DNA of 64,000 nt from Vibrio sp. MEBiC08052 (lineage in GTDB: Bacteria; Pseudomonadota; Gammaproteobacteria; Enterobacterales; Vibrionaceae). A program made the translations under genes and the position numbers. A model generated the notes under the pieces. It was not told where the DNA came from and searched no databases. It saw only the letters and a list, made by a program, of their open reading frames with translations. The stretch spans positions 847,799 to 911,798 of the forward strand of contig NZ_KQ947475.1 of the NCBI RefSeq assembly GCF_001506075.1, written 5' to 3'. Shown piece after piece: positions 1 through 64,000 of this stretch (position 1 is its first letter; each line of letters begins with the position of its first letter).

Positions 1-2
1 AA

Positions 3-3000
3 GTGGTTGCTTTCAATTTGGCTGACGGTAGCAGTCAACTGTTGCTGGTTGCCCACCATCTGGTGGTGGATGGGGTGTCCTGGCGAGTGATCGGCCGGGA
101 ACTGCATCAGACCTATCAGACACTGTTGCATGGCGGAGAGGTCACACCCGATAAGGAAGAGACCACCGCAGCGCAGTGGCAGCAGCAGTTACAGCATTTG
201 CCGGATGAAAAACTCACCGCTGCCGGGCAATACTGGCAGCCGATGGTCAATCGGTTTGATAGCGGGATCCTGATTGCCGGTGCCCAGCCCGGAACGGTCG
301 GCGCCGTGCATACTCAACACCAGACATTCTCCTCCCAACTGACCGCCCGGTTGCTGGGTTTAGGGAACTTACATCAGCGCTCGGCTTGTGAAGTTGCCAT
401 GCTTGGCGCGCTGACTCAGGCGGTTCAGTCACAGTTTCCGCGTGATCAGTTATTGATTGAGATGGAGAGCCACGGGCGTTGTCCTTGGCTGGCTGAGCAA
501 GATTTGAGTGAGACGGTCGGATGGCTGACCAGCCGTTTTCCGGTTCGTTTTGACACTGCATCTGAAGATCTGGACAGTATCGCCCGCCAACTGGCAGCAG
601 TGCCTGATCTCGGTATTGGTTATGGCGTGTTACGTTATCTGCATCAGCGGCTGGCATTTCCGGCTCCGCAGATCCTGTTCAATTATCTGGGTCAGATCGG
701 CACGCTTGATATGGACTGGCAGTTGATTGACGGTGCCGGACAAGCGCGTCATCCCGACAGTCTTCGCCGCCAGTTGATTGAAGTGACCGCGCAGATCCGC
801 GATGGTATTTTGACGGTGGTGTGGCAGTATCCGCCAGCGCTGAAGTCGCAGCTCGACCCCGTTGCTGATGCGTTTGCACAGCGGCTTGAAGGTATTGCGT
901 CCTTCGCAGGACCGTCCTTCGCAGGACCGTCCTTCGCAGGACAGACGCCTTTAGCGGGACAGTCGCAACAACAAGCGTTGCGGGGACAGACGCCTTTAGC
1001 TGGACAGTCGCAGCAACAAACGTTGCGGGGACAGACGCCTTTAGCGGGACAGACACAGCAACAAACGTTACGAGGACAGACGGCTCAGCCGGCGGCAGGA
1101 TATGCGTTGACACCGGTGCAGCAGGGGATGTATTTGCATAGTTCTGCACTGCAAGGGGCAACACCGGATGAGTCGCTGTACTTTAATCAGACTGCGGTCG
1201 CGATTGAAGGGACGTTGGATGCTGAAGCGTTTGTGCTGGCGTGGCAGCAAACGGTTAATCGTGAGCAGGCATTGCGGGCGCATTTTCAAGACGATCAACA
1301 GGGCGAGCCGCGTCAATACTTTGCAGCGCAGGTGCACTTACCGGTAGACATCCTGGATTGGTCCGGTGATGCAACCACACAACAGCAACAACGTTTTGAG
1401 GCGTTGTGTCGGGCTGACCGGGATAAAGGATTTGATCTCAATATGCCGCCCCTGATGCGTCTGACGCTGATTCGCATCGCGGAGCAACAGCACTGGTTGA
1501 TCTGGAGTCGTCATCATTTGATTGTGGATGCGTGGTGTTCGGCCTTGGTGATTCAGGATGTGATGTGCCGTTATCGTCAGGCGATGGGAGATACCTCGAT
1601 TCAACTGACTCCGCGGCCGGATTTTTCGCTCTATCTCGATTGGCTGGCACAGCAAGACCTTGATGCATCCAAAACGTTCTGGAAAAACTATCTGCGCGGA
1701 TTTGAAACACCGGTAGCGTTACCTGCCGGAACGCCCGGTGACGCATTTGAGCTGTTTGATCATCGTCTGAGTGAAACGCTTACCTCAGGGGTGAAGTCGC
1801 TGTGTCGGACACATGGGGTGACTTTGAACTCAGTGCTTCAGGCCGCGTGGGCTCTGACGCTCTCTCATCACAGCGGACAGCACGATATTGTGTTCGGCAT
1901 GACTACGTCCGGGCGTCCTGCTGAGTTGCCGCAAGCGCAGCGAATTATTGGTATTTTCATTAATACTATCGCAGTGCGAATGACGTTACAGGCCGATCAG
2001 ACGCTGGCGCAACTGCTGGAACTGGCACACCGTCAGGGCGTTGAGCTACGTGAGCATGAATGTCTGCCGCTGGTGGACATTACCGCACAGAGTGAGTTGG
2101 CTCAGAACGGCTCATTGCGGGGACAGTCGCTTTTTGATGCGCTGTTGGTGTTTGAAAATGAAGCGCTCGGAGAGGGGGCTGGCAAGACGGGGAATCACGG
2201 TTTGTCAGTTACACCGTTACAGGCCTATGAGCGGAATAATTACCCATTGACACTGACGGTAATGCCCCATGACGCGCTGATAATGCGGATGGGGTGCGAC
2301 GGCAAACGGGTTTCTCTTCAAGCGGCGAAGGCGATGCTTTCGACCTTGGAACAAGTTCTGTCTGCTTTCACCACGGCTCAGGGCTGTGACATGTTGGCGG
2401 ATATTGGTCGCCAGTGGATTGCTTCTGATGTCGGTTTCCGGGGCGAAGCGGTTACGCTGGATCAATGGCATCTTGGTGCGGGAATTTTGTCTGACTGGAC
2501 ACGTAAACGAGAGCGTGTTGCGGTGTCCGGTGCGGACGGACAGCTGACTTATGGTGAGCTGCTGGAACGGACGTTGCACCTCGCCCATGCATTACGATGC
2601 CGGGGCGTTGATAGCCACAGTCGAGTGGTGGTGTGTCATGCTCGTCAGACTGACATGTTAGTTGCGTTGCTGGGCGTTTATGCGGCCGGTGCCAGTTATG
2701 TGCCGCTGGATCCGTCTCAGCCTCAAGCACGCTTGCAACTGATCCTTGAAGAGACGTCACCGGACTTGATCTTGAATGATGGTTCAGTGACGCTCGGCGA
2801 TATTGATCTCAACCATAGCGTTGCATCACTGATTGCGGCCACGCCGTTCAGTGACGCTGATCGCGAGCAAGCGTTGACACGTTTGACGCAGCAAGATCAA
2901 GGCTTGGCCTATACCATCTTCACTTCCGGCTCAACCGGGCGGCCGAAAGGCGTCCAGATCCCACGGACGGCACTGAGTAATTTCTTGCACAGTATGGTAT

Positions 3001-5363
3001 CAGTTACTCAAATCACGGAAGCCGATAAATTACTGGCGGTCACCACCGTCGGGTTTGATATTGCGGTGTTGGAACTGTTCGTGCCGCTGCTTGTCGGGGC
3101 GCAGGTGGTAATTGCTGATGAAGCCATGGTGCGTGATGGCGCGGCGTTATCTGCATGTCTGCAAAAACAGGGAATTTCCATCATGCAGGCGACACCGATG
3201 ACGTGGCAGATGTTAATGGATCAACCGTCGCAAAACTGGTCGCACTTAACGGCCTTGGTCGGCGGGGAAGCACTGCCTCCCGCCTTAGCTGAAGCGATGA
3301 TCTCTCGTGGTGCTCGCCTGCTGAACATGTATGGCCCGACGGAAACCACAGTCTGGTCATCTTGTGCCGAAATCACGCCGGATAATATGGCACAGCCACC
3401 GCTGGGCCGGCCGATTACCAATACACAATTGTATGTTCTGGATGCATGGCACAATCCGGTGGCTTTCGGCGCAGAAGGGGAGTTATACATCGGTGGTGAC
3501 GGGGTGTCGCTGGGGTATCTCAACCGGGCAGACTTGACTGCCGGAGTTTTCCTGCCGGATCCGTTTGCGCGCCGTGCTGACGCAGTCATGTATAAAACCG
3601 GGGATCGGGTGCGATTGTCGGTTGATGGCGAACTATTCTATGTCGGCCGGACTGATTTTCAGATCAAGTTGCGCGGTTACCGGATTGAGACCGGTGAGAT
3701 TGAAGCGCGGCTCGGCGCTATCGAGGGGATTCGCGAAGCAGTGGTCAGCCTCTGTTATGCTAATACCGAGAAAGTGTGTTTAGTCGGTTATGTCACCGTT
3801 AATGCCGCTGTTAATCAGGCTGATGATGTGATGAGCAGCGAGTCTATTTTGTCATCGCTTAAGCGTGTGCTGCCTGCGTATATGGTGCCTCAGCACATCG
3901 TTTATCTGGCGCAGATGCCGCTCAATGCAAACGATAAGATAGATCGCAAAGCCCTGCCTGAACCACAGTTATCAGGCGTTATCTCGGCAAAGAAAACCGC
4001 GCCGCAGACACCGGTTGAGATCGCGCTTGCTCAAGCTTGGCAGTTACTGCTTGGTACTGAAACAGTCTATCGGGAAGATGACTTCTTTACGCTGGGCGGC
4101 AACTCGCTACTGGCCGGCCGGTTGGTGGCGATGCTTCGGCGTCAGTGGGCACTGACATTGCCACTCACGGCCGTGTTCCGTCACTCTGAGTTGCAGGCAT
4201 TAGCGCTGCATGTTGAAGCAGAACCGATACAGGCGGAGGTTAACAAGCCGGACAACGAATGCCACGCAGACGCAGCACTACTGGTTCCGATGAATGCTCA
4301 GGCTGAAACCAATTTGCTCACTTGTCAGGCGCGGGATAACGTATTTCTGCTCCATCCTGCCGGCGGGATTGTTCGTGCTTATCAGGCGATGGTGCAACAG
4401 TTCGGTAATCGTTTCCCGGTTTATGGTATTGAATCACCACAACTGCATGGCCTCAGCGCATCTGATTCACCAAATCTTGAGCAACTGGCTGAACGCTATG
4501 TCACGCTGATTCGCAGTGTACAACCTCACGGGCCTTATCGCTTGGTGGGCTGGTCTTTCGGTGCATGGCTGGCAATGGCAATCGCACATCGGCTCGAAAC
4601 GCTTAATGAGATGGTCGAGCCGGTGACGATTATCGATGCCCGGGCCGATGTCGATAAAGCGCGTTTGCAAGTGCCGGAACTCAACCAGATCTCGCGTTAT
4701 TTGGCCTGCCTCAATCATCGCCATCGGACGTTATTGCTGGACAATCATCTGGCGGAACTGACATTGCTGGAGCAGACGTTAACTGGACAGACGCTGTTGG
4801 CAGGACAGACGCTGTTAGCAGGACAGAGGGTGCAACCGGATCCGGAACCATCATCAGGTGGGGGATTATCGCGTCTGTCCCCGCAAGATTCGCAGGGCTT
4901 TGAGGCGTCTGTCCCCGTAAGTGCATCTCTCGGCATTAAACCGTCTGTCCCCGCAAGCACGGAGGCAGCGCAAGGGTGTCTGTCCCCGCAAGAGCAGGAC
5001 TTGTTTGTGTTCGATACGCTGGCGCAGTTGTTGGGTGAGACGGCGCTTTTGGATAATGAAGCAGCAGACCGGACGTTACGCTTGATGCAGATGCAGTTAT
5101 TGATGCAAAGCCATCGGTTGATGCGTGAACATGTGCTGCGGCCGGTTGCCGCACCGTTGCAGGTGTTTTGGTCGAGTCAGACGCTTGAGGGATCCCGCTA
5201 TCAGCAAGGCGCGGATGCCGGAGAGTGGGATGGTTATGGTCAGGTACAGTCGCAAGTGTTCTCCGGGGATCATGACAGCATCGTGCGTGAGCCGCGTGTC
5301 GCTGAGCAGATACTCGCTGGTATCCTGAATTCAGCTATCGCGGTCAGTGATGATATGAGCTAA
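3..5363 (+). CDS. Non-ribosomal peptide synthetase, C-terminal part (E-C-A-T-TE), 5' end outside window
   Basis: This is the terminal module of an NRPS; the frame is open from the window edge, so the protein is longer than the 1786 residues seen. Domains in order: the C-terminal part of an epimerisation-type domain (HHLVVDGVSWR near residue 18), a condensation domain (HHLIVDAW near 504), an adenylation domain (FTSGSTGRPKG near 973, later GYRIETGEIE), a carrier domain (LGGNSLLAGR near 1365, Ser for phosphopantetheine) and a thioesterase (GWSFGAW near 1518, HDS near 1757) that releases the peptide. An epimerisation domain just before the last C domain predicts a D-residue in the penultimate position. 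The E-C linker and a thioesterase loop carry in-frame repeats (see separate entries). The product and substrate are not predictable by eye. It ends before a strong terminator, so it is the last gene of its operon. Confidence 0.95.
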   Translation: MVAFNLADGSSQLLLVAHHLVVDGVSWRVIGRELHQTYQTLLHGGEVTPDKEETTAAQWQQQLQHLPDEKLTAAGQYWQPMVNRFDSGILIAGAQPGTVGAVHTQHQTFSSQLTARLLGLGNLHQRSACEVAMLGALTQAVQSQFPRDQLLIEMESHGRCPWLAEQDLSETVGWLTSRFPVRFDTASEDLDSIARQLAAVPDLGIGYGVLRYLHQRLAFPAPQILFNYLGQIGTLDMDWQLIDGAGQARHPDSLRRQLIEVTAQIRDGILTVVWQYPPALKSQLDPVADAFAQRLEGIASFAGPSFAGPSFAGQTPLAGQSQQQALRGQTPLAGQSQQQTLRGQTPLAGQTQQQTLRGQTAQPAAGYALTPVQQGMYLHSSALQGATPDESLYFNQTAVAIEGTLDAEAFVLAWQQTVNREQALRAHFQDDQQGEPRQYFAAQVHLPVDILDWSGDATTQQQQRFEALCRADRDKGFDLNMPPLMRLTLIRIAEQQHWLIWSRHHLIVDAWCSALVIQDVMCRYRQAMGDTSIQLTPRPDFSLYLDWLAQQDLDASKTFWKNYLRGFETPVALPAGTPGDAFELFDHRLSETLTSGVKSLCRTHGVTLNSVLQAAWALTLSHHSGQHDIVFGMTTSGRPAELPQAQRIIGIFINTIAVRMTLQADQTLAQLLELAHRQGVELREHECLPLVDITAQSELAQNGSLRGQSLFDALLVFENEALGEGAGKTGNHGLSVTPLQAYERNNYPLTLTVMPHDALIMRMGCDGKRVSLQAAKAMLSTLEQVLSAFTTAQGCDMLADIGRQWIASDVGFRGEAVTLDQWHLGAGILSDWTRKRERVAVSGADGQLTYGELLERTLHLAHALRCRGVDSHSRVVVCHARQTDMLVALLGVYAAGASYVPLDPSQPQARLQLILEETSPDLILNDGSVTLGDIDLNHSVASLIAATPFSDADREQALTRLTQQDQGLAYTIFTSGSTGRPKGVQIPRTALSNFLHSMVSVTQITEADKLLAVTTVGFDIAVLELFVPLLVGAQVVIADEAMVRDGAALSACLQKQGISIMQATPMTWQMLMDQPSQNWSHLTALVGGEALPPALAEAMISRGARLLNMYGPTETTVWSSCAEITPDNMAQPPLGRPITNTQLYVLDAWHNPVAFGAEGELYIGGDGVSLGYLNRADLTAGVFLPDPFARRADAVMYKTGDRVRLSVDGELFYVGRTDFQIKLRGYRIETGEIEARLGAIEGIREAVVSLCYANTEKVCLVGYVTVNAAVNQADDVMSSESILSSLKRVLPAYMVPQHIVYLAQMPLNANDKIDRKALPEPQLSGVISAKKTAPQTPVEIALAQAWQLLLGTETVYREDDFFTLGGNSLLAGRLVAMLRRQWALTLPLTAVFRHSELQALALHVEAEPIQAEVNKPDNECHADAALLVPMNAQAETNLLTCQARDNVFLLHPAGGIVRAYQAMVQQFGNRFPVYGIESPQLHGLSASDSPNLEQLAERYVTLIRSVQPHGPYRLVGWSFGAWLAMAIAHRLETLNEMVEPVTIIDARADVDKARLQVPELNQISRYLACLNHRHRTLLLDNHLAELTLLEQTLTGQTLLAGQTLLAGQRVQPDPEPSSGGGLSRLSPQDSQGFEASVPVSASLGIKPSVPASTEAAQGCLSPQEQDLFVFDTLAQLLGETALLDNEAADRTLRLMQMQLLMQSHRLMREHVLRPVAAPLQVFWSSQTLEGSRYQQGADAGEWDGYGQVQSQVFSGDHDSIVREPRVAEQILAGILNSAIAVSDDMS
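897..1083 (+). repeat. In-frame tandem repeats in the NRPS E-C linker
   Basis: Three copies of a 15-bp unit (encoding SFAGP/SFAGQ) run into three copies of a 45-bp unit starting at 939, 984 and 1029, with a fourth partial start at 1074. The 45-bp unit encodes GQTPLAGQSQQQALR and contains GGGGACAGACGC at its joints. All units are multiples of three, so the frame is kept and only the inter-domain linker is lengthened. Confidence 0.9.
4771..4992 (+). repeat. Repeat-rich insertion inside the NRPS thioesterase domain
   Basis: A 21-bp unit encoding GQTLLA-type sequence is repeated about three times. Four copies of CGTCTGTCCCCGCAAG or a close variant follow, near 4872, 4905, 4941 and 4976. The second motif is the reverse complement of the GCGGGGACAGACG motif in the E-C linker. 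The insertion adds about 75 low-complexity residues between the catalytic Ser region and the C-terminal part of the thioesterase, probably in a lid or loop. Confidence 0.85.
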
Positions 5364-5388
5364 GTGATATTCTGAGCTTGTGTATGAC

Positions 5389-5418
5389 TCAAGAGAGCCC
5401 GACCATGTCGGGCTCTCT
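5389..5418. terminator. Bidirectional hairpin terminator after the NRPS gene
   Basis: AAGAGAGCCCGAC and GTCGGGCTCTCTT form a perfect 13-bp stem with a 3-nt loop, between the convergent NRPS gene and the S4-domain gene. Confidence 0.85.
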
Positions 5419-5489
5419 TGATAACTGCTATCACCAGCTCTTCATTACCAATGCGCTGTGACTTCATCAGCCAACCCCACGTCATCGCA

Positions 5490-6032
5490 TTAGAAAAATT
5501 TAATCGAGTTGCGTCCACTAACCGCATCACGTTCAGTGGTTTTTTTATCCGGTTCAGGCTGATTATTTTTTCCCGTGGTTGAGCTATTCGGATTGGTCTT
5601 TTGCTGTTTTGGCTGCGGTGGATTTTTTTTCGCTGTGGGACTTTTCGCTCGGTTATTTTTGCTTTTACGCGGCGAAATATTTTCTGAATCTGTTGTCTGA
5701 GATGTCTTTTTACGAGCCGGACTCGGCTTCTTCCGAACGGGCGCAGACTGAGATGGCTCAGCCACAGGGACATCACAAATCACCAGATAATACTCACCGT
5801 TAAACTCGACGAGATCACCGTCATAGATTTTACAGCGTTTGCGCCGTTCGACCTCACCATTGACCACAACATATCCCTCAGCAATCGCATATTTGGCTTC
5901 TCCGCCACCACTGAGCACATTGGCTAATTTCAGAACTTTATATAGTTCTATGGGCTGATGGTTGACTTCAATGCCAATCGCTTCGATTTCAATTTCTGCC
6001 GCTTCATCAGCGTGGTTGTCATGGTTTTGCAT
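5490..6032 (-). CDS. S4-domain RNA-binding protein (YbcJ-like) with long basic tail
   Basis: The first 75 residues form an S4-like RNA-binding fold: IELYKVLKLANVLSGGGEAK, then AIAEGYVVVNGEVE, RRKRCKI and GDLVEF, the usual pattern of YbcJ-type proteins. After that comes a roughly 95-residue tail rich in Lys, Pro, Ser and Asn with no folded look, about twice the length of the core family protein; it probably adds unspecific RNA affinity. I chose the ATG at 6032 because the family starts shortly before the S4 domain; a TTG at 6092 is possible. It is a single gene, convergent with the NRPS gene. The exact RNA partner is unknown. Confidence 0.8.
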   Translation of the reverse strand: MQNHDNHADEAAEIEIEAIGIEVNHQPIELYKVLKLANVLSGGGEAKYAIAEGYVVVNGEVERRKRCKIYDGDLVEFNGEYYLVICDVPVAEPSQSAPVRKKPSPARKKTSQTTDSENISPRKSKNNRAKSPTAKKNPPQPKQQKTNPNSSTTGKNNQPEPDKKTTERDAVSGRNSIKFF

Positions 6033-6235
6033 AGCTAAATTCTGAGAGATGATTTTGGGGAGAGTGTATCGGTTTGTCGGAGAAAGTGACAATGCTATTT
6101 ATCGAAAATAGTAATAGTGGTCGGGAGAGATATTTTTCACATTTTAATTATTTGTTTTAAAAGTAATTTTTGTTTTAGATATTCACTTGGTTTATTATTG
6201 GACTCCTTTTATTTAACACAATATATGGCGTGAAT

Positions 6236-6382
6236 ATGAAGAAACAAGTAAAAGTACAAGTGGCAGCAGGAAGTGAAGCATTTTTGAATACCGATGGTCA
6301 GGTGTCGCTGTTCTATTCAACGAACACCACTGAGAATACCGGGGGACATCAGGTGAGCTTTAGTCGCGTTAATCTTGATTAA
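6236..6382 (+). CDS. Small peptide of 48 residues, function unknown
   Basis: An ATG at 6236 opens a 48-codon frame ending in TAA at 6382. The peptide starts MKKQVKVQVAAGSEAFLN and has a beta-strand-like, Ser/Thr/Asn-rich rest with no Cys. No signal peptide is clear. A strong terminator follows at 6423-6470, which supports a real short transcription unit. I do not recognise the family. Confidence 0.5.
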   Translation: MKKQVKVQVAAGSEAFLNTDGQVSLFYSTNTTENTGGHQVSFSRVNLD

Positions 6383-6422
6383 AGTATTGGTTAAGTGACG
6401 TTTTGGTTCAGCCTCTGATAAA

Positions 6423-6470
6423 ACGTCAAACATCCGGATAGCGGTCATGCTGTCCGGATGTTTGACGCTG
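6423..6470. terminator. Bidirectional hairpin terminator
   Basis: CGTCAAACATCCGGA pairs with TCCGGATGTTTGACG in a 15-bp stem. It separates the small peptide gene from the convergent chemoreceptor gene. Confidence 0.85.
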
Positions 6471-6477
6471 AGTATGA

Positions 6478-8022
6478 TTACGAATGACTAAATTGTTGCA
6501 CCAGTCGTTGCAGGCTTTCCAGACGAGTTACAAGGGTATGCGTCCGTTCAACCGATGATGATGAGAGTGATTTTGTCGATTGAATCGCATCATTCATCCG
6601 CATCACATGTGCGTTGATCCCTTGGGTCACTTGTACTTGTTCGGTGATGGCTTGTGCCGTGTACGCACTTTGCTCGCCGATGGAGACTAAATCACTCACT
6701 ATTGCCTCGAATGATTCCTTGCTTTGTTGTGATTTGACGACGCTTTGTTCTGAAGCCTTGACGCCTTCCGTCATTAACTGTCCCGTCTTATTGACGGTGG
6801 TTTGCAGCACTTCAATCTTTGAGCGGATGTCTCCGACAGACGTACTTGTTTTGGCTGATAAGGCACGGACTTCATCTGCGACCACCGCAAAGCCCCGCCC
6901 ATGCTCACCGGCTCTGGCTGCTTCAATCGCAGCATTGAGGGCCAATAAGTTGGTTTGCTCTGCAATGCCTTGAATCATTTCCAGAATCGTTTCGATGCCA
7001 TCAACATCGCTATACAGTTGGTCCAGCGCAGTTTTTGAATGTTCTAAATGTTGACTCAACAGATGAACGGTCCGGACTGCTTCATCAATGGTCTGAGTGC
7101 CTTCCTGCGCTTTGTTTTGTGCATCGTTCGCAAATTCTGCACTCTGTTTCGCCTGTTTGGAGACTTCATCAATTGAGGTCTGCATTTCTTCAGCTGAAAC
7201 GGCCATCGCACTGGTGGCTATTTCCTGTTCGTTCAGCTCTCGATCAATCAACTGGCGGTTGTGGACTTCTTCATTGGCTGCCTGAAGCAGAGTGCCGGAC
7301 GTTTCTTTGGCTCGTGCGGTTACCGCTCTCAACTCTGCACGCTTCATCAGCAGTGCCAGCTCAATGCGGGAGAGATCATCACAATGGCCTGTATATGGTT
7401 GTTCCATGAGGGGGTTGTTGTAATGATCCTGAGCCAGTTTATTCAAGGTGGTCATGCGTTGTTTCAGTTGCAATGAACAGGCAATCTGGAGCAGAAACAA
7501 TGGGAGCATCACCCCGAGCGTGATGGGGAGCGAAAAGAGCTTAAACGCGAAAGCAAGCAGGGTTGCAAGTTGTATGAATGTGACTCCCAGCAAGAGACTG
7601 AACCATGGGATACGTCTAATGGTGACCGGGCCTTTTTTCAAGCGCTGATACAGAGAGGTTGCCCGTGAAATCTGCTCATCCGTAGGCTGTGTTCTGACGG
7701 ATTGATATTCGTAGATTTTCCCATCTTTGCCCATAATGGGGGTGACAAAAGCAGAGACCCAATAATGGCCGGAATTTTTACACTGATTCTTGACCAGTCC
7801 CATCCAACTTTTACCCGATTGGATATACTCCCACAGCTGGCTAAAAGCTGCCCGCGGCATGTCATGATGGCGAATGACATTATGTGGTTTACCGAGGAGT
7901 TCCGTTTGTTGATAACCGGCAATGCGGCAAAAATCGGCGTTGCAGTCGGTGATATGGCTGTCGGGGGATGTAGTTGATATGAGGCTGTCATGCTCTGAAA
8001 AACTGACTCTTTTATCTGTCAT
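6478..8022 (-). CDS. PAS-domain methyl-accepting chemotaxis protein (Aer-like)
   Basis: The N-terminal PAS domain (about residues 10-115, with [20 protein letters not shown] and [17 protein letters not shown]) resembles Aer and should sense redox or a small ligand inside the cell. A hydrophobic hairpin follows (about 145-190, [12 protein letters not shown] and [18 protein letters not shown]) that anchors it in the membrane without a periplasmic domain. The C-terminal half is the signalling coiled coil with the highly conserved tip [20 protein letters not shown], which binds CheA and CheW. I chose the ATG at 8022 because AGAG lies just upstream; a longer frame to 8085 exists but lacks a site. 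It is monocistronic. Confidence 0.9.
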
Positions 8023-8240
8023 CGTAATCTCTTTACTATCGATCTGTCCGTGATGATTCATGCAGTGTTTTGTGTTTAAGCGCATTCATTTGCATAGAGT
8101 TATAATTCTATCAAATAAACATGACAGGATGTTGATATGGGTCATCAAGTGGATCGCTATTTATACTGTGCTGTGCAGCACAGTTAAATGGTCTTTCATT
8201 GATAGTGTCCCAAATTACATGCTATGTTGACACTGAACAT

Positions 8241-8269
8241 GGATTGCTAATGCATAAGCATGCAAAACC
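8241..8269 (+). promoter_or_regulatory. RAT antiterminator target of BglG
   Basis: The sequence GGATTGCTAATGCATAAGC, continuing to GCAAAACC, matches the ribonucleic antiterminator consensus bound by BglG/LicT proteins. Its 3' end overlaps the 5' arm of the following terminator, so RNA binding by BglG would prevent terminator folding. It lies in the leader of bglG. Confidence 0.9.
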
Positions 8270-8325
8270 TGAAGATTTCAAAGCATTTGCGACCCGCATT
8301 GTTTTGCAATCTTCAGGTTTTTTTA
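8267..8325 (+). terminator. Leader terminator controlled by BglG
   Basis: AACCTGAAGATT (8267-8278) and AATCTTCAGGTT (8308-8319) make a 12-bp stem followed by a run of T. It stops transcription before bglG unless the overlapping RAT is bound. Confidence 0.9.
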
Positions 8326-8342
8326 TATAAAAACGAGTTTGG

Positions 8343-9197
8343 ATGAACATGCAGGTTGAAAAAGTACTCAATAATAATGTGATTATCTCTGTTGATGAGC
8401 ATGGGCACGAAGTAGTGGTGATGGGCAAAGGGATTGGCTTTCAAATGAAGAAAGGCATGCCGATTCATCAACAGCTGATTGAAAAAGTATTTACCCTGAC
8501 CAAGACTGACGATAAAGCACTCGACGCGCGTTATCACGAACTGCTGGGAAAAATTCCTTTAGAACTGCTTTCTGTGACGGAATCAATCGTGAGCTTAGCA
8601 GAACGGGATTTACCGGGACAGTTACATCCGAGTGTACGTATTTCATTGGCTGATCACTTGTTCTTTGCACTGGAGCGAATGGTGAAAGGGCAGCAGATCA
8701 AAAATGCGATGTTATGGGAAATCCGGCAACTTTATCCGCAGGAATACCGGGTCGGCCTTGAAGCATTACAATTATTGAAGGAAGCTTCGGGGATTCAGTT
8801 TGATGAAGATGAAGCGGGCTTTATCTCGTTGCATTTAGTGAATGCGCAGCTCAATGAAGATATGAACAATACCATCAGTGTGACTAATCTGATTCGTGAT
8901 ATTGTGCAGATGATCCAGTACCAGATGCAAATCAGTCTCGATGAAAATAGTACCGATTTTCAACGATTAGTGACCCATTTGAAATTTTTTGCGCATCGAC
9001 TCATTCATAAGACAACAATTCAATCAGATGATGACTCACTGTTTATCTCTATTAAAGAAAAATATCCACAATCATTTGATTGTACAAAGAAAATTGGGCA
9101 GTACGTCGCGAAAAAATATCAACATGAGATGACTTCAGAAGAGATGATGTTTCTGACGATACATATAGAGCGGGTCAGACGGGCAGCTCATCCATGA
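8343..9197 (+). CDS. bglG: BglG/LicT-family transcriptional antiterminator
   Basis: This 284-residue protein has the usual build: an N-terminal RNA-binding (CAT) domain (MNMQVEKVLNNNVIISVDE) of about 55 residues and two PTS regulation domains with conserved His residues (for example RISLADHLFFALERM and EDEAGFISLHLVNAQL). When beta-glucosides are present it is dephosphorylated by the EIIB of the neighbouring PTS, dimerises, binds the RAT at 8241 and lets transcription run into bglG-bglF. Full length, directly followed by the permease gene with about 18 bp spacing. Confidence 0.95.
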   Translation: MNMQVEKVLNNNVIISVDEHGHEVVVMGKGIGFQMKKGMPIHQQLIEKVFTLTKTDDKALDARYHELLGKIPLELLSVTESIVSLAERDLPGQLHPSVRISLADHLFFALERMVKGQQIKNAMLWEIRQLYPQEYRVGLEALQLLKEASGIQFDEDEAGFISLHLVNAQLNEDMNNTISVTNLIRDIVQMIQYQMQISLDENSTDFQRLVTHLKFFAHRLIHKTTIQSDDDSLFISIKEKYPQSFDCTKKIGQYVAKKYQHEMTSEEMMFLTIHIERVRRAAHP

Positions 9198-9215
9198 TTG
9201 CAGAGAAAAGATGAA

Positions 9216-11240
9216 ATGAATCATTATCAGCAACTGGCGAGCCAGATTCTTATCTTTGTCGGTGGTGCGAATAATATTAAAAGTGTCGTTCATTGTACGA
9301 CACGTCTGCGTTTTGTGTTGAAAAATGAAGAGAAAGTCGCAGGTGAAAAACTCCTTGAACTGCCGGATATTGTCACGGTGATGAAGAGTCTGGGCCAGTA
9401 TCATGTTGTGCTCGGTGGGCATGTCGCCCCAATCTATCATGAGCTACTGGTGCTGTTAGGTGAAAACGTAGAAGAGAAGCACGTTCACGGATTTTTTAAC
9501 CAGTCCATCGATATCATTACCAGCATTTTTACACCGTTACTCGGATTGTTAGCGGGTGCCGGCATTCTCAAAGGGATGTTGACGTTATTTTCCACACTCG
9601 GTTGGCTCGACACGGATAGCGGTGTGTATCGTTTACTGAATCTTGCATCGACATCAACCTTCATCTTTCTGCCGATTTTTCTGGGCTTTACCGCTGCCAA
9701 AAAATTTAAGGGACGTCCGTTTGTGGGGATGGCAATCGGTGCTGCCATGGTTCACCCTGATATTACCAGCACCGCCGGTTTATTTTTCTCACCAAGTGCT
9801 TATAGCAGTCAGACGCTCGATACGTTTTTAGGCTTACCCATTTATTATATTGATTATTCATCGAGTGTTCTGCCAGTGATACTTGCGGCTTGGATGAATG
9901 CGAAACTTGAGCGTTGGCTCGCGAAATACATAACGTTTTCTTTTGCAGATTTACTGATCCCCATACTGTGTCTTGCTGTGACTGTCCCGATGACGTTTAT
10001 TTTGATCGGACCTTTTTCATCCTGGATCGCCTTTGAAATATCATGGCTGATTATTTCTCTGTATCAGGTTGGTCCCGGGATTGCCGGATTACTGATGGGG
10101 GCGATTTGGGAAATCCTTGTTGTGTTTGGCATCCATTGGGGGCTGGTGCCAGCAATAATGAATAATCTTTCTGTCTATGGCTATGATGTGTTGGTGCCTT
10201 TGCTGATGACCGCAGTCTTCGGGCAGGCCGGTGCTTGTCTCGGACTGTTTTTTCGTGAAAAAGATCGGAAGCGGAAAGGACTATTGGGTTCTGCTTCTGT
10301 CACGGCATTTTTTGGGATTACGGAGCCTGCGGTGTATGGATTTACGTTACCTAATAAACGGCCTTTTCTGTTTGGGTGTCTGGGCGGTGCTTTAGGTGGG
10401 TTGTTGGTCGGTCTTTATCAAACCAAAGTGTATTCCATGGGAATCATGAGCCTGTTTACTATGGCACAAATTATTCCTGAACATGGGATTGATGCCACCG
10501 TTTATGCCGCTTTAGCTGCCAATATCATTGCCGCATTATCTGCGGGGTACTTGAGTTATTATTTTTCCGGTCAGCCTGCTTTGAAAGCGCCTGATCCCCG
10601 GAATAACGCTGATGTTAACAAAGATCATGCGCAAGCCAGCACATGCTCACCAGAGCCGGAAGTCCAGCATACTTCTGAGACATCAGCAGTTAAGACACAA
10701 CCAATTAAGCAGCAACTAATTAAGAAAAAATCGAAATCAATGGCTGCTGATGAATCGGTTCAAAGTGCATTCAGTGAAACAATTTTTTCTCCTTTATCCG
10801 GAGAGATTCTTCCGCTGGAAGAGTCGGCAGATTCGATTTTTGCGATGGGGATTTTAGGGGCGGGAATTGTGATTATTCCTGACAGCGGCACCGTGTATGC
10901 GCCGATCGATGGTGAAGTGGTCTCCGATTTTAATGGCGGTCATGCGATTGGTCTCAAAACTCAGCAGGGCGTGGAAGTCTTTATTCATATTGGCATTGAT
11001 ACGGTAAAACTGGAAGGGATGCATTTTTCCGCGGCATTGCCAAAAGGAACGCAGGTGAAGCAAGGGCAACCGCTCATCGATTTTGACTATGCGGCGATTT
11101 CTGCGATGGGATATGACTTAGAGACGGTGGTGATTATCAAAAATGCCGAGGAGTATGCTGCTGAAGTGATATGTCATGCTCAGAAGGGAGACCCGATTGA
11201 ACATGGCACAATGTTACTGACCATTCGGGCCGAGCATTGA
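9216..11240 (+). CDS. bglF: Beta-glucoside-specific PTS permease EIIBCA
   Basis: A 674-residue PTS permease in the order B-C-A. EIIB has the phospho-Cys in VVHCTTRLRF (Cys27). EIIC (about 100-450) has many membrane segments and FFGITEPAVYGFTLPNKRP. A Lys/Gln-rich linker (about 465-520) follows, then EIIA with VEVFIHIGIDTVKLEG (His near 591). It imports and phosphorylates a beta-glucoside and also controls BglG by phosphorylation. I chose the ATG at 9216, since the family starts MxxYxxLAxxIL; a TTG at 9198 is also in frame. No phospho-beta-glucosidase gene follows, so hydrolysis must be encoded elsewhere. Confidence 0.92.
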   Translation: MNHYQQLASQILIFVGGANNIKSVVHCTTRLRFVLKNEEKVAGEKLLELPDIVTVMKSLGQYHVVLGGHVAPIYHELLVLLGENVEEKHVHGFFNQSIDIITSIFTPLLGLLAGAGILKGMLTLFSTLGWLDTDSGVYRLLNLASTSTFIFLPIFLGFTAAKKFKGRPFVGMAIGAAMVHPDITSTAGLFFSPSAYSSQTLDTFLGLPIYYIDYSSSVLPVILAAWMNAKLERWLAKYITFSFADLLIPILCLAVTVPMTFILIGPFSSWIAFEISWLIISLYQVGPGIAGLLMGAIWEILVVFGIHWGLVPAIMNNLSVYGYDVLVPLLMTAVFGQAGACLGLFFREKDRKRKGLLGSASVTAFFGITEPAVYGFTLPNKRPFLFGCLGGALGGLLVGLYQTKVYSMGIMSLFTMAQIIPEHGIDATVYAALAANIIAALSAGYLSYYFSGQPALKAPDPRNNADVNKDHAQASTCSPEPEVQHTSETSAVKTQPIKQQLIKKKSKSMAADESVQSAFSETIFSPLSGEILPLEESADSIFAMGILGAGIVIIPDSGTVYAPIDGEVVSDFNGGHAIGLKTQQGVEVFIHIGIDTVKLEGMHFSAALPKGTQVKQGQPLIDFDYAAISAMGYDLETVVIIKNAEEYAAEVICHAQKGDPIEHGTMLLTIRAEH

Positions 11241-11243
11241 TGA

Positions 11244-11345
11244 TTACAGCTTCAGAAGCTGTTTCCGTGTGGGATAGACGAAGTGATCACAGGAATAGAT
11301 ATCACCATTGTGTTCAATGGCAAGAGTTCAATGGCAACGGCCTTA
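11244..11345 (-). pseudogene. C-terminal fragment of an anaerobic sulfatase-maturase-like gene
   Basis: On the minus strand the last codons before the TAA at 11244 read AIEHNGDIYSCDHFVYP and then TRKQLLKL. EHNGDxYSCDHFV(Y)P is the hallmark of the C-terminal Fe-S (SPASM) region of anSME radical-SAM maturases. Just upstream are further CxxC codons (CQCAVCGKAV) in a changed frame and a short duplicated GTTCAATGGCAA. Nothing else of the gene is visible, so this is a remnant. The rest of 11345-11586 shows no gene. Confidence 0.6.
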
Positions 11346-11586
11346 CCGCAGACTGCACATTGACACACTTCTGCGATTCGTGATTAAACATAATCGAGAT
11401 GATATTTTCAAAACTGATCAAACGGTACATTCAACAGTATTGTGCGTGTTTGTCTGTAAATTGTTACTGTCAGTATAGTCAGAGCTTTCTACTTTCAGAG
11501 CTTTCCGTCACTGTATGCCGTTGCATGGTCGGGAAAGCTCATCAAGACGAGAGAAATGCTCGATGATTTCTCGGGAGCCGGGCAAA

Positions 11587-12510
11587 TTAATTCATGATGG
11601 TTTCTCGTCGAGGCTTCGGCACCGTTTTAAATTTAAAAAACATCACGATATTACCGGACAGAATCAGCACTAAGCCAATCACGGCTGTTTGCGTCCAGAG
11701 ATAGCCTTCAAATAGCGTTGAGATTGATAACGCCACTAACGGAAATAATATCGTCGCATAAGCCGCAGAACCTGTACCGATGCGCCCCACCAGCGCAAAG
11801 TAAGCGCCAAAGCCAATCACGGTGCCAAAAATAGCCAAATAAAATAAGGCGCCGATATAGCTGACGGTTGTTTCAATGGTGAAATGCGTGCCGGTGACCC
11901 CAATGATCAGTAGCATGGTGAGTGCGCCATAGAGCATCGCATAGGCATTGGTTGATAATACATCGAGCCCTCTTTTTTGATGGCGGGCACTGATCATATT
12001 ACCGATCGAAAAGCCGTAGGTTCCCAGCAAACACAGGCTGATGCCGAACAGGGTTGATGTATCAAAATCATTGACTAATAAACTCTCCCAGAACAGACAA
12101 ACGATCCCTGAGATACCGATCAGACTTGCAAACACGAGTCGATAGGTAATCCGTTGGCCGAGAAATATCACACCATTGATCGCGTTAAACACAATCGCCA
12201 TTGAAAATAAAACCGATTCTAAGCCACTGTTGATGTAGTGATTGGCTGAGTAAAAACATAAGAAATTCAAACAAAAGACGCACATCCCCTGAAGCAGACA
12301 AAAGAGATGATCGCGTCGATTGATGGCTTGCAGTTTGCCTGACCATTTCAGGATGAGCATGAGCAGACAGGAAGCAATTGCAAAGCGGTAGAATACCGAA
12401 ATCATCGCGGGGACGTCGCCCGTTTGGAGTGCAATCGCAAACCAGGTTGTCCCCCAGATGAGGACAGTGATGAGATAGAGTGAGCCGTTGACCATGTTGG
12501 TTTTATCCAT
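11587..12510 (-). CDS. EamA-family (DMT superfamily) transporter
   Basis: A 307-residue protein with about ten hydrophobic segments in two EamA repeats, starting with LYLITVLIWGTTWFAIALQTG, the family's typical first helix (WGxxxx). It probably exports a metabolite or amino acid. It is divergent from the AraC-type regulator gene at 12688, with about 180 bp between them, so that regulator is a likely controller. The substrate cannot be told. Confidence 0.88.
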   Translation of the reverse strand: MDKTNMVNGSLYLITVLIWGTTWFAIALQTGDVPAMISVFYRFAIASCLLMLILKWSGKLQAINRRDHLFCLLQGMCVFCLNFLCFYSANHYINSGLESVLFSMAIVFNAINGVIFLGQRITYRLVFASLIGISGIVCLFWESLLVNDFDTSTLFGISLCLLGTYGFSIGNMISARHQKRGLDVLSTNAYAMLYGALTMLLIIGVTGTHFTIETTVSYIGALFYLAIFGTVIGFGAYFALVGRIGTGSAAYATILFPLVALSISTLFEGYLWTQTAVIGLVLILSGNIVMFFKFKTVPKPRRETIMN

Positions 12511-12687
12511 TTGAACTGTATTGCGACGATTTTAGCGGGGTTGCCATCATTGGGATTACAGGGGCTTGCTGATAATTTACATATTCTTGCGCATTTTTAC
12601 GACCAGTCCGTAGCGATCGGTTTGCCTGCCCTGATGATAAACCATAAACTAGTCGATGACTGAGGTTGACAGCGGAGAAGATGAGCC

Positions 12688-13557
12688 ATGTCTAAGCCGT
12701 ACCAGATGATTGAGTGCTTGCAAAACCATAAGGCGCAGCGATTAGATTCAACTGTACTTGAAAACGGGACCGGGGTGACATCCTGGACGAATCAATATGC
12801 GATGATTGATGTGAATGCACCGGATCATCATACCTTGAGTTTATATATCAAAGATGGTTACCAGTCCTTCCTGAAAACCCCGCACGGCTGGCGCAACGGT
12901 GGCAAGCCGGATCGGTTGTGTCTGATGCCCAAAGATTATTCGTCCATCTGGGATATTCGCGGGTCATTATCGTTTGTTCACTTTTATTTTACTGACCGGC
13001 ACTTAAAACAGGTGGCGGAATCGGTCTGGGATAAAAGTCCCTACGGAATTAGTATCGATGAACGTATTTTTGTCGATGATCCGCAAGTTACCACGCTGTA
13101 TCGGCAATTCTTATTGAATCTGAGTTGGAATGATTCCGCTGACCGCTTAGCGCTGAGTTCAGCGACGACATTATTGTTAACGCACTTAGTTCGCCACTAC
13201 ACCAATTTTAAATGGAATCCGGTACAAGTCATCGGTGGACTTGCGCCTTTCCAGCTCGCCAGAGTGAAAGCCTATATTGAGGCGAATCTCAGCGACGGCA
13301 TCCAACTTTCTGATTTGGCCGCAGTGGCGAATTTAAGTGAATATCATTTTGCACGAATGTTTAAACAATCCGTCGGGCTGGCACCGCATCAATACGTGAT
13401 GCAGCAGCGCTTACTGTTGGCAAAAACATTGCTGAAAAAAACCGACCTGTCTTTAGTGACCATCGCTTTGCAGTGTGGCTTCAGTTCATCGGGGCATTTT
13501 TCCAATCGGTTTAAACTGGCCAGCGGATGCACCCCAAGCCAATACCGGTACCGTTAG
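12688..13557 (+). CDS. AraC-family transcriptional regulator
   Basis: A 289-residue regulator. The C-terminal 100 residues hold two HTH motifs, first DGIQLSDLAAVANLSEYHFA and second LSLVTIALQCGFSSSGHFSN followed by RFKLASGCTPSQYR. The N-terminal part is an effector-sensing region of the kind that has HFYFTDRHL. The divergent neighbour is the EamA exporter, a plausible target. The effector is unknown. Confidence 0.9.
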   Translation: MSKPYQMIECLQNHKAQRLDSTVLENGTGVTSWTNQYAMIDVNAPDHHTLSLYIKDGYQSFLKTPHGWRNGGKPDRLCLMPKDYSSIWDIRGSLSFVHFYFTDRHLKQVAESVWDKSPYGISIDERIFVDDPQVTTLYRQFLLNLSWNDSADRLALSSATTLLLTHLVRHYTNFKWNPVQVIGGLAPFQLARVKAYIEANLSDGIQLSDLAAVANLSEYHFARMFKQSVGLAPHQYVMQQRLLLAKTLLKKTDLSLVTIALQCGFSSSGHFSNRFKLASGCTPSQYRYR

Positions 13558-13659
13558 ATCCATCCGTAACAAGTGATACGAGTCTGTAATGCCATCGGGT
13601 TCAGTCAACATGTCATATGTGGATGCCCCACGATAGCAGGGCGGTTGGGGATCGTTCTG

Positions 13660-14223
13660 TTAATAGTTGATGGTTTGTTTGACGGGGGAGAGGGTTGCCA
13701 TCAGTGCGGTGATCTCGGACAACAGCTCGGTGTGACTCGGTGTGTCATCCTGATCCAGCCAAATCAGCTCACCAATGTTCATCGGTTTCGCTTGTTGGGC
13801 TAACGTTTCAAGTTCTGGCAGATATTCAGCACCGGGGTGACCTTTGCGTCGGTAGGGTAAACGCTGCTTATAACGTTCAACCACCGTCTCCGGAGACACT
13901 TGGTTCCACACTTCGATCACATGATGAATTTTGGATTCATCCACATACCGGAGCAGTTCCTCTTTGGGGCGGAAACCAAACCAGGCATCGACCACATAAA
14001 CACATTCGTCGGGGGCTTGGGCTATTGTGTTCCAAATGACTTGATAAGCGGCCTGACCGAGTCTGCGGTTGAGTTTGCGATCTACATCGCTATAGAGACC
14101 CATAAACGGCTCTTTAATGGTATCGATCGACAGATAGGGGCAGGTAAAGTATTCGGCAATTTTTGTTGCAGTCGTACTTTTGCCTGAAGCTGGGATTCCA
14201 TTAACAAGAATGACAGTTTTCAT
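13660..14223 (-). CDS. P-loop (AAA/zeta-like) small-molecule kinase of the PTS operon
   Basis: This 187-residue protein starts MKTVILVNGIPASGKSTTA, a Walker A motif of the shikimate/gluconate kinase-like P-loop group, and has YVVDAWF as a likely Walker B. Its start overlaps the stop of the PTS IIA gene by 4 bp (ATGA), so both are translated together. It is the last gene of the operon. The fold and place suggest it phosphorylates a sugar or sugar acid intermediate; the substrate is inference only. Confidence 0.7.
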   Translation of the reverse strand: MKTVILVNGIPASGKSTTATKIAEYFTCPYLSIDTIKEPFMGLYSDVDRKLNRRLGQAAYQVIWNTIAQAPDECVYVVDAWFGFRPKEELLRYVDESKIHHVIEVWNQVSPETVVERYKQRLPYRRKGHPGAEYLPELETLAQQAKPMNIGELIWLDQDDTPSHTELLSEITALMATLSPVKQTINY

Positions 14224-14657
14224 AGTAAATTCAGCACCTCTTCTTTCGTCGTCGCATGTTTTAATTTATCTCGAATTTTTTCATCGCTAAGCAGTTCAAA
14301 AATAGGTCGTAGTCCGTGTTCGATATGACTGTGACCATCTAAAGCACACAACATGATAATGAGATCAACTTCAGGACTTGATTGGATGGTGAGCGGATGT
14401 TTGAGTGTGACTAAACTAAAACCGAGGCGGTTTACACCGTCTTCAGGTCGCGCATGGGGTAACGCAAAACGTTCATCTTCAAAAACGTAATAAGGCCCGG
14501 TTTCTTCAGTCGTCGTTTTAATTGCATTTAAATAAGAGAGATTGATAAATTGATGATCCAACAGTGGGCGAGCCGCGATATCGAGTGCATCTTGCCAGTC
14601 TTTCGCATCCACTTGTAATTGGATCGCATCGGCTTCAACTAAAAGCTCTTTCAGCAT
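14220..14657 (-). CDS. PTS EIIA component, mannitol/fructose-ascorbate type
   Basis: A 145-residue EIIA with the expected active-site sequence FALPHARPEDGVNRLGFSL (the His of PHAR accepts phosphate from HPr). It resembles UlaC/SgaA. It provides phosphate to the IIB protein encoded at 17293. It overlaps the next gene by 4 bp and follows a small protein gene by 12 bp. Confidence 0.9.
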   Translation of the reverse strand: MLKELLVEADAIQLQVDAKDWQDALDIAARPLLDHQFINLSYLNAIKTTTEETGPYYVFEDERFALPHARPEDGVNRLGFSLVTLKHPLTIQSSPEVDLIIMLCALDGHSHIEHGLRPIFELLSDEKIRDKLKHATTKEEVLNLL

Positions 14658-14669
14658 AATGTTTCCTTC

Positions 14670-14933
14670 TCAGAAATTTTTCCGCGCAGCATTTCTAAGT
14701 TCGTTCATTTTGTTAAAAATATCGTTGACGCTATCTTTGTATGAAGGAACTTGCGAATAAATCGAGGCAGCTTGTGTATATTTAACTAATAGAGTTCGCT
14801 GTAGCGTAATATCATCCGGTTCTAAGGCATACCGCTCTTCTAATTGCAAAATTTCCTGATGAATTGCAACTGCCTGACTTTCGGTCATCTCATTCTTTTC
14901 ATGACCGGCGAATAACTTTTTAAGGAATTGCAT
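14670..14933 (-). CDS. Small soluble protein of the PTS operon, 87 residues, unknown function
   Basis: The ATG at 14933 has GAGGAGGGC upstream, a strong ribosome site, so I prefer it over a longer frame to 14972. The protein (MQFLKKLFAGHEKNEMTESQ at the start) is charged and predicted helical with no membrane segment. It sits between aldolase and IIA genes and is thus likely part of the pathway. I do not recognise a family. Confidence 0.6.
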   Translation of the reverse strand: MQFLKKLFAGHEKNEMTESQAVAIHQEILQLEERYALEPDDITLQRTLLVKYTQAASIYSQVPSYKDSVNDIFNKMNELRNAARKNF

Positions 14934-14991
14934 ACGTGCCCTCCTCAATTGCCCCACCGGAGTGGGGCACATAATCGTGATTTAAGTTATG

Positions 14992-15834
14992 TTATTGAAA
15001 TAAACGCATCTTCTCAGCAATGACTTCTCTGACGGCTTTACGCGCGGGAATAAAGAACTTGCGCACCGAGTCGTCTACTTTGCCGCTGGAGAAGGTATCC
15101 TGACAGTGTTTCACCCATTGAACATTCATTTCGGTGCCGACATTGACTTTATCCATCCCGTGACGAATGACATCACGCATATCTTCATCACTGACACCGG
15201 TACCGCCATGGAGAACCAGAGACTTGTCTACGGCTTGATGGATTTCTTCCAATAGTGCGTGCTGAATATTGGTTTTTGCGGTGTAAGACCCGTGCACCGT
15301 GCCGATACTGACGGCCAGCATATCAACATCAGCCTCACGGACAAACTGAGTCGCCTCCGCTACCGTCGTAAAAGCGATGTCACTGTCGGCAACGGCTTTA
15401 CCATCTTCCGCACCGCCAATGGCGCCTAATTCTGCCTCGACAGTGACATTAAACTGACGAGCGTATTCCAGAACGATATTGGTATTGGCAATGTTTTCCT
15501 CTAACGGTAAATGTGAACCATCGTACATCACACTGCTGAAACCACTGTCGATGGCTTTTTTGATGTCATCGATATTTGAGCAGTGATCCAGATGTAAACA
15601 GGTTGGCACATCGTGTGTTTCAGCCAAGGCTTTGATCGAACCAACCAGTAACTCACGGCCTAAATATTCCGCAGTGCCCGTTGAAATTTGGATCATCAAC
15701 GGTGAGTGAGTATCGAGCGCTGCTTCAAAATAAGCGGGTAGCATTTCAAGGCAGTGCAAGTTAAATGAACCCACCGCATGAAAACCACGTCGTTGTGCAA
15801 TGGGAAAGAGTTCTTTGAAATTAAACAGTTTCAT
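14992..15834 (-). CDS. Class II (zinc) ketose-bisphosphate aldolase, GatY/KbaY/FbaA type
   Basis: A 280-residue class II aldolase. CLHLDHCSN (zinc and catalytic region), SVMYDGSHLPLEENI, VEAELGAIGG, AVSIGTVHG and LHGGTGVSDEDMR are all present. It should split a ketose-1,6-bisphosphate such as tagatose or fructose bisphosphate into triose phosphates. Its start overlaps the end of the IIC gene by 14 bp. Together with the PFK-like gene upstream it gives a route from a sugar 6-phosphate to glycolysis. Confidence 0.9.
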   Translation of the reverse strand: MKLFNFKELFPIAQRRGFHAVGSFNLHCLEMLPAYFEAALDTHSPLMIQISTGTAEYLGRELLVGSIKALAETHDVPTCLHLDHCSNIDDIKKAIDSGFSSVMYDGSHLPLEENIANTNIVLEYARQFNVTVEAELGAIGGAEDGKAVADSDIAFTTVAEATQFVREADVDMLAVSIGTVHGSYTAKTNIQHALLEEIHQAVDKSLVLHGGTGVSDEDMRDVIRHGMDKVNVGTEMNVQWVKHCQDTFSSGKVDDSVRKFFIPARKAVREVIAEKMRLFQ

Positions 15835-17194
15835 TGGCGATATCCTTTTTATCTTCAGAGCGAGAAAGAGATTTGTTCACGAAATAGGTAATAGCGATAA
15901 CAAAGACGATGAACGTCACCACAAATCCCCAGTTGCCGTTGAAAGCGTTGCCGAGCAGCAAACCGGATGAAATGACATCGGAGTCACTGAAGGTCACACC
16001 GACAAAACCATAGGTTTCGAGGAGAGGGATCAGAATGGCTGGCAAGAAAGTGATGAATAAGCCGTGGACGACGCCACCGATAATGGCACCACGTCTGCCG
16101 CCAATTGCGTTACCGAAAATGCCCGCTGTACCACCGGCGAAGAAGTTGGTTAATAATCCCGGCAGGATCATGGCGAGCCCGAACATCGGGAACAGCAACA
16201 TACCAATCACCGTGCCCACGGTGGTGGACAGGAAGCCCAAAATGACGGCATTCGGTGCATAAGGGAACAGCACCGGGCAATCTAATGCAGGCTTGGCATT
16301 GGGCACCAAACGCATCGCGATACCTTGGAATGCAGGGACCAATTCTTGCAGTAACAGGCGTACCCCGGAGTAGAGCACAAAGACACCGGCGACAAATACC
16401 ATCGCTTGCATAAACGCATACATCAGGTAATTCATGCCGTTAGAGTATTTCGCAATGTATTCAGGGCCTGCAGCGATTGCAGGAATGAGATACATCGGGA
16501 TCATCACCACGGCCATCGACAAGTAGGTATCATTCAAAAAAGAGAATGCTTTCGGCAGTTGAATGTCTTCGGTTGACTTGGAGTTTTTGCCGACTACTTT
16601 CGCGACAGCGGCCTGAACCATATAACCAATGGTACAGAAGTGCCCCAGCGCGATACTGTCGTTACCGGTGATACGGCGTACCACGGGTTGTGCGATAGCG
16701 GGCATGGCAACCGCCATAATGCCGCCAAAAATCCCACCGGTCAGGATCAGGGGGAGTCCGGTTAATCCGGCTTTGTAGCCAATGACGGCACCAATGGTAC
16801 TCATCCATAGCAACGCCTGACCGGTGAGGAATATATATTTCCAGGGCGTGAAGCGGGCGATCAAAATATTGGTGGCAAATATCACCAAGAGTGTTAAAGC
16901 CACTTCACTACCTAACTGTTTGTTGGCAACACCCGCAATCGCAGCGACATCGGTAATATAGCCAGACATCCCGAAGCCCGTGGTAAAAATTTGGTTTAGA
17001 AAGGTAAGGGTTTCGACAATAATATTAATGCCGGCCATCATCACTAAAAAGCCAAGCATAGTTTTGAATGTACCTTCAAAAATTTTGCCGTAGGTTTTTT
17101 TCTGTAATATCAGACCCATCATTGCAATAAATGCGATGAGTATTGATGCCTGACCTAATAAGTCTTTAACAATAAATTCGAAAAAGGCGCTCAT
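15821..17194 (-). CDS. PTS EIIC permease of the ascorbate (UlaA/SgaT) family
   Basis: A 457-residue, very hydrophobic protein with about eleven membrane segments and the UlaA-type features LLGQASILIAFIAMMGLILQ near the start and FGNAIGGRRGAIIGGVVHGL near 370. This family imports L-ascorbate in E. coli, but relatives carry other sugars. The company of aldolase and PFK-like kinase rather than ascorbate decarboxylase and epimerase genes argues for a different substrate. Confidence 0.88.
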   Translation of the reverse strand: MSAFFEFIVKDLLGQASILIAFIAMMGLILQKKTYGKIFEGTFKTMLGFLVMMAGINIIVETLTFLNQIFTTGFGMSGYITDVAAIAGVANKQLGSEVALTLLVIFATNILIARFTPWKYIFLTGQALLWMSTIGAVIGYKAGLTGLPLILTGGIFGGIMAVAMPAIAQPVVRRITGNDSIALGHFCTIGYMVQAAVAKVVGKNSKSTEDIQLPKAFSFLNDTYLSMAVVMIPMYLIPAIAAGPEYIAKYSNGMNYLMYAFMQAMVFVAGVFVLYSGVRLLLQELVPAFQGIAMRLVPNAKPALDCPVLFPYAPNAVILGFLSTTVGTVIGMLLFPMFGLAMILPGLLTNFFAGGTAGIFGNAIGGRRGAIIGGVVHGLFITFLPAILIPLLETYGFVGVTFSDSDVISSGLLLGNAFNGNWGFVVTFIVFVIAITYFVNKSLSRSEDKKDIANETV

Positions 17195-17292
17195 AATATG
17201 TGCTCCATTTTAAATGATAGGGTACCAATAGCTTAATTTTGCATTAAGCTATGTTTAGGTGTTATATAAATAAAACAGGTGGAGAAATATTA

Positions 17293-17586
17293 TTATTTGT
17301 GATTAAAAAATTTATTTAATTTCTCTTCCATTTCATTACTATCTGTAAATTTCTGGATGGTAATTATCTTCTCGGCATCCTCAGGAGAGGCGCTTGCTTT
17401 TATTGCGTCGGAGAATGAACTTGAGGTAATAATCGCATCAGGTTTTAATGCTAAAACTTCTGATACAGTTGTATGGTTTAAACTAAAATCAATACCGAGC
17501 TTTTCTAGTACGGGCTTTGCTGTCATTTCTAACGCAAAACTAGAGCCTAAACCACAACCGCACACACACCATATGTTATAAGTCAT
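17293..17586 (-). CDS. PTS EIIB component, ascorbate/galactitol type
   Basis: A 97-residue EIIB. The active-site loop is CGCGLGSSFALEM (first Cys accepts phosphate), near residue 9-17, as in UlaB and GatB proteins. It passes phosphate from the IIA at 14220 to the sugar brought in by the IIC at 15821. It lies about 100 bp upstream of the IIC gene. Confidence 0.9.
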   Translation of the reverse strand: MTYNIWCVCGCGLGSSFALEMTAKPVLEKLGIDFSLNHTTVSEVLALKPDAIITSSSFSDAIKASASPEDAEKIITIQKFTDSNEMEEKLNKFFNHK

Positions 17587-17635
17587 GAGCTAATCCTTCT
17601 TCATGTTCTACCTTTCATCACGTAATATTATTTTT

Positions 17636-18616
17636 TCATATAATTTCTAATTGTTTTGCTAATTTAAAATAGTGACCTTCCTTATCAATTGTCCGGTTTT
17701 GCATTGTATTGAGGTCAACCGGTATCGGTTTATTACTGGAGTTGATAACAATCACTTTGTTAGCCATTCCACTCTTTATACAGCGTACGACTTCGCTGGC
17801 GGCAATCGTACCTTGATAAATTTCTTCAGTTGTCGGATTTCCGTTTCTTAAACCAAACCCTAATGTGGTCTTTCTTATTCTGATACCAATTAACGGTTCT
17901 AACTGTTCTGCCACGGTATCAATAGCACCCTGAAATCCGGGGGTATATTCATGGGTATAACTTTCGGCACATAAAATAATTACGCTATTTTGAATGGCTA
18001 ATTTCTCTTTAATTCGACTGGCTAATTCTTCAGTCGGGATCATATGCTCAGGAATTAAAGCAAAATCAGCATTCGATTTTATCGCGGACTGAAGGGTTAA
18101 TTCGCCACAATACGCTCCGAGCACTTCAACCAGAAATACCCGATTAGGGAGAGCCCGACCTGTGTTTCTTAATTTGGTGACTTCATGTAAAACTTCTTCA
18201 CAGGCGGTTGAAAATCCAATCGTATATTCAGACCCTTCCAAATCATTATCAACCGTCATTCCGACGCCGAAACAGTTCACACCGTATTGACTGAGTTTGT
18301 GGAGAAACTTCATCGAACCGTCCCCGCCCGCCAAAATCAGCACGGATATTTTTTCCTTCTTCAAACGTGTTGCGATGAGGTCATATTCTTTCGGGTTTAA
18401 ATACCGCTCAGAACGACCTGAAGAAATAATCGGCATTGAAGAAATCGAGTAATCAATCAAATCACGGTAGCTGATATCAATCTTGCTGCCGTTAAGCAGC
18501 CCGTAGATGCCGCCGTTAAAAATCGTAATATCCGCACCGGATAGTCTAGCCACCTGAAAGATAAAGTTATTGATACCAGCGCCATCTCCGCCGCTAATCA
18601 CGATACCAATTTTCAT
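17636..18616 (-). CDS. 6-phosphofructokinase-like sugar-phosphate kinase
   Basis: A 326-residue member of the ATP/PPi-PFK fold: the start GIVISGGDGAGINNF, the nucleotide loop LILAGGDGSMKF and VGMTVDNDLEGSEYTIGF (PFK catalytic region; classical PFK has TIDND in this place). It probably phosphorylates a ketose-6-phosphate to the bisphosphate for the class II aldolase of the same operon. It is the first gene of the operon. It could be a tagatose-6-phosphate rather than a fructose-6-phosphate kinase. Confidence 0.85.
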   Translation of the reverse strand: MKIGIVISGGDGAGINNFIFQVARLSGADITIFNGGIYGLLNGSKIDISYRDLIDYSISSMPIISSGRSERYLNPKEYDLIATRLKKEKISVLILAGGDGSMKFLHKLSQYGVNCFGVGMTVDNDLEGSEYTIGFSTACEEVLHEVTKLRNTGRALPNRVFLVEVLGAYCGELTLQSAIKSNADFALIPEHMIPTEELASRIKEKLAIQNSVIILCAESYTHEYTPGFQGAIDTVAEQLEPLIGIRIRKTTLGFGLRNGNPTTEEIYQGTIAASEVVRCIKSGMANKVIVINSSNKPIPVDLNTMQNRTIDKEGHYFKLAKQLEII

Positions 18617-18671
18617 AGGTTTCTCCTTATTTTGTTATGGCTTGATTATTAAACACTCAATAAGGGTTTGT

Positions 18672-18762
18672 TGTGATCTAGATCGACAAAAATCAGATCA
18701 AAAAATAATCTATGGATAAAAGAGATCTAGATCACTGCTATTTATTGTGACTTAAATCACGT
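18672..18762 (-). promoter_or_regulatory. CRP-like and repeated ATCTAGATC sites upstream of the PTS operon
   Basis: TGTGACTTAAATCACGT at 18746-18762 is a good CRP half-site pair (TGTGA-N6-TCAC). TGTGATCTAGATCGACA at 18672 is a second, weaker one. The palindrome GATCTAGATC occurs twice, at about 18675 and 18724. Their position upstream of the first gene (start 18616) fits catabolite control plus a local regulator. Confidence 0.55.
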
Positions 18763-18956
18763 AAATATATTGTTTGTTATTGAGTTGTTAAATTTGGTGG
18801 TGATGCATATACGAGGAAGTATGGATTGATGGGGCTGAGTTTCTCCAAACAAGTACAACATATATCAAGTGGTGATCACTTTTACGATTTATACTGATCC
18901 GCACCAGCAGTTTTGGACACTGAGTTAAGTGAGTAAAATCACTAACGAGGTGAACT

Positions 18957-19241
18957 ATGACAAACAAGAAAAAACGTATTATCCATTCTCCTGAATTTAA
19001 AGCCGAAACTCTGACGCTAGCAGAGAAAGTGGGAGTCGCTGCGGCAGCAAGACAGCTCTCCTTACATGAATCTCAGATCTATGCTTGGCGAAAGACTGTA
19101 AAGAAATACACCACAGCCAGTCAGCGAGAACAAGAGCTAGCCGCTGAAGTAGCCAAGCTCAAAAGACAGTTGGCAGAACAAGCGGAAGAGCTAGATATCG
19201 TAAAAAAGGCCGCCACCTACTTCGCGAAAAATCTAAAGTAG
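18957..19241 (+). CDS. IS3-family transposase OrfA
   Basis: A 94-residue DNA-binding protein: HTH with HSPEFKAETLTLAEKVGVAA and SLHESQIYAWRKTV, then a leucine-zipper-like helix with repeated Leu (EQELAAEVAKLKRQLAEQAE). In active elements a -1 frameshift fuses it to OrfB. It starts 62 bp inside the left repeat and appears intact. Confidence 0.9.
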   Translation: MTNKKKRIIHSPEFKAETLTLAEKVGVAAAARQLSLHESQIYAWRKTVKKYTTASQREQELAAEVAKLKRQLAEQAEELDIVKKAATYFAKNLK

Positions 19242-19244
19242 ATT

Positions 19245-20082
19245 GCTATGAATTCATGCTCGAACACCTGCTGTGCTTCAGTGTTGTCCGCATGGTTAAG
19301 GTGTTCAAGGTCTCTCGAAGTGGGTTTTATTATTGGATTAAGCATCGCCACAAGGCTATTCAACTCGCCAAGAGTTTGAGATGCTTTTGACAACAGTAAG
19401 GGGCGAGATGGTTCAAGGCGCATCCAGAAAGAGCTGGCTGAGAACGGTGATAGTCATAATGTTAAAACCATTGCAGCTAGCATGAAGCGTCAGGATTTAA
19501 CGCCGAGCGGCACGCAAGTTTAAGTGTACAACGGACAGCAAGCATAAGATGCCTGTAGCTCCAAACTTGCTAGCTCAGGACTTTAATGCAACGGGCCCGA
19601 ATCAAAAATGGGCGGGAGATATCACGTACCTTGCCACAAGCGAAGGCTGGCTATATTTGGCTGTTATCATTGACCTTTACTCACGACAAATAATCGGTTG
19701 GTCGATGGATACGAGGATGACGGCAACACTGGTCTGCGATGCATTATCAATGGCTCTGTTCCGTCGAGGCTTCCCAGAGGAAGTTATTGTTCATAGTGAT
19801 CGTGGTAGCCAGTATTGCTCGAAAGATTATCGAGACCTCATAACTGCTTATAATCTAAAACAAAGTATGAGCAGGAAAGGAAACTGCTGGGACAATGCTT
19901 GTGTTGAGAGCTTCTTCCATTCTATGAAAGTGGAAGCGATTCAATACGAACCGATAATGACCAGAGATGAGATGCGCCAAACGGTCTTCGAGTACATAGA
20001 GGTTGATTATAATCGGATGAGAAGGCACAGTGCTCTTGGGTATCTAAGCCCAGTTAACTTTGAACAACAAAATGTCGCTTAA
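19245..20082 (+). pseudogene. IS3-family transposase OrfB, frameshifted
   Basis: The C-terminal half reads open from about 19549 with all three catalytic residues: GDITY (Asp), [10 protein letters not shown] (Asp) and [13 protein letters not shown] (Glu). The N-terminal half (VFKVSRSGFYYWIKHRHKA near 19300) is in other frames with at least two shifts and stops between 19380 and 19530. The transposase is therefore not made at full length. Confidence 0.85.
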
Positions 20083-20307
20083 TGAAGTGTTCAGTCTAGC
20101 TGGAGCAGATCAATGATGTTGTTTGTCTTGCCATAGGGATACTCTTTTAGGAACACTGAAAACGGGAATTTTGGTTGGTGTTCCTAAAAATGCTGGATTT
20201 TGCAAATCTAGTCTGGACTGTTAAAGACTATGATGCATCGTAAGTCATTGATTTTAGTTGTTACAGGCAAGAAAAAAGACGCCCGAGGACGTCTTTAAGC
20301 TTTGATT

Positions 20308-20325
20308 TGGTGGGCTGGCGGGAGT
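20308..20325. other. ssrA: Left attachment site of the ssrA island (attL-like)
   Basis: TGGTGGGCTGGCGGGAGT matches TGGTGGAGCTGGCGGGAGT at the 3' end of ssrA (48015-48033) except for one missing A. It is preceded by a terminator-like hairpin (AAGACG and CGTCTT, 20276-20297) as ssrA itself is followed by one. About 95 bp further in, GGAACTGAACCCGCGTCC (20421-20438) resembles the next stretch of ssrA, which suggests a more complex or repeated integration. Confidence 0.75.
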
Positions 20326-20517
20326 CGAAATGTTTTCTCAATTTTTATGAATTCAGTAACTTATATCGATGTTACCAATTTGGTGTTGCATCAAATGTTA
20401 CATCAATTTCCTGCTTCAAAAGGAACTGAACCCGCGTCCACATATTTCTAATTCATTTAAAAAGATTGAGTTCTTATGACAATTCAATCTAAAACAAGAA
20501 AGCTGATACAGGACATT

Positions 20518-20988
20518 TTACCCAGCCTCACCATCTATGAGTAGCGATTTTAACACATCGGGAGAAGAGGGGAGCAGTCCGACTTTTAAGCCAAATGGTT
20601 TGAATACCTTGTTGAGAATCTCTGTATTGTAGCTGCCCCGATCATTCTCTATATCTGAGAGTGTTTTTCTTGAGACATCGACAAGTCTTGCGAACACATC
20701 CTGTTTGAGTCCCAGTATATTAATGCGTAAACTTTTCAACGCTTGGCCTTGTGTTAGCTCTCCAAGCAATAAGTGTTTGATGATTTTGTTTGCCTCGGTT
20801 TTGCGTTCTGCTGCACTTACTGCTTTGGCGTTTTTTGAGGTTTTCGATCTAGTCGGAGTATTAAGTTGCGATCGTTCTTTGGTCGAATGAGTTGCATTCG
20901 TCCCAGTCTTGGGCTGATGTTGATTTCGGTTTGCTCTTAGACGAGCCACCGTATCTTGTACGGACTCTTTATTGCTTGGCTTATTCAT
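20518..20988 (-). CDS. HipB-like XRE-family regulator with long basic N-terminal extension
   Basis: The C-terminal 70 residues form a helix-turn-helix of the XRE/HipB kind (GLKQDVFARLVDVSRKTLSD, then IENDRGSYNTEILNKVFKPF). The first about 65 residues are Lys/Ser/Thr/Asn-rich and look disordered, unusual for HipB (normally about 90 residues). The ATG at 20988 has GGGGGC upstream. It follows hipA by 38 bp, the reverse of the classic hipB-hipA order. It would neutralise HipA and repress the operon, probably at the palindromes upstream of hipA. Confidence 0.75.
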   Translation of the reverse strand: MNKPSNKESVQDTVARLRANRNQHQPKTGTNATHSTKERSQLNTPTRSKTSKNAKAVSAAERKTEANKIIKHLLLGELTQGQALKSLRINILGLKQDVFARLVDVSRKTLSDIENDRGSYNTEILNKVFKPFGLKVGLLPSSPDVLKSLLIDGEAG

Positions 20989-21026
20989 AGTAGCCCCCAT
21001 TTAGTGAGCTTTTCTGGATATATGAA

Positions 21027-22359
21027 TTAAGTCCAACAGGCTGGCATCTCCAAGATTTGTTCTGGTACTCCTCGTAACGCTAGTCTCTGCTTTAAGTCAA
21101 TGCATTTACTTGCAGTAACCTCTAGCTCTTGTAATAACACTTCTTTTGGCACGAGATCAGATAAGGTGTCCGCTATTCCGACGAAGTCGTAAGTTCCGCC
21201 AACCTCTAGTGGGGCTTTCCATTTTGTTGTTCTTGGAATGCCTTCAGGATCAGCTTTCATTGGTGCGAAGTCGTAAACGGGAGCAAGCTTTATGACTCCA
21301 TCACCTTTTAAGAATGAAGTGTTTCTGCCATGGTTATCACTATTACCAAACAAGATGTTGAGTAGATCTCTCTTCACCCATTCAATGACGAAAGCCTGGG
21401 TATCAAACCTATACCTTTGGTGTTTAACCATATTGCTTTCAGTAATTTTTTCTATGAGAGTTCGGATTGTTGTTTCGTGATCAAGAGTGACCCCAGCGCC
21501 TTTGTTCAAAATGGAATACACAGATTCCATGCCAAATCTCTCTATTTGTTGCTCAATTAATTTGAACATCAAATCGAGGAAGCCACAAGGAAGGGTAGTT
21601 TAATCCTTCCTCCAAGCGCATACCGTCGGTGGAGATCGTTTCAACTCCCATTTCAGTTAGCTCGTGGTAGAAGTAGAACTCAGCTCTTAGAATATTACAG
21701 TCGATGGTGCTTCTTGAGCCTCTAGGGTACTTTACTAAGTAATGTAAGTCGTGGTTGCTATTGTCATCTTGGTATGGATCAATCCATATTTTTTCGCTGC
21801 CAGATCCATGATCGAAACCACATCTGAGGATCAGTTTTGGCGCTTCACCTCCAGCCCCAGTTGCACCACCTGCGGCTGCCCCTCTTTGCTGTGCGTAGTC
21901 GAGGAAATCACCTGCTCGATTTTTAACATCATCAACAGAGAAGTAGAGGTTGTCTGCTACTTCGTAGCGCTCAGGAAGAGAGTCTTTTACTCTTAAGTTA
22001 CCAATAGGCGACATTGTGCCAAACTTGAGCAAAACATAGTCTTGTTCATCAGAACTAAGGTCTTCAATATCTAGGTGTTTGACCCAGTATCGTCTACTAG
22101 CGCCACTAGGCATAATATCGTCTAGAAACTTTAACCATCCAGGTTTACCCATGTCATCAAAAAAGAATGAGACAGGGTGGTTTAGTGAAACAGCGTGAAA
22201 GTCATCTTTATCGTGATGTTCTAGCGCATAGTCGCTGAGGTAGTTGAGTTCAGTCACTCGGAAATTATGTTGGCTACTTTTAGGGAATGAGATGATACCA
22301 ATATCTATCCATTCACCTCTGATAAAAGCTTCTAGGGTTAGTTCTTCCATCGACAACAC
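21027..22359 (-). pseudogene. hipA: HipA-family serine/threonine kinase toxin, single frameshift
   Basis: Two overlapping frames make one HipA. The first (22359-21553) has the N-terminal domain and GTMSPIGNLRVKD and ends LWLPRFDVQIN. The second (21572-21027) continues with EQQIERFGMESVYSIL and has the kinase core NILFGNSDNHGRNTSFL and LAPVYDFAPM. The change of frame is one extra T in TTAATTGAGC near 21560. HipA kinases phosphorylate aminoacyl-tRNA synthetases and cause dormancy. If the shift is real the toxin is dead or made only by frameshifting; a sequencing error is also possible. Confidence 0.85.
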
Positions 22360-22373
22360 CTCTACTTATCAAT

Positions 22374-22432
22374 GAGTAAAACTTTACTCTTAAAGTTATT
22401 TTTTTTCAAGTTATGAGTAAAATCTTACTCAT
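22374..22432 (-). promoter_or_regulatory. Two palindromic operators upstream of hipA
   Basis: GAGTAAAACTTTACTC at 22374-22389 and ATGAGTAAAATCTTACTCAT at 22413-22432 share the palindrome GAGTAA-N4-TTACTC; a half-site TTACTCAT follows near 22466. Such paired sites in front of a toxin-antitoxin operon fit binding by the HipB-like protein. Confidence 0.65.
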
Positions 22433-22663
22433 TAGTGTGTAAGGAAACTCTTTATAAGTAAATAATTACTCATAGCCTGCAAGTCAAAATTGTTGATGAG
22501 CAGAATGGATTGTTTTAGCTGTGAAAGCTGCGATAGGGAGTGGGGCGTTAATTGTTTGTTCAGTGATGCAGGTTGTTCATAATAAATGAACAGTTGCCTT
22601 AAATGAACAAAATGAATGAGGAGATTAAGAATGGCTGCTACATACAAAAATACAGTTTATACA

Positions 22664-22724
22664 CTTTAATGCGCGTAAAAGTGTTTGATAGTTGCTTTTT
22701 AATGCGCATAAAAGTGTTGATGAC
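22664..22724. repeat. Short direct repeat
   Basis: TTTAATGCGC(G/A)TAAAAGTGTT occurs twice, about 34 bp apart, at 22665 and 22699. It lies between the hipA operators and the phosphoesterase gene in a gene-free stretch and may be a regulator site. Confidence 0.5.
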
Positions 22725-22846
22725 TGTGCAGATAGATGATGAATCTGTACATAATTCCTAGGGCCTTATTCACAAGGTGATCAATGCTCGAAGTTAAGAA
22801 AGCCCTAGCGGACTTTCAGATGCCGAAGTCTATTGTTGGCTAGCTC

Positions 22847-23629
22847 TTATAGGTAATAAGCTTTATTAGTAAGTAATCCACTGGTTAAGCGGACAGAACC
22901 CTTGGGGTTAGAAATGAATGTGGTACTACCGTCAGCGATCACTTTCTCTACAGCATCATGTTGATGCCCTGCAACCCAATACCTAGCTCTTGAGATCAAC
23001 TCATTACTCAACCCTGCATGATAATACGGAGCATAATCGCTGCTGGCATTTTGCTCGAAAGCAAAAGCTTCTTTAGAGGGAAGGTGGTGAGATATTGCTA
23101 GATCAACTTTCTCTGGAAAGTTGTTAATGAATGCTTTGTGCTGCTCTTCAATCATAGAGCGGCCAATAAACTTAGTGTCGTTCATCAACTCAGAATATGC
23201 ATTTACAAGCTCGACCGAATAGGTGTGAATGGGAAACCAAAGGGTTCCACCGAAGATAGTGTATCCGTCCAACTCAATCGACTCATTATTCAAAAAGAAC
23301 AGGTTTTCAGTGGTATCGCTATGAGCCTTAAGCTTTGCTAATACTGAACTCTTAGAAACGTTGAGAGAACCTGAGTTAGTACTAGATTCGCACTCACTTG
23401 TATATCGGTAGGATTTACTCGTATTGCTATACCATTCATGGTTTCCTGCAATCATGATGACCGCCTTAAAGTGGCGGCAAAGTACATTCTTTACGTATGC
23501 TATGCCTGATAGACCGTTTGCCGTGTCACCAGCAACGACCAACGTGGCTTCTTTATCGAAGTCATGCCAAAAATCGCGGCGTATTCCGTGAATATCCAAG
23601 TGTAGGTCAGAAACAACGTAAAACTTCAA
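22847..23629 (-). CDS. Calcineurin-like metallophosphoesterase
   Basis: A 260-residue protein with the metallophosphoesterase motifs in order: YVVSDLHLDIHG (D-x-H), VVAGDTANG (GDxx), MIAGNHEWY (GNHE), ISHHLPSK and VAGHQHDAV (GHxH). It binds two metal ions and hydrolyses a phosphomonoester or diester. Family members in defence islands act on nucleotides or nucleic acids, but nothing here fixes the substrate. It stands alone on the minus strand. Confidence 0.85.
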   Translation of the reverse strand: MKFYVVSDLHLDIHGIRRDFWHDFDKEATLVVAGDTANGLSGIAYVKNVLCRHFKAVIMIAGNHEWYSNTSKSYRYTSECESSTNSGSLNVSKSSVLAKLKAHSDTTENLFFLNNESIELDGYTIFGGTLWFPIHTYSVELVNAYSELMNDTKFIGRSMIEEQHKAFINNFPEKVDLAISHHLPSKEAFAFEQNASSDYAPYYHAGLSNELISRARYWVAGHQHDAVEKVIADGSTTFISNPKGSVRLTSGLLTNKAYYL

Positions 23630-23782
23630 ACTATCATGGCCTTAAGATTGATTGACTACTCCATGGTACATTGGTTAGTTGGATTAGAGAAGTGAGCATA
23701 TACGCTAAGTATTTTAACACCAGTAGCTTCAAGTGGAGCTTCTATGCAGGGTAATGACTGGACGCTTTGTTTGATTTATCGG

Positions 23783-23825
23783 CACTAAGATTTAGACACT
23801 AACTTTTAGTGTCTAAATCTTAGTG
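23783..23825. repeat. Perfect 20-bp inverted repeat with 3-nt loop
   Basis: CACTAAGATTTAGACACTAA at 23783-23802 is exactly complementary to 23806-23825, loop CTT. No T run follows, so it is not a clear intrinsic terminator. It could form a cruciform. It lies in the gene-poor stretch 23630-24281, in which a short AT-poor frame (23877-24095) looks like a gene remnant but cannot be assigned. Confidence 0.85.
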
Positions 23826-24281
23826 GTTTATAACCATTTGAAATTAATAATTTTTATTGAAAATTATTAAGGTTCTTTGCTGAGGCAACTTCTCAGAGGC
23901 TGGCGAGAGTGTAATTGTGCTACAGCCGTGTGTACGGCAGGCATTTTTATGAGCGAGGCTGATATGAAGAGCGAGGCTAAGGCTACAAGAAGTGATAACG
24001 AGCAAGCCGACTTAAATGATAGTGACGTTGCGCTAGATGGAATTATCAACTTGCTCGATTACGGTATCTCTACCAACACAGGCAAGGTAATTTGAAGTAA
24101 CTGAAGCCCTCACAGAGCAGTTGGAAGAGATCATTGGTGACGAGCAGGTTGACCTAGACGGAAAGTATTAGAACAACCCCTATTTGAGGCTGCACAGCAT
24201 AAAACTGTTCTTTTTAAGCGGCATACGCCGCAGTAACGAGTGATGGACATCATGCACAATAGCTTTCTTGCAGTGTATTCT

Positions 24282-24635
24282 CTAATTCTTTGCCGAGAAT
24301 AATCTCAAAGTCAGTAAATAGAGCGATAGGTCGGCAAGCATCCCCTTTCCCTCGAACTGGATAAATCCTTTTGATGATAAGGCGTCGATTTTTCGTGACA
24401 GTTCGTGGATATGATGACCGCTAATCTCCGCAAGATCAGCTAGAGTTTCAGGCTTTTCTCTACTGATCAGCAGCATTAGTTCGATATTCTCATTACATAG
24501 TAGCTTTGAAGCTTCATTTAGTGACGTGAACCAAAATGTAGGTAGATGCTTATTATGGCTAATGTTGCCTGCGGCCACACTAATCATGTGCCTACGAATG
24601 AGATCTTCCGATGCAACCCCAATGCGAGCTGTCAT
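24282..24635 (-). CDS. Winged-helix DNA-binding protein (HVO_A0114/MarR-like)
   Basis: A 117-residue protein with a winged helix in the second half: LMLLISREKPETLADLAEIS, GHHIHELSRKIDALSSKGFI and QFEGKGMLADLSLYLLTLRL. This is the pattern of the predicted antitoxin/transcriptional regulators near toxin genes. The N-terminal part holds TFWFTSLNEASKLL, also typical of this family. No partner gene is next to it; the repeat array downstream of its promoter side (24700-25720) may be its DNA target. Confidence 0.65.
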   Translation of the reverse strand: MTARIGVASEDLIRRHMISVAAGNISHNKHLPTFWFTSLNEASKLLCNENIELMLLISREKPETLADLAEISGHHIHELSRKIDALSSKGFIQFEGKGMLADLSLYLLTLRLFSAKN

Positions 24636-24725
24636 GAGTATCCTTCTCAGAACGAAGTAATAGAACCCTAGTGTATACGACGCTGTTCTGAAAGAAAAAG
24701 TGGATAGTTATATTCGCTATGTGAA

Positions 24726-25720
24726 TGGACGCCACTTTCATGACAGAGAGGTCAAGAGAAACAACGATATCCTATTCTCATCGATCCCCTTTCGATTCAG
24801 CGACCTAAGGTCTACGAGCGATCGTATCCATAAAAGCCCAGGTACAGGAGCGAGCAGAACGAGATACGTTAGCGGTTAGATGGAATAGAAGAACAACGAT
24901 ACCAAAGCACTGTAAATGGTTATTAACTAACTGATATTAATAGAAATTGTGATATGTTGCGATCACGTAACCTTTGACCGATCATAAACATCGTTGGGTC
25001 AGATTCAAAAATCTATCTTAGAGGTCAAGGAAAACAACGATACCAGTGGACGCCACTTTCATGATCGAGAGGTCAAGGAAAACAACGATACCAGTGAATG
25101 CCACTTTCATGATCGAGAGGTCAAGAGAAACAACGATGTCCTATTCTCATCGATCCCCTTTCGATTCAGCGACCTAAGGTCTACGAGCGATCTCTAAAAG
25201 CAAATTTCTATGGTCTAGGAGTGATCCTCTTCCTGATGGGTGTGACCATAACCTATTGTATTTAAAATATTATTTATTAAAAAAGATCCTGATCTACGTG
25301 CGATCTCAAGAAGCAATTTTCTGTGGTCTATGAGCGATCCTCTTCTAGATGGATGTAGTTATAAACTATTGTATTTACTTTGTTATTTCTTTAAAGTCTT
25401 TTGGTCTACGAGCGATCTCAAGAAACAATTTTCTGTGGTCTATGAGCGATCCTCACCATAAAAGCCCTGGTGCAGGAGCGAGCAGAACGAGATACGTGAG
25501 TGGTTAGATAGAATAGAAGAACAACGATGCCAAAGTACTGCAAATGGTCATTAACTAACTGATAGTAATAGAAAATGTGACATTTTTCGATCACGTAACC
25601 TTTGACCGATCATAAACATCGTTGGGGAAGGTTCAAAAATCTATCTTAGAGGTCAAGGAAAACAACGATACCAGACGACGCCGCTTTCATGATCGAGAAG
25701 TCAAGAGAAACAACGATATC
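24726..25720. repeat. Iteron- and GATC-rich repeat region, candidate replication origin of the island
   Basis: A gene-free stretch made of nested repeats. (a) A roughly 218-bp direct repeat at 24829-25046 and 25457-25673. (b) A 48-bp tandem unit GAGGTCAAGGAAAACAACGA starting at 25021, 25069 and 25117, and again at 24749 and 25650. (c) Seven copies of GGTCTACGAGCGATC or near variants at 24809, 25178, 25212, 25291, 25325, 25403 and 25437. AT-rich tracts lie among them (25255-25285, 25370-25395). About 18 GATC sites fall in 1 kb, roughly four times chance. This is the build of an iteron-type origin. Nothing coding is supported from 24636 to 26193. Confidence 0.6.
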
Positions 25721-26193
25721 TGAATAGCCACCGATTTTATAGACATGCTTCGGTTAGACTCGTTTCTGCCCCAAACCGTTTCAGAGCACGTCGTTTTGTC
25801 AATAGAACTAGCTAATGTGCAAAATATGCACATTGCTTATCAATCAACTACCGAGTATTCCTCGGCAGTTGAACTGTTGCAATGGTTGTTTGAGCAATGA
25901 GAAAGTTCAGTTGTTGCAGAATCAGCAACAACTTATATCTGCCCCAAAACGTGCTGACCCTAATAAAACCAACTTCACTGATCCTAATATTTGCATAACG
26001 AAAGCTAATGAGTAGGCAAGAATCAAGATCTGACCCCAGTATGTGCCTCGTGATATTTCAGTGGAGCTTAAAACACTGTGCAAATTTGTGCCTACCACAT
26101 CGCCCTTAGCCCATAATCTGTAGTTTCCAATATCCACCAGAATATCGTAAAATCATGAGATTATTCGTTTTATTGCATAATTTGGAGATGAGC

Positions 26194-28656
26194 ATGATCA
26201 AGTGCTTCCTATCACATAGCTCAAGAGATAAAGAATTTGTCCGATCTGTTGCTTCTGGGTTACGTAAAGAAACTAGAATTTTTGATGAGCAAACCTTCGA
26301 AAAAGGTATGTCTCCAGCGGAAGAAATTATCAATGGACTTGATGATACATCACTGTTTGTTTTGTTCCTTTCTGATTCAGCTCTAAATTCCGAATGGGTT
26401 AAGGAAGAAATTAGACTGGCTAAGACAAGAGTAGATGAAGGTAACATACAACGCATTTACCCTATCATTATTGATGATAATATTGATTACACTGACGAAA
26501 GAATTCCTCTGTGGATGAAAGATGGTTTCAACATCCAGCCTATCAAGAAAGCTAAAGTTGTAGTAAGAAAGATCAATGCTCGACTTCGGGAAATCGCATT
26601 TAATACTCACCCAACGTTAAAAGAAAGACAAAAAATTTATGTTGGTCGAAATGAGAAAACAACCAATGTAGAGCAACGCTTTGATGACTTTGACAAGCCA
26701 ACGCCAGTAGTATTTGTCGCATCAGGATTAAATCACATAGGTAGGAAGTCGTTCATCAAAAATGCTCTAACTAAATCATCTGTTATCAGAGAATCATATG
26801 ATTTCCCTATTATTCAAATGGAATCGACAGATAGTATTGAAGATTTCATTCTCAAGATTGATGACCTCGGTTTAGCTGATGTTGGCGAAATTTGGAACTT
26901 AATGACAACATCAATCAGCGACAAAGTCGATATTGCCGTAAGATTAATAGAAAGCATTGTCGAAGAAAAAGAACGCATTTTAATTGAAGATAAAGGGGCT
27001 ATAATCCAACCAGGCAGTTCCGTTGTTAGTTGGTTTGTTGATATTGTTGACCGTATTAAACCTTCAGAACATCTCACATTCTGTATTGCTTCACAGTTCA
27101 GAGGTAATAAATCTTTTTCAAATAAAAATCCAGAATACTATTTTGAAGAAATACCAGAACTCAATATTCACGAGCGCCGTGGCCTTTTAAAGCGGTATTC
27201 TGAATTCAAAGGATTGGAGTTAAATCGTGAGGATCTCAAGTTTATCTCTGATCTATTGTCAGGTTATCCCGAGCAGGTATTATTTGCTGTTGACAGTATT
27301 TTTGATACAAGCCTTTTCGCAGTTAAGAAAGACCCTCACCTGATTAGAGAATATGCGGATGATAAAGCTAGAATTGTTGTGGAAAGCTTTGCTAAAGATG
27401 AGAAAAAACTGAGTTTTTTATACTTCTTAGCTAAATTCGAGTTTATAAGCTACGAATTTCTATTCTCACTTGTCAATGAAGATGAATTCTATCCAATAAC
27501 ACAAAGCTTCATTAACATGTCAGTTTGTGACCAGTTAGGTGTAAATAATGATTATATTAGAATCAACCAAGTCGTTCAAGAATACATATCTAGAAGCAGA
27601 TTTGGCACATCATCAGAGTATGATAGCATCCTAGATGAGCATATTAAAAAATTCATTTCTGAGTACTCAGATGACAACCGTGATTTATCTGAATATATTT
27701 TCTCAATACAAGAAGCTATAAAATCAGGTAAAGATATTGATAATCGCATTTTGGTACCATCGTACTTTGTGAAAACGATAAAAGCACTATATGAAAAAGG
27801 CGGAACGTCAAATTATAAAGAGGCGGTAAAGTTAGCTGATCGTGTGTTGGACAATTCTCGATATATGCATGAAAGTGTTATCGATCACATCTTATTTATG
27901 AAATGTCAGTCATTAGCTAGGTTGCATGATCAAGACTTCTTTGGTGCAGTTAGGAAAATAAAGGAACCTGAAAGTTCATTTCTTCACGGTTTCTATTTCA
28001 GAATTACTCGTCAAAGAAAGAGAGCTATTGAGAGCTACAAGCGAGTTTTAGAGATGCGGCCTAACGATCAAAGAGCTAAAGGTGAACTCGTTTTGTTGTA
28101 CTTACAGAATGACGAATACGAACTTGCCCTTGGCTTAGCCAAAAGTGTGTATGAGCGACAAAAGAACAACCCAATCAACGCTAACAATTATCTCAATTGC
28201 TTATTTTACAAAGATAAAAGTAATGTTGATCAAGAGGTTGTTGAGGAGATTATTGAGAAGCTTAAGTCTAACCCAGCGCAACGATCACAAGAAATATATT
28301 GTTCTGCTAAAGCAAAAGCACTTGCCAAGTTTGATAATAAAGTCGATGAGGCTTTCGAAGTTATCGAAAAAGGCATTCTTGACTTTCCTGAAATCAAGTA
28401 TCCCGTACTAACACTTTGTGATCTTTCTATCCAGTATAGAAAACTAGACAAGCTTGAATATGCAATAAGTATACTTGATCGAACAGATTCACCAAAATCA
28501 CAAACTTACAGTAGCTTTATTCGCTTTAAAGCTACTTATTTAGCGCTATCAAACAGACTAGACGAAGCTAATGCGCTCTGCCGAAAGGAATTACGCGAGT
28601 TAACCGCTCAAGAGCTTGAGCAATTATTTGAAATATTGGCTCAATATCAGAGATAG
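26194..28656 (+). CDS. TIR-domain STAND-like protein with C-terminal TPRs (probable antiphage effector)
   Basis: An 820-residue protein. N-terminal TIR domain (about 1-140): KCFLSHSSRDKEFVRSVASG, then GMSPAEEI (catalytic-Glu region expected near here) and SLFVLFLSDSALNSEWVKEE. Then a P-loop-like domain with a degenerate Walker A, ASGLNHIGRKSFIKN, as in TIR proteins of the STAND/NACHT kind. The last third contains TPR-like helices (SYKRVLEMRPNDQRAKGELV). Known relatives sense phage and deplete NAD+ through TIR, killing the infected cell. The ATG at 26194 has GGAG six bases upstream. It is monocistronic and AT-rich, like imported cargo. Confidence 0.8.
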   Translation: MIKCFLSHSSRDKEFVRSVASGLRKETRIFDEQTFEKGMSPAEEIINGLDDTSLFVLFLSDSALNSEWVKEEIRLAKTRVDEGNIQRIYPIIIDDNIDYTDERIPLWMKDGFNIQPIKKAKVVVRKINARLREIAFNTHPTLKERQKIYVGRNEKTTNVEQRFDDFDKPTPVVFVASGLNHIGRKSFIKNALTKSSVIRESYDFPIIQMESTDSIEDFILKIDDLGLADVGEIWNLMTTSISDKVDIAVRLIESIVEEKERILIEDKGAIIQPGSSVVSWFVDIVDRIKPSEHLTFCIASQFRGNKSFSNKNPEYYFEEIPELNIHERRGLLKRYSEFKGLELNREDLKFISDLLSGYPEQVLFAVDSIFDTSLFAVKKDPHLIREYADDKARIVVESFAKDEKKLSFLYFLAKFEFISYEFLFSLVNEDEFYPITQSFINMSVCDQLGVNNDYIRINQVVQEYISRSRFGTSSEYDSILDEHIKKFISEYSDDNRDLSEYIFSIQEAIKSGKDIDNRILVPSYFVKTIKALYEKGGTSNYKEAVKLADRVLDNSRYMHESVIDHILFMKCQSLARLHDQDFFGAVRKIKEPESSFLHGFYFRITRQRKRAIESYKRVLEMRPNDQRAKGELVLLYLQNDEYELALGLAKSVYERQKNNPINANNYLNCLFYKDKSNVDQEVVEEIIEKLKSNPAQRSQEIYCSAKAKALAKFDNKVDEAFEVIEKGILDFPEIKYPVLTLCDLSIQYRKLDKLEYAISILDRTDSPKSQTYSSFIRFKATYLALSNRLDEANALCRKELRELTAQELEQLFEILAQYQR

Positions 28657-28729
28657 TAGAGAATTCCAACTTCTGATAAATGCAATAAAACTAACGCTAA
28701 GTTCGGTAGAAGTTATCACTACAAGAACA

Positions 28730-28758
28730 AAATGCCTCATACTTTTCGAGGCATTTTT
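28730..28758. terminator. Bidirectional terminator after the TIR gene
   Basis: AAATGCCTC and GAGGCATTT form a 9-bp stem followed by T residues. It lies between the convergent TIR and AbiEi-type genes. Confidence 0.8.
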
Positions 28759-28867
28759 CGAAAAACCAATTGCTCATAGTTATTTGCCAATTGCTAATTT
28801 AGTAAACTCACTGACTCATTTCTGTCCAAAAGTGAGTTGTGTGGTTTTTGGGAGTGCCTGCATCTGC

Positions 28868-29407
28868 CTACTTGTGATTCGTCACAATTAAGTGTTTGTT
28901 TCTGCCAACCCTCTTCAAATCTCGAATGGCAGTCTCTTTACTAGCAATCCGCAGAGGCCGATCTGAAGTTATGGTATTGCTGATAATGTCAATATCATCA
29001 CGTTTGGTATGCGTGAACTCGATAACGCCGTAGGAGGTTCTAAATTCCCCTTTACGCCCCGTTGTCATGATAGTAATTCGATCGGTCATCACCTGAGAAA
29101 TGACACTGTATTCTGAGAGTGCCGATTCTAGAGAGATGTAATTGTACTCTCCCCGTCGCAAGCATTTAGCAATATATTCAATAGTATAACCACTTCTATG
29201 ACGGCTGTACGAGAATACATAAACACCGTTACACGCTCGCTCTATTACTCCTGCTTTTACTAAACGTGGCAGGCTTTGTTGGAATGCTGTAAGTGAATCA
29301 TCAAAAAATAACCTTCTGAGATCACTCTTCCGATAAACATGTATGCCTTGTTTGTCAAACCTATGCAGGCGCTCTAATGCAGTCTTAATCTTCATCTCAA
29401 TGCTCAT
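28868..29407 (-). CDS. AbiEi-family antitoxin-like regulator, no toxin partner seen
   Basis: A 179-residue protein with an N-terminal winged helix (IHVYRKSDLRRLFFDDSLTA, VKAGVIERACNGVYVFSY) and the C-terminal AbiEi domain (YNYISLESALSEYSVISQVM, ITIMTTGRKGEF, RIASKETAIRDLKRVGRN). In type IV toxin-antitoxin loci this protein represses its operon and AbiEii, a nucleotidyltransferase, is the toxin encoded next to it. Here the downstream side holds the convergent TIR gene and no AbiEii gene, so it is an orphan. Palindromic repeats lie upstream at 29509-29880. Confidence 0.8.
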   Translation of the reverse strand: MSIEMKIKTALERLHRFDKQGIHVYRKSDLRRLFFDDSLTAFQQSLPRLVKAGVIERACNGVYVFSYSRHRSGYTIEYIAKCLRRGEYNYISLESALSEYSVISQVMTDRITIMTTGRKGEFRTSYGVIEFTHTKRDDIDIISNTITSDRPLRIASKETAIRDLKRVGRNKHLIVTNHK

Positions 29408-29508
29408 AAGTAGTCACAAAAAGTAAGTATGACATATATTTTTGTCCACTTGAGATTGAAGTTAAAGCATCGGTAGTCGCTGATACCCTAGTGATTCCTG
29501 ACTTATTT

Positions 29509-29880
29509 GTCCGAGCTAGGATCCTAACTCGGAACTTATGGGGATGATTCTGGTTGCTTTGAGGTGAGGAAATGGCAGCACTAATCGTCAGATGCGATGT
29601 TCATTCTCGGTTAGGATCCTAACTCGGAATTTATGGGGATGATTATGGTTGCTTTGAGGTGAGGAAATGGCAGCACTAATCGTCAGATACGATGTTCATT
29701 CTCGGTTAGGATCCTAACTTGGAATTTATAGTGATGGGCGTGGTTGCTATGAGGCTAGGGGAAATAGCAGTACTAATCGTAGCTAGAATCCGATGTTCTT
29801 TCTCGGTTAGGATCCTAACCGAGAATTCATGGTGATGAATATGTGGTTCTTTGAGGAGAGAAATCGCATCACTAATAGCC
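29509..29880. repeat. Four about 95-bp repeats, each with a GTTAGGATCCTAAC palindrome
   Basis: GGATCC centres are at 29519, 29614, 29709 and 29810 (spacing 95, 95, 101). The first three units are nearly identical over their whole length; the fourth has drifted. The last palindrome is perfect over 22 bp (CTCGGTTAGGATCCTAAC plus CGAG). The unit interior, including ATGGCAGCACTAATCGTCAG, is repeated as well, so these are not CRISPR repeat-spacers. They lie 100-470 bp upstream of the AbiEi-type gene. The stretch 29408-30088 holds no gene. Confidence 0.9.
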
Positions 29881-30088
29881 CAGAATCTGATCTTTTCATT
29901 TTTAGGTAGAAGTTTAACTAATTATTATTTTTCTAATTTAATAATTAAAAAACAAACGGTTTTTATTTAATAATTAAATGTTAATGTGATTTTTAAAATA
30001 GTGATTAAAGGTCCTTTACAAAGATAATATTACTTGATAAATATAATAGTCATTGACTTTATCTATATATATCAAAAGGGTTGTCGAT

Positions 30089-30376
30089 ATGTCTCAAGTT
30101 TTGGTTTATTCTAAACGTAATCGTGAAATGAGTTATCTATCTACAAAAGAAGAACGTGAAACTAAGTCGAATGGATTTCAAGTCGTTTATAACGACATTT
30201 CCGATGAAGAAGCATTGCGTAGAGCAAATTCTATTAATTTAGATGAAAAGAACAATGTTCCCCAAGTTCGTTTAAAAAGACAACCTATTAAGGAAGAGAA
30301 AGAATGCCGAGTGCCTGGTTTATATGGTTGTAACCGTTATAAGTCAAGAAGAAATGAGACATTCAACGTGTTCTAA
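30089..30376 (+). CDS. Small basic protein, 95 residues, unknown
   Basis: The ATG at 30089 has AAGGG upstream and opens MSQVLVYSKRNREMSYLSTK. The protein is rich in Lys, Arg and Glu, without membrane segments. It has two Cys near the end (CRVPGLYGC). It carries an internal GAACAATGTTC motif in its DNA that recurs in the following 3.5 kb. I do not recognise it. Confidence 0.5.
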   Translation: MSQVLVYSKRNREMSYLSTKEERETKSNGFQVVYNDISDEEALRRANSINLDEKNNVPQVRLKRQPIKEEKECRVPGLYGCNRYKSRRNETFNVF

Positions 30377-30401
30377 CGTTGTTCTTTTTTTGCACAACGT
30401 T
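30375..30401 (+). terminator. Hairpin after the small basic protein gene
   Basis: AACGTTGT (30375-30382) and ACAACGTT (30394-30401) form an 8-bp stem; the T run is in the loop rather than after the stem, so termination on the plus strand is uncertain. Confidence 0.45.
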
Positions 30402-30427
30402 AAAGCTTGTGAGCTTGTATAAGGCAA

Positions 30428-30556
30428 GTGATAAAAGCCTTAAAAATTCCGTCATTAAAGCAGGTGGCAAGAGAATTTGCCAAGATTGGCAATCAATGTG
30501 CCATTGCTGGCGTTGAAAGTACCAGTAGTGGCAGAAGAATTTTTGCAATAAATTAA
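30428..30556 (+). CDS. Possible 42-residue peptide gene
   Basis: A GTG at 30428 opens a 42-codon frame starting MIKALKIPSLKQVAREFAKI and ending in RRIFAIN. The residue make-up looks protein-like and helical, and AAGG lies three bases before the start. It is too short to assign and could be the end of a decayed gene. Confidence 0.35.
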   Translation: MIKALKIPSLKQVAREFAKIGNQCAIAGVESTSSGRRIFAIN

Positions 30557-30607
30557 GCTTGTTTCGGATTAACCTTCATTTTTTAAAAGGCCAACCTTAT
30601 ATTAGAA

Positions 30608-30632
30608 TTATAACTTTATAAAAGTTATAATA
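30608..30632. repeat. Palindrome upstream of the serine recombinase gene
   Basis: ATTATAACTTT and AAAGTTATAAT face each other around a short AT centre. It lies in the AT-rich gap 30557-30988, in which I see no gene, and may be a regulatory or recombination site. Confidence 0.5.
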
Positions 30633-30988
30633 GTTATATCATGAAAAATTGAATAAATAAAATTTAATTTTTCATGTTGGATTTTAATGTCAAGGTGTTT
30701 TTAAACTGAATTTGTTTTTAATTATATATAAATAACTTTAGAGTAATGATATTTGCCTATGCGTATTAATTTATTTACTCGATTTTTATTAAGGCAAAGG
30801 TGGTTTGCCAAAATTATTGACTTAACTAGTCAACTTTAGCGAGATGTAAACACCCCTGTAGTATCAACAAACATCCTTTTTCTGACACCAGAAGGGAGTG
30901 AGCTGTTTGCAGTCTCATAAAATAGGGTTTGGATTTTTATGATACCCAACTGATTGATGATACTAGTTGTGATACCAAAAAGGAGAGT

Positions 30989-31579
30989 ATGATGGGACGG
31001 ACATTCGCTTATTGTCGTGTATCGACTAGCGAGCAAACAGTTTCAAATCAGATTTTAGCCATTCGGAATGCTGGCTACGATATTCAGGAGCACCGAATTG
31101 TTCATGAGACGGTTTCGGGGAGTGTACCTGCAACTGAACGACGTGAGTTCAAAATGTTGATTGAGCATAAACTTGAACCAGGGGACAAACTGGTGGTACT
31201 CAAGCTTGATCGACTTGGAAGAGATAACATCGATGTTCAGCATACGATCAGTATGCTGTTAGAAAAAGGTGTTACGCCAATTTCTCTGGATCTGCCGACC
31301 GCTGATCTAAGCTCAGCGGAGGGACGATTGATGCTGCAAATGTTCTCAGCATTTGCTGAATTTGAGCGAAACCGAATTCGAGAGCGAACATTGGAAGGGC
31401 AGGCCAGAGCTAAATCTGAGGGTAAGCGGATTGGCCGACCAGAAGCTCTCAGTACAACTCAAAAAGTTCAAGAATGTAGGGTAAGAGGACTGAGTCAATC
31501 CAAAACAGCAAATGCTCTAGGCATTTCCGTCCCCACGGTCAAGCGCCATTGGAACAAGCGGCTAACTGAAAGTATTTAA
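30989..31579 (+). CDS. Serine recombinase, resolvase/invertase family
   Basis: A 196-residue small serine recombinase: RTFAYCRVSTSEQTVSNQ (nucleophile Ser in YCRVST), KLVVLKLDRLGRDN, LDLPTADLSSAEGRLMLQMF, AFAEFERNRIRERT and a C-terminal HTH (LSQSKTANALGISVPTVKRH). It resolves or inverts DNA at paired sites. GGAG just before the ATG at 30989 sets the start. Palindromic GAAC-N3-GTTC motifs follow directly downstream and again beyond the reverse transcriptase gene; they may be its crossover sites. Confidence 0.9.
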   Translation: MMGRTFAYCRVSTSEQTVSNQILAIRNAGYDIQEHRIVHETVSGSVPATERREFKMLIEHKLEPGDKLVVLKLDRLGRDNIDVQHTISMLLEKGVTPISLDLPTADLSSAEGRLMLQMFSAFAEFERNRIRERTLEGQARAKSEGKRIGRPEALSTTQKVQECRVRGLSQSKTANALGISVPTVKRHWNKRLTESI

Positions 31580-31583
31580 TGAA

Positions 31584-31794
31584 GAACAATGTTCCATGAT
31601 ACCGAGAGCTACCAGAAGTAGTTATTAGCTAAGAGGTTTAAACGATATTGTAGGAACCTTGTTCTCGCTTAGCTTATCGAATAATACCAAGTTCTCTCGC
31701 CGACATTCAGTAGAATGTCTTATCTTTCGCTAGCTTTGAATAAGCAGCTAATTGATACGTGATAATCATCTGCTCTTTACTCGGAACAATGTTC
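31584..31794. repeat. Cluster of GAAC-N3-GTTC palindromes, left of the reverse transcriptase
   Basis: GAACAATGTTC at 31584-31594 and 31784-31794 and GAACCTTGTTC at 31654-31664, plus a perfect hairpin GACATTC-AGTA-GAATGTC at 31703-31720. The stretch 31580-31890 has no gene. A matching cluster lies on the other side of the reverse transcriptase locus. Confidence 0.8.
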
Positions 31795-31890
31795 TTATGC
31801 TAATCTTGAAATAGTAAAGATTGGTTATTTGAATAATCAATAAAAAACAGAAGCATAAGAAACGTGTTCTAATTACTGGTATCCGTCTCG

Positions 31891-33201
31891 TTATTTGCTT
31901 ATTTCGTCTTGAAGTCGTTGCCATAGAGGCTTCAATTGTCTTTTGATACTTTTTGAGTTCATAATCTTGGCTGCTCGGTAGCCGTATGAGAGGAAGTTTC
32001 TTTTGCCTCTGTAAGAATACAGGCGATGGAGCTTTCTCTTGTAAAGCTGATCTTGTTCTGGTTCGTCTTTACTTTTACGTATTCTGTTCTCTTTCTCCAT
32101 CGTTTTCTTAGCCAATTTAACACCGCCTTTCATTTTTTCTGAGTAGCGAGCGAGGGCTGTAGAACGAAGAAAGATAGAATGTCCATCGAACAAGAAACCT
32201 AGATATTGAAGCGGCTTCTGTTTGCCAAATTCGTCAAATGAACAAAGTTGTCCATTTTGGAATTTAAAATCTCTGATTTCTGTTTTATCGCTGTTTATCT
32301 GCACCTTTAGTGCTGCTATTTTACTATTAGCGAGCTTCTCAACAGTATCTCGATACTCTGATGGAACAATAAACAGCATATCGTCACAATATCTAAAGTA
32401 CTTTCCTCCGATAGAGTCAACATAACTCTTCATGTGTTCATCAAATGAGAACATGTAAATGTTAGAAAGTAATGCGCTGATTGGAGAGCCTTGAGGGATG
32501 CCCATAGCACCATTTGGATTTGGTTTTATCAAACCAGAACCACGAACTTTTTCTCTGAATTCTATTGGGTTACAGACACGATTTCTTCCATTAGCCTTTG
32601 GGTTGTACTGAGATATCTCAAACACTTTGAAAAGCTCTTCTCGATCGACAGTCGAAAACTTGGTTAGTGATCGAAAAACGTTATAGTGATCTTTTGGTAG
32701 GCTGTTGACCTGAAGAAGCTTGCTCCATTCCTCTTTAAGGATTTTATGATCAAGAGTGTCAAAAAACTTTGAAAAATCTAGTGCTATAACCGAGCACTCT
32801 CCATTTTCACGTATGTAGTTAAACGCATCGTCAGCAAAATGAATATTACTTTTACCATCAAGTTTTCTGAACGCTAATACAGACTCATGCAACCCAAACT
32901 TTTCAACTTTATGTTCATATAGGCTTGATAGCTGACTAGCGTAGTAAGCATAAATGTGACTATCTATATGAGAAGAGTAGGCTACACCTCTTGGTTTGGG
33001 TTTACGGTAGAGCTTGCCTGTAGAGCGGTCTCTGTCGAGTTTGGTGAGCTGGAAACTGTAGGAGATAAAAGGGAAAAATGCGTGCCTGGCAACAGATGTT
33101 GCACTCGTTACGATCTTTTCTGCTTTGGTTCCAGATACTGGTACATCAAAGTGAAGGTAATTTCGTTTTGTATACCAGAGTGGAACGGACATCTTTTTCA
33201 T
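31891..33201 (-). CDS. Reverse transcriptase of a DRT2-type antiphage system
   Basis: A 436-residue single-domain reverse transcriptase with no extra nuclease or maturase domain. Motifs: VIALDFSKFFDTLDH (first catalytic Asp near 142), GAMGIPQGSPISALLSNIYM, FRYCDDMLFIVP (YCDD near 271-274, last two Asp) and PLQYLGFLFDGH, then a Lys-rich thumb-like end. It makes cDNA on the structured RNA encoded just upstream on the same strand. In DRT2 (UG2) systems the enzyme copies part of that RNA again and again into concatemers that, once double-stranded after phage infection, express a repetitive 'neo' protein that stops growth. I assign DRT2 from the template layout at 33325-33435 rather than from an alignment. 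ATG choice: 33201; 33192 is possible. Confidence 0.88.
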   Translation of the reverse strand: MKKMSVPLWYTKRNYLHFDVPVSGTKAEKIVTSATSVARHAFFPFISYSFQLTKLDRDRSTGKLYRKPKPRGVAYSSHIDSHIYAYYASQLSSLYEHKVEKFGLHESVLAFRKLDGKSNIHFADDAFNYIRENGECSVIALDFSKFFDTLDHKILKEEWSKLLQVNSLPKDHYNVFRSLTKFSTVDREELFKVFEISQYNPKANGRNRVCNPIEFREKVRGSGLIKPNPNGAMGIPQGSPISALLSNIYMFSFDEHMKSYVDSIGGKYFRYCDDMLFIVPSEYRDTVEKLANSKIAALKVQINSDKTEIRDFKFQNGQLCSFDEFGKQKPLQYLGFLFDGHSIFLRSTALARYSEKMKGGVKLAKKTMEKENRIRKSKDEPEQDQLYKRKLHRLYSYRGKRNFLSYGYRAAKIMNSKSIKRQLKPLWQRLQDEISK

Positions 33202-33224
33202 ACTTTGAGCGCACAAGTTCTAGC

Positions 33225-33470
33225 AAAACCCAAGAGGAGTGGACATGCGGCCTTTCCGTATATCCCCTTGGGCTTTAACTAACTGGCCTAACCAATCATC
33301 TGGCCCCGAAAGGCACTCGCCGCGATCTATTAGAAATGATGTATAATGTAATCTGCGATGGAGATTATATGATGATAATCGTACACCTCATGACAATGTT
33401 GTTGTCTTGGCTCAGCAAGCGCAACGGCATTGACAATCTGTCACAAACCTCCACGCCTTTCGCGTGAAGC
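33225..33470 (-). ncRNA. Template non-coding RNA of the DRT2-type reverse transcriptase
   Basis: The gene-free stretch upstream of the reverse transcriptase folds into many short hairpins in the RNA sense: CACGC/GCGTG at 33452-33466, TGACA/TGTCA at 33431-33443, GACAA/TTGTC at 33392-33406, GATTAT/ATAATC at 33363-33380, and a closing stem CCCAAG/CTTGGG (33229-33234 with 33267-33272, extended by GG/CC) directly before the gene. A promoter with TTGATT (33505-33500) and TATGCT (33482-33477), 17 bp apart, would start the RNA near 33470. Exact ends are estimates. Confidence 0.8.
33325..33435 (+). other. Predicted 111-nt rolling-circle cDNA repeat carrying a permuted 'neo' gene
   Basis: Read in the cDNA sense: TATAAT at 33342-33347 near the start, GGAG at 33360-33363, ATG ATG at 33369-33374, TTGACA at 33430-33435 at the end. 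ATCT occurs at 33325-33328 and again at 33436-33439, exactly 111 nt apart, so the enzyme can jump from template end back to its beginning. A head-to-tail joint puts 17 bp between TTGACA and TATAAT. The frame of the ATG is open all through the unit (no stop from 33303 to the TGA at 33465) while both other frames have stops at 33337 and 33344. As 111 is 3 x 37, the concatemer has no stop in this frame. The 37-residue unit is mostly hydrophobic and helical (MMIIVHLMTMLLSWLS). Confidence 0.8.
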
Positions 33471-33476
33471 TTTAAC

Positions 33477-33505
33477 AGCATATTGATTTTTATATATGCA
33501 ATCAA
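33477..33505 (-). promoter_or_regulatory. Sigma-70-like promoter of the DRT2 RNA
   Basis: On the minus strand TTGATT, a 17-bp spacer and TATGCT. The predicted start is near 33470, at the foot of the first hairpin of the RNA. Confidence 0.6.
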
Positions 33506-33627
33506 GCCTTTCTTGGTGTCTTATTCCTAATCACATGCTGCTTTATGTTTCTTGTGTGGTTAGACTTTCTCAGTCGCCTTTGCTTGAAAATGAGCTTGAA
33601 ATTTCCTATTCACTCTAATTTTCAAAA

Positions 33628-33713
33628 CAGAGAACAATGTTCTCTGAGTAACGAGTTGTTGTAACAGGGGATTGGTGAGCTGGCTATTGATACTGCGAGA
33701 ACATTGTTCTCGC
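33628..33713. repeat. Palindromic GAAC-N3-GTTC cluster, right of the DRT2 locus
   Basis: CAGAGAACAATGTTCTCTG (33628-33646) and GCGAGAACATTGTTCTCGC (33695-33713) have the same core as the cluster at 31584-31794. Sequence after the second (TTGTTCTCGCTTA, then TTATC) is also shared with that after 31654. Confidence 0.8.
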
Positions 33714-33754
33714 TTAAATTATCAAACCTAAAGATTGAGTATTTAATTAACAAA

Positions 33755-33792
33755 TAAAAAATGCTTTGAGTAGAACTATGTTCTACTCAAAG
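33755..33792 (-). terminator. Terminator of the hsdMS operon
   Basis: CTTTGAGTAGAAC and GTTCTACTCAAAG form a perfect 13-bp stem with a 3-nt loop, followed on the minus strand by CATTTTTTATTTG. It lies 22 bp after the stop of the PD-(D/E)xK gene, and its core again is GAAC-N3-GTTC. Confidence 0.85.
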
Positions 33793-33813
33793 ATTGGTGT
33801 TTGTGTAATCGAA

Positions 33814-34809
33814 TCAGTCTACTTTCTCTACAACCATGCCACTTTGCTCTGCAAAGTGAATCAATCGAGTGATATTGCTGAGGCTCCACTGGTTGGTGAT
33901 GGTTATCACCTCGTCGTTAGGCAGCGTAATCAGCGCGTCCTCATCGCTGTGGAAACGGCGAATTCTACCTTGAGGTATATCATCCGCTAGGATGGCAATT
34001 CGTCGTCTTACTGGCTCGTTAAATGCGTTGAGTATATCATTCAAGCTTTGTGGTTGATGCTTCTCGATCCAGTCCGTGACTAACGCGAGCGCGAGGTGAC
34101 GCTTTTTATAGGTATGACCGTTATAGCGGTACTCCGAGTAATCTTTTTCGCCTTTTTGAACGCTTGTGCGCTGCTCGGCACGCTTCTCGCGGAACTTTAC
34201 CTGGTACTCTTCCACCTCGGGTACAGGGATGATCTGTTCAGCATTGATCAGTACATCTTCTTTGTAGCGGTAGGGCGTGAGGCGCACACAACTGATATCG
34301 ATGCCTTTGTCACGCAACCACAAGACCGAAGTGGTGAGTTCTTTACCGAAGTCTGCTGAGGCTAAAACGATTCGAACATCGTTACCAAAGTCATCCAAGC
34401 TGTTTTCATCAAGATCAACAAACTCCAGAATGGCTTCGCGGGCCTCAATCTCTAGACCTTCTTTCTTCAAGTACTGGGCATAGTAGTCACACGCTTTATC
34501 GAACGTCATGGTAGAGATCATCGCGGCATAGCGTAGAGCTTGCAGTTCCATATGCGCACCGATTTCATCCCGCTTAAGCTCGATGACCACTAAGTTGGCA
34601 TTCTTGTCGATGGCTAACAGGTCGATACGGCGACGGCTGTCTTCCCAGTCTGAAAACTCTTCTGATATCACCAAACAATCAGGAGCGATGGCATCAATAC
34701 AGCCTTTCAGCGCTTCTTGTAAATCGTGTCGCTCTTGCAGCCCTTCGGCTGCAAAAGTGGTCGGTGTCAGTGCGGTGAGGTTTTTATTGGAGATATTGTA
34801 CAGGCTCAT
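33814..34809 (-). CDS. PD-(D/E)xK nuclease-like protein (DUF91/NucS-like), third gene of hsdMS operon
   Basis: A 331-residue protein whose N-terminal half has a restriction-like nuclease core: RRRIDLLAIDKNANLVVIEL (Asp in RIDLL, then E-x-K in VIELKRD). The C-terminal part is a basic region without known motif. The start lies 2 bp after the stop of hsdS and the three genes end at one terminator, so it is cotranslated with the type I modification genes. It may be an added nuclease for the same sites or a separate defence gene; its role is inference. Confidence 0.75.
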   Translation of the reverse strand: MSLYNISNKNLTALTPTTFAAEGLQERHDLQEALKGCIDAIAPDCLVISEEFSDWEDSRRRIDLLAIDKNANLVVIELKRDEIGAHMELQALRYAAMISTMTFDKACDYYAQYLKKEGLEIEAREAILEFVDLDENSLDDFGNDVRIVLASADFGKELTTSVLWLRDKGIDISCVRLTPYRYKEDVLINAEQIIPVPEVEEYQVKFREKRAEQRTSVQKGEKDYSEYRYNGHTYKKRHLALALVTDWIEKHQPQSLNDILNAFNEPVRRRIAILADDIPQGRIRRFHSDEDALITLPNDEVITITNQWSLSNITRLIHFAEQSGMVVEKVD

Positions 34810-34811
34810 GA

Positions 34812-36584
34812 CTACACCGCCTGTTTAACAATAGTATCTGTAAGTTGTAATTGGGTTGATTTGGACTCTTTCAATCGCACTTTTAGCTGGTTGCAAATGG
34901 AGAGTAATTTATCGACTTTGTTGATAATGCGCAGCTGCTCCTTGATGGGAGGTAATACAGTAATAAGAGAACTTATATGGGTCTGGTTGACAGTTTTTTG
35001 TCCAGCAGTGCTAATAAATAAATCGGCAATTTTTTCTCGTATAATTGATGAAGACCCTAATAGTGACAAAAATGAAGGCATATAACACTCTACTGGAAAC
35101 CTCATTCTTATGAAGTGATCGCAGTAAATTGCATCATAGTCCTCATGACATGTCACAAATCTTCCCACGATATCAGCACTTCCGTTTACACGAATTATTA
35201 ACACATCCCCTTCTTGTAATGAGTAACGCTCGATGGATTTCCGCTCGATAACAATACTTCGAGTATCATCCAGAGAAATCTGCCAATCTTTAATATCGGC
35301 TAATCTCAATACTACGATTTCATTACCTTCTTTGTCTCCTCGGCTTGACGCTCCATTTTGAAATTGAGGCAGTAGCTCGCCAAGGCGACAAATCTCCCAC
35401 CCACTCGGCAGTTCAAACGGCTTTTCATCTTCAGAAATCGGTGGCAGCGCTTTTTGCTTCTTGATTTTCTTATCTTTGACTAACTGCGCTTTTTCTTCCG
35501 CTATTCTTTTCAGTAACTCAGCCGCTGGCTCGTCGCTTGGGTCTTGTGGAACTAGTTTACCCATCACCGCCAGTTGTAGGATGGTTTGTTTAAGCTGGTC
35601 GATACTCTCTTCGGTGGTGAATAAGGTATCGAAATGCTCACTGATTCGCGCCCAGTTTTGCATTAACTCGTCAGCATCGGCAGAGTTGGTGAGTGTGTCC
35701 AACAGAGTTGTTACCAGCATTTGATGCGCTTCGATACTGGTTTCGGTTTGTTGCTCTAGCTGGTCGCAGAGCGCCATTAGCTCATCGACTTTGGCGACGA
35801 TACGATGTTGTTCTGCAATTGGGGGGATTGGGAATTCAAACATTTCGAGAACTTTTTTGCTTAACCCTTCAATTGCCATCCCCACCTGTCTACCCCAGAC
35901 TAGCTGCTGTACCATAGGAGACAAAATGCCCAAATGAATAAATTGGTTCATTTGAGACTCGATCAATCGAATGATTGTAACGTGTTGACTTACGTTTGCT
36001 TCCACAAGATTTGAAGGGAATATGGTTGATCGTCCCAGCGATGCACCAGTGATGTTTAAAAGAACATCCCCTGGCAACACCTTAGTGTTTTCCATTTTTT
36101 GATGGATTTCGTCAGAGATATAAGCAATATCGTCGAGCTTTATACCTTCATTTCTCACATTCTGTGAGCGTAAGAATGGGATGCCTTCAGAGGTATAAGC
36201 ATTTTTGCCTCCTCTTGGAGTACTTCCAGACCCTAATTTAGAAGTTAACTCTCCCAGTCTAACGACTGCCCAGCCGCTCGGTAGGTCTATCGGTAACTCA
36301 TCTTCGTTGATTGGCGGTAAAACCTTTGTGCGGGGGATAAGTTTATCCTTTACCAATCGTTTTTTTTCTTCAGTAATACGCTCAAGCAACAATGAAGCTG
36401 GCTCATCATTAGGATCTTGAGGAACAAGCTTGCCTCGCACAGCTAACTCCAGAATTAGCTCACGCAGCTTCTTAACACCGTAAAGCTCCAGTTTCTTGCT
36501 GCTACCGCGACCAGAGGTCGATTTGGTCTTTACTGCGGAAGTCCAAATATCAATATGCTCGGTAATCAGGTTTTCTACAGCCAT
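34812..36584 (-). CDS. hsdS: Type I restriction-modification specificity subunit HsdS
   Basis: A 590-residue HsdS with two target recognition domains, each in the usual frame: first LPSGWAVVRLGELTSKLGSG and later LPSGWEICRLGELLPQFQNG, each followed by a conserved helix (PPIAEQHRIVAKVDELMALC, PPIKEQLRIINKVDKLLSIC). An N-terminal extension of about 85 residues repeats a conserved block seen again mid-protein (LVPQDPNDEPASLLLERI versus LVPQDPSDEPAAELLKRI). It selects the bipartite DNA site. Its ATG overlaps the stop of hsdM. Confidence 0.93.
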   Translation of the reverse strand: MAVENLITEHIDIWTSAVKTKSTSGRGSSKKLELYGVKKLRELILELAVRGKLVPQDPNDEPASLLLERITEEKKRLVKDKLIPRTKVLPPINEDELPIDLPSGWAVVRLGELTSKLGSGSTPRGGKNAYTSEGIPFLRSQNVRNEGIKLDDIAYISDEIHQKMENTKVLPGDVLLNITGASLGRSTIFPSNLVEANVSQHVTIIRLIESQMNQFIHLGILSPMVQQLVWGRQVGMAIEGLSKKVLEMFEFPIPPIAEQHRIVAKVDELMALCDQLEQQTETSIEAHQMLVTTLLDTLTNSADADELMQNWARISEHFDTLFTTEESIDQLKQTILQLAVMGKLVPQDPSDEPAAELLKRIAEEKAQLVKDKKIKKQKALPPISEDEKPFELPSGWEICRLGELLPQFQNGASSRGDKEGNEIVVLRLADIKDWQISLDDTRSIVIERKSIERYSLQEGDVLIIRVNGSADIVGRFVTCHEDYDAIYCDHFIRMRFPVECYMPSFLSLLGSSSIIREKIADLFISTAGQKTVNQTHISSLITVLPPIKEQLRIINKVDKLLSICNQLKVRLKESKSTQLQLTDTIVKQAV

Positions 36585-38074
36585 TATTGTGCTCCACCTT
36601 GCTTTTTACCTTGAATGGTAGAGCTAAGAGCATCGCCGAGAATGCCTTTCAGTTGGTCACGCAGTGCTTTGATGTCTTGTTGCTGTTGTTGATAGTTCGC
36701 CAGCAACTCTTCAGGGTCATGGCTGACGACTTCGTCCTGATGCGGGTTTTTAATATCAAGGTTAAAGTTGCGCTCGATAATATCTTCAATCGACACTTTC
36801 CAAGCTTGCTTGGTCTCGATACGGCTAGCGAACCCATCGGCCTCATTACCCCACCAATCGATCTCTTGCTGGAACTCCTCAAACTTCATTGGTTTGGTTT
36901 TGCTGTAGTTCTTCACGCCTTCTGGGTAAGGGTGCTCATAGAACCACACTTCTTTGGTCGGTTGGCCTTTGGTGAAAAATAGAATGTTGGTCTTAATGCC
37001 CGTGTATGGGTTGAACACGCCATTAGGTAAGCGAACAATCGTGTGCAGGTTACACTCTTCTGTCAGCATCTTTTTGATTTTGGTTTTTACACCTTCACCA
37101 AACAAGGTGCCATCAGGCAATACCACACCAGCGCGACCATCTTTGTCCAAGACTTCAACAATAAGCTGCAAGAACAGATCTGCCGTTTCACGAGTTTGCA
37201 TTTCTGCTGGGAAGTTCTTTTCAATCCCGTCCTCTTCGGTGCCGCCAAACGGTGGGTTAGTCGCAATCACATTGATATTGCTGTCCCAGTTTGAAAGCGG
37301 CTTGTTAAGCGTGTTGCCATGCTTGATCTGCACAGGGACTTCGATGCCGTGGAGCATCATATTGGTGATGCACAGCAAATGTGGCAGTTGTTTCTTCTCT
37401 ACACCATGGATTTGCTTTTGCAGTGTTTGGTGGTCGGCTGCGCTTGTCACGTAGTTCTCTTTGACGTGATCGAACGAGCAAGCTAAGAAACCACCCGTGC
37501 CGCAGGCGGGATCCATAACTTGCTCGCCTAGCTTTGGATCCAGTCTGTTGACGATAAAGCGAGTCACCGCGCGAGGGGTATAGAACTCACCCGCGTTACC
37601 TGCACTTTGTAGGTCACGTAGGATTTGCTCGTAGATGTCACCAAACAGGTGGCGTTCTTTAGAGTCAGTAAAGTCGATTTCGTTGAGCTTGTTAATCACC
37701 TGGCGCAGCAGTGTGCCATTTTTCATGTAGTTGAAAGCATCACTAAAGGCTTCTTTCACCACGAAACCGCGTGGGTTGGTGTCTTTCGGTGCGGTTAGGT
37801 TTTTTAAAGTCGGGAATAGGTCATCATTGATGAATTCCAGCAGCTCGTCACCTGTAATGCCTTGGTTATCTGCCGCCCAGTTACGCCATAGGTATTTCGC
37901 TGGGATGGGTTCGCGGTAATCATCTAACTCGAACTCTAGCTCTTCCTCTTGAGCATCAAACACTTTAAGGAATAAGAGCCAAGACATTTGGCCTAGACGC
38001 TGCGCGTCACCATCCACACCCGCATCTTTACGCATGATGTCTTGAATAGACTTGATAACTGAACTGATTGACAT
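36584..38074 (-). CDS. hsdM: Type I restriction-modification methyltransferase HsdM
   Basis: A 496-residue N6-adenine methyltransferase. N-terminal HsdM domain (RKDAGVDGDAQRLGQMSWLL), then the SAM-binding motif VMDPACGTGGFL near residue 195 and the catalytic NPPF (VIATNPPFGGTEEDG) near 273. With HsdS it methylates host DNA and with HsdR forms the restriction complex. First gene of hsdM-hsdS-nuclease; hsdR lies 2.7 kb away, behind a cluster of small genes. Confidence 0.95.
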   Translation of the reverse strand: MSISSVIKSIQDIMRKDAGVDGDAQRLGQMSWLLFLKVFDAQEEELEFELDDYREPIPAKYLWRNWAADNQGITGDELLEFINDDLFPTLKNLTAPKDTNPRGFVVKEAFSDAFNYMKNGTLLRQVINKLNEIDFTDSKERHLFGDIYEQILRDLQSAGNAGEFYTPRAVTRFIVNRLDPKLGEQVMDPACGTGGFLACSFDHVKENYVTSAADHQTLQKQIHGVEKKQLPHLLCITNMMLHGIEVPVQIKHGNTLNKPLSNWDSNINVIATNPPFGGTEEDGIEKNFPAEMQTRETADLFLQLIVEVLDKDGRAGVVLPDGTLFGEGVKTKIKKMLTEECNLHTIVRLPNGVFNPYTGIKTNILFFTKGQPTKEVWFYEHPYPEGVKNYSKTKPMKFEEFQQEIDWWGNEADGFASRIETKQAWKVSIEDIIERNFNLDIKNPHQDEVVSHDPEELLANYQQQQQDIKALRDQLKGILGDALSSTIQGKKQGGAQ

Positions 38075-38240
38075 GGAGTTCTACTGCTAACTGACTGAAA
38101 AAATTAGGGCTGATTATAGCAGAATTGACATGAAAAACGTGAATTAGTGCATATGCAAAAGGGTGGTTATTTATGGCTCGATAAACAATAATCAAATGAT
38201 TATTAAATTAATAAATTGAACAGTAGGTTGTCTAGGTTTC

Positions 38241-38639
38241 ATGAAAATAGAATGCCCCCATTGTCAGACTGACAATGACATCGAATTTGCCGAAAATATT
38301 GCGTGTAAAGAGTGTAAGAAGAGCTTTAAAGGTTTCAAGTTCAGCAAACGTAAACTTGTGTCCGCGAGTACTGATTTGATCGTTGGGGCAATCGGTGGAT
38401 ACAAGGTCAACACGGCTTTGGATGAAGATCGTTACCCATTGGAAGTTGAATATGCCATCGTCGATACCTGCATAAACTCAGCAAAAAATATGGTATCGGT
38501 AAGCTGGTATGAGAGTAAACGAGAAACGTGTTTATGTGCTCTTACTGAAACAGAAAAATCCGTACCGTATTCAGACTATAAATCGGATCAAAAGCTGTTC
38601 TTGAGTCATTTTAAGTTGAAGGCCAAAGGGTGTTCGTAG
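38241..38639 (+). CDS. Zinc-ribbon protein, 132 residues, unknown
   Basis: The N-terminus has a zinc ribbon CPHCQTDNDIEFAENIACKE C (CxxC ... CxxC in ECPHC and ACKEC). A short Gly-rich hydrophobic stretch follows (LIVGAIGGYKVN) and the rest has mixed character with three more Cys. It is divergent from hsdM and may bind nucleic acid. No family known to me. Confidence 0.6.
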   Translation: MKIECPHCQTDNDIEFAENIACKECKKSFKGFKFSKRKLVSASTDLIVGAIGGYKVNTALDEDRYPLEVEYAIVDTCINSAKNMVSVSWYESKRETCLCALTETEKSVPYSDYKSDQKLFLSHFKLKAKGCS

Positions 38640-38649
38640 ATAGAAAATG

Positions 38650-38667
38650 AGGCAGCGAATGCTGCCT
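38650..38667. terminator. Bidirectional hairpin
   Basis: GGCAGC-GAAT-GCTGCC stands between the convergent zinc-ribbon gene and the two small minus-strand genes. Confidence 0.65.
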
Positions 38668-38674
38668 CTGGTTG

Positions 38675-38758
38675 TTACTTGCGTTTAGGTGTATTACCAC
38701 GACCTTTACCAGAAGGCTCGCCAGTTTTGCTTGGGTAGTTAGGATTTTCTTTGCTCAT
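38675..38758 (-). CDS. Tiny conserved-looking protein, 27 residues
   Basis: ATG at 38758, with AAGGAGAT just upstream (rev. complement of ATCTCCTT), opens MSKENPNYPSKTGEPSGKGR and ends NTPKRK. It is polar, Gly/Pro/Lys-rich and surely unstructured alone. A good ribosome site and the tandem small gene upstream support it as real. Proteins of this kind (MSKENPNYPSxTGxPSG) occur in other gammaproteobacteria from memory; their role is unknown. Confidence 0.65.
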   Translation of the reverse strand: MSKENPNYPSKTGEPSGKGRGNTPKRK

Positions 38759-38768
38759 GTTTATCTCC

Positions 38769-38918
38769 TTACTTACCTTGTTTTTGGTTATTAGCAGCTG
38801 CGCGTTGAGCACGGGCAGCGAATGAATCTTTAGAGACTTGTCCGCCATTTTGCTTTGCTTGATTCGCTTGAATGCGAGCAGCGGCTTCTGGGGTCATTGG
38901 TGCTTTGTCTTTTGACAT
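38769..38918 (-). CDS. Small SMP-like protein, 49 residues
   Basis: The ATG at 38918 follows AAGGAAAAT and gives MSKDKAPMTPEAAARIQANQ, then SKDSFAARAQRAAANN. The two AAARIQ/FAARAQ blocks look like the seed-maturation (SMP) repeat found in stress-related proteins. It ends 10 bp before the next small gene, so the two form a mini-operon. Function unknown. Confidence 0.6.
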   Translation of the reverse strand: MSKDKAPMTPEAAARIQANQAKQNGGQVSKDSFAARAQRAAANNQKQGK

Positions 38919-39028
38919 AATATTTTCCTTTTCGTTTATGAATGATTGTCTCCGCTGAGACCATTGCATAGTAACTAGTAGGGTAGGGACAAATGGGGAC
39001 AGCCCAAAAACAAAAGTAAATTCGAACC

Positions 39029-39358
39029 ATGATGGATGCGTTAGGTTGGAGCCATAAGCAACTGGCCGATGTTCTTTACGAAGAACTTCAGTGTTCTGAA
39101 TATGAAGACATAGAAGATGCTTCCCCTGAGGAAATTCGTAAGTTTAGAGAGTCTCTCAAGAAGCAGTTACAAAGGGACTCTACACCAGAGAGTCGGCTTG
39201 AACAGTACGTGAAAATCATTTCGGATCACCCAGATTTTGTTGCATTGGGGTTGCATGTCGTGGTTCCAAAATACGTTAACCATAGATGCTTGAATGAGGA
39301 TTCGCTTGCAGGTTTAGCAGAGATATCCAGTTGGCTGTATGAAGATAAGAGCCGTTAA
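39029..39358 (+). CDS. Hypothetical acidic protein, 109 residues
   Basis: Helical, Glu/Asp-rich protein starting MMDALGWSHKQLADVLYEEL, with an HTH-like opening (WSHKQLADVLYEEL) and no membrane segment. No strong ribosome site precedes it; ATG 39029 and 39032 are equal choices. Not recognised. Confidence 0.5.
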   Translation: MMDALGWSHKQLADVLYEELQCSEYEDIEDASPEEIRKFRESLKKQLQRDSTPESRLEQYVKIISDHPDFVALGLHVVVPKYVNHRCLNEDSLAGLAEISSWLYEDKSR

Positions 39359-39433
39359 AGACGGATGCGTTTGACGTAGAATTATTTTTTCTGACTTTTA
39401 CTAATAAATTATCGTTATTAAGAGGAGCGCAGG

Positions 39434-39640
39434 ATGTACAAGGGGCATTGGTATGATGTTGTCGGGAAAGAGAGGACAGATCTCCGAGCAATGAGTCTCG
39501 ACTTCGACTCATTAAAGTTGGCTGTCGATGAAGCAATGAGCGTTTTGCCTGATACACGACTAATCGTAATGAATGAGAATTTAGATTGGGGTCTCATCTC
39601 TATCGAGGAAACCAAAAGAATGCTCATTTGTAAGGATTAG
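39434..39640 (+). CDS. Hypothetical protein, 68 residues
   Basis: AGAGGAGCGCAGG precedes the ATG at 39434, a strong ribosome site. The product (MYKGHWYDVVGKERTDLRAM at its start) is a small alpha/beta protein. Not recognised. Confidence 0.5.
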   Translation: MYKGHWYDVVGKERTDLRAMSLDFDSLKLAVDEAMSVLPDTRLIVMNENLDWGLISIEETKRMLICKD

Positions 39641-39739
39641 AAGGTGACAAGCTAAGATGAACTTTGTTGCTTTCCTCACTGTTTGCTTTATAAGCAGTTA
39701 GTATCATAAAGTGTCTTTGATACTAAAGAGGTGCTTTGC

Positions 39740-40024
39740 ATGACATGCAGTTGTTGTAATAAACGTTTGAACGTAGGGATGATACACAAAAGAGATCCCC
39801 ATACAGGCCAAAAATTTAAGTCCTGCCCTCACTGTTCCGATGCGAATGGAGGAGAGCACGTTTTTCATCCATATCCATCGTCCTTTGGTAAAACACCTGC
39901 TAGAGTGACTGCTCGAAACCCTGAAGGATACCAAAGCTACTGTATAGATTGTCGTCACCTGGATAAAGGAGTGCAGTCTCAAACCTATATGAATGGGAAA
40001 ACATGCAGTAGTCTTGTCGAATAG
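39740..40024 (+). CDS. Cys-rich zinc-finger-like protein before a DNA methyltransferase
   Basis: A 94-residue protein with four Cys pairs: CSCCNKRL, SCPHCSDA, YCIDCRH and a leading MTCSCC. The pattern looks like two zinc ribbons that could touch DNA. AGAGGTG lies before the ATG at 39740. Its end overlaps the methyltransferase start by 32 bp, so both are translated as a pair; it may be a partner nuclease or adaptor. Confidence 0.6.
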   Translation: MTCSCCNKRLNVGMIHKRDPHTGQKFKSCPHCSDANGGEHVFHPYPSSFGKTPARVTARNPEGYQSYCIDCRHLDKGVQSQTYMNGKTCSSLVE

Positions 40025-40688
40025 AACACTGATGAACTTATTTCAAGAAGATGCAGTAAAATGGTTGTCAACGCTCGATGCTGCGAGCGTTGATCTATTA
40101 ATCACCGACCCTCCCTATGAGTCTTTAGAAAAACACCGAACAATTGGGACAACCACTCGGCTTAAGGTTAGCAAGGCGTCAAGTAATCAATGGTTTGAGA
40201 TTTTTCCTAACGATAGATTTGAAGCGTTACTCAGTGAGGTCTATCGTGTGCTTAAGAACCACTCGCACTTTTACCTCTTCTGTGACCAAGAAACGATGTT
40301 TGTCATTAAGCCGATAGCGGAGAAAATCGGCTTCAAATTCTGGAAACCTATTGTATGGGACAAAGTGAGTATTGGTATGGGGTACCACTACCGTGCTCGA
40401 CACGAATACATACTGTTTTTTGAAAAGGGTAAGAGGAAGCTGAATGATTTGAGCATACCTGACATACTGACTCATAAACGGGTCTATAGAGGGTATCCAA
40501 CTGAAAAGCCAGTAAGTCTCTTGGAAGTTCTGGTCGCTCAAAGTAGCAGAGAAGGCGAGCTAGTTGTTGATCCGTTTTTTGGCTCTGGCTCGACCTTGGT
40601 TGCAGCTAAAAACTTGAATCGTCAGTTCAAAGGAAACGATATTTCCTCATCTGCCCATGAGCATATTCGTCAGCGTTCGGATTTTTGA
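39993..40688 (+). CDS. DNA adenine/cytosine-N4 methyltransferase, beta-type
   Basis: A 231-residue methyltransferase. The catalytic motif IV LLITDPPYES lies near residue 42, in front of the SAM site VVDPFFGSGSTLVAAKNL near 192; this order (IV before I) is that of beta-class enzymes. It is compact and has no clear target recognition domain. The overlap with the Cys-rich gene before it suggests a linked function, either modification or anti-restriction. Confidence 0.85.
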   Translation: MGKHAVVLSNRTLMNLFQEDAVKWLSTLDAASVDLLITDPPYESLEKHRTIGTTTRLKVSKASSNQWFEIFPNDRFEALLSEVYRVLKNHSHFYLFCDQETMFVIKPIAEKIGFKFWKPIVWDKVSIGMGYHYRARHEYILFFEKGKRKLNDLSIPDILTHKRVYRGYPTEKPVSLLEVLVAQSSREGELVVDPFFGSGSTLVAAKNLNRQFKGNDISSSAHEHIRQRSDF

Positions 40689-40755
40689 ACCTAAAAGGCG
40701 AATACAGTTAACGGCTACCTGAAGGTAGCCGAGTAGCAATGCGGGGTTGTGGTGA

Positions 40756-43200
40756 TTAGGCTGATTGATAAATCTCAGCTTCCAATTCAGAAATCGCTTC
40801 TAAGTATTGCTCTTTACCACCAAAGCACTTTTTGACGATCTCAGCAGGACGTCCCATCTCGTCAAAAGGCTTCACTTTGAGTACATGAATATTTTCAATC
40901 TCTTGAACGCCTTCGTCTGCGTACTTGTCTAGTAAGTTGTTCAACACCTGCTGAGCCGTTTCACCGTACTTAGTGAAGTAGTTGCGCTTTTTGACGTTGT
41001 CAGCGCGTTCTTTTCTGGTGAGTGCTGGTTGGTCATACACGACATGACAAATCATGTCGAATGGGTCGAGATCTTTGCCGACTTCCAGCTCTAATGCTTC
41101 CCAGATGATGCCTTCCTCTGCCAGTTCATCAATGATTGCTTGCTTTTTATCGGCATCTTGCCAGCGCTTAACAAAGTCATCCATAGAGGTGAACTGTTTT
41201 GCCATCGTCTTGCGGGTATAGTCTTTGAACGATTCGGTTACGAGTTTACCGTCGGCATCGTAGTATTGAACACGTTCGGCAATGGCTTTCACCGTCACAC
41301 CGTTGACATGGAACTTTCTAACTCGGTTTTCATCCTGCCAATCATCATCGGAATTGCTACCGTCAGAAGGAGATGAACCTGAGTCGTATGAAGCCTCTGG
41401 TTCATGGATGCTTTCAGGGTCGATATCTTCCCCTTCAAATGGATCATCTTGTTCAAGTTCATCCTCACCATCAATGATCTCATCGAGTCCTTCATCGGTA
41501 TCGAAGTCTTCTGGTTTTGTCTCTTTAACTCGCTCTGGTACACCATCAAAGCGCTCATCAGCGAACAGTTCAGTCGCCTTTTTAAAGTCGAGAATGGTAA
41601 ACCATAGCTTTCCGTAACGATCATCAATACGAGTACCACGACCGATGATCTGCTTAAACTTGGTCATCGACTGAATGCCCTGGTCAAGAACAACCAGTTT
41701 GCAAGTTTTTGCATCGACACCTGTTGTCATAAGTTCTGAGGTGGTCGCGATAACAGGGTAAGCCTTTTTGGGGTTGATGAAGTTATCAAGCTGAGCTTTG
41801 CCGATTTCATCATCACCAGTAATTTTCATTACGTATTTTTCATTTTTAGCAACTTGCTCAGGGTTGCAGTTGATCAGCGCTCGACGCATACGCTCTGCGT
41901 GGTCAATGTCATTACAGAACACAATGGTTTTAGCCATCGGGTCGGTACGCTTGAGGTAGCTGGTGATGGTCTGTGCAACAAGTTCTGTTCGCTCATCAAT
42001 GACCATAGTTCTGTCGAAGTCTTTCTGGTTATAGATCCTGTCTTCGATAACTTCACCATGTTTATCGACTTGCCCTTTAGTTGGTCGCCAACCTTGTAAA
42101 TCTACATCGATGTCCACACGCACAACTTTGTAAGGGGCTAAGAAACCGTCTTCAATACCTTGCTTTAGAGAGTAGGTATAAATGGCGTCGCCAAAGTACT
42201 CGGTGTTAGACACGATATCGGTTTCTTTTGGTGTCGCGGTTAGTCCTATTTGAGTCGCTGAACCGAAATACTCAAGAATCTCGCGCCATGCGCTGTCCTC
42301 AGCGGCACTGCCACGGTGACACTCGTCAACAACAATAAGGTCAAAGAAATCAGGATCGACTTGTTTGTATGCTTTTTGGTGCTCTTCTGGGCCAGTCAGA
42401 GCTTGATATAGAGCTAGGTGGATTTCGTAAGCGGGATCGACTGTTCGACCAGTGACTTTGGTCATAGCGGGGCCAAACGGCTGGAAGTCGTTGGTCTTAG
42501 TTTGATCGACCAGAATGTTTCTGTCCGCTAAAAACAGGATGCGTTTTTTAGCTCGGGACTTCCATAGTCTCCAAATAATCTGGAATGCAGTGTAAGTTTT
42601 GCCCGTACCCGTTGCCATAACCAAGAGTACACGGTTTTGTCCTGCTGCGACCGCTTCCACGGTTTTGTTTATCGCTTGTAGCTGATAGTAGCGCGGAGAC
42701 TTACCGCTACCATCATCATGGTAATCTTGAGTAATGACTGGAAGGTGCTCGGTTTTGTAGCCTTTCCAAACGCAATACTTGTCCCATAGTTGCTGAGGTG
42801 ATGGAAAGTCTTCAAGTCTAATTTCTGTTTCGAGCTGAGCAGGATTGGTTTTATCGTGGAAGATAAAACCATCGCCGTTTGAGGCAAAGACAAAAGGGAC
42901 TTCGAGCAGGCTGGCGTAATCTAGTCCTTGTTGCATACCTTTGCCGATTTCATGCTTATTCGCTTTTGCTTCGACAACGGCTAGAGGCATGCTCGGTTTA
43001 TGGTAAAGGACGATGTCCGCAGACTTAACCTTTTTCCTCGCCGCTGCCTGACCACGAACAATGACCTTACCGTCACGCAGTTTTACCTCTTGACGGATTT
43101 GAGACATATCATCCCATCCCGCATCTTTGATAGCTGGAAGAATGAATTTTGTGATGATGTCGGTTTCAGATAGCTTTGATTTATTGATTGTCGATTCCAT
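40756..43200 (-). CDS. hsdR: Type I restriction endonuclease subunit HsdR
   Basis: An 814-residue HsdR. N-terminal PD-(D/E)xK nuclease ([20 protein letters not shown] followed by AKANKHEIG), then a DEAD-like translocase: [20 protein letters not shown] (Walker A near 195), [12 protein letters not shown] (motif II), [10 protein letters not shown] (III), and [12 protein letters not shown] (VI). An acidic linker ([19 protein letters not shown]) precedes the C-terminal domain that binds the methylase. It is encoded apart from hsdMS by 2.7 kb of small genes. Confidence 0.95.
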
Positions 43201-43369
43201 GCGATTAGCCAGCTCAGTACAAATGCATTACATGACTATACCAAAGGATGCATAAAAGCAGAAAAGATACTGACTTATCAGTGAAGTGGGTAACGGTATG
43301 TATGAAATACCAGAGGCCATTCGTGGAAATAGCTATCCCGTTATGCAATAGAGCATAACGGGAAGTCAG

Positions 43370-45790
43370 TTAAGCAACGATATCTAGAGACTCGGTACTT
43401 GATCTAGTGTAGCTACGCGCCCTTTGAGTCAGAGAGATTTTCGCTTTATTTGTTGTTCCGCTAAATCTACCGATTTCAAAACCCAGAGACTTCATGAGTT
43501 GCCGAAAATACAGCATCTTTTTATTTGTCGTGCTGTTGGTTTTGAGTGATAGGGGGATGTGAGTATCTTTGTGCAGTGTCCAATTGACTAAGTCCCGACT
43601 TTCGATCATCAGATTAATAAACCCTAAAACCTGCTCCCGATGGACCATGATAGAAGGTGATTGAGAATTAAGCTGGTGTCCGTTGAACAGACCCTCATTG
43701 ATTAAATTCGCCAAGCGGCGATATGTTGAGTACTTGCTGTTATCTTCGTTTGGCGCTGGAATCGAAAACAGCTTATCGAAGAGCTTTCTGTTCTTGGAAA
43801 ACAGGAAATGAAACTCGACATCCTCTTTCGTGACTTCATTCAACTGATAGTAGCTTTTGATTGTATGTTTCCAGATAGCAGCGTTGTCACTGGCTGTGCG
43901 CTTATCTACCATCATAAGCCGTTTCACGTCATGCTGGCTTAAATCGACAGCTTGCATAATGGCATTGATTAACGCTTCTCTGTAAGCTTTTAAATATTGC
44001 TTGTTTGCTTTTGACCCATAGCTCTGTGAGTACACAGAGGATGGCAGCGAATCAACATGAAAGCCGAGTTCCTTCAATGTTAGCCATAGATGTAGCCCCA
44101 GAGGGGCGGTGAACCGTGATTTCACGTTACCGAATGCAATCTCTAGGTGGTCTGTTGGCGCTGAGTGAATATTCGCATTGTAGACTCTTTCTCTTGTCGG
44201 TCGGCAGAAGAAGTCTTGATGGGCATCTACAGTAAACCAAATCTCCTTTGCTTTGCGGAATCGACGTGCGAAGTTAACTAGTTCAAATGGATTTAGTGTT
44301 TTGTCACAGAATACGATAACTCTATTAGCGAAATCTTTGACGATTGAGAAGCCTGACCCTAGACAGGGAGAAGCGATAATCGCTTTGTATTTGGAGATTT
44401 CTTCATTCGGGTTAGCCAGAAAAGCACGTTGTGCGTCCATTCCTTTATTCTCCCCGTGAATGACTAGCACACCATCGTTTAGAGCCGCAGTCTCACTATC
44501 TAAACCTTGCTTGTCCTCATAACCAAGTTGTTTAACAACGCCTCGAAGCGTCACTAGTGAGTCAAAAAGAAACACCTTGTCCTCCAATAGTTTGGACTTG
44601 AGATCACCCTGACTATAAAGGTACTGATTTTTATCTGTGATAACTGCTTCAATTCCCATATATGGGTTTTTGTCGCAGTGGATTAAAGTCACGTCACCTC
44701 GTAAATCCTTCAAGAAGCCTAAACTAATATCGGAAAGATCAGCATCCCCCACAATGACTTGTGGAATGGAGCGAATAATATCAGACAAGCAATGAAAGAC
44801 GCGTTGTTTGGGCATTTGTAGTGAATGCTCCGAGCACACAACTGTTGAAATTACTTTCTCAAACTCATCGATAATCAAGGTATCAGCATTGTGGCAATAT
44901 GCTTGGATATGTGCTTTCCACACACTATTGGCGACTAATCCCATCGCTTTCGACTGTTCAAGCTGAGTTAAGTTTTGAGTGGTATAGCTGACCGCATGAT
45001 TTTGAATGCAGTATTGTTCTACTAAAGCCATCAGGTGAGAAAGATATACCACGGATTTATTGTTTTGCTCAGCTAGCTGAGTAATGGGGCCAAAGACGTG
45101 TTTCGTTTTACCAGTGCCTGTTGCAGATTTAATCGCAAGGGTTCGCTCATTGGCTAGCGCTTCACACACTTCTGGACAGTCGAGAGTTGAAGTACGGATT
45201 GTTTTCGTTGGCGTTCTAAGTTTCATAAAATCTTGAACTGACGAATGGTAGTGATGTAGCTGCAGTTCAAGGCAATCTAAAACTTTGCTTAGGAAATTGT
45301 TGTCTTTGTGAAGGTAGAAACGGTAAGTGCTCAAGCATGATTTAGCATCGGGGCAGATCAGAGGAATAGTACGGACTAATTTTTTAGCTAGCCAGTCAAT
45401 GATTTCGTCACCCCGCATGCCGCAATTCGTCAACTGATAGCAAAGAGATAGATACTGGATTGTATCGTTGTAGTCTTTCAGACTGTAGAGTCGCTTTGAC
45501 GCTAAATCATAAAGATCACACCTAGCGTCGCGATAATTAATCATCATGAAATCTACAGCTTGAGCAGGGAGCTTTTTTGAATCAATGATTAACTTGATGT
45601 TATTGAAGCCAGCATCACGGTAATAGCGGATAACTTCAGCCAGGTTGTTTTTGTCGTTGCGAACAGCAACGACTCTGTATTTGTCATGATCGAAGCTTAG
45701 AGACTCGCCGCTAAGAATAGCGACTGAACAGGACTCTGTTGAACGAACCAGTGTATGTTCTGAAACTTGAGATTGCGCGATAACGTTCAT
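43370..45790 (-). CDS. Replication helicase of the island, CyRepA1/origin-binding-protein-like
   Basis: An 806-residue protein with a superfamily-2-type helicase core: RTLAIKSATGTGKTKHVFGP (Walker A near 225), ADTLIIDEFEKVIS (DEF instead of DEAD), IIASPCLGSGFSIVK and VNFARRFRKAKEIW (motif VI-like). This layout matches plasmid replication proteins of the CyRepA1 type that unwind an origin. Together with the AlpA gene upstream and the integrase, it gives the island a replication module. The iteron region at 24.7-25.7 kb could be its origin. Assignment from motifs, not an alignment. Confidence 0.65.
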   Translation of the reverse strand: MNVIAQSQVSEHTLVRSTESCSVAILSGESLSFDHDKYRVVAVRNDKNNLAEVIRYYRDAGFNNIKLIIDSKKLPAQAVDFMMINYRDARCDLYDLASKRLYSLKDYNDTIQYLSLCYQLTNCGMRGDEIIDWLAKKLVRTIPLICPDAKSCLSTYRFYLHKDNNFLSKVLDCLELQLHHYHSSVQDFMKLRTPTKTIRTSTLDCPEVCEALANERTLAIKSATGTGKTKHVFGPITQLAEQNNKSVVYLSHLMALVEQYCIQNHAVSYTTQNLTQLEQSKAMGLVANSVWKAHIQAYCHNADTLIIDEFEKVISTVVCSEHSLQMPKQRVFHCLSDIIRSIPQVIVGDADLSDISLGFLKDLRGDVTLIHCDKNPYMGIEAVITDKNQYLYSQGDLKSKLLEDKVFLFDSLVTLRGVVKQLGYEDKQGLDSETAALNDGVLVIHGENKGMDAQRAFLANPNEEISKYKAIIASPCLGSGFSIVKDFANRVIVFCDKTLNPFELVNFARRFRKAKEIWFTVDAHQDFFCRPTRERVYNANIHSAPTDHLEIAFGNVKSRFTAPLGLHLWLTLKELGFHVDSLPSSVYSQSYGSKANKQYLKAYREALINAIMQAVDLSQHDVKRLMMVDKRTASDNAAIWKHTIKSYYQLNEVTKEDVEFHFLFSKNRKLFDKLFSIPAPNEDNSKYSTYRRLANLINEGLFNGHQLNSQSPSIMVHREQVLGFINLMIESRDLVNWTLHKDTHIPLSLKTNSTTNKKMLYFRQLMKSLGFEIGRFSGTTNKAKISLTQRARSYTRSSTESLDIVA

Positions 45791-45927
45791 TTATTCTTAT
45801 TCCTAGTAGAACGTAAAAGTGCAAAGTTTCTAAGTAATATATATAACTAAAGAACTCTGCACTTTTACCAGCATGCTAAAGCATGCAGTAAACAATTGAT
45901 TTATTTGTGCTTAGTGAGAGTTTTTAG

Positions 45928-46206
45928 TTATGCGGCTAGTGCATAGAGACTGTTGTCGAAAAGAGACTGTCTTTGCTCAACAAGATGAGAAACGGTTTGC
46001 TGTAGATCTTTGCCCAATGCCATCGCTGCGATAATTGCATCGACTTCGTGAGATAAGAAACCAACAGAGTTTGCGCCTAAAGGAATTGACGGTGGGAAAG
46101 TTCCATCATTGATTTTGCGATGGAGAGTCGCTCTTGAGAATGGAACGCGCTGTAGAACGTCAGATTTACGTACGATTTTTAGAAGAGGAGTTGTATTTAC
46201 AGACAT
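45928..46206 (-). CDS. alpA: AlpA-family excision/transcription regulator
   Basis: A 92-residue MerR-like winged helix: IVRKSDVLQRVPFSRATLHR followed by KINDGTFPPSIPLGANSVGF and LSHEVDAII, the standard AlpA pattern. In P4-like satellites and PICI elements AlpA activates the integrase/excision genes. It stands between integrase and helicase genes, all on the minus strand, as in those elements. Confidence 0.9.
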   Translation of the reverse strand: MSVNTTPLLKIVRKSDVLQRVPFSRATLHRKINDGTFPPSIPLGANSVGFLSHEVDAIIAAMALGKDLQQTVSHLVEQRQSLFDNSLYALAA

Positions 46207-46537
46207 AACGATAACCTACATTAATTCATGTCTAGTACTAACTTTATATTCCAATACTTACACTGATCCACGGAAGTTTATTATCAGTGAAGGAACACCT
46301 AGATGGGACTGAAGCCTATTGGGTTACAGACTCATTCCTTAACAATTAAAGGAAGGTATTCGTATGTAATGGAATAGTGAAGTCTTCAAAAAAAGGCTCC
46401 GAAAGTTAAGTTAATACCAAAACAATAAACAAATAGTTAAACCGAAGTTTAACGGAAATAAGTACCGTTGCCGCAGGGCGGGCTTTAAGTGTCTGTTTCC
46501 TATGTGAAAATTAAATATTTAGACGCGATTTAAAATA

Positions 46538-46577
46538 ATGTGGATGATTCTCATCGTCAATATAAAATCATCCACAT
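46538..46577. terminator. 12-bp hairpin after the integrase gene
   Basis: ATGTGGATGATT (46538-46549) and AATCATCCACAT (46566-46577) are perfectly complementary. It lies 27 bp beyond the integrase stop. The remainder of 46207-46603 shows no gene. Confidence 0.65.
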
Positions 46578-46603
46578 CTCATTAAAAGTGTGATTTGTGT
46601 CAC

Positions 46604-47831
46604 TTAATTTCTTGGTTTTGCTATAGTGTTGGCGTTTTTAGAAGCATCAAGTATGAAATTACTCCACCAATCCATGATCTTTCGTCGCTCTTCCAGATAT
46701 TCAGCGTTGTTGTAGATGTCACGAATCGTGTTCTTGTCTACGTGAGCTAGACACAGCTCAATAGCATCTTTGTTAAAGCCCTGTTCGTTGAGCGCTGTAC
46801 TGCCAATTGAGCGTATACCGTGGCTCACTAACTTTCCTGCCATACCCGCACGTTTCAGTGCGGCGTTGATACTTTGACTGTTCATGTGTTTGTCTGCTGA
46901 GCTAGCGCTTGGGAAAACATATCGTTGACCGAATGATATAGGCTTCATAAAGTTCAATAGCTGTAATGTAGCGTCTGAAAGAGGGATCTTATGGTCGCGT
47001 TTCATTTTCATTTTATCTCGACCAATGATCCAAAGCCTGTTTTCGAAATCTATCTCATTCCATTCGGCTCTAGCGCACTCATTTGGGCGGGTTAGCGTGT
47101 GAAGCTGAAACTCAAAGGCGCACCTAGTGGTAAGCTTGATATTTGCCAATGACATTTTTTGCATAAGAATATGTAGCTCATCAGGCTTTATCGTAAGCAT
47201 GTGTTCACCTTTTGGCTTTTTGAAAGCTTTCCAGATGTTTTCGAACCGATTGAATTCAACTTTGCCGCAGTGTTGTGCATATGTCATAACTTCATTCAAG
47301 CGCTGACAGACGCGTCTTACTGTTTCTAAAGCTCCTTTCGCTTCAATTAGGTCGTAATGTTTGAATCACTGTTTGAGTAAGTAATTTGTTAACAGGCATA
47401 TTTCCTAAATTGGGGAAAACGTGAAGCTCAAGAGAGCGCCAAATGTCATCTGCATAATCATCTGACACATCGTGTTTCTTCACTTCAAACCATTCTTCAG
47501 CGACAGCTCTTAACGTGTGAGACTGTGCTACCTGAGCAGTAAAACGTTGGTTATCTCTGTGAGTTTTAGGATCGACACCTTCCGCGACTAATTGTCGCAT
47601 CTCTCTTGTTTTTTCTCTCGCGGAAGCGAGAGTGATATCAGGAAATGCGCCGAGGCTGATGTTCTTGCGTTTTTTAGTTACTGGATGGATGTAGTTGAAA
47701 ATCCAAAGTTTTGCGCCATTGGGCTTTACACGTAAGTACAGACCGTTGCCATCGGCAAGCGAATATTCTTTCTCTAAGGGCTTAGCTTTGGTTACTTGAG
47801 TTGATGATAAAGGCTTGATTTGCTTAGCCAT
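46604..47831 (-). pseudogene. int: P4-type tyrosine integrase of the island, single frameshift
   Basis: The first frame (MAKQIKPLSSTQVTKAKPLE at 47831, AKKR-type arm domain, then LRAVAEEWFEVKKHDVSD) ends TVIQTLRPN at 47343. The second carries on directly with EAKGALETVRRVCQRLNEVM and the catalytic domain: TLTRPNECARAEW (Arg), KMKMKRDHKIPLS, SHGIRSIGST (His-x-x-Arg) and LAHVDKNTIRDIYNNAEY (His, Tyr). One extra base in CCTAATTGAAG near 47347 breaks the frame. It lies next to the ssrA 3' end, its attachment site, as expected. If real, the shift would freeze the island in place. Confidence 0.88.
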
Positions 47832-47980
47832 TTTAATGGTTCCTTTCTGATGTAACACCAATTTGTGTTGTTATTGGTTAGTGTTACGCAGAATGTTACT
47901 AAATGACTGAGATTAAGTGAATCTCGATGAGACGCCCTGAAGCACTTAAAGCTAGATATGACAAGGGCTTAGAAAAGAAA

Positions 47981-48004
47981 ACGGGACGTCCTGAGACGTC
48001 CCGT
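47981..48004 (-). terminator. ssrA terminator
   Basis: ACGGGACGTC and GACGTCCCGT form a 10-bp stem followed on the minus strand by TTTTCTTTTC, 11 bp after the tmRNA 3' end. Confidence 0.9.
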
Positions 48005-48014
48005 TACTAGTGAT

Positions 48015-48033
48015 TGGTGGAGCTGGCGGGAGT
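48015..48033. other. ssrA: Right attachment site of the island (3' end of ssrA)
   Basis: TGGTGGAGCTGGCGGGAGT, the complement of the tmRNA acceptor end including CCA. It recurs with one base missing at 20308-20325. Integration keeps ssrA functional. ssrA is a known target for Vibrio islands. Confidence 0.85.
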
Positions 48034-48380
48034 TGAACCCGCGTCCGAAAATCATTCATCTTTGGTACTACATGCTTAGTCGATCTTTAATTTCACTACC
48101 ACCTGCGAACCGACACGCGAATGAATAGCTAACCTGAATTATCTCTTACGCTTCATCCCTCAGGTGGGGGAATCCACGCCAGCTTGTTTTGGTTTGACCA
48201 TCTGAACTCCCCGTCCTACAAGCAGAGGCTAGGGCAGATGGGCTCTCAGCAGGTTATTAAGCTGCTAGTGCGTAGTTTTCGTCGTTTGCGACTATTTTTT
48301 TGCGGTTTGTTAACGAGGCCTACCGCACCTCGGCATGCACCTCAGACTGCAAAATTCCCGTCGAATCCTGAATCAGCCCC
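48015..48380 (-). ncRNA. ssrA: tmRNA
   Basis: The 366-nt transfer-messenger RNA. The 5' end begins GGGGCTGATTCAGGATTCGA on the minus strand and the 3' end has the T-loop GGGTTCAACTCCCGCC before CCA. The tag frame at 48289-48257 codes ANDENYALAA and then TAA TAA. With SmpB, encoded next door, it rescues stalled ribosomes and marks the product for ClpXP. Confidence 0.97.
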
Positions 48381-48448
48381 AGAGGTAGAGTGTGCATACT
48401 ACCAGAATTGTTCCTAGTGTCTAGTGCTGCACAATCATATGGTTAAGT

Positions 48449-48928
48449 TTAGCGCAGTGCGCTCTTCATGACGCGGTCTTTTTGGCGCTGCCAGTCCCGA
48501 TCTTTGGCCGTATCCCGCTTGTCGTGCATCTTCTTACCTTTCGCAACCCCGACTTTAATTTTGACCCATGAACGAGACCAGTACAGCGATAATGCTATTA
48601 AAGTCATCCCTTCACGATTGATCCGGCCGAATAGATTATCGAGCTCCCGACGAGAGAGCAGGAGTTTGCGTACCCGAGTCGGGTTGGCAATCACATGTGT
48701 TGAAGCTTGTTGCAGCGGAATGATGTTCATGCCGGAGATAAATGCTTCTCCGTCACGCAAGAATACATAACTTTCTGCGATATTTGCTTTGCCCTGGCGA
48801 AGTGACTTCACTTCCCAGCCCTGAAGCTCTAGACCAGCTTCTATTTCATCTTCAACGAAATATTCGTGGCGAGCTTTTTTGTTCAGAGCAATCGTGTTGC
48901 TCCCTGCTTTTGATTTTTTCTTTGCCAT
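48449..48928 (-). CDS. smpB: SsrA-binding protein
   Basis: A 159-residue SmpB. It has the family blocks [40 protein letters not shown] and the C-terminal basic tail [20 protein letters not shown] that enters the mRNA channel. The ATG at 48928 ([10 protein letters not shown]) is the usual start. It lies upstream of ssrA on the same strand. Confidence 0.97.
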
Positions 48929-49148
48929 AGTGGGGCGTATTATACGGATTGCGTGTGGGTTGGGAAATCCTTTTGTTGGTATTGGTGCAAAATATGCACA
49001 ATTGATTGATAAATCTGCGATTGTTGTCATTGTGAGGTGATTAACTGGCTACGCAACGCTGGTGGATTGACGGACGCTGACCTTGAGCTCACCGATGTAT
49101 CACAGTAAAATCACAACGCTTGGGTGTAAAGAGGAAGAAGGAGCATCA

Positions 49149-49580
49149 ATGAAGCAGGTGAGTCGTTCTGCACTGGTATCGTTTAGCGCTGAACAGATGT
49201 TTAATTTAGTCAATGATGTGATGCGTTATCCTGAGTTCTTGCCGGGTTGTTCCGGTGCGAGAGTGATTGAGTCAAATGCTGACAAGATGGTTGCTTCTGT
49301 TGATATCTCTAAAGCGGGGATCAGCAAAACATTTACCACGTCGAATCAGTTAAAAACGGGTGAAGCTATTTTGATGGATTTGGTAGACGGGCCCTTTAAA
49401 ATGCTGCAGGGTGGATGGTACTTTACACCGCTTGATGAATGGGCTTGTAAAGTTGAACTGAAGCTTGAATTTGAGTTTTCCAGTAAGATGATTGAGCTGG
49501 CATTCGGCAAAATTTTTAATGATCTGACCAATAATATGGTCAATGCTTTCACCAAACGAGCCAAGCAGGTGTATGTATGA
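49149..49580 (+). CDS. ratA: RatA/PasT family START-like protein
   Basis: A 143-residue START/polyketide cyclase-like protein: [36 protein letters not shown], and [15 protein letters not shown]. In E. coli RatA is described as a toxin that blocks 70S assembly; relatives (Coq10) bind ubiquinone. AGGAG before the ATG at 49149 sets the start. It overlaps ratB by 4 bp. Confidence 0.93.
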
Positions 49581-49924
49581 CGGATGAAGAGAATTCTACT
49601 CACGTTGAAGTGGTGTATGCTCTGCCGCATGAGCAGCGTGTATTATCGCTGGTGGTGTCGCCATCGATGACTGTGGAAGAGATTATCCGCCAATCCGGTG
49701 TGTTGAATATGTATCCGGAAATTGATTTGGCAAAAAATAAAGTCGGTATTTTTAGTCGACCGGTGAAGTTGGATACGACGGTACGGGATCGGGATCGAAT
49801 TGAAATTTACCGACCGCTGCTGGCAGATCCGAAGGAAATTCGCAGAAAGCGAGCAGACCAGGCAAAAGTAGCGGGGAAAGCCGACTCGGTAACGGGCGGT
49901 AAATTGAATCCACTTAAAAAATAA
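49577..49924 (+). CDS. ratB: RnfH/RatB family ubiquitin-like protein
   Basis: A 115-residue protein of the UPF0125 family with a beta-grasp fold: [20 protein letters not shown] and [20 protein letters not shown], followed by [20 protein letters not shown], the family's signature end. Its start overlaps ratA. Function unclear; partner of RatA by gene order. Confidence 0.93.
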
Positions 49925-49947
49925 TCGATATCCCGATGCCCGATAGT

Positions 49948-49976
49948 AAAAAAGCTCGCAATGCGAGCTTTTTTAC
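49948..49976. terminator. Bidirectional terminator between ratB and bamE
   Basis: AAAAAAGCTCGC and GCGAGCTTTTTT with a short loop: a stem with A and T runs on both sides, serving the convergent genes. Confidence 0.92.
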
Positions 49977-49995
49977 AACTGTTGGTTTTACAAGT

Positions 49996-50358
49996 TTACT
50001 GGATGCTTTCAAAGAAGTGATCGCTGTTATGAAAATCACCGGCCAGATGAATGAGTGAGCCTCTTTTGTCAAATTTGACAATCAGATTCTTCTGCACCGG
50101 ATCTTCATGGCCTGAGACATGATGATAAATGTAGTACCAAGTATCGGGATAACCATTTTCAACTAGCATCGGAGAACCAAGTACATAGCGGACTTGTTGT
50201 TTGGTCATACCGAATTTCAGCTGATCAACCTCTTGTTGATCAACGTAGTTGCCTTGGTTGATATCAATCCGGTAAACCAACATATCGGTAACCGATGAAC
50301 ATCCACTGAGGACAAGTATTGCTAATGACGCGGTGATGAGAGACTTCTTAAATTGCAT
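49996..50358 (-). CDS. bamE: Outer membrane assembly lipoprotein BamE
   Basis: A 120-residue lipoprotein: signal peptide with lipobox ([13 protein letters not shown], Cys20), then [20 protein letters not shown] and [20 protein letters not shown], the BamE signature. It is part of the BAM complex that inserts beta-barrel proteins into the outer membrane. Convergent to ratB. Confidence 0.95.
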
Positions 50359-50862
50359 AGTTTGTTTACTACATTGTCATTTAGAGTGAAAGCTTGGCTG
50401 ATAATAAACAAGCTTGGTGAAGAAGTAAAAGGGTTCCCCACCATCTTATCCCACACTCAGACTACAAATTTTGGATTTTGTTGCATCGGATCGATTTTTT
50501 TTCAACATTCGGTATCAATTATAGACCCTGAGGAAAATGGCTGCGGATTTCTTCCGGGTCTACATAGGTGAGTGTGATGCCCCGGGAAGTATTGAGTCGG
50601 ATGGACGGCTTGCTTGATATTTCTCAGAAAACAGAAGAGTGTTGCCACAAAGATGAGGCTGTTTGAGAGCACCATGTCTGGTGGTAGCGGTGCCGTCTTC
50701 AGGACGAACCATAACCACAATAAAATTAATTATTTATTGTGGTTATTGATGAGTCAATATAATCCGTATTAACGTTTATATTTTAATGGGAAATTAATTG
50801 ATTAGTGCAGTATTGATGAATATAAATAATTTATTTTGATGAATAATAATAAGCTGAACTAA
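50359..50862. other. Intergenic stretch with a possible gene remnant
   Basis: The 504 bp between bamE and the kinase-like gene hold no complete gene. On the minus strand a frame ending in the TAA at 50521 reads KPSIRLNTSRGITLTYVDPE with a coding look, but a TGA lies about 35 codons upstream. It is probably the tail of a decayed gene. The right part (50720-50862) is very AT-rich. Confidence 0.35.
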
Positions 50863-51615
50863 TTATAAAAATGTATCAAATAAATTGCATGTTTCCAGAA
50901 ATTGCCGACTTAATTTATTGTTCTTTTTAAAGTATAAAACACCATGAGCAAGCAGTTTGAATTTACGCAAGAGTTGATGGATTTCTAACAAACTTTGCCA
51001 GTGTTCATCAGAAACCTGCTGTTTCCAATAACATAATATGCTCCGTTTTTGTTCAATGGTGACCTGTTTGATACGACATAGATCCATCAGTAATAGATAA
51101 ATGTCTCTTGCTTTGAGTTTCGGACTCGCATGCATGATGGACTCTTCAAAGTCAATCAGGCTAAGCCGATTATGCTGATCGATTAATATATCGCGAAGTG
51201 CCGGGCGCCCGTGAGCAATATCCGCATTGTGTAACTTAATAAATAAAGTGATGAGTTGCATCAATACATCATCGGTGATGCGTTCAGCTTCAACTTGAGA
51301 GAGCGGCAGGCCTTGATCGGGAGTAACAAAGAAACGTTCCCCTTCCAGCGCGATCCGAGGTACCTGAAATCCAATCGAATTTAAATAAAGCAACATCGAT
51401 TTTTCATGTTCAAAACGGGACCATGAATTCATCGTTGCTTTCGACTGAAAGCATGAAAATAAATTTAACTTGCCAGCGAGTGATGATATTTTCCGGATAA
51501 AGTTAGATTTATCCTCTCCACCAATTTTTAGCCAGTAAGTTTTCTTTTGGTCAGTGATTTTAATAACACCATTGATGTTTTTATTAATTTTCTTTATGCA
51601 TTGTTCTCTTAACAT
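50863..51615 (-). CDS. Protein-kinase-fold protein, unknown substrate
   Basis: A 250-residue protein with the loop order of kinase-like folds: KTYWLKIGGEDKSNFIRKI (beta3 Lys region), FEHEKSMLLYLNSIGFQVPR, IAHGRPALRDILIDQHNRLS (catalytic loop, HGxxxxxDI in place of HxDxxxxN) and LIDFEESIMHAS (DFE metal site). It resembles LPS-core and Kdo kinases and could phosphorylate a lipid or sugar at the inner membrane. It stands alone between bamE and recN. Confidence 0.7.
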   Translation of the reverse strand: MLREQCIKKINKNINGVIKITDQKKTYWLKIGGEDKSNFIRKISSLAGKLNLFSCFQSKATMNSWSRFEHEKSMLLYLNSIGFQVPRIALEGERFFVTPDQGLPLSQVEAERITDDVLMQLITLFIKLHNADIAHGRPALRDILIDQHNRLSLIDFEESIMHASPKLKARDIYLLLMDLCRIKQVTIEQKRSILCYWKQQVSDEHWQSLLEIHQLLRKFKLLAHGVLYFKKNNKLSRQFLETCNLFDTFL

Positions 51616-51822
51616 AACATGAATATATTATTTGTATGAGATCTTGAATGGGCAATAATGAATTGCGGTACATTCTATCCATTTTTTGTTAAGTTAAGAT
51701 CAAATGCAGAAAAAATCAAAATAAAATATCGGGCTGAATATAATTTCATCAAAATGCCCGATATCTATTATAAGTGGTGATATTCAGACGGTGGATAATA
51801 AAATAAGTTAATTTGAAAGTAG

Positions 51823-53490
51823 TTATGCAGCAACGAGCAATAACTCTTTTGCATTGGCTAACGTGGTTTCAGTGATTTGACTACCGCCAAGCAACCTTGC
51901 TAATTCTTCAATCCGTTGCTGATTATCCAGCTTGAGCATCTGTGTTTCTGTTTTTCCGCCTTTCGTTTGCTTGGCAACAAAAAGTTGCTGATGCCCACAA
52001 CCGGCAACCTGTGGTAAGTGGGTCACACACAATACTTGAGTCGATTCGCCCAATTGACGTAGCATTTTCCCGACGACAGCGGCTGTCGGGCCACTGATGC
52101 CGACATCAACTTCATCGAAGATCAAACTTGGAGTTTCGACTTTTTGCGCAGTAATCACCTGAATCGCGAGTGATATCCGCGAAAGTTCGCCGCCCGAAGC
52201 GACTTTGGTCATCGGTTGCAACGGTTGTCCCGGGTTGGTGGAAACCATAAAGTTCACTGAATCGAACCCGAGCGGAGACGGGTGTTTGTCATCATAATGA
52301 ATATCCATTTGGAACTTGGCTTTTTCCATGCTCAGTTCATGCATACTCTGACTGATTAATTTATTGAGTTCTTTGGCGTAACGCATTCTGGACTGATGCA
52401 GTTTTTCAGCGCGGTGAACAAATGACTGATACGCCTCTGCCACCATATTCTCCAGTTGTTCAAGCTTCTCATCGGAATAGTCCAGTGCGGTGATCTGCCG
52501 GAGCAGGTTTTGGTGATGCTGATAGAGATCTTCCGGGAGAACATTATGTTTACGGGCCAGCGACATAACTTTGGAATAGCGGCTTTCAATATACGCCATT
52601 TGTTCCGGATCGACTTCAATGCGATCCAGATAGTGACGGAGTTCGCTGTTTGCTTCTTCCAATTGAATCAGAGCTTCCGCAATCATTGTGGGCAACATCG
52701 CCATTTTTTCATCCAGTTCGGCTAACTGAACCAGAACCTGACTGGTTGACTGAAGTAAACCGATGGCATTGACTTCATCGCCTTCATTTAATAGCTGGAT
52801 TGCATTTTGGCTCAGTGTGAGTAATTCACCGCTGTTACTCAGGCGCTTGTATTCCTGTTCCAGTTCGGGGAACTCATCTTCACCGATCGATAATTCGTTC
52901 AGTTCTTTGATTTGATATTCCAGCAACTGGAGTTGGGCCTGATTCTGCTGACTGTTTTCACGGATCTGTTTTAACTCATTACTGGCCTGACGCCAGTTTT
53001 GGTAAGCCAGCCGTGTCTTTTTCAACAAATCCGCATGACCGGCATATTGGTCCAACATAGTAAGTTGGTGCTCACTTTTCATCAGTTGTTGATGAGCGTG
53101 TTGACCATGGATATTGACCAGTAACTGACCGAGTGATTTGAGTTGTGAAATCGGGACCGGATTACCATTGATAAATGCGCGTGAACGGCCTTCTTTGGTA
53201 ATAACTCGGCGGAGAATACACTCGCTGCCGTCCAGAAGTTCATTATCTTCGAGCCACCGGGTGGCGTGCAGATTGTGATCGAGAAGAAATGCAGCACAGA
53301 CTTCGGTTTTTTCTTCACCTTGACGCACCATGCCGGCTTCCGCTCTGCCACCGAGACACAGACTGAGTGCATCGATAGCAATGGACTTCCCTGCACCGGT
53401 CTCTCCGGTAATGGTGGTCATTCCCTGAGAAAGTTCTAACTGTAATGATTTTACGATTGCAAAATTATTGACACTTAAATGAGCCAGCAT
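51823..53490 (-). CDS. recN: DNA repair protein RecN
   Basis: A 555-residue SMC-like ATPase. Walker [21 protein letters not shown], a long coiled coil (about 160-370), signature [20 protein letters not shown] and Walker [14 protein letters not shown]. It acts at double-strand breaks. ATG 53490 ([13 protein letters not shown]) is the family start; a longer frame exists. Two SOS boxes sit 25-65 bp upstream. Confidence 0.97.
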
Positions 53491-53514
53491 GTTCACACCT
53501 GTACGTTTTACCAA

Positions 53515-53556
53515 TACTGTATAAAGAAACAGTATATACTGTTTCTTTATACAGTA
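53515..53556 (-). promoter_or_regulatory. Two LexA (SOS) boxes upstream of recN
   Basis: TACTGTATAAAGAAACAGTA at 53515-53534 and CTGTTTCTTTATACAG at 53539-53554 both match CTGT-N8-ACAG. Two boxes in tandem predict tight repression and strong induction after DNA damage, as known for recN in other species. Confidence 0.95.
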
Positions 53557-53665
53557 AAGATGTTTGGTGATTTTATTTTCACCAATATATCAGGCAAGAC
53601 CACAGGGCTGAATCGATGGCGTATTCAGTTTTGGCAAGTGATAATGAATACCAGCTATCGGGGCT

Positions 53666-54550
53666 CTAGAACAACTTACTTGACCAACCTAATTTGTTTC
53701 TCAGCACATGGTAGTAGCTGTAATCTTTGGGATGAATCAGATGTAACTTATTTGGGCTACGGTAGATCAGCACTTCATCTCCGGGAGAGACGGGGAGCGA
53801 AATCTGCCCGTCACAACTGATTTCTTGTGTGCCTCTGTTATTCGGTGAGACAGAGAGTTTAATGCGGCAATCTCCATCAACCACCAAAGGACGGGATGAC
53901 AATGTGTGTGGAAACATCGGGACAAGTGATATGGCGTTTAAGCTCGGTGACAGAATCGGGCCGCCACCTGAAAGTGAATAGGCGGTTGAACCGGTCGGGG
54001 TTGAAACAATCAGACCGTCTGAGCGCTGGGAAAACGCGAAAGCATCATTAATGTACACCTCGAACTCAATCATATGGGCGATTTTCCCCGGATGGAGGAC
54101 GGCTTCGTTTAAGGCGGCATTATGACTTTTGATCTGCCCGTGGCGGTGAATTTCGGTTTCCAGCAGAAAACGCTCTTCTTCAATATATTCGCCTTCGAGT
54201 ACTTTTTGTAAAGCGACCTGAAAATCTTCGGGGTTTAAGTCGGTGAGAAAACCCAGGCTGCCGCGGTTGACACCGATCACCCGAATTTCAAAACGGGATA
54301 ATACTCTGGCTGCGCCAAGCATGTTGCCGTCACCGCCGACGGCAATTGCCAGATCGGCTTTTTTGCCTAACTCAAGTAAAGATGAAAAACATTGGGGCGG
54401 AATGTCAGTGAGAATATTACTCAGCCGATCATCGATAAACACTGAATATCCTTGCTCTGATAACCACTGGTATAATTCGCGATGGGTTTGTATCGCAGAC
54501 TGGTCCCGAGGTTTACCAATGATGGCAATTACGCCAAAAGATTTTTTCAT
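53666..54550 (-). CDS. nadK: NAD kinase
   Basis: A 294-residue NAD kinase: [20 protein letters not shown] (GGDG near 70), [29 protein letters not shown] and [20 protein letters not shown]. It makes NADP+ from NAD+ and ATP. It is divergent from grpE, which starts about 135 bp away, the standard enterobacterial and Vibrio arrangement. Confidence 0.97.
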
Positions 54551-54685
54551 AATGTTTCCAATCGAATTAGGCTTGAATCAGGAATCTTCATCCCCATAAT
54601 AAAGGCAAGTTATGCTTTTATGCGAATGTTTAGTGTGTTGAATGTTGATCATCAATACAAAAGATCATGGAACTCTGGAGATATC

Positions 54686-55297
54686 ATGAGCAACGAAGAG
54701 AATAAAGTCAAAGAAGAAGAGCTGCAGCAAGAATCGGTAGCACAAGAACAGACTGAGGCTGAAGTCGTCGGTAGTGAGGCTGATATCGAGTGGAATGAAA
54801 GCGATGCCCCAGAGGATGAGCAAGACGCGAAAATTGCCCAATTGGAAGCAGCGCTACTGACTAGTGAAAGTAAGGTGAAAGAGCAGCAAGATGCAGTCTT
54901 GCGTGCCCACGCAGAGGTTGAGAATATCCGTCGCCGGAGTGAGCAGGAGATTGATAAGGCGCGTAAATTTGCCCTGAGTCGTTTTGCGGAAGAGCTACTG
55001 CCGGTTATTGATAATCTTGAGCGCGCCATTCAAGCGGCAGACGCTGAGAATGAAGTGATCAAGCCACTGCTGGAAGGGGTTGAACTGACTCATAAAACCT
55101 TTATCGGTACCATTGAAAAATTTGGTCTCAAAGAGATTAATCCTGAAGGGGAAGCGTTTAATCCGGAATTACATCAGGCGATGTCGATTCAGGAAAGCCC
55201 TGATCATGAATCAAACACAGTGATGTTTGTGATGCAAAAAGGTTATGAACTGAATGGCCGTGTGGTTCGTCCTGCGATGGTGATGGTTGCCAAGTAA
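54686..55297 (+). CDS. grpE: Nucleotide exchange factor GrpE
   Basis: A 203-residue GrpE: an acidic N-terminus, a long coiled coil ([20 protein letters not shown]) and the C-terminal beta domain ([20 protein letters not shown], then [13 protein letters not shown]). It releases ADP from DnaK. GGAG lies before ATG 54686; the longer frame upstream is not needed. Confidence 0.97.
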
Positions 55298-55339
55298 GTG
55301 CAACGTTGTCATGAGATGACCATTTGATTCAATAAAATA

Positions 55340-55370
55340 AAAAGGTTGGCTCTGCCAACCTTTTTTTATG
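55340..55370. terminator. Terminator after grpE
   Basis: AAAGGTTGGC-TCT-GCCAACCTTT followed by T residues; serves grpE and the convergent TRAP gene. Confidence 0.92.
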
Positions 55371-55405
55371 CACATTAAAACGGTGTGTTTAATGGTTCCG
55401 TCTGA

Positions 55406-57325
55406 CTATTTTTCCTGCGGTGCAGCCGGAGAATGATGGGGGGTAAGGCGGCTTCTTTTCCACTCCCATATCATCATAACAGCAATGCACACTATGCTGA
55501 TCAAGCGATAATTATCGACAAGAAACAGTGTTGCGGCCGCGAGTAACAGAAAAACCAACCGGTAAAGCGCTGACATCGGACGGAACAGGTAGCCTTCGAG
55601 CCCGCCGGCAAAGGCAAGAATTAAGGCGATACATCCGAGGATGGATTCCACAAATGCCAGCAGCGTTTCTGTCTGCGTCCAGATCAGGCCGGAAAATGCC
55701 ATCATTGCCGGGATCAGGAAAAATCCCTGTGCCAGTTTGAAGGCCTGAACCGCCGAACGCATCGGTGAGGCGTTGGCGATGCCAGCCCCGGCAAAAGCGG
55801 CTAATGCGATGGGCGGTGTGACATTGGAGGTCTGAGAGAGCCAGAAGACGATCATGTGTGCGGTGAGCAGCGGCACACCGAGATCCATCAAGGCTGGAAC
55901 GGCCATCACCGACAGCACGATATAAGCAGCGGTGACCGGAAGCCCCATGCCCAGAATGACGGCTGCGATGGCAATAAACAGTAGGGCAGACCAGAGGTGA
56001 CCACCGGATAGTGAGGTCAGAAACTGGGTAAATTGCAGGCCGATCCCCGTCTGTCCGACCACCCCAACCACAATACCTGCGGTTGCACAAGCAATCGAGA
56101 TTGGCAACGCGAGAATTGCCCCTTGTTTCATCCCTTCCAGCACGAGTCTGATACTGATTTGGGTATGCTTGCGTGTCAGCGCTGCGATGAGTATGGCTGC
56201 GCATCCGGCAATCCCGACTAAAATCGGGGAGTAACTCATAATCAGCAAGGTGGTGATGATCACCAATGGCAGCAGGAAGTGCCATCCCTGTTTCACAATA
56301 CGGCCGATTTTCTCCGTTTCACTCATGCCTTGCAGATTGAGTTTACATGCCATCAGATGGACGTAAAGTAATGTACAGGCAAAATAAAGGATTGCCGGTG
56401 CAATCGAAACCAGAATGATTTCACTGTAAGGAATCCCGGTAAACTGCGCCATGACAAATGCGCCTGCCCCCATGACCGGGGGCATGATTTGTCCTCCGGT
56501 TGAGGCTGCGGCCTCGATTCCGGCTGCTTGTTCAGCTTTGTAACCGAGCCTTTTCATCATCGGTATGGTGAGGGAGCCGGTGGTGACGGTATTGGCAATG
56601 GCTGACCCCGAGATTGATCCCAAAGCCGCAGAGGCCAGCACACTGGCTTTGGCCGGGCCACCTTTTGATTTGCCTGCAATTGCAAACGCAGCATCGATAA
56701 AAAATTGCCCGGCACCGCTGACTTGCAGAAAAGCCCCGAACAGGACAAATACGAAAACGACGCCGGCTGCGATTGCCAGCGGTGCACCGAAGACACCGTT
56801 GGTGGAATAAATATGAAAGCGGACCATCTCTTCCAATGAAAAACCTTTACTGGCGATAGCGTCCGGCAGGACATTGCCGAATAATGCATAACTCAGAAAT
56901 ATGGCCGCTACGAAAACCATGACCATACCGACCGTCCGGCGGGTTGCTTCTAAAAGCAGAAGGATCAGTAACAGTCCGGCGTATTGGTCCTCCGGCTGTA
57001 ATCCGTCCAGCAGAAAACTGATATCATCATAATCAAATGGAATCACCCGGCTGGCCGCCCAGCAAGTGAGGATAATCAACACAATATCGAGACATCGCAG
57101 TACCACATATTTAGCCTGTGAAGCGGTGTCAATGTGTGCGAAGGGAAATGCCAAAAAAACAAGGATTAGGACCCAGCTGAGATGAGTGGGTCTGAATACG
57201 GTTGCTGACAGATCGGCGGTGATGCCTTGCCATATCTGGAATACAGTCAGCAAAATTGCGATCAGGCCGGTCACGAGCGTGAGACTATTGGCAAATGTCG
57301 TGTGACGGGATAAAACCTGAGTCAT
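55406..57325 (-). CDS. TRAP transporter fused permease (DctQ-DctM), TAXI type
   Basis: A 639-residue membrane protein with about 16-18 hydrophobic segments. The first part is the small-subunit-like region; the DctM-like part begins near residue 120 with ASVLASAALGSISGSAIANT (TRAP large-subunit signature) and AAASTGGQIMPPVMGAGAFV. It ends VPLLTAHMIVFWLSQTSNVT and PPIALAAFAGAG. GGAG before ATG 57325 defines the start. It transports an organic acid with the binding protein encoded upstream. Confidence 0.92.
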   Translation of the reverse strand: MTQVLSRHTTFANSLTLVTGLIAILLTVFQIWQGITADLSATVFRPTHLSWVLILVFLAFPFAHIDTASQAKYVVLRCLDIVLIILTCWAASRVIPFDYDDISFLLDGLQPEDQYAGLLLILLLLEATRRTVGMVMVFVAAIFLSYALFGNVLPDAIASKGFSLEEMVRFHIYSTNGVFGAPLAIAAGVVFVFVLFGAFLQVSGAGQFFIDAAFAIAGKSKGGPAKASVLASAALGSISGSAIANTVTTGSLTIPMMKRLGYKAEQAAGIEAAASTGGQIMPPVMGAGAFVMAQFTGIPYSEIILVSIAPAILYFACTLLYVHLMACKLNLQGMSETEKIGRIVKQGWHFLLPLVIITTLLIMSYSPILVGIAGCAAILIAALTRKHTQISIRLVLEGMKQGAILALPISIACATAGIVVGVVGQTGIGLQFTQFLTSLSGGHLWSALLFIAIAAVILGMGLPVTAAYIVLSVMAVPALMDLGVPLLTAHMIVFWLSQTSNVTPPIALAAFAGAGIANASPMRSAVQAFKLAQGFFLIPAMMAFSGLIWTQTETLLAFVESILGCIALILAFAGGLEGYLFRPMSALYRLVFLLLAAATLFLVDNYRLISIVCIAVMMIWEWKRSRLTPHHSPAAPQEK

Positions 57326-57435
57326 AGCTAACTCCAAATGTCATGATATAAAGCACAAAATAGATAAAGCACAATCAGATGACATATTTGACGCTTTACT
57401 GTCATCTGATTGGTTGAATCATCGTGGGAATGGTT

Positions 57436-58365
57436 TTATTGGTGATGCTCTTGGTAGTATTTCATTGCACCGGGATGAAGCGGCACGCCTTCCAGCTTCG
57501 GCATATTATCGATAGTCATAAATTTCGTGACGCCAACCGCCTGACGGATCTTGTCGATGTTTTCAAAAGCAACTTTGGTCATTTCATAAGCCAGCTTGTC
57601 ATCCATTTTTTGATTGGTTACCAGAACGTTCCAAACGGCCGGCACCTCGAATGCCGGGACATTTTTATAACTGTCAGCCGGGGCGTTGAATGCTTGATAG
57701 GATGGGTTGGCAGCTGAAATTTTCTTCAGTTCCTCTGGGGTGAAAGAGAGGATCCGGATCTTGCGGGTCAGTGCCAGCTCCGTGATCGCACCAACCCCGA
57801 GACTACCGACAATCACGCCCGCGTCAATTTGTCCGTTCGCCAGCGCACTCGTGGTCGCGGTATAGTTTAGTGACTGTGCCCTGACATCATTTTCAGTGAT
57901 ACCGAGTATTTTCAAAATATTCACAGCGCTTACCCGTGTACCGGAACCGGGCGCACCGAGCGAAATCTTTTTGCCTTTCAAATCACTGATGGTATGAATA
58001 TCGGAATCAGCAGGAACCATGAATTGAACGACATTGGGATACAGGACGAAGAGAACCTGAGTCGGCATTTTTCTCGGAAACGGCTTTTCTCCTTCGTAGG
58101 CTTTCAGGGCGACATTCCCCATTGCGATACCGACCAACTGTTTTTGCGTAGCGACTTTGATGATATTTTCCACCGATGCAGCGGTGACTTCAGCGCGCAT
58201 ATTGAAATCAGGGATGTTTTCACTCCAGATTTTAGCCAGTGTGCCGCCAAGTGGATAATAGGTACCACTCTGACTGCCTGTTCCTATGGTGTAGTTATCC
58301 GCAAAGGCTGGCAGCGCAATACTCAGCCCAAGAATCATCACCCCTTTCTTGACGATGTTATACAT
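57436..58365 (-). CDS. TAXI-family TRAP transporter solute-binding protein
   Basis: A 309-residue periplasmic protein with signal peptide (VMILGLSIALPAFA) and the TAXI hallmark YTIGTGSQSGTYYPLGGTLA. Further family blocks are KISLGAPGSGTRVSAVNILK and NGQIDAGVIVGSLG. It delivers substrate (dicarboxylates or glutamate-like acids in known cases) to the fused permease 110 bp downstream. The pair interrupts the usual grpE-dnaK neighbourhood. Confidence 0.93.
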   Translation of the reverse strand: MYNIVKKGVMILGLSIALPAFADNYTIGTGSQSGTYYPLGGTLAKIWSENIPDFNMRAEVTAASVENIIKVATQKQLVGIAMGNVALKAYEGEKPFPRKMPTQVLFVLYPNVVQFMVPADSDIHTISDLKGKKISLGAPGSGTRVSAVNILKILGITENDVRAQSLNYTATTSALANGQIDAGVIVGSLGVGAITELALTRKIRILSFTPEELKKISAANPSYQAFNAPADSYKNVPAFEVPAVWNVLVTNQKMDDKLAYEMTKVAFENIDKIRQAVGVTKFMTIDNMPKLEGVPLHPGAMKYYQEHHQ

Positions 58366-58696
58366 AAGAAACTCCCTGTTTTTCTGCTGATATAAAAGGT
58401 GTATTTACATTGAGTGCGTCCATCACCATGCCGAGCATGAACAATGGGAATAAATGTGAATATAGTGTAAATGTGAATGTCGTGTATCAGTTTTGATATC
58501 ACGATGTTGACGTCTCTGGGTATAGTGGAATTGACAAAATACTGGTTAGGTCACCAAACCGAGGGTAACTTTGTGAAGTGTGAGTAAATTGCACTTTGAA
58601 GGTCGTGATTCATTTGGGTGATTATCCGGTGTTTGAGCCGTGCTGAATCACTATCTCCGGTCAGAAAATAAGGAAATTTGTATTTTTTTCATTTTT

Positions 58697-58727
58697 CCCC
58701 TTGAAAAGGTATTTTCTGCCCTTATCT
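58697..58727 (+). promoter_or_regulatory. Sigma-32 (heat shock) promoter of dnaK
   Basis: CCCCTTGAAA at 58697-58706 and CCCTTATCT at 58719-58727 resemble the -35 (CTTGAAA) and -10 (CCCCAT-T) of sigma-32 promoters at the normal distance, about 125 bp before dnaK. The rest of 58366-58848 holds no gene. Confidence 0.75.
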
Positions 58728-58848
58728 AAGGGGCATAGAGAAGCAAACTTCGTTTGTTGAGCGGTGAGTCAGGGGTTGAAACCCGATTCTCCAACCCCAT
58801 ATATGGGGTACTGGCAAAACGACAATAGAATTATTCGGAGATGTCCTG

Positions 58849-60759
58849 ATGGGTAAGATCATTGGTATTGACTTAGGTACTACAAACTCTTGTGTTGCTG
58901 TACTGGACGGTGGAAAACCTCGCGTGATTGAAAATGCTGAGGGTGAACGTACAACGCCATCTGTAATTGCTTATACAGATGGTGAAACGCTTGTTGGTCA
59001 GCCAGCAAAACGTCAAGCGGTTACAAACCCTGAGAATACATTATTTGCAATTAAGCGTTTGATCGGTCGTCGTTTTGAAGACGAAGAAGTTCAACGTGAT
59101 ATCGAGATCATGCCTTACAAAATTGTCAAGGCTGATAACGGTGATGCATGGGTTCAGGTTAAAAATGAAAAACTGGCAGCACCACAGGTTTCTGCTGAAG
59201 TTTTGAAAAAAATGAAAAAAACCGCAGAAGACTATCTGGGTGAAGCCGTCACCGGTGCCGTAATTACCGTACCAGCGTATTTTAATGATGCGCAGCGTCA
59301 GGCAACAAAAGATGCGGGTCGTATCGCGGGTCTGGAAGTGAAACGGATCATCAACGAACCGACCGCTGCGGCGTTGGCTTATGGTCTCGACAAAGAAGGC
59401 GGTGACCGTGTTATCGCTGTATACGACTTAGGTGGTGGTACATTCGATATCTCTATCATCGAAATTGATGATGTTGAAGGCGAGAAAACATTTGAAGTAC
59501 TTGCGACCAACGGTGATACACACTTAGGTGGTGAAGACTTCGATACACGCATGATCAATTACTTGGTTGATGAGTTCAAGAAAGAGCAAGGCATCAACCT
59601 GAAAAGTGATCCGTTGGCAATGCAGCGTCTGAAAGAAGCGGCTGAGAAAGCGAAGATTGAACTGTCTTCTGCACAACAGACTGACGTGAACCTGCCTTAT
59701 ATTACGGCAGATGCAACGGGTCCTAAACACATGAATATCAAAGTGACTCGTGCAAAACTTGAGGCTCTGGTTGAAGATTTGGTGCAGCGTTCTCTTGAGC
59801 CGATGAAAGTTGCGCTGGCGGATGCGGATCTGTCTGTTAATGATATTACTGACGTGATTCTGGTCGGTGGTCAGACTCGTATGCCAATGGTTCAGAAGAA
59901 AGTGGCTGAGTTCTTCGGTAAAGATGCTCGTAAAGACGTGAACCCGGATGAAGCGGTTGCTGTTGGTGCTGCGGTTCAAGGCGGTGTGCTTGCCGGTGAG
60001 GTGAAAGACGTTCTCCTGCTTGACGTGACACCACTGTCGCTGGGTATCGAAACCATGGGCGGAGTGATGACTAAGCTGATTGAGAAAAACACCACGATTC
60101 CAACCAAAGCGAATCAAGTGTTCTCAACCGCAGAAGATAACCAGAGTGCTGTAACGATTCATGTATTGCAAGGTGAACGTAAACAGGCGACATACAACAA
60201 GTCTCTGGGGCAATTTAACCTGGAAGGCATTCAGCCTGCACCGCGTGGTATGCCACAAATCGAAGTCACTTTCGATTTGGATGCAGATGGTATTCTGCAC
60301 GTTTCTGCAAAAGATAAGCAGACCAACAAAGAGCAGAAGATAACAATTCAGGCATCTGGTGGTTTGAGCAACGATGAAATCGAAAAAATGGTTCAAGAAG
60401 CTGAAGCCAATAAAGAAGCGGACAAAAAGTTCGAAGAGTTGGCGACCGCTCGTAACCAAGCTGACCAAATCGTCCATGCAACTCGTAAACAGGTAGATGA
60501 AGCCGGTGACGCACTGCCTGCGGAAGATAAAGCACAAATCGAAACAGCGATCAGTGAACTTGAAGCTGCAAGTAAGAGCGGTGACAAAGAAGAAATTGAT
60601 GCCAAGACACAGGCACTGATGACAGCGTCTCAAAAACTGATGGAAATTGCACAGCAGCAAGCGCAAGCGCAGCAAGCTGGTGGTACAGAGCAAGCGTCTG
60701 GTCAGGAAGATGATGTTGTTGATGCTGAATTCGAAGAAGTCAAAGACGAAAAAAAATAA
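58849..60759 (+). CDS. dnaK: Molecular chaperone DnaK (Hsp70)
   Basis: A 636-residue Hsp70: [20 protein letters not shown] at the start, phosphate loops [20 protein letters not shown] and [20 protein letters not shown], substrate domain [20 protein letters not shown] and the C-terminal [12 protein letters not shown] lid end. With DnaJ and GrpE it folds proteins and controls sigma-32. The whole gene is highly codon-optimised. Confidence 0.99.
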
Positions 60760-60959
60760 TCAGTGAATAGTAATTCACTGATATGACTTCAGATCTTTTC
60801 AGGTATGATACGGGCGTTTGGGGGGACTCTGACGCCCGTCTGTTTGTAATCTTGGTGTCGATTTAGGTCATGTTTCATCATTGTGTGAAATATCATCTAT
60901 ATCGATACATCTACCGGGCGACAAGTGTCGCTTGCAGTAATTAATTGGTGACGAAGAAC

Positions 60960-62105
60960 ATGTCAAAACGTGATTTTTACGAAATCTTAGGCGTAAGCCG
61001 TGATGCCTCTGAGCGTGATATCAAAAAGGCCTATAAACGCTTGGCGATGAAATTCCATCCCGACCGTAATCCGGGCGATGAAACTTCAGCTGATAAGTTT
61101 AAAGAAGTAAAAGAAGCGTATGAGGTGTTAACCGATCCTCAGAAAAAAGCCGCTTATGATCAGTATGGTCATGCCGCATTTGAACAAGGCGGTGGTGGTT
61201 TTGGCGGAGGCTTCGGCGGCGGTAACGCTGACTTTGGTGATATCTTTGGCGATGTGTTCGGGGATATCTTTGGCGGTGGCCGTCGCGGTGGTGGTCAGGC
61301 CCGGGCGCAGCGCGGTGCGGATCTTCGCTACAATATGGAACTCACTTTAGAAGAAGCTGTCCGCGGTTGTTCGAAAGAGATTGAAGTCCCGACCATGGTG
61401 CATTGCGATACATGTAACGGCAGTGGTGCGAAGAAAGGGACCTCTCCTGAAACATGTGGTACTTGTCACGGACATGGTCAGGTTCAGATGAGACAAGGCT
61501 TTTTTGCAGTGCAACAGACTTGTCCAACTTGTCATGGTAAGGGAAAAATCGTCAAAGATCCTTGCCGTGATTGCCATGGTCAGGGCCGCAAGCAACAACG
61601 CAAGACTCTCAATGTGAAGATTCCTGCCGGTGTGGATACGGGGGACAGAATTCGTCTTACCGGAGAAGGTGAAGCCGGTGAAATGGGCGCGCCAGCCGGT
61701 GATTTGTACGTTCAGGTTCATGTGAAAGAGCACCATATCTTTGAACGTGAAGGCAATAACCTGTTCTGTGAAGTCCCTGTTAGTTTCTCGATGGCAGCAC
61801 TCGGTGGCGAAGTTGAAGTGCCGACACTGGATGGGCGTGTGAATCTGAAAGTGCCGGAAGAAACGCAGACCGGCAGAATGTTCCGGATGCGCGGTAAGGG
61901 CGTGAAGAATGTCCGTGGCGGTGCCGCTGGTGATTTGATTGTACGTTTGGTTGTTGAGACACCGGTGAACCTGAGTTCGCGTCAGAAAGAATTGCTCCGA
62001 GAGTTTGAAGAATCCTGTGGCGGTGAAGCGGCAAGTAAGCACAAGCCCAAGTCGGAAGGTTTTTTCAGCGGCGTGAAGAAATTTTTTGATGATCTCACGA
62101 GCTGA
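60960..62105 (+). CDS. dnaJ: Chaperone DnaJ (Hsp40)
   Basis: A 381-residue DnaJ: J-domain with HPD ([16 protein letters not shown]), Gly/Phe-rich linker ([18 protein letters not shown]), four CxxCxGxG zinc motifs ([36 protein letters not shown]) and the C-terminal substrate domain. ATG 60960 is the family start. It is cotranscribed with dnaK; the 200-bp gap contains a GGGCGT/ACGCCC hairpin. Confidence 0.99.
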
Positions 62106-62126
62106 TAAAGACATATTGATTCAAAT

Positions 62127-62154
62127 AAAAACCTGCTTCGGCAGGTTTTTTTAT
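62127..62154 (+). terminator. Terminator after dnaJ
   Basis: AAAACCTGC-TTCG-GCAGGTTTT with a T run: a perfect stem with a stable UUCG loop. Confidence 0.95.
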
Positions 62155-62330
62155 GTCCGCTCACCCGACTTGTCAGCTTTGGAGAGGAATGTCTCGGAAC
62201 AAATGTGTAATTGTTATGTTTATCATGTGGTTATTTATTTGATGTCACTACGAGATAGTTGCCTCATAGCCAAATGAATTGCTTTATTTTTTTATCATAG
62301 GGGGAATGAAATCAACCGATTGGAAAAAAT

Positions 62331-62849
62331 ATGCGCACAGGATTCTCTTTGCTTGAACTTGTTGTGGTCATCGCATTACTGAGCCTTTCACTGTTACTGA
62401 TTGTGCCTCAATTCTCCCAACAAATGGAAAAGGAACAGTTAAAAACGGCGGTCAGTGATGTTCAGGCATTTATATTACAAGCAAGGTCACTGGCAATCAC
62501 TCACCATCAAAATCTGTGGTTACATCTGATCTCTCAGTCATCATCATCCATTGACAAAGGTGTATCACCGGATTGGCAGTTGCGGGTGAGTACCTCTGAA
62601 GACCGCCACCAAGGTCAGCGTTTACTGACGCTATCCGGACAACGCTATCGGAAAATTATCGTTCGTTCCGGATTCCCTCAAGATCGGCTATTTATTGATG
62701 GTCATTCCGGCAAACTCGGCAATGGCAGCATCACGCTTCTGGCCCGCAATACACCGGAACGACAAATCAAAGTCATTACTTCTTACGGTGCGGGGCGAGT
62801 TCGCCATTGTAGCGTTGGTACTGCGATATATGGTTATCCGGCATGTTAG
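62331..62849 (+). CDS. fimT: FimT/GspH-type minor type IV pilin
   Basis: A 172-residue pseudopilin with a short leader and type III cleavage site, MRTGFSLLELVVVIALLSLS (cut before FSLLE, Glu5 present), followed by a hydrophobic helix. The rest is the GspH/FimT globular domain. It primes the type IV pilus as part of the minor pilin set. The stop overlaps the next start by 7 bp. Confidence 0.88.
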   Translation: MRTGFSLLELVVVIALLSLSLLLIVPQFSQQMEKEQLKTAVSDVQAFILQARSLAITHHQNLWLHLISQSSSSIDKGVSPDWQLRVSTSEDRHQGQRLLTLSGQRYRKIIVRSGFPQDRLFIDGHSGKLGNGSITLLARNTPERQIKVITSYGAGRVRHCSVGTAIYGYPAC

Positions 62850-63499
62850 TGAGATCAGCACATTTCTATCATGCCCAGCGAGGATTGACACTGTTGGAAG
62901 TCCTGTTGGCCAGTGTTATCAGTAGTGTTTTAATTCTTATGGTGAGCCGGTTGATCGTGAGCGAACTCCGGGTGACTGAACACTTGAGTCGCAAAATTCA
63001 ATTACATCAACAGTTACGGGCATCATTAGTCTTAATCAAACGGAGCCTGTTCATGGCCGGATTGAATGCTTCACCGCAAAAGTCTGTGTTTTTGCAAGGA
63101 AGCCGGACGCTCACCGATGTCCGAAACGATACCCAAGTGGGGTATGTATATCAGGGAAGTCCCACTGCTGAGAACGATTTCCACCATGTTGTCTACCAGC
63201 TCACAGCAAATCAAGTCGGAGAGCGGGCCTTACGATTGTGCGAGAAGCAGCATGATCGTCGATTCACATTTGAACAAGCGGCATCTTCCGGTGAATCAGG
63301 GCCATGCTTCTCGCTTTTCGATACAGACTGGATTCGTGTTGATGCATTCCAGGTTCGCTATTCCCCCCTCCGAGCCAGAACAGGAGCGCAGATCAATACA
63401 GGATGGATAGCAATACACCTGAGTTTATCTTTGGTGCAAGACCCGTCGATTCATGAATCTGCTGATTTTGCATTTTTACAGCGGCATTGGTCGTTATGA
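62843..63499 (+). CDS. pilW: PilW-like minor type IV pilin
   Basis: A 218-residue prepilin: leader MLVRSAHFYHAQRG and then LTLLEVLLASVISSVLILMV (cleavage at G-L, Glu5). The large globular part fits PilW-type minor pilins. It overlaps fimT at its start and the next gene at its end (4 bp). Confidence 0.82.
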   Translation: MLVRSAHFYHAQRGLTLLEVLLASVISSVLILMVSRLIVSELRVTEHLSRKIQLHQQLRASLVLIKRSLFMAGLNASPQKSVFLQGSRTLTDVRNDTQVGYVYQGSPTAENDFHHVVYQLTANQVGERALRLCEKQHDRRFTFEQAASSGESGPCFSLFDTDWIRVDAFQVRYSPLRARTGAQINTGWIAIHLSLSLVQDPSIHESADFAFLQRHWSL

Positions 63500-64000
63500 A
63501 GTGGTTCTGTCTTGGTCAGTCATCGATTCGGCAACGGGGCGCTGCGACATTGTTGTTGACGACACTGATGGTTAGTCTCATGTTGATTGTGGTGGGACGC
63601 GCTACACTGCTCAGTCGTTATCAATTGGCTGAGGTTCAGCATGAAATTGAGCGTCGCCAGTCTTTCTGGCTGGCTGAAGGTGAACTTGAGTGCCTGTGGA
63701 CACAAGTCCGTTCAGTACAGGCAGGGGAAAGCTTACCTTCAGCGTGTCAGCAAATTGCGCATCAAGTCCGGTGGGCGTCTCCGCGGGATCGACAACTGAC
63801 AGCGACCGTCGGCACAACGACGCTACACAAGCGCTACCGTTTGCCCTTACCGGATTCTGCCGGTGTCGTTAAGACCAGCAGTCGTTTAATGCTGATGAAA
63901 CATGCCGCGTTTGCCCCGGATCTGGCTCGTTTATCCACTGAAAACGGTTGGGAATGTATTGCTTTGCGCTATAAGTATGATGTCTATGCTCCGTCGCTAA
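63496..64000 (+). CDS. PilX-like minor pilin, 3' end outside window
   Basis: An open frame from the ATG at 63496 to the window edge (168 codons seen). It begins MKWFCLGQSSIRQRGAATLL with a hydrophobic stretch (LTTLMVSLMLIVVGRATLLS); the cleavage site Gly-Ala is of the PilX kind, without Glu5. It overlaps the PilW-like gene by 4 bp. Pair C residues (LECLW, SACQQ) are seen. Its end is not in the window. Confidence 0.75.
   Translation, partial: MKWFCLGQSSIRQRGAATLLLTTLMVSLMLIVVGRATLLSRYQLAEVQHEIERRQSFWLAEGELECLWTQVRSVQAGESLPSACQQIAHQVRWASPRDRQLTATVGTTTLHKRYRLPLPDSAGVVKTSSRLMLMKHAAFAPDLARLSTENGWECIALRYKYDVYAPSL

Follow-up and report, generated by a model that had tools for sequence, protein, structure and literature searches.

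A DRT2 locus of Vibrio sp. MEBiC08052 with a 111-nt template, a promoter split across the predicted repeat joint and a putative wobble-primed template jump

The 64,000-nt stretch of Vibrio sp. MEBiC08052 DNA analysed here (the window) carries the gene of a DRT2 reverse transcriptase (RT) and, upstream of it, a non-coding RNA (ncRNA) with a 111-nt template (33331-33441), whose predicted head-to-tail copying would very probably create a promoter across each joint and a stop-free repeat gene of 37 codons, neo, likely by means of a jump primed with one G-U wobble. The DRT2 mechanism, 111-nt units and the neo signature are already published, according to the parts of PMC12039810 and PMC11100668 considered here. 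The elements of the unit are the following:

33331..33441, + strand: cDNA-sense repeat unit, 111 nt, 37 codons, placed according to the published DRT2 register (PMC12039810, section 7); its template is the ncRNA, on the - strand
33430..33435, + strand: -35 element TTGACA, before the joint, read from the sequence
33342..33347, + strand: -10 element TATAAT, after the joint, read from the sequence
33360..33374, + strand: GGAG, resembling a ribosome site, and the ATG ATG start codons of neo
33439..33441, + strand: cDNA copy of ACA-1 (TGT) at the unit end; the RNA reads ACA
33328..33330, + strand: place of ACA-2, here TAT (RNA AUA), one base off ACA-1; the RT-12 consensus has ACA
33333..33337, + strand: predicted 5-nt DNA primer sequence GAAAT, placed by position from the Klebsiella GATAT (PMC12039810, section 9)

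Re-reading of the sequence bears out the positions given in the first-pass annotation for the two hexamers, for GGAG (33360-33363) and ATG ATG (33369-33374), and for ATCT, which stands at 33325 and again at 33436 with a spacing of 111. TTGACA and TATAAT occur in reversed order along the + strand and come to lie 17 bp apart after a 111-nt head-to-tail repeat; copies joined in the register of that annotation indeed give TTGACA-17-TATAAT with 12 of 12 hexamer matches. The ATG frame of the + strand is, as had also been claimed, stop-free over the 37 codons of each turn, and both other + frames contain stops. The two ATG codons of neo are alternatives, relatives retaining either one. A stop-free circle alone is weak evidence, because 756 of 5000 dinucleotide shuffles of the unit, with the 111-mer read as a circle, were also open in at least one + frame. 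A perfect split promoter (12 of 12, 17-bp spacing) appeared in one of 3000 shuffles of the 510-nt region, searched over a range of places and lengths, and that shuffle was open as well.

The 111-nt repeat proposed in the first-pass annotation is the same circle as the one retained here; its joint, from 33435 to 33325, has to be moved and probably runs from 33441 to 33331. In the 120-nt Klebsiella unit, as described in the part of PMC12039810 dealing with it, TATAAT lies 12 nt from the 5' end and TTGACA 12 nt from the 3' end with 91 bp between them, and in published DRT2 units 11 nt precede TATAAT and 6 nt follow TTGACA (11 + 6 + 91 + 12 = 120). Applying this layout gives 33331-33441 as the canonical unit, shifted by six bases downstream from the earlier one. 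The two registers differ at a single base, G 33440 or A 33329, and the difference is silent (CTG/CTA, both Leu). The ATCT microhomology, which had been taken as the jump site, half-noticed a departure from the ACA rule: the second ACA (ACA-2, the re-priming triplet) reads AUA at this locus, so that its identity to ACA-1, a feature of the characterised DRT2 members, is absent.

This departure is shared by a clade. In a tree of 80 RT proteins, drawn from part of the loci, TAT is found at the ACA-2 site in all eight rows of one branch (support 100/100), and TGT/TAT ends in all seven rows of the next branch (95/85); Moritella, with TAT at both ends, falls outside these seven. Named members of the AUA branch are from Vibrio, Photobacterium (one on a plasmid typed as conjugative), Proteus and Moritella, and the mismatch spans relatives from V. 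hannami (RT 93%) to Proteus (RT 72%). Between V. hannami and the present locus the unit differs by two bases, both in third positions and without residue change. Seven of the eight clade loci thus keep ACA-1, and at these the jump would likely need one dG-rU wobble; either joint letter gives Leu-Leu in all seven. No AUA or GCA at ACA-2 was found in the open-licence literature, although supplementary figures may already show such variants.

By analogy with the Klebsiella system, the ncRNA would bind the RT, a short DNA primer (GAAAT by position) would be made on the 3' end of the ncRNA, and phage infection would start cDNA synthesis. The nascent 3' end ...ATCTGT would then leave ACAGAU and re-anneal to AUAGAU with five Watson-Crick pairs and one dG-rU wobble. 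We propose that the G copied from ACA-1 would be kept at the joint, which would read CTG-TTA; with either letter the residues would be Leu-Leu. Second-strand synthesis and transcription would, again as in Klebsiella, lead to a repetitive, growth-arresting protein. Concatemeric cDNA, the phage trigger and growth arrest are thus carried over to this locus from the Klebsiella system and would apply here to the extent that the two work alike.

Another way to make the same circle is an earlier jump, at ATCT itself (33436-33439 to 33325-33328), in which the last two bases of ACA-1 would remain uncopied and the joint would carry A. It draws on the fact that ATCT is identical at both ends in six of the eight clade members (this locus, L042, L043, L205, L008 and L032), whereas the Proteus (ATCTGT/TACTAT) and Moritella (TTCTAT/ATATAT) loci have no ATCT match and yet have open units that are multiples of 3 (123 and 111 nt), and in the wider family the end match sits at the last three bases. 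Moreover, in DRT10, altering the outer alignment segment had no effect on the sequence of the repeats, according to the part of PMC12632851 considered here, a result that speaks against the earlier jump and fits wobble re-priming with the G kept; general tolerance of mismatches is not favoured, since the same source reports that mutating either segment alone ends repeat addition. We regard the jump at ATCT as unlikely. It is far less probable still that this is a decaying DRT2, in which the loss of ACA-2 broke repeat synthesis and left the open frame as a relic: the Klebsiella system does need homology between the ACA motifs (PMC11100668, section 7), but AUA is kept in eight loci, Vibrio, Photobacterium, Proteus and Moritella among those named, with open units and RTs without internal stops, the RT frame here is intact, and seven loci retain non-identical triplets together with the frame. 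The likely reading is re-priming at AUA through one wobble.

The unit was compared across the family in the regions upstream of the RT, the sources including the best 80 of 396 and the best 80 of 200 loci; L130-L201 (72 of the best 80; partial matches, E 1e-9 or weaker) and L002 and L009-L031 (below the Drt2 cut-off) were left out, and plasmid and phage matches amounted to 32 plasmid and 3 phage records, with three plasmid records included. The 109 regions gave 101 loci after named and identical duplicates had been dropped. When the hexamer pair was picked by promoter score alone (at least 11 of 12 matches, single best pair), 57 of the 101 loci yielded a unit, the other 44 having no single best pair (38 under 11 of 12, six ties). 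These 57 include four locus pairs with identical units. Of the 57, 49 have a unit length divisible by 3 and 48 have an open unit; relative to the promoter the open frame is the same one in all 48, and neither of the remaining frames is open in any unit. The nine non-open units are those of L085, L087, L088, L091, L033, L059, L051, L057 and L067, and for L051 and L067 an alternative register is open. With promoter and end match combined (n = 66), 60 units are multiples of 3 and 58 are open in the common frame, against 14.3 expected from shuffled interiors. The registers of L033 (145 nt), L037 (134 nt) and L104 (126 nt) are uncertain and their units provisional. In L034, L104 (Psychrobacter) and L033 (Nitratidesulfovibrio plasmid) TTGACA is present with register and frame off the common rule, and other jump rules are possible there.

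The same loci show how the end triplets vary. TGT/TAT ends occur in 7 of the 66 units, and a change of TGT to TGC (RNA GCA), which leaves a dT-rG wobble, in 14, 11 of them from Pseudomonas. The triplets of the 48 open promoter-only units are identical in 27, differ by exactly one wobble in 16 and are mismatched in five; four of the true mismatches are distant loci (L090, L095, L105, L119) and the fifth, L061, has another register that matches. A bias toward wobble is suggestive only, because each of the two wobbles results from a transition, a frequent type of change. For the pair one base outward and for hydropathy, eight Pseudomonas loci were added and L104 was left out; recounted figures are used, as several loci repeat one another (L091 = L219; L073 = L111 = L221 = L223; L077 = L078 = L222; L092 = L226). 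Among distinct loci without triplet mismatch, the fourth-base pair is present at 20 of 22 wobble sites vs 9 of 44 identical sites (27 of 29 vs 9 of 44 with repeated loci), a comparison in which the loci are not independent, the wobble set comes mostly from two clades, and the choice of loci without mismatch biases the wobble count. The fourth pair is gone in Moritella, where ACA-1 has also become AUA. At the wobble joints, among which L104 is a doubtful unit, the residues are unchanged with either letter set in 22 of 22, and are Leu-Leu in 20.

Some relatives have closed frames. Six Pseudomonas loci, L085, L087, L088, L091, L219 (125 nt) and L220 (131 nt), have unit lengths of 2 modulo 3 and represent five distinct units, L091 and L219 being identical in the compared stretch. 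From the start codon the frame runs on past the joint as far as a TGA that overlaps the next start (ATGA), the same overlap being found in the 125-nt and 131-nt units, and the predicted peptide has 42 or 44 residues, a number that, tripled, exceeds the unit length by one. In the remaining 13 Pseudomonas loci, some of which repeat one another, the units are 132 nt long and have no stop; in L059 (Thiotrichales, 108 nt) TAA immediately precedes ATG. From their frames, these closed-neo loci are predicted to give discrete peptides of 35-44 residues rather than an endless protein and, if copying of their templates follows that of the other units, a series of separate small genes that may be coupled. 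Since defence in Klebsiella is lost when a stop is placed close to the end of the frame (PMC11100668, section 8), a closed neo would imply a different effector logic, and it questions the need for an endless protein in every case. The published search for Neo required the absence of in-frame stops (PMC11100668, section 10), and such a finder would therefore pass over these loci. Nothing on closed neo was found in print in the open-licence literature, and no further Pseudomonas relatives came to light in a search of viral contigs and plasmids.

Taken together, a broader reading can be advanced tentatively, as plausible and slightly on the doubtful side: the jump sites may be read by pairing and not by identity, the re-priming triplet drifting between ACA, AUA and GCA, all of which can pair with the TGT end of the cDNA, a lost Watson-Crick pair being regained one base outward and the seam consisting mostly of Leu codons, where the change is silent; in the present lineage of Vibrionaceae, Proteus and Moritella the drift would be fixed; the same coding logic may elsewhere have given the closed-neo DRT2s with discrete peptides. 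Because the RT passes the curated model and the combination of triplets is not constant within the family, the present locus is filed in DRT2 despite its AUA; judged from the sequences compared, triplet identity would then be a property of the characterised members and not of the RT family.

The enzyme itself is encoded on the strand opposite to the unit:

31891..33201, - strand: DRT2 reverse transcriptase gene, 436 residues, starting at ATG 33201 (the list of open reading frames starts it at TTG 33216)

The DRT2-type assignment of the first-pass annotation is well supported, Drt2 being the best family in both NCBIfam and PADLOC by a wide margin. The RT scores 577 bits against NCBIfam NF041746 (Drt2; cut-off 390) and 663 bits against PADLOC Drt2, the best non-DRT2 family reaching 78 bits, and it matches PDB chains named Drt2 (9c0i and others) with an E value of 7.2e-144. 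YCDD is invariant in 10 aligned DRT2 RTs. The enzyme was also checked for firm grouping with another RT family, and stays with Drt2. The idea that it belongs to the retron or group II intron RTs and lies beside a coincidental 111-nt periodicity can practically be dismissed, for the weak scores of the RT core with the group II and retron models (74.3 and 58.1 bits) are far from their cut-offs of 300 and 235, whereas the Drt2 model exceeds its own by 187 bits in agreement with the PADLOC and PDB matches, and the frame result across the family speaks against coincidence. The nearest named RT among the best 80 of 396 loci is that of V. hannami, and Drt2 scores above the cut-off in 7 of 227 genomes of the genus. 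A single-RT scan of viral contigs found no relative, and distant blastn of E. coli genomes gave no match.

The ncRNA lies upstream of the RT with handle, template and scaffold, the arrangement expected of DRT2:

33220..33469, - strand: predicted non-coding RNA of about 250 nt, with approximate ends placed from the RT-12 match, the limits of similarity and covarying hairpins
33220..33332, - strand: 3' scaffold of the ncRNA (Rfam RF03016, RT-12; 72 bits, gathering threshold 44.2)
33449..33469, - strand: 5' handle hairpin, SL1-like, from covariation
33443..33447, - strand: weak candidate for the left strand of the template-base stem SL2, pairing with 33326-33330
33477..33505, - strand: promoter-like hexamers TTGATT-17-TATGCT, identified by eye, for the ncRNA (and RT)

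For the helices, the RNA was aligned with seven relatives (8 sequences) and 33 named pairs were assessed, 11 of which show two-sided changes; the helices flank the template on both sides. Of the cells, 96.2% are paired vs 37-57% with the partner shifted by one to three columns, and the covariation score is above all of 500 shuffles; one control points the opposite way, further pair types numbering 20, below the shuffled mean of 23.0. In the SL1-like handle three of eight pairs have changed on both sides, with 96.9% of cells paired in the 8 sequences. SL2, with up to five pairs and a one-base bulge, has 82.5% of cells paired and no two-sided change in the same sequences; it is kept in part, a G-U pair being broken in Moritella. 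TTGATT-17-TATGCT is not in the list given by a consensus promoter scan; as a promoter it would start the RNA near 33470. Similarity at the DNA level (75-76%) to two more distant relatives starts at 31904 and ends at 33470 for G028 and at 33495 for a Photobacterium damselae plasmid; being confined to these limits, it delimits an RT-plus-ncRNA module.

Constraint on the Neo product was also considered. Among the seven 111-nt members of the AUA clade, differences by codon position number 163, 186 and 222; the third-position excess is weak, as is the constraint at the protein level. Mean hydropathy is positive in all 70 units examined, but the densest hydrophobic run beats 95% of residue shuffles in just one of these 70, and the run of Neo at the present locus is matched by 16.5% of shuffles of its own residues. 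Because the hydrophobic runs are no denser than composition predicts, no membrane claim is made for Neo.

The neighbours of the DRT2 module are a type I restriction system, TIR-NLR-like and AbiEi-like genes, a PDC-S11 candidate defence gene and a serine recombinase. The TIR domain protein (26155-28656; PADLOC TIR-NLR, 572 bits) is a second candidate phage-defence gene, and the AbiEi antitoxin-like gene (28868-29407) is above its NCBIfam cut-off. A 6-kb block (28794-34853) with the AbiEi-like gene, the recombinase, DRT2 and the PDC-S11 gene shares 91% identity with V. hannami. Between further matching blocks, the type I specificity gene differs in parts from that of V. hannami, and exchange of target recognition is possible there. 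At 29517-29891, several overlapping matches to one stretch of the V. hannami locus (L228; 76-79%) point to a short repeated sequence in the interval from the AbiEi-like gene to the recombinase. The window also contains a tmRNA gene (48015-48380). Such genes are frequent integration sites for islands, and the tmRNA rescue system could be engaged by a stop-free mRNA. Seven palindromes of the form GAAC-NNN-GTTC (GAACNNNGTTC) are found in the 3.5 kb surrounding the recombinase and the module:

30250, 31584, 31654, 31784, 33632, 33699 and 33773: GAAC-NNN-GTTC palindromes

Seven recur in V. hannami and none is present in the L229 and L214 stretches compared. Genome-wide they number 58 vs 63 in a reversed control, so that there is no excess and the clustering is local; a stricter pattern has eight one-mismatch places, one of them here. 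No mechanism for this local clustering was found, and that they are sites of the recombinase or of a regulator is a guess.

Compared with known systems, the locus is closest to the Klebsiella pneumoniae DRT2, with which it shares the RT family, the ncRNA upstream of the RT with its template between handle and scaffold, the TTGACA/TATAAT split giving 17 bp once joined, a ribosome site and start after the -10 element, and a stop-free frame in a unit that is a multiple of 3. It differs from it in the unit (111 nt here, 120 nt there), in the ncRNA (probably about 250 vs 280 nt), in the predicted primer (GAAAT vs GATAT) and in ACA-2, which is AUA here, the ends matching with a wobble. The template is the least conserved part of the RNA according to the part of PMC12039810 considered here. 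The scaffold (33332-33220) matches Rfam RF03016 (RT-12), whose consensus starts UAACA whereas the RNA here has UAAUA. DRT10 and telomerase likewise make RNA-templated repeats by realigning their product at the second of two copies of a short segment, but they belong to other RT families and their product is tandem-repeat DNA and not an assembled gene, as far as the part of PMC12632851 considered here describes them. The published DRT2 model rests on identical ACA triplets; here eight loci keep frame and promoter, seven of them with non-identical triplets. The AUA clade thus separates identity from pairing as the rule of the jump, with a silent joint letter that is readable by sequencing, and offers a natural variant of the step on which DRT2 function depends.
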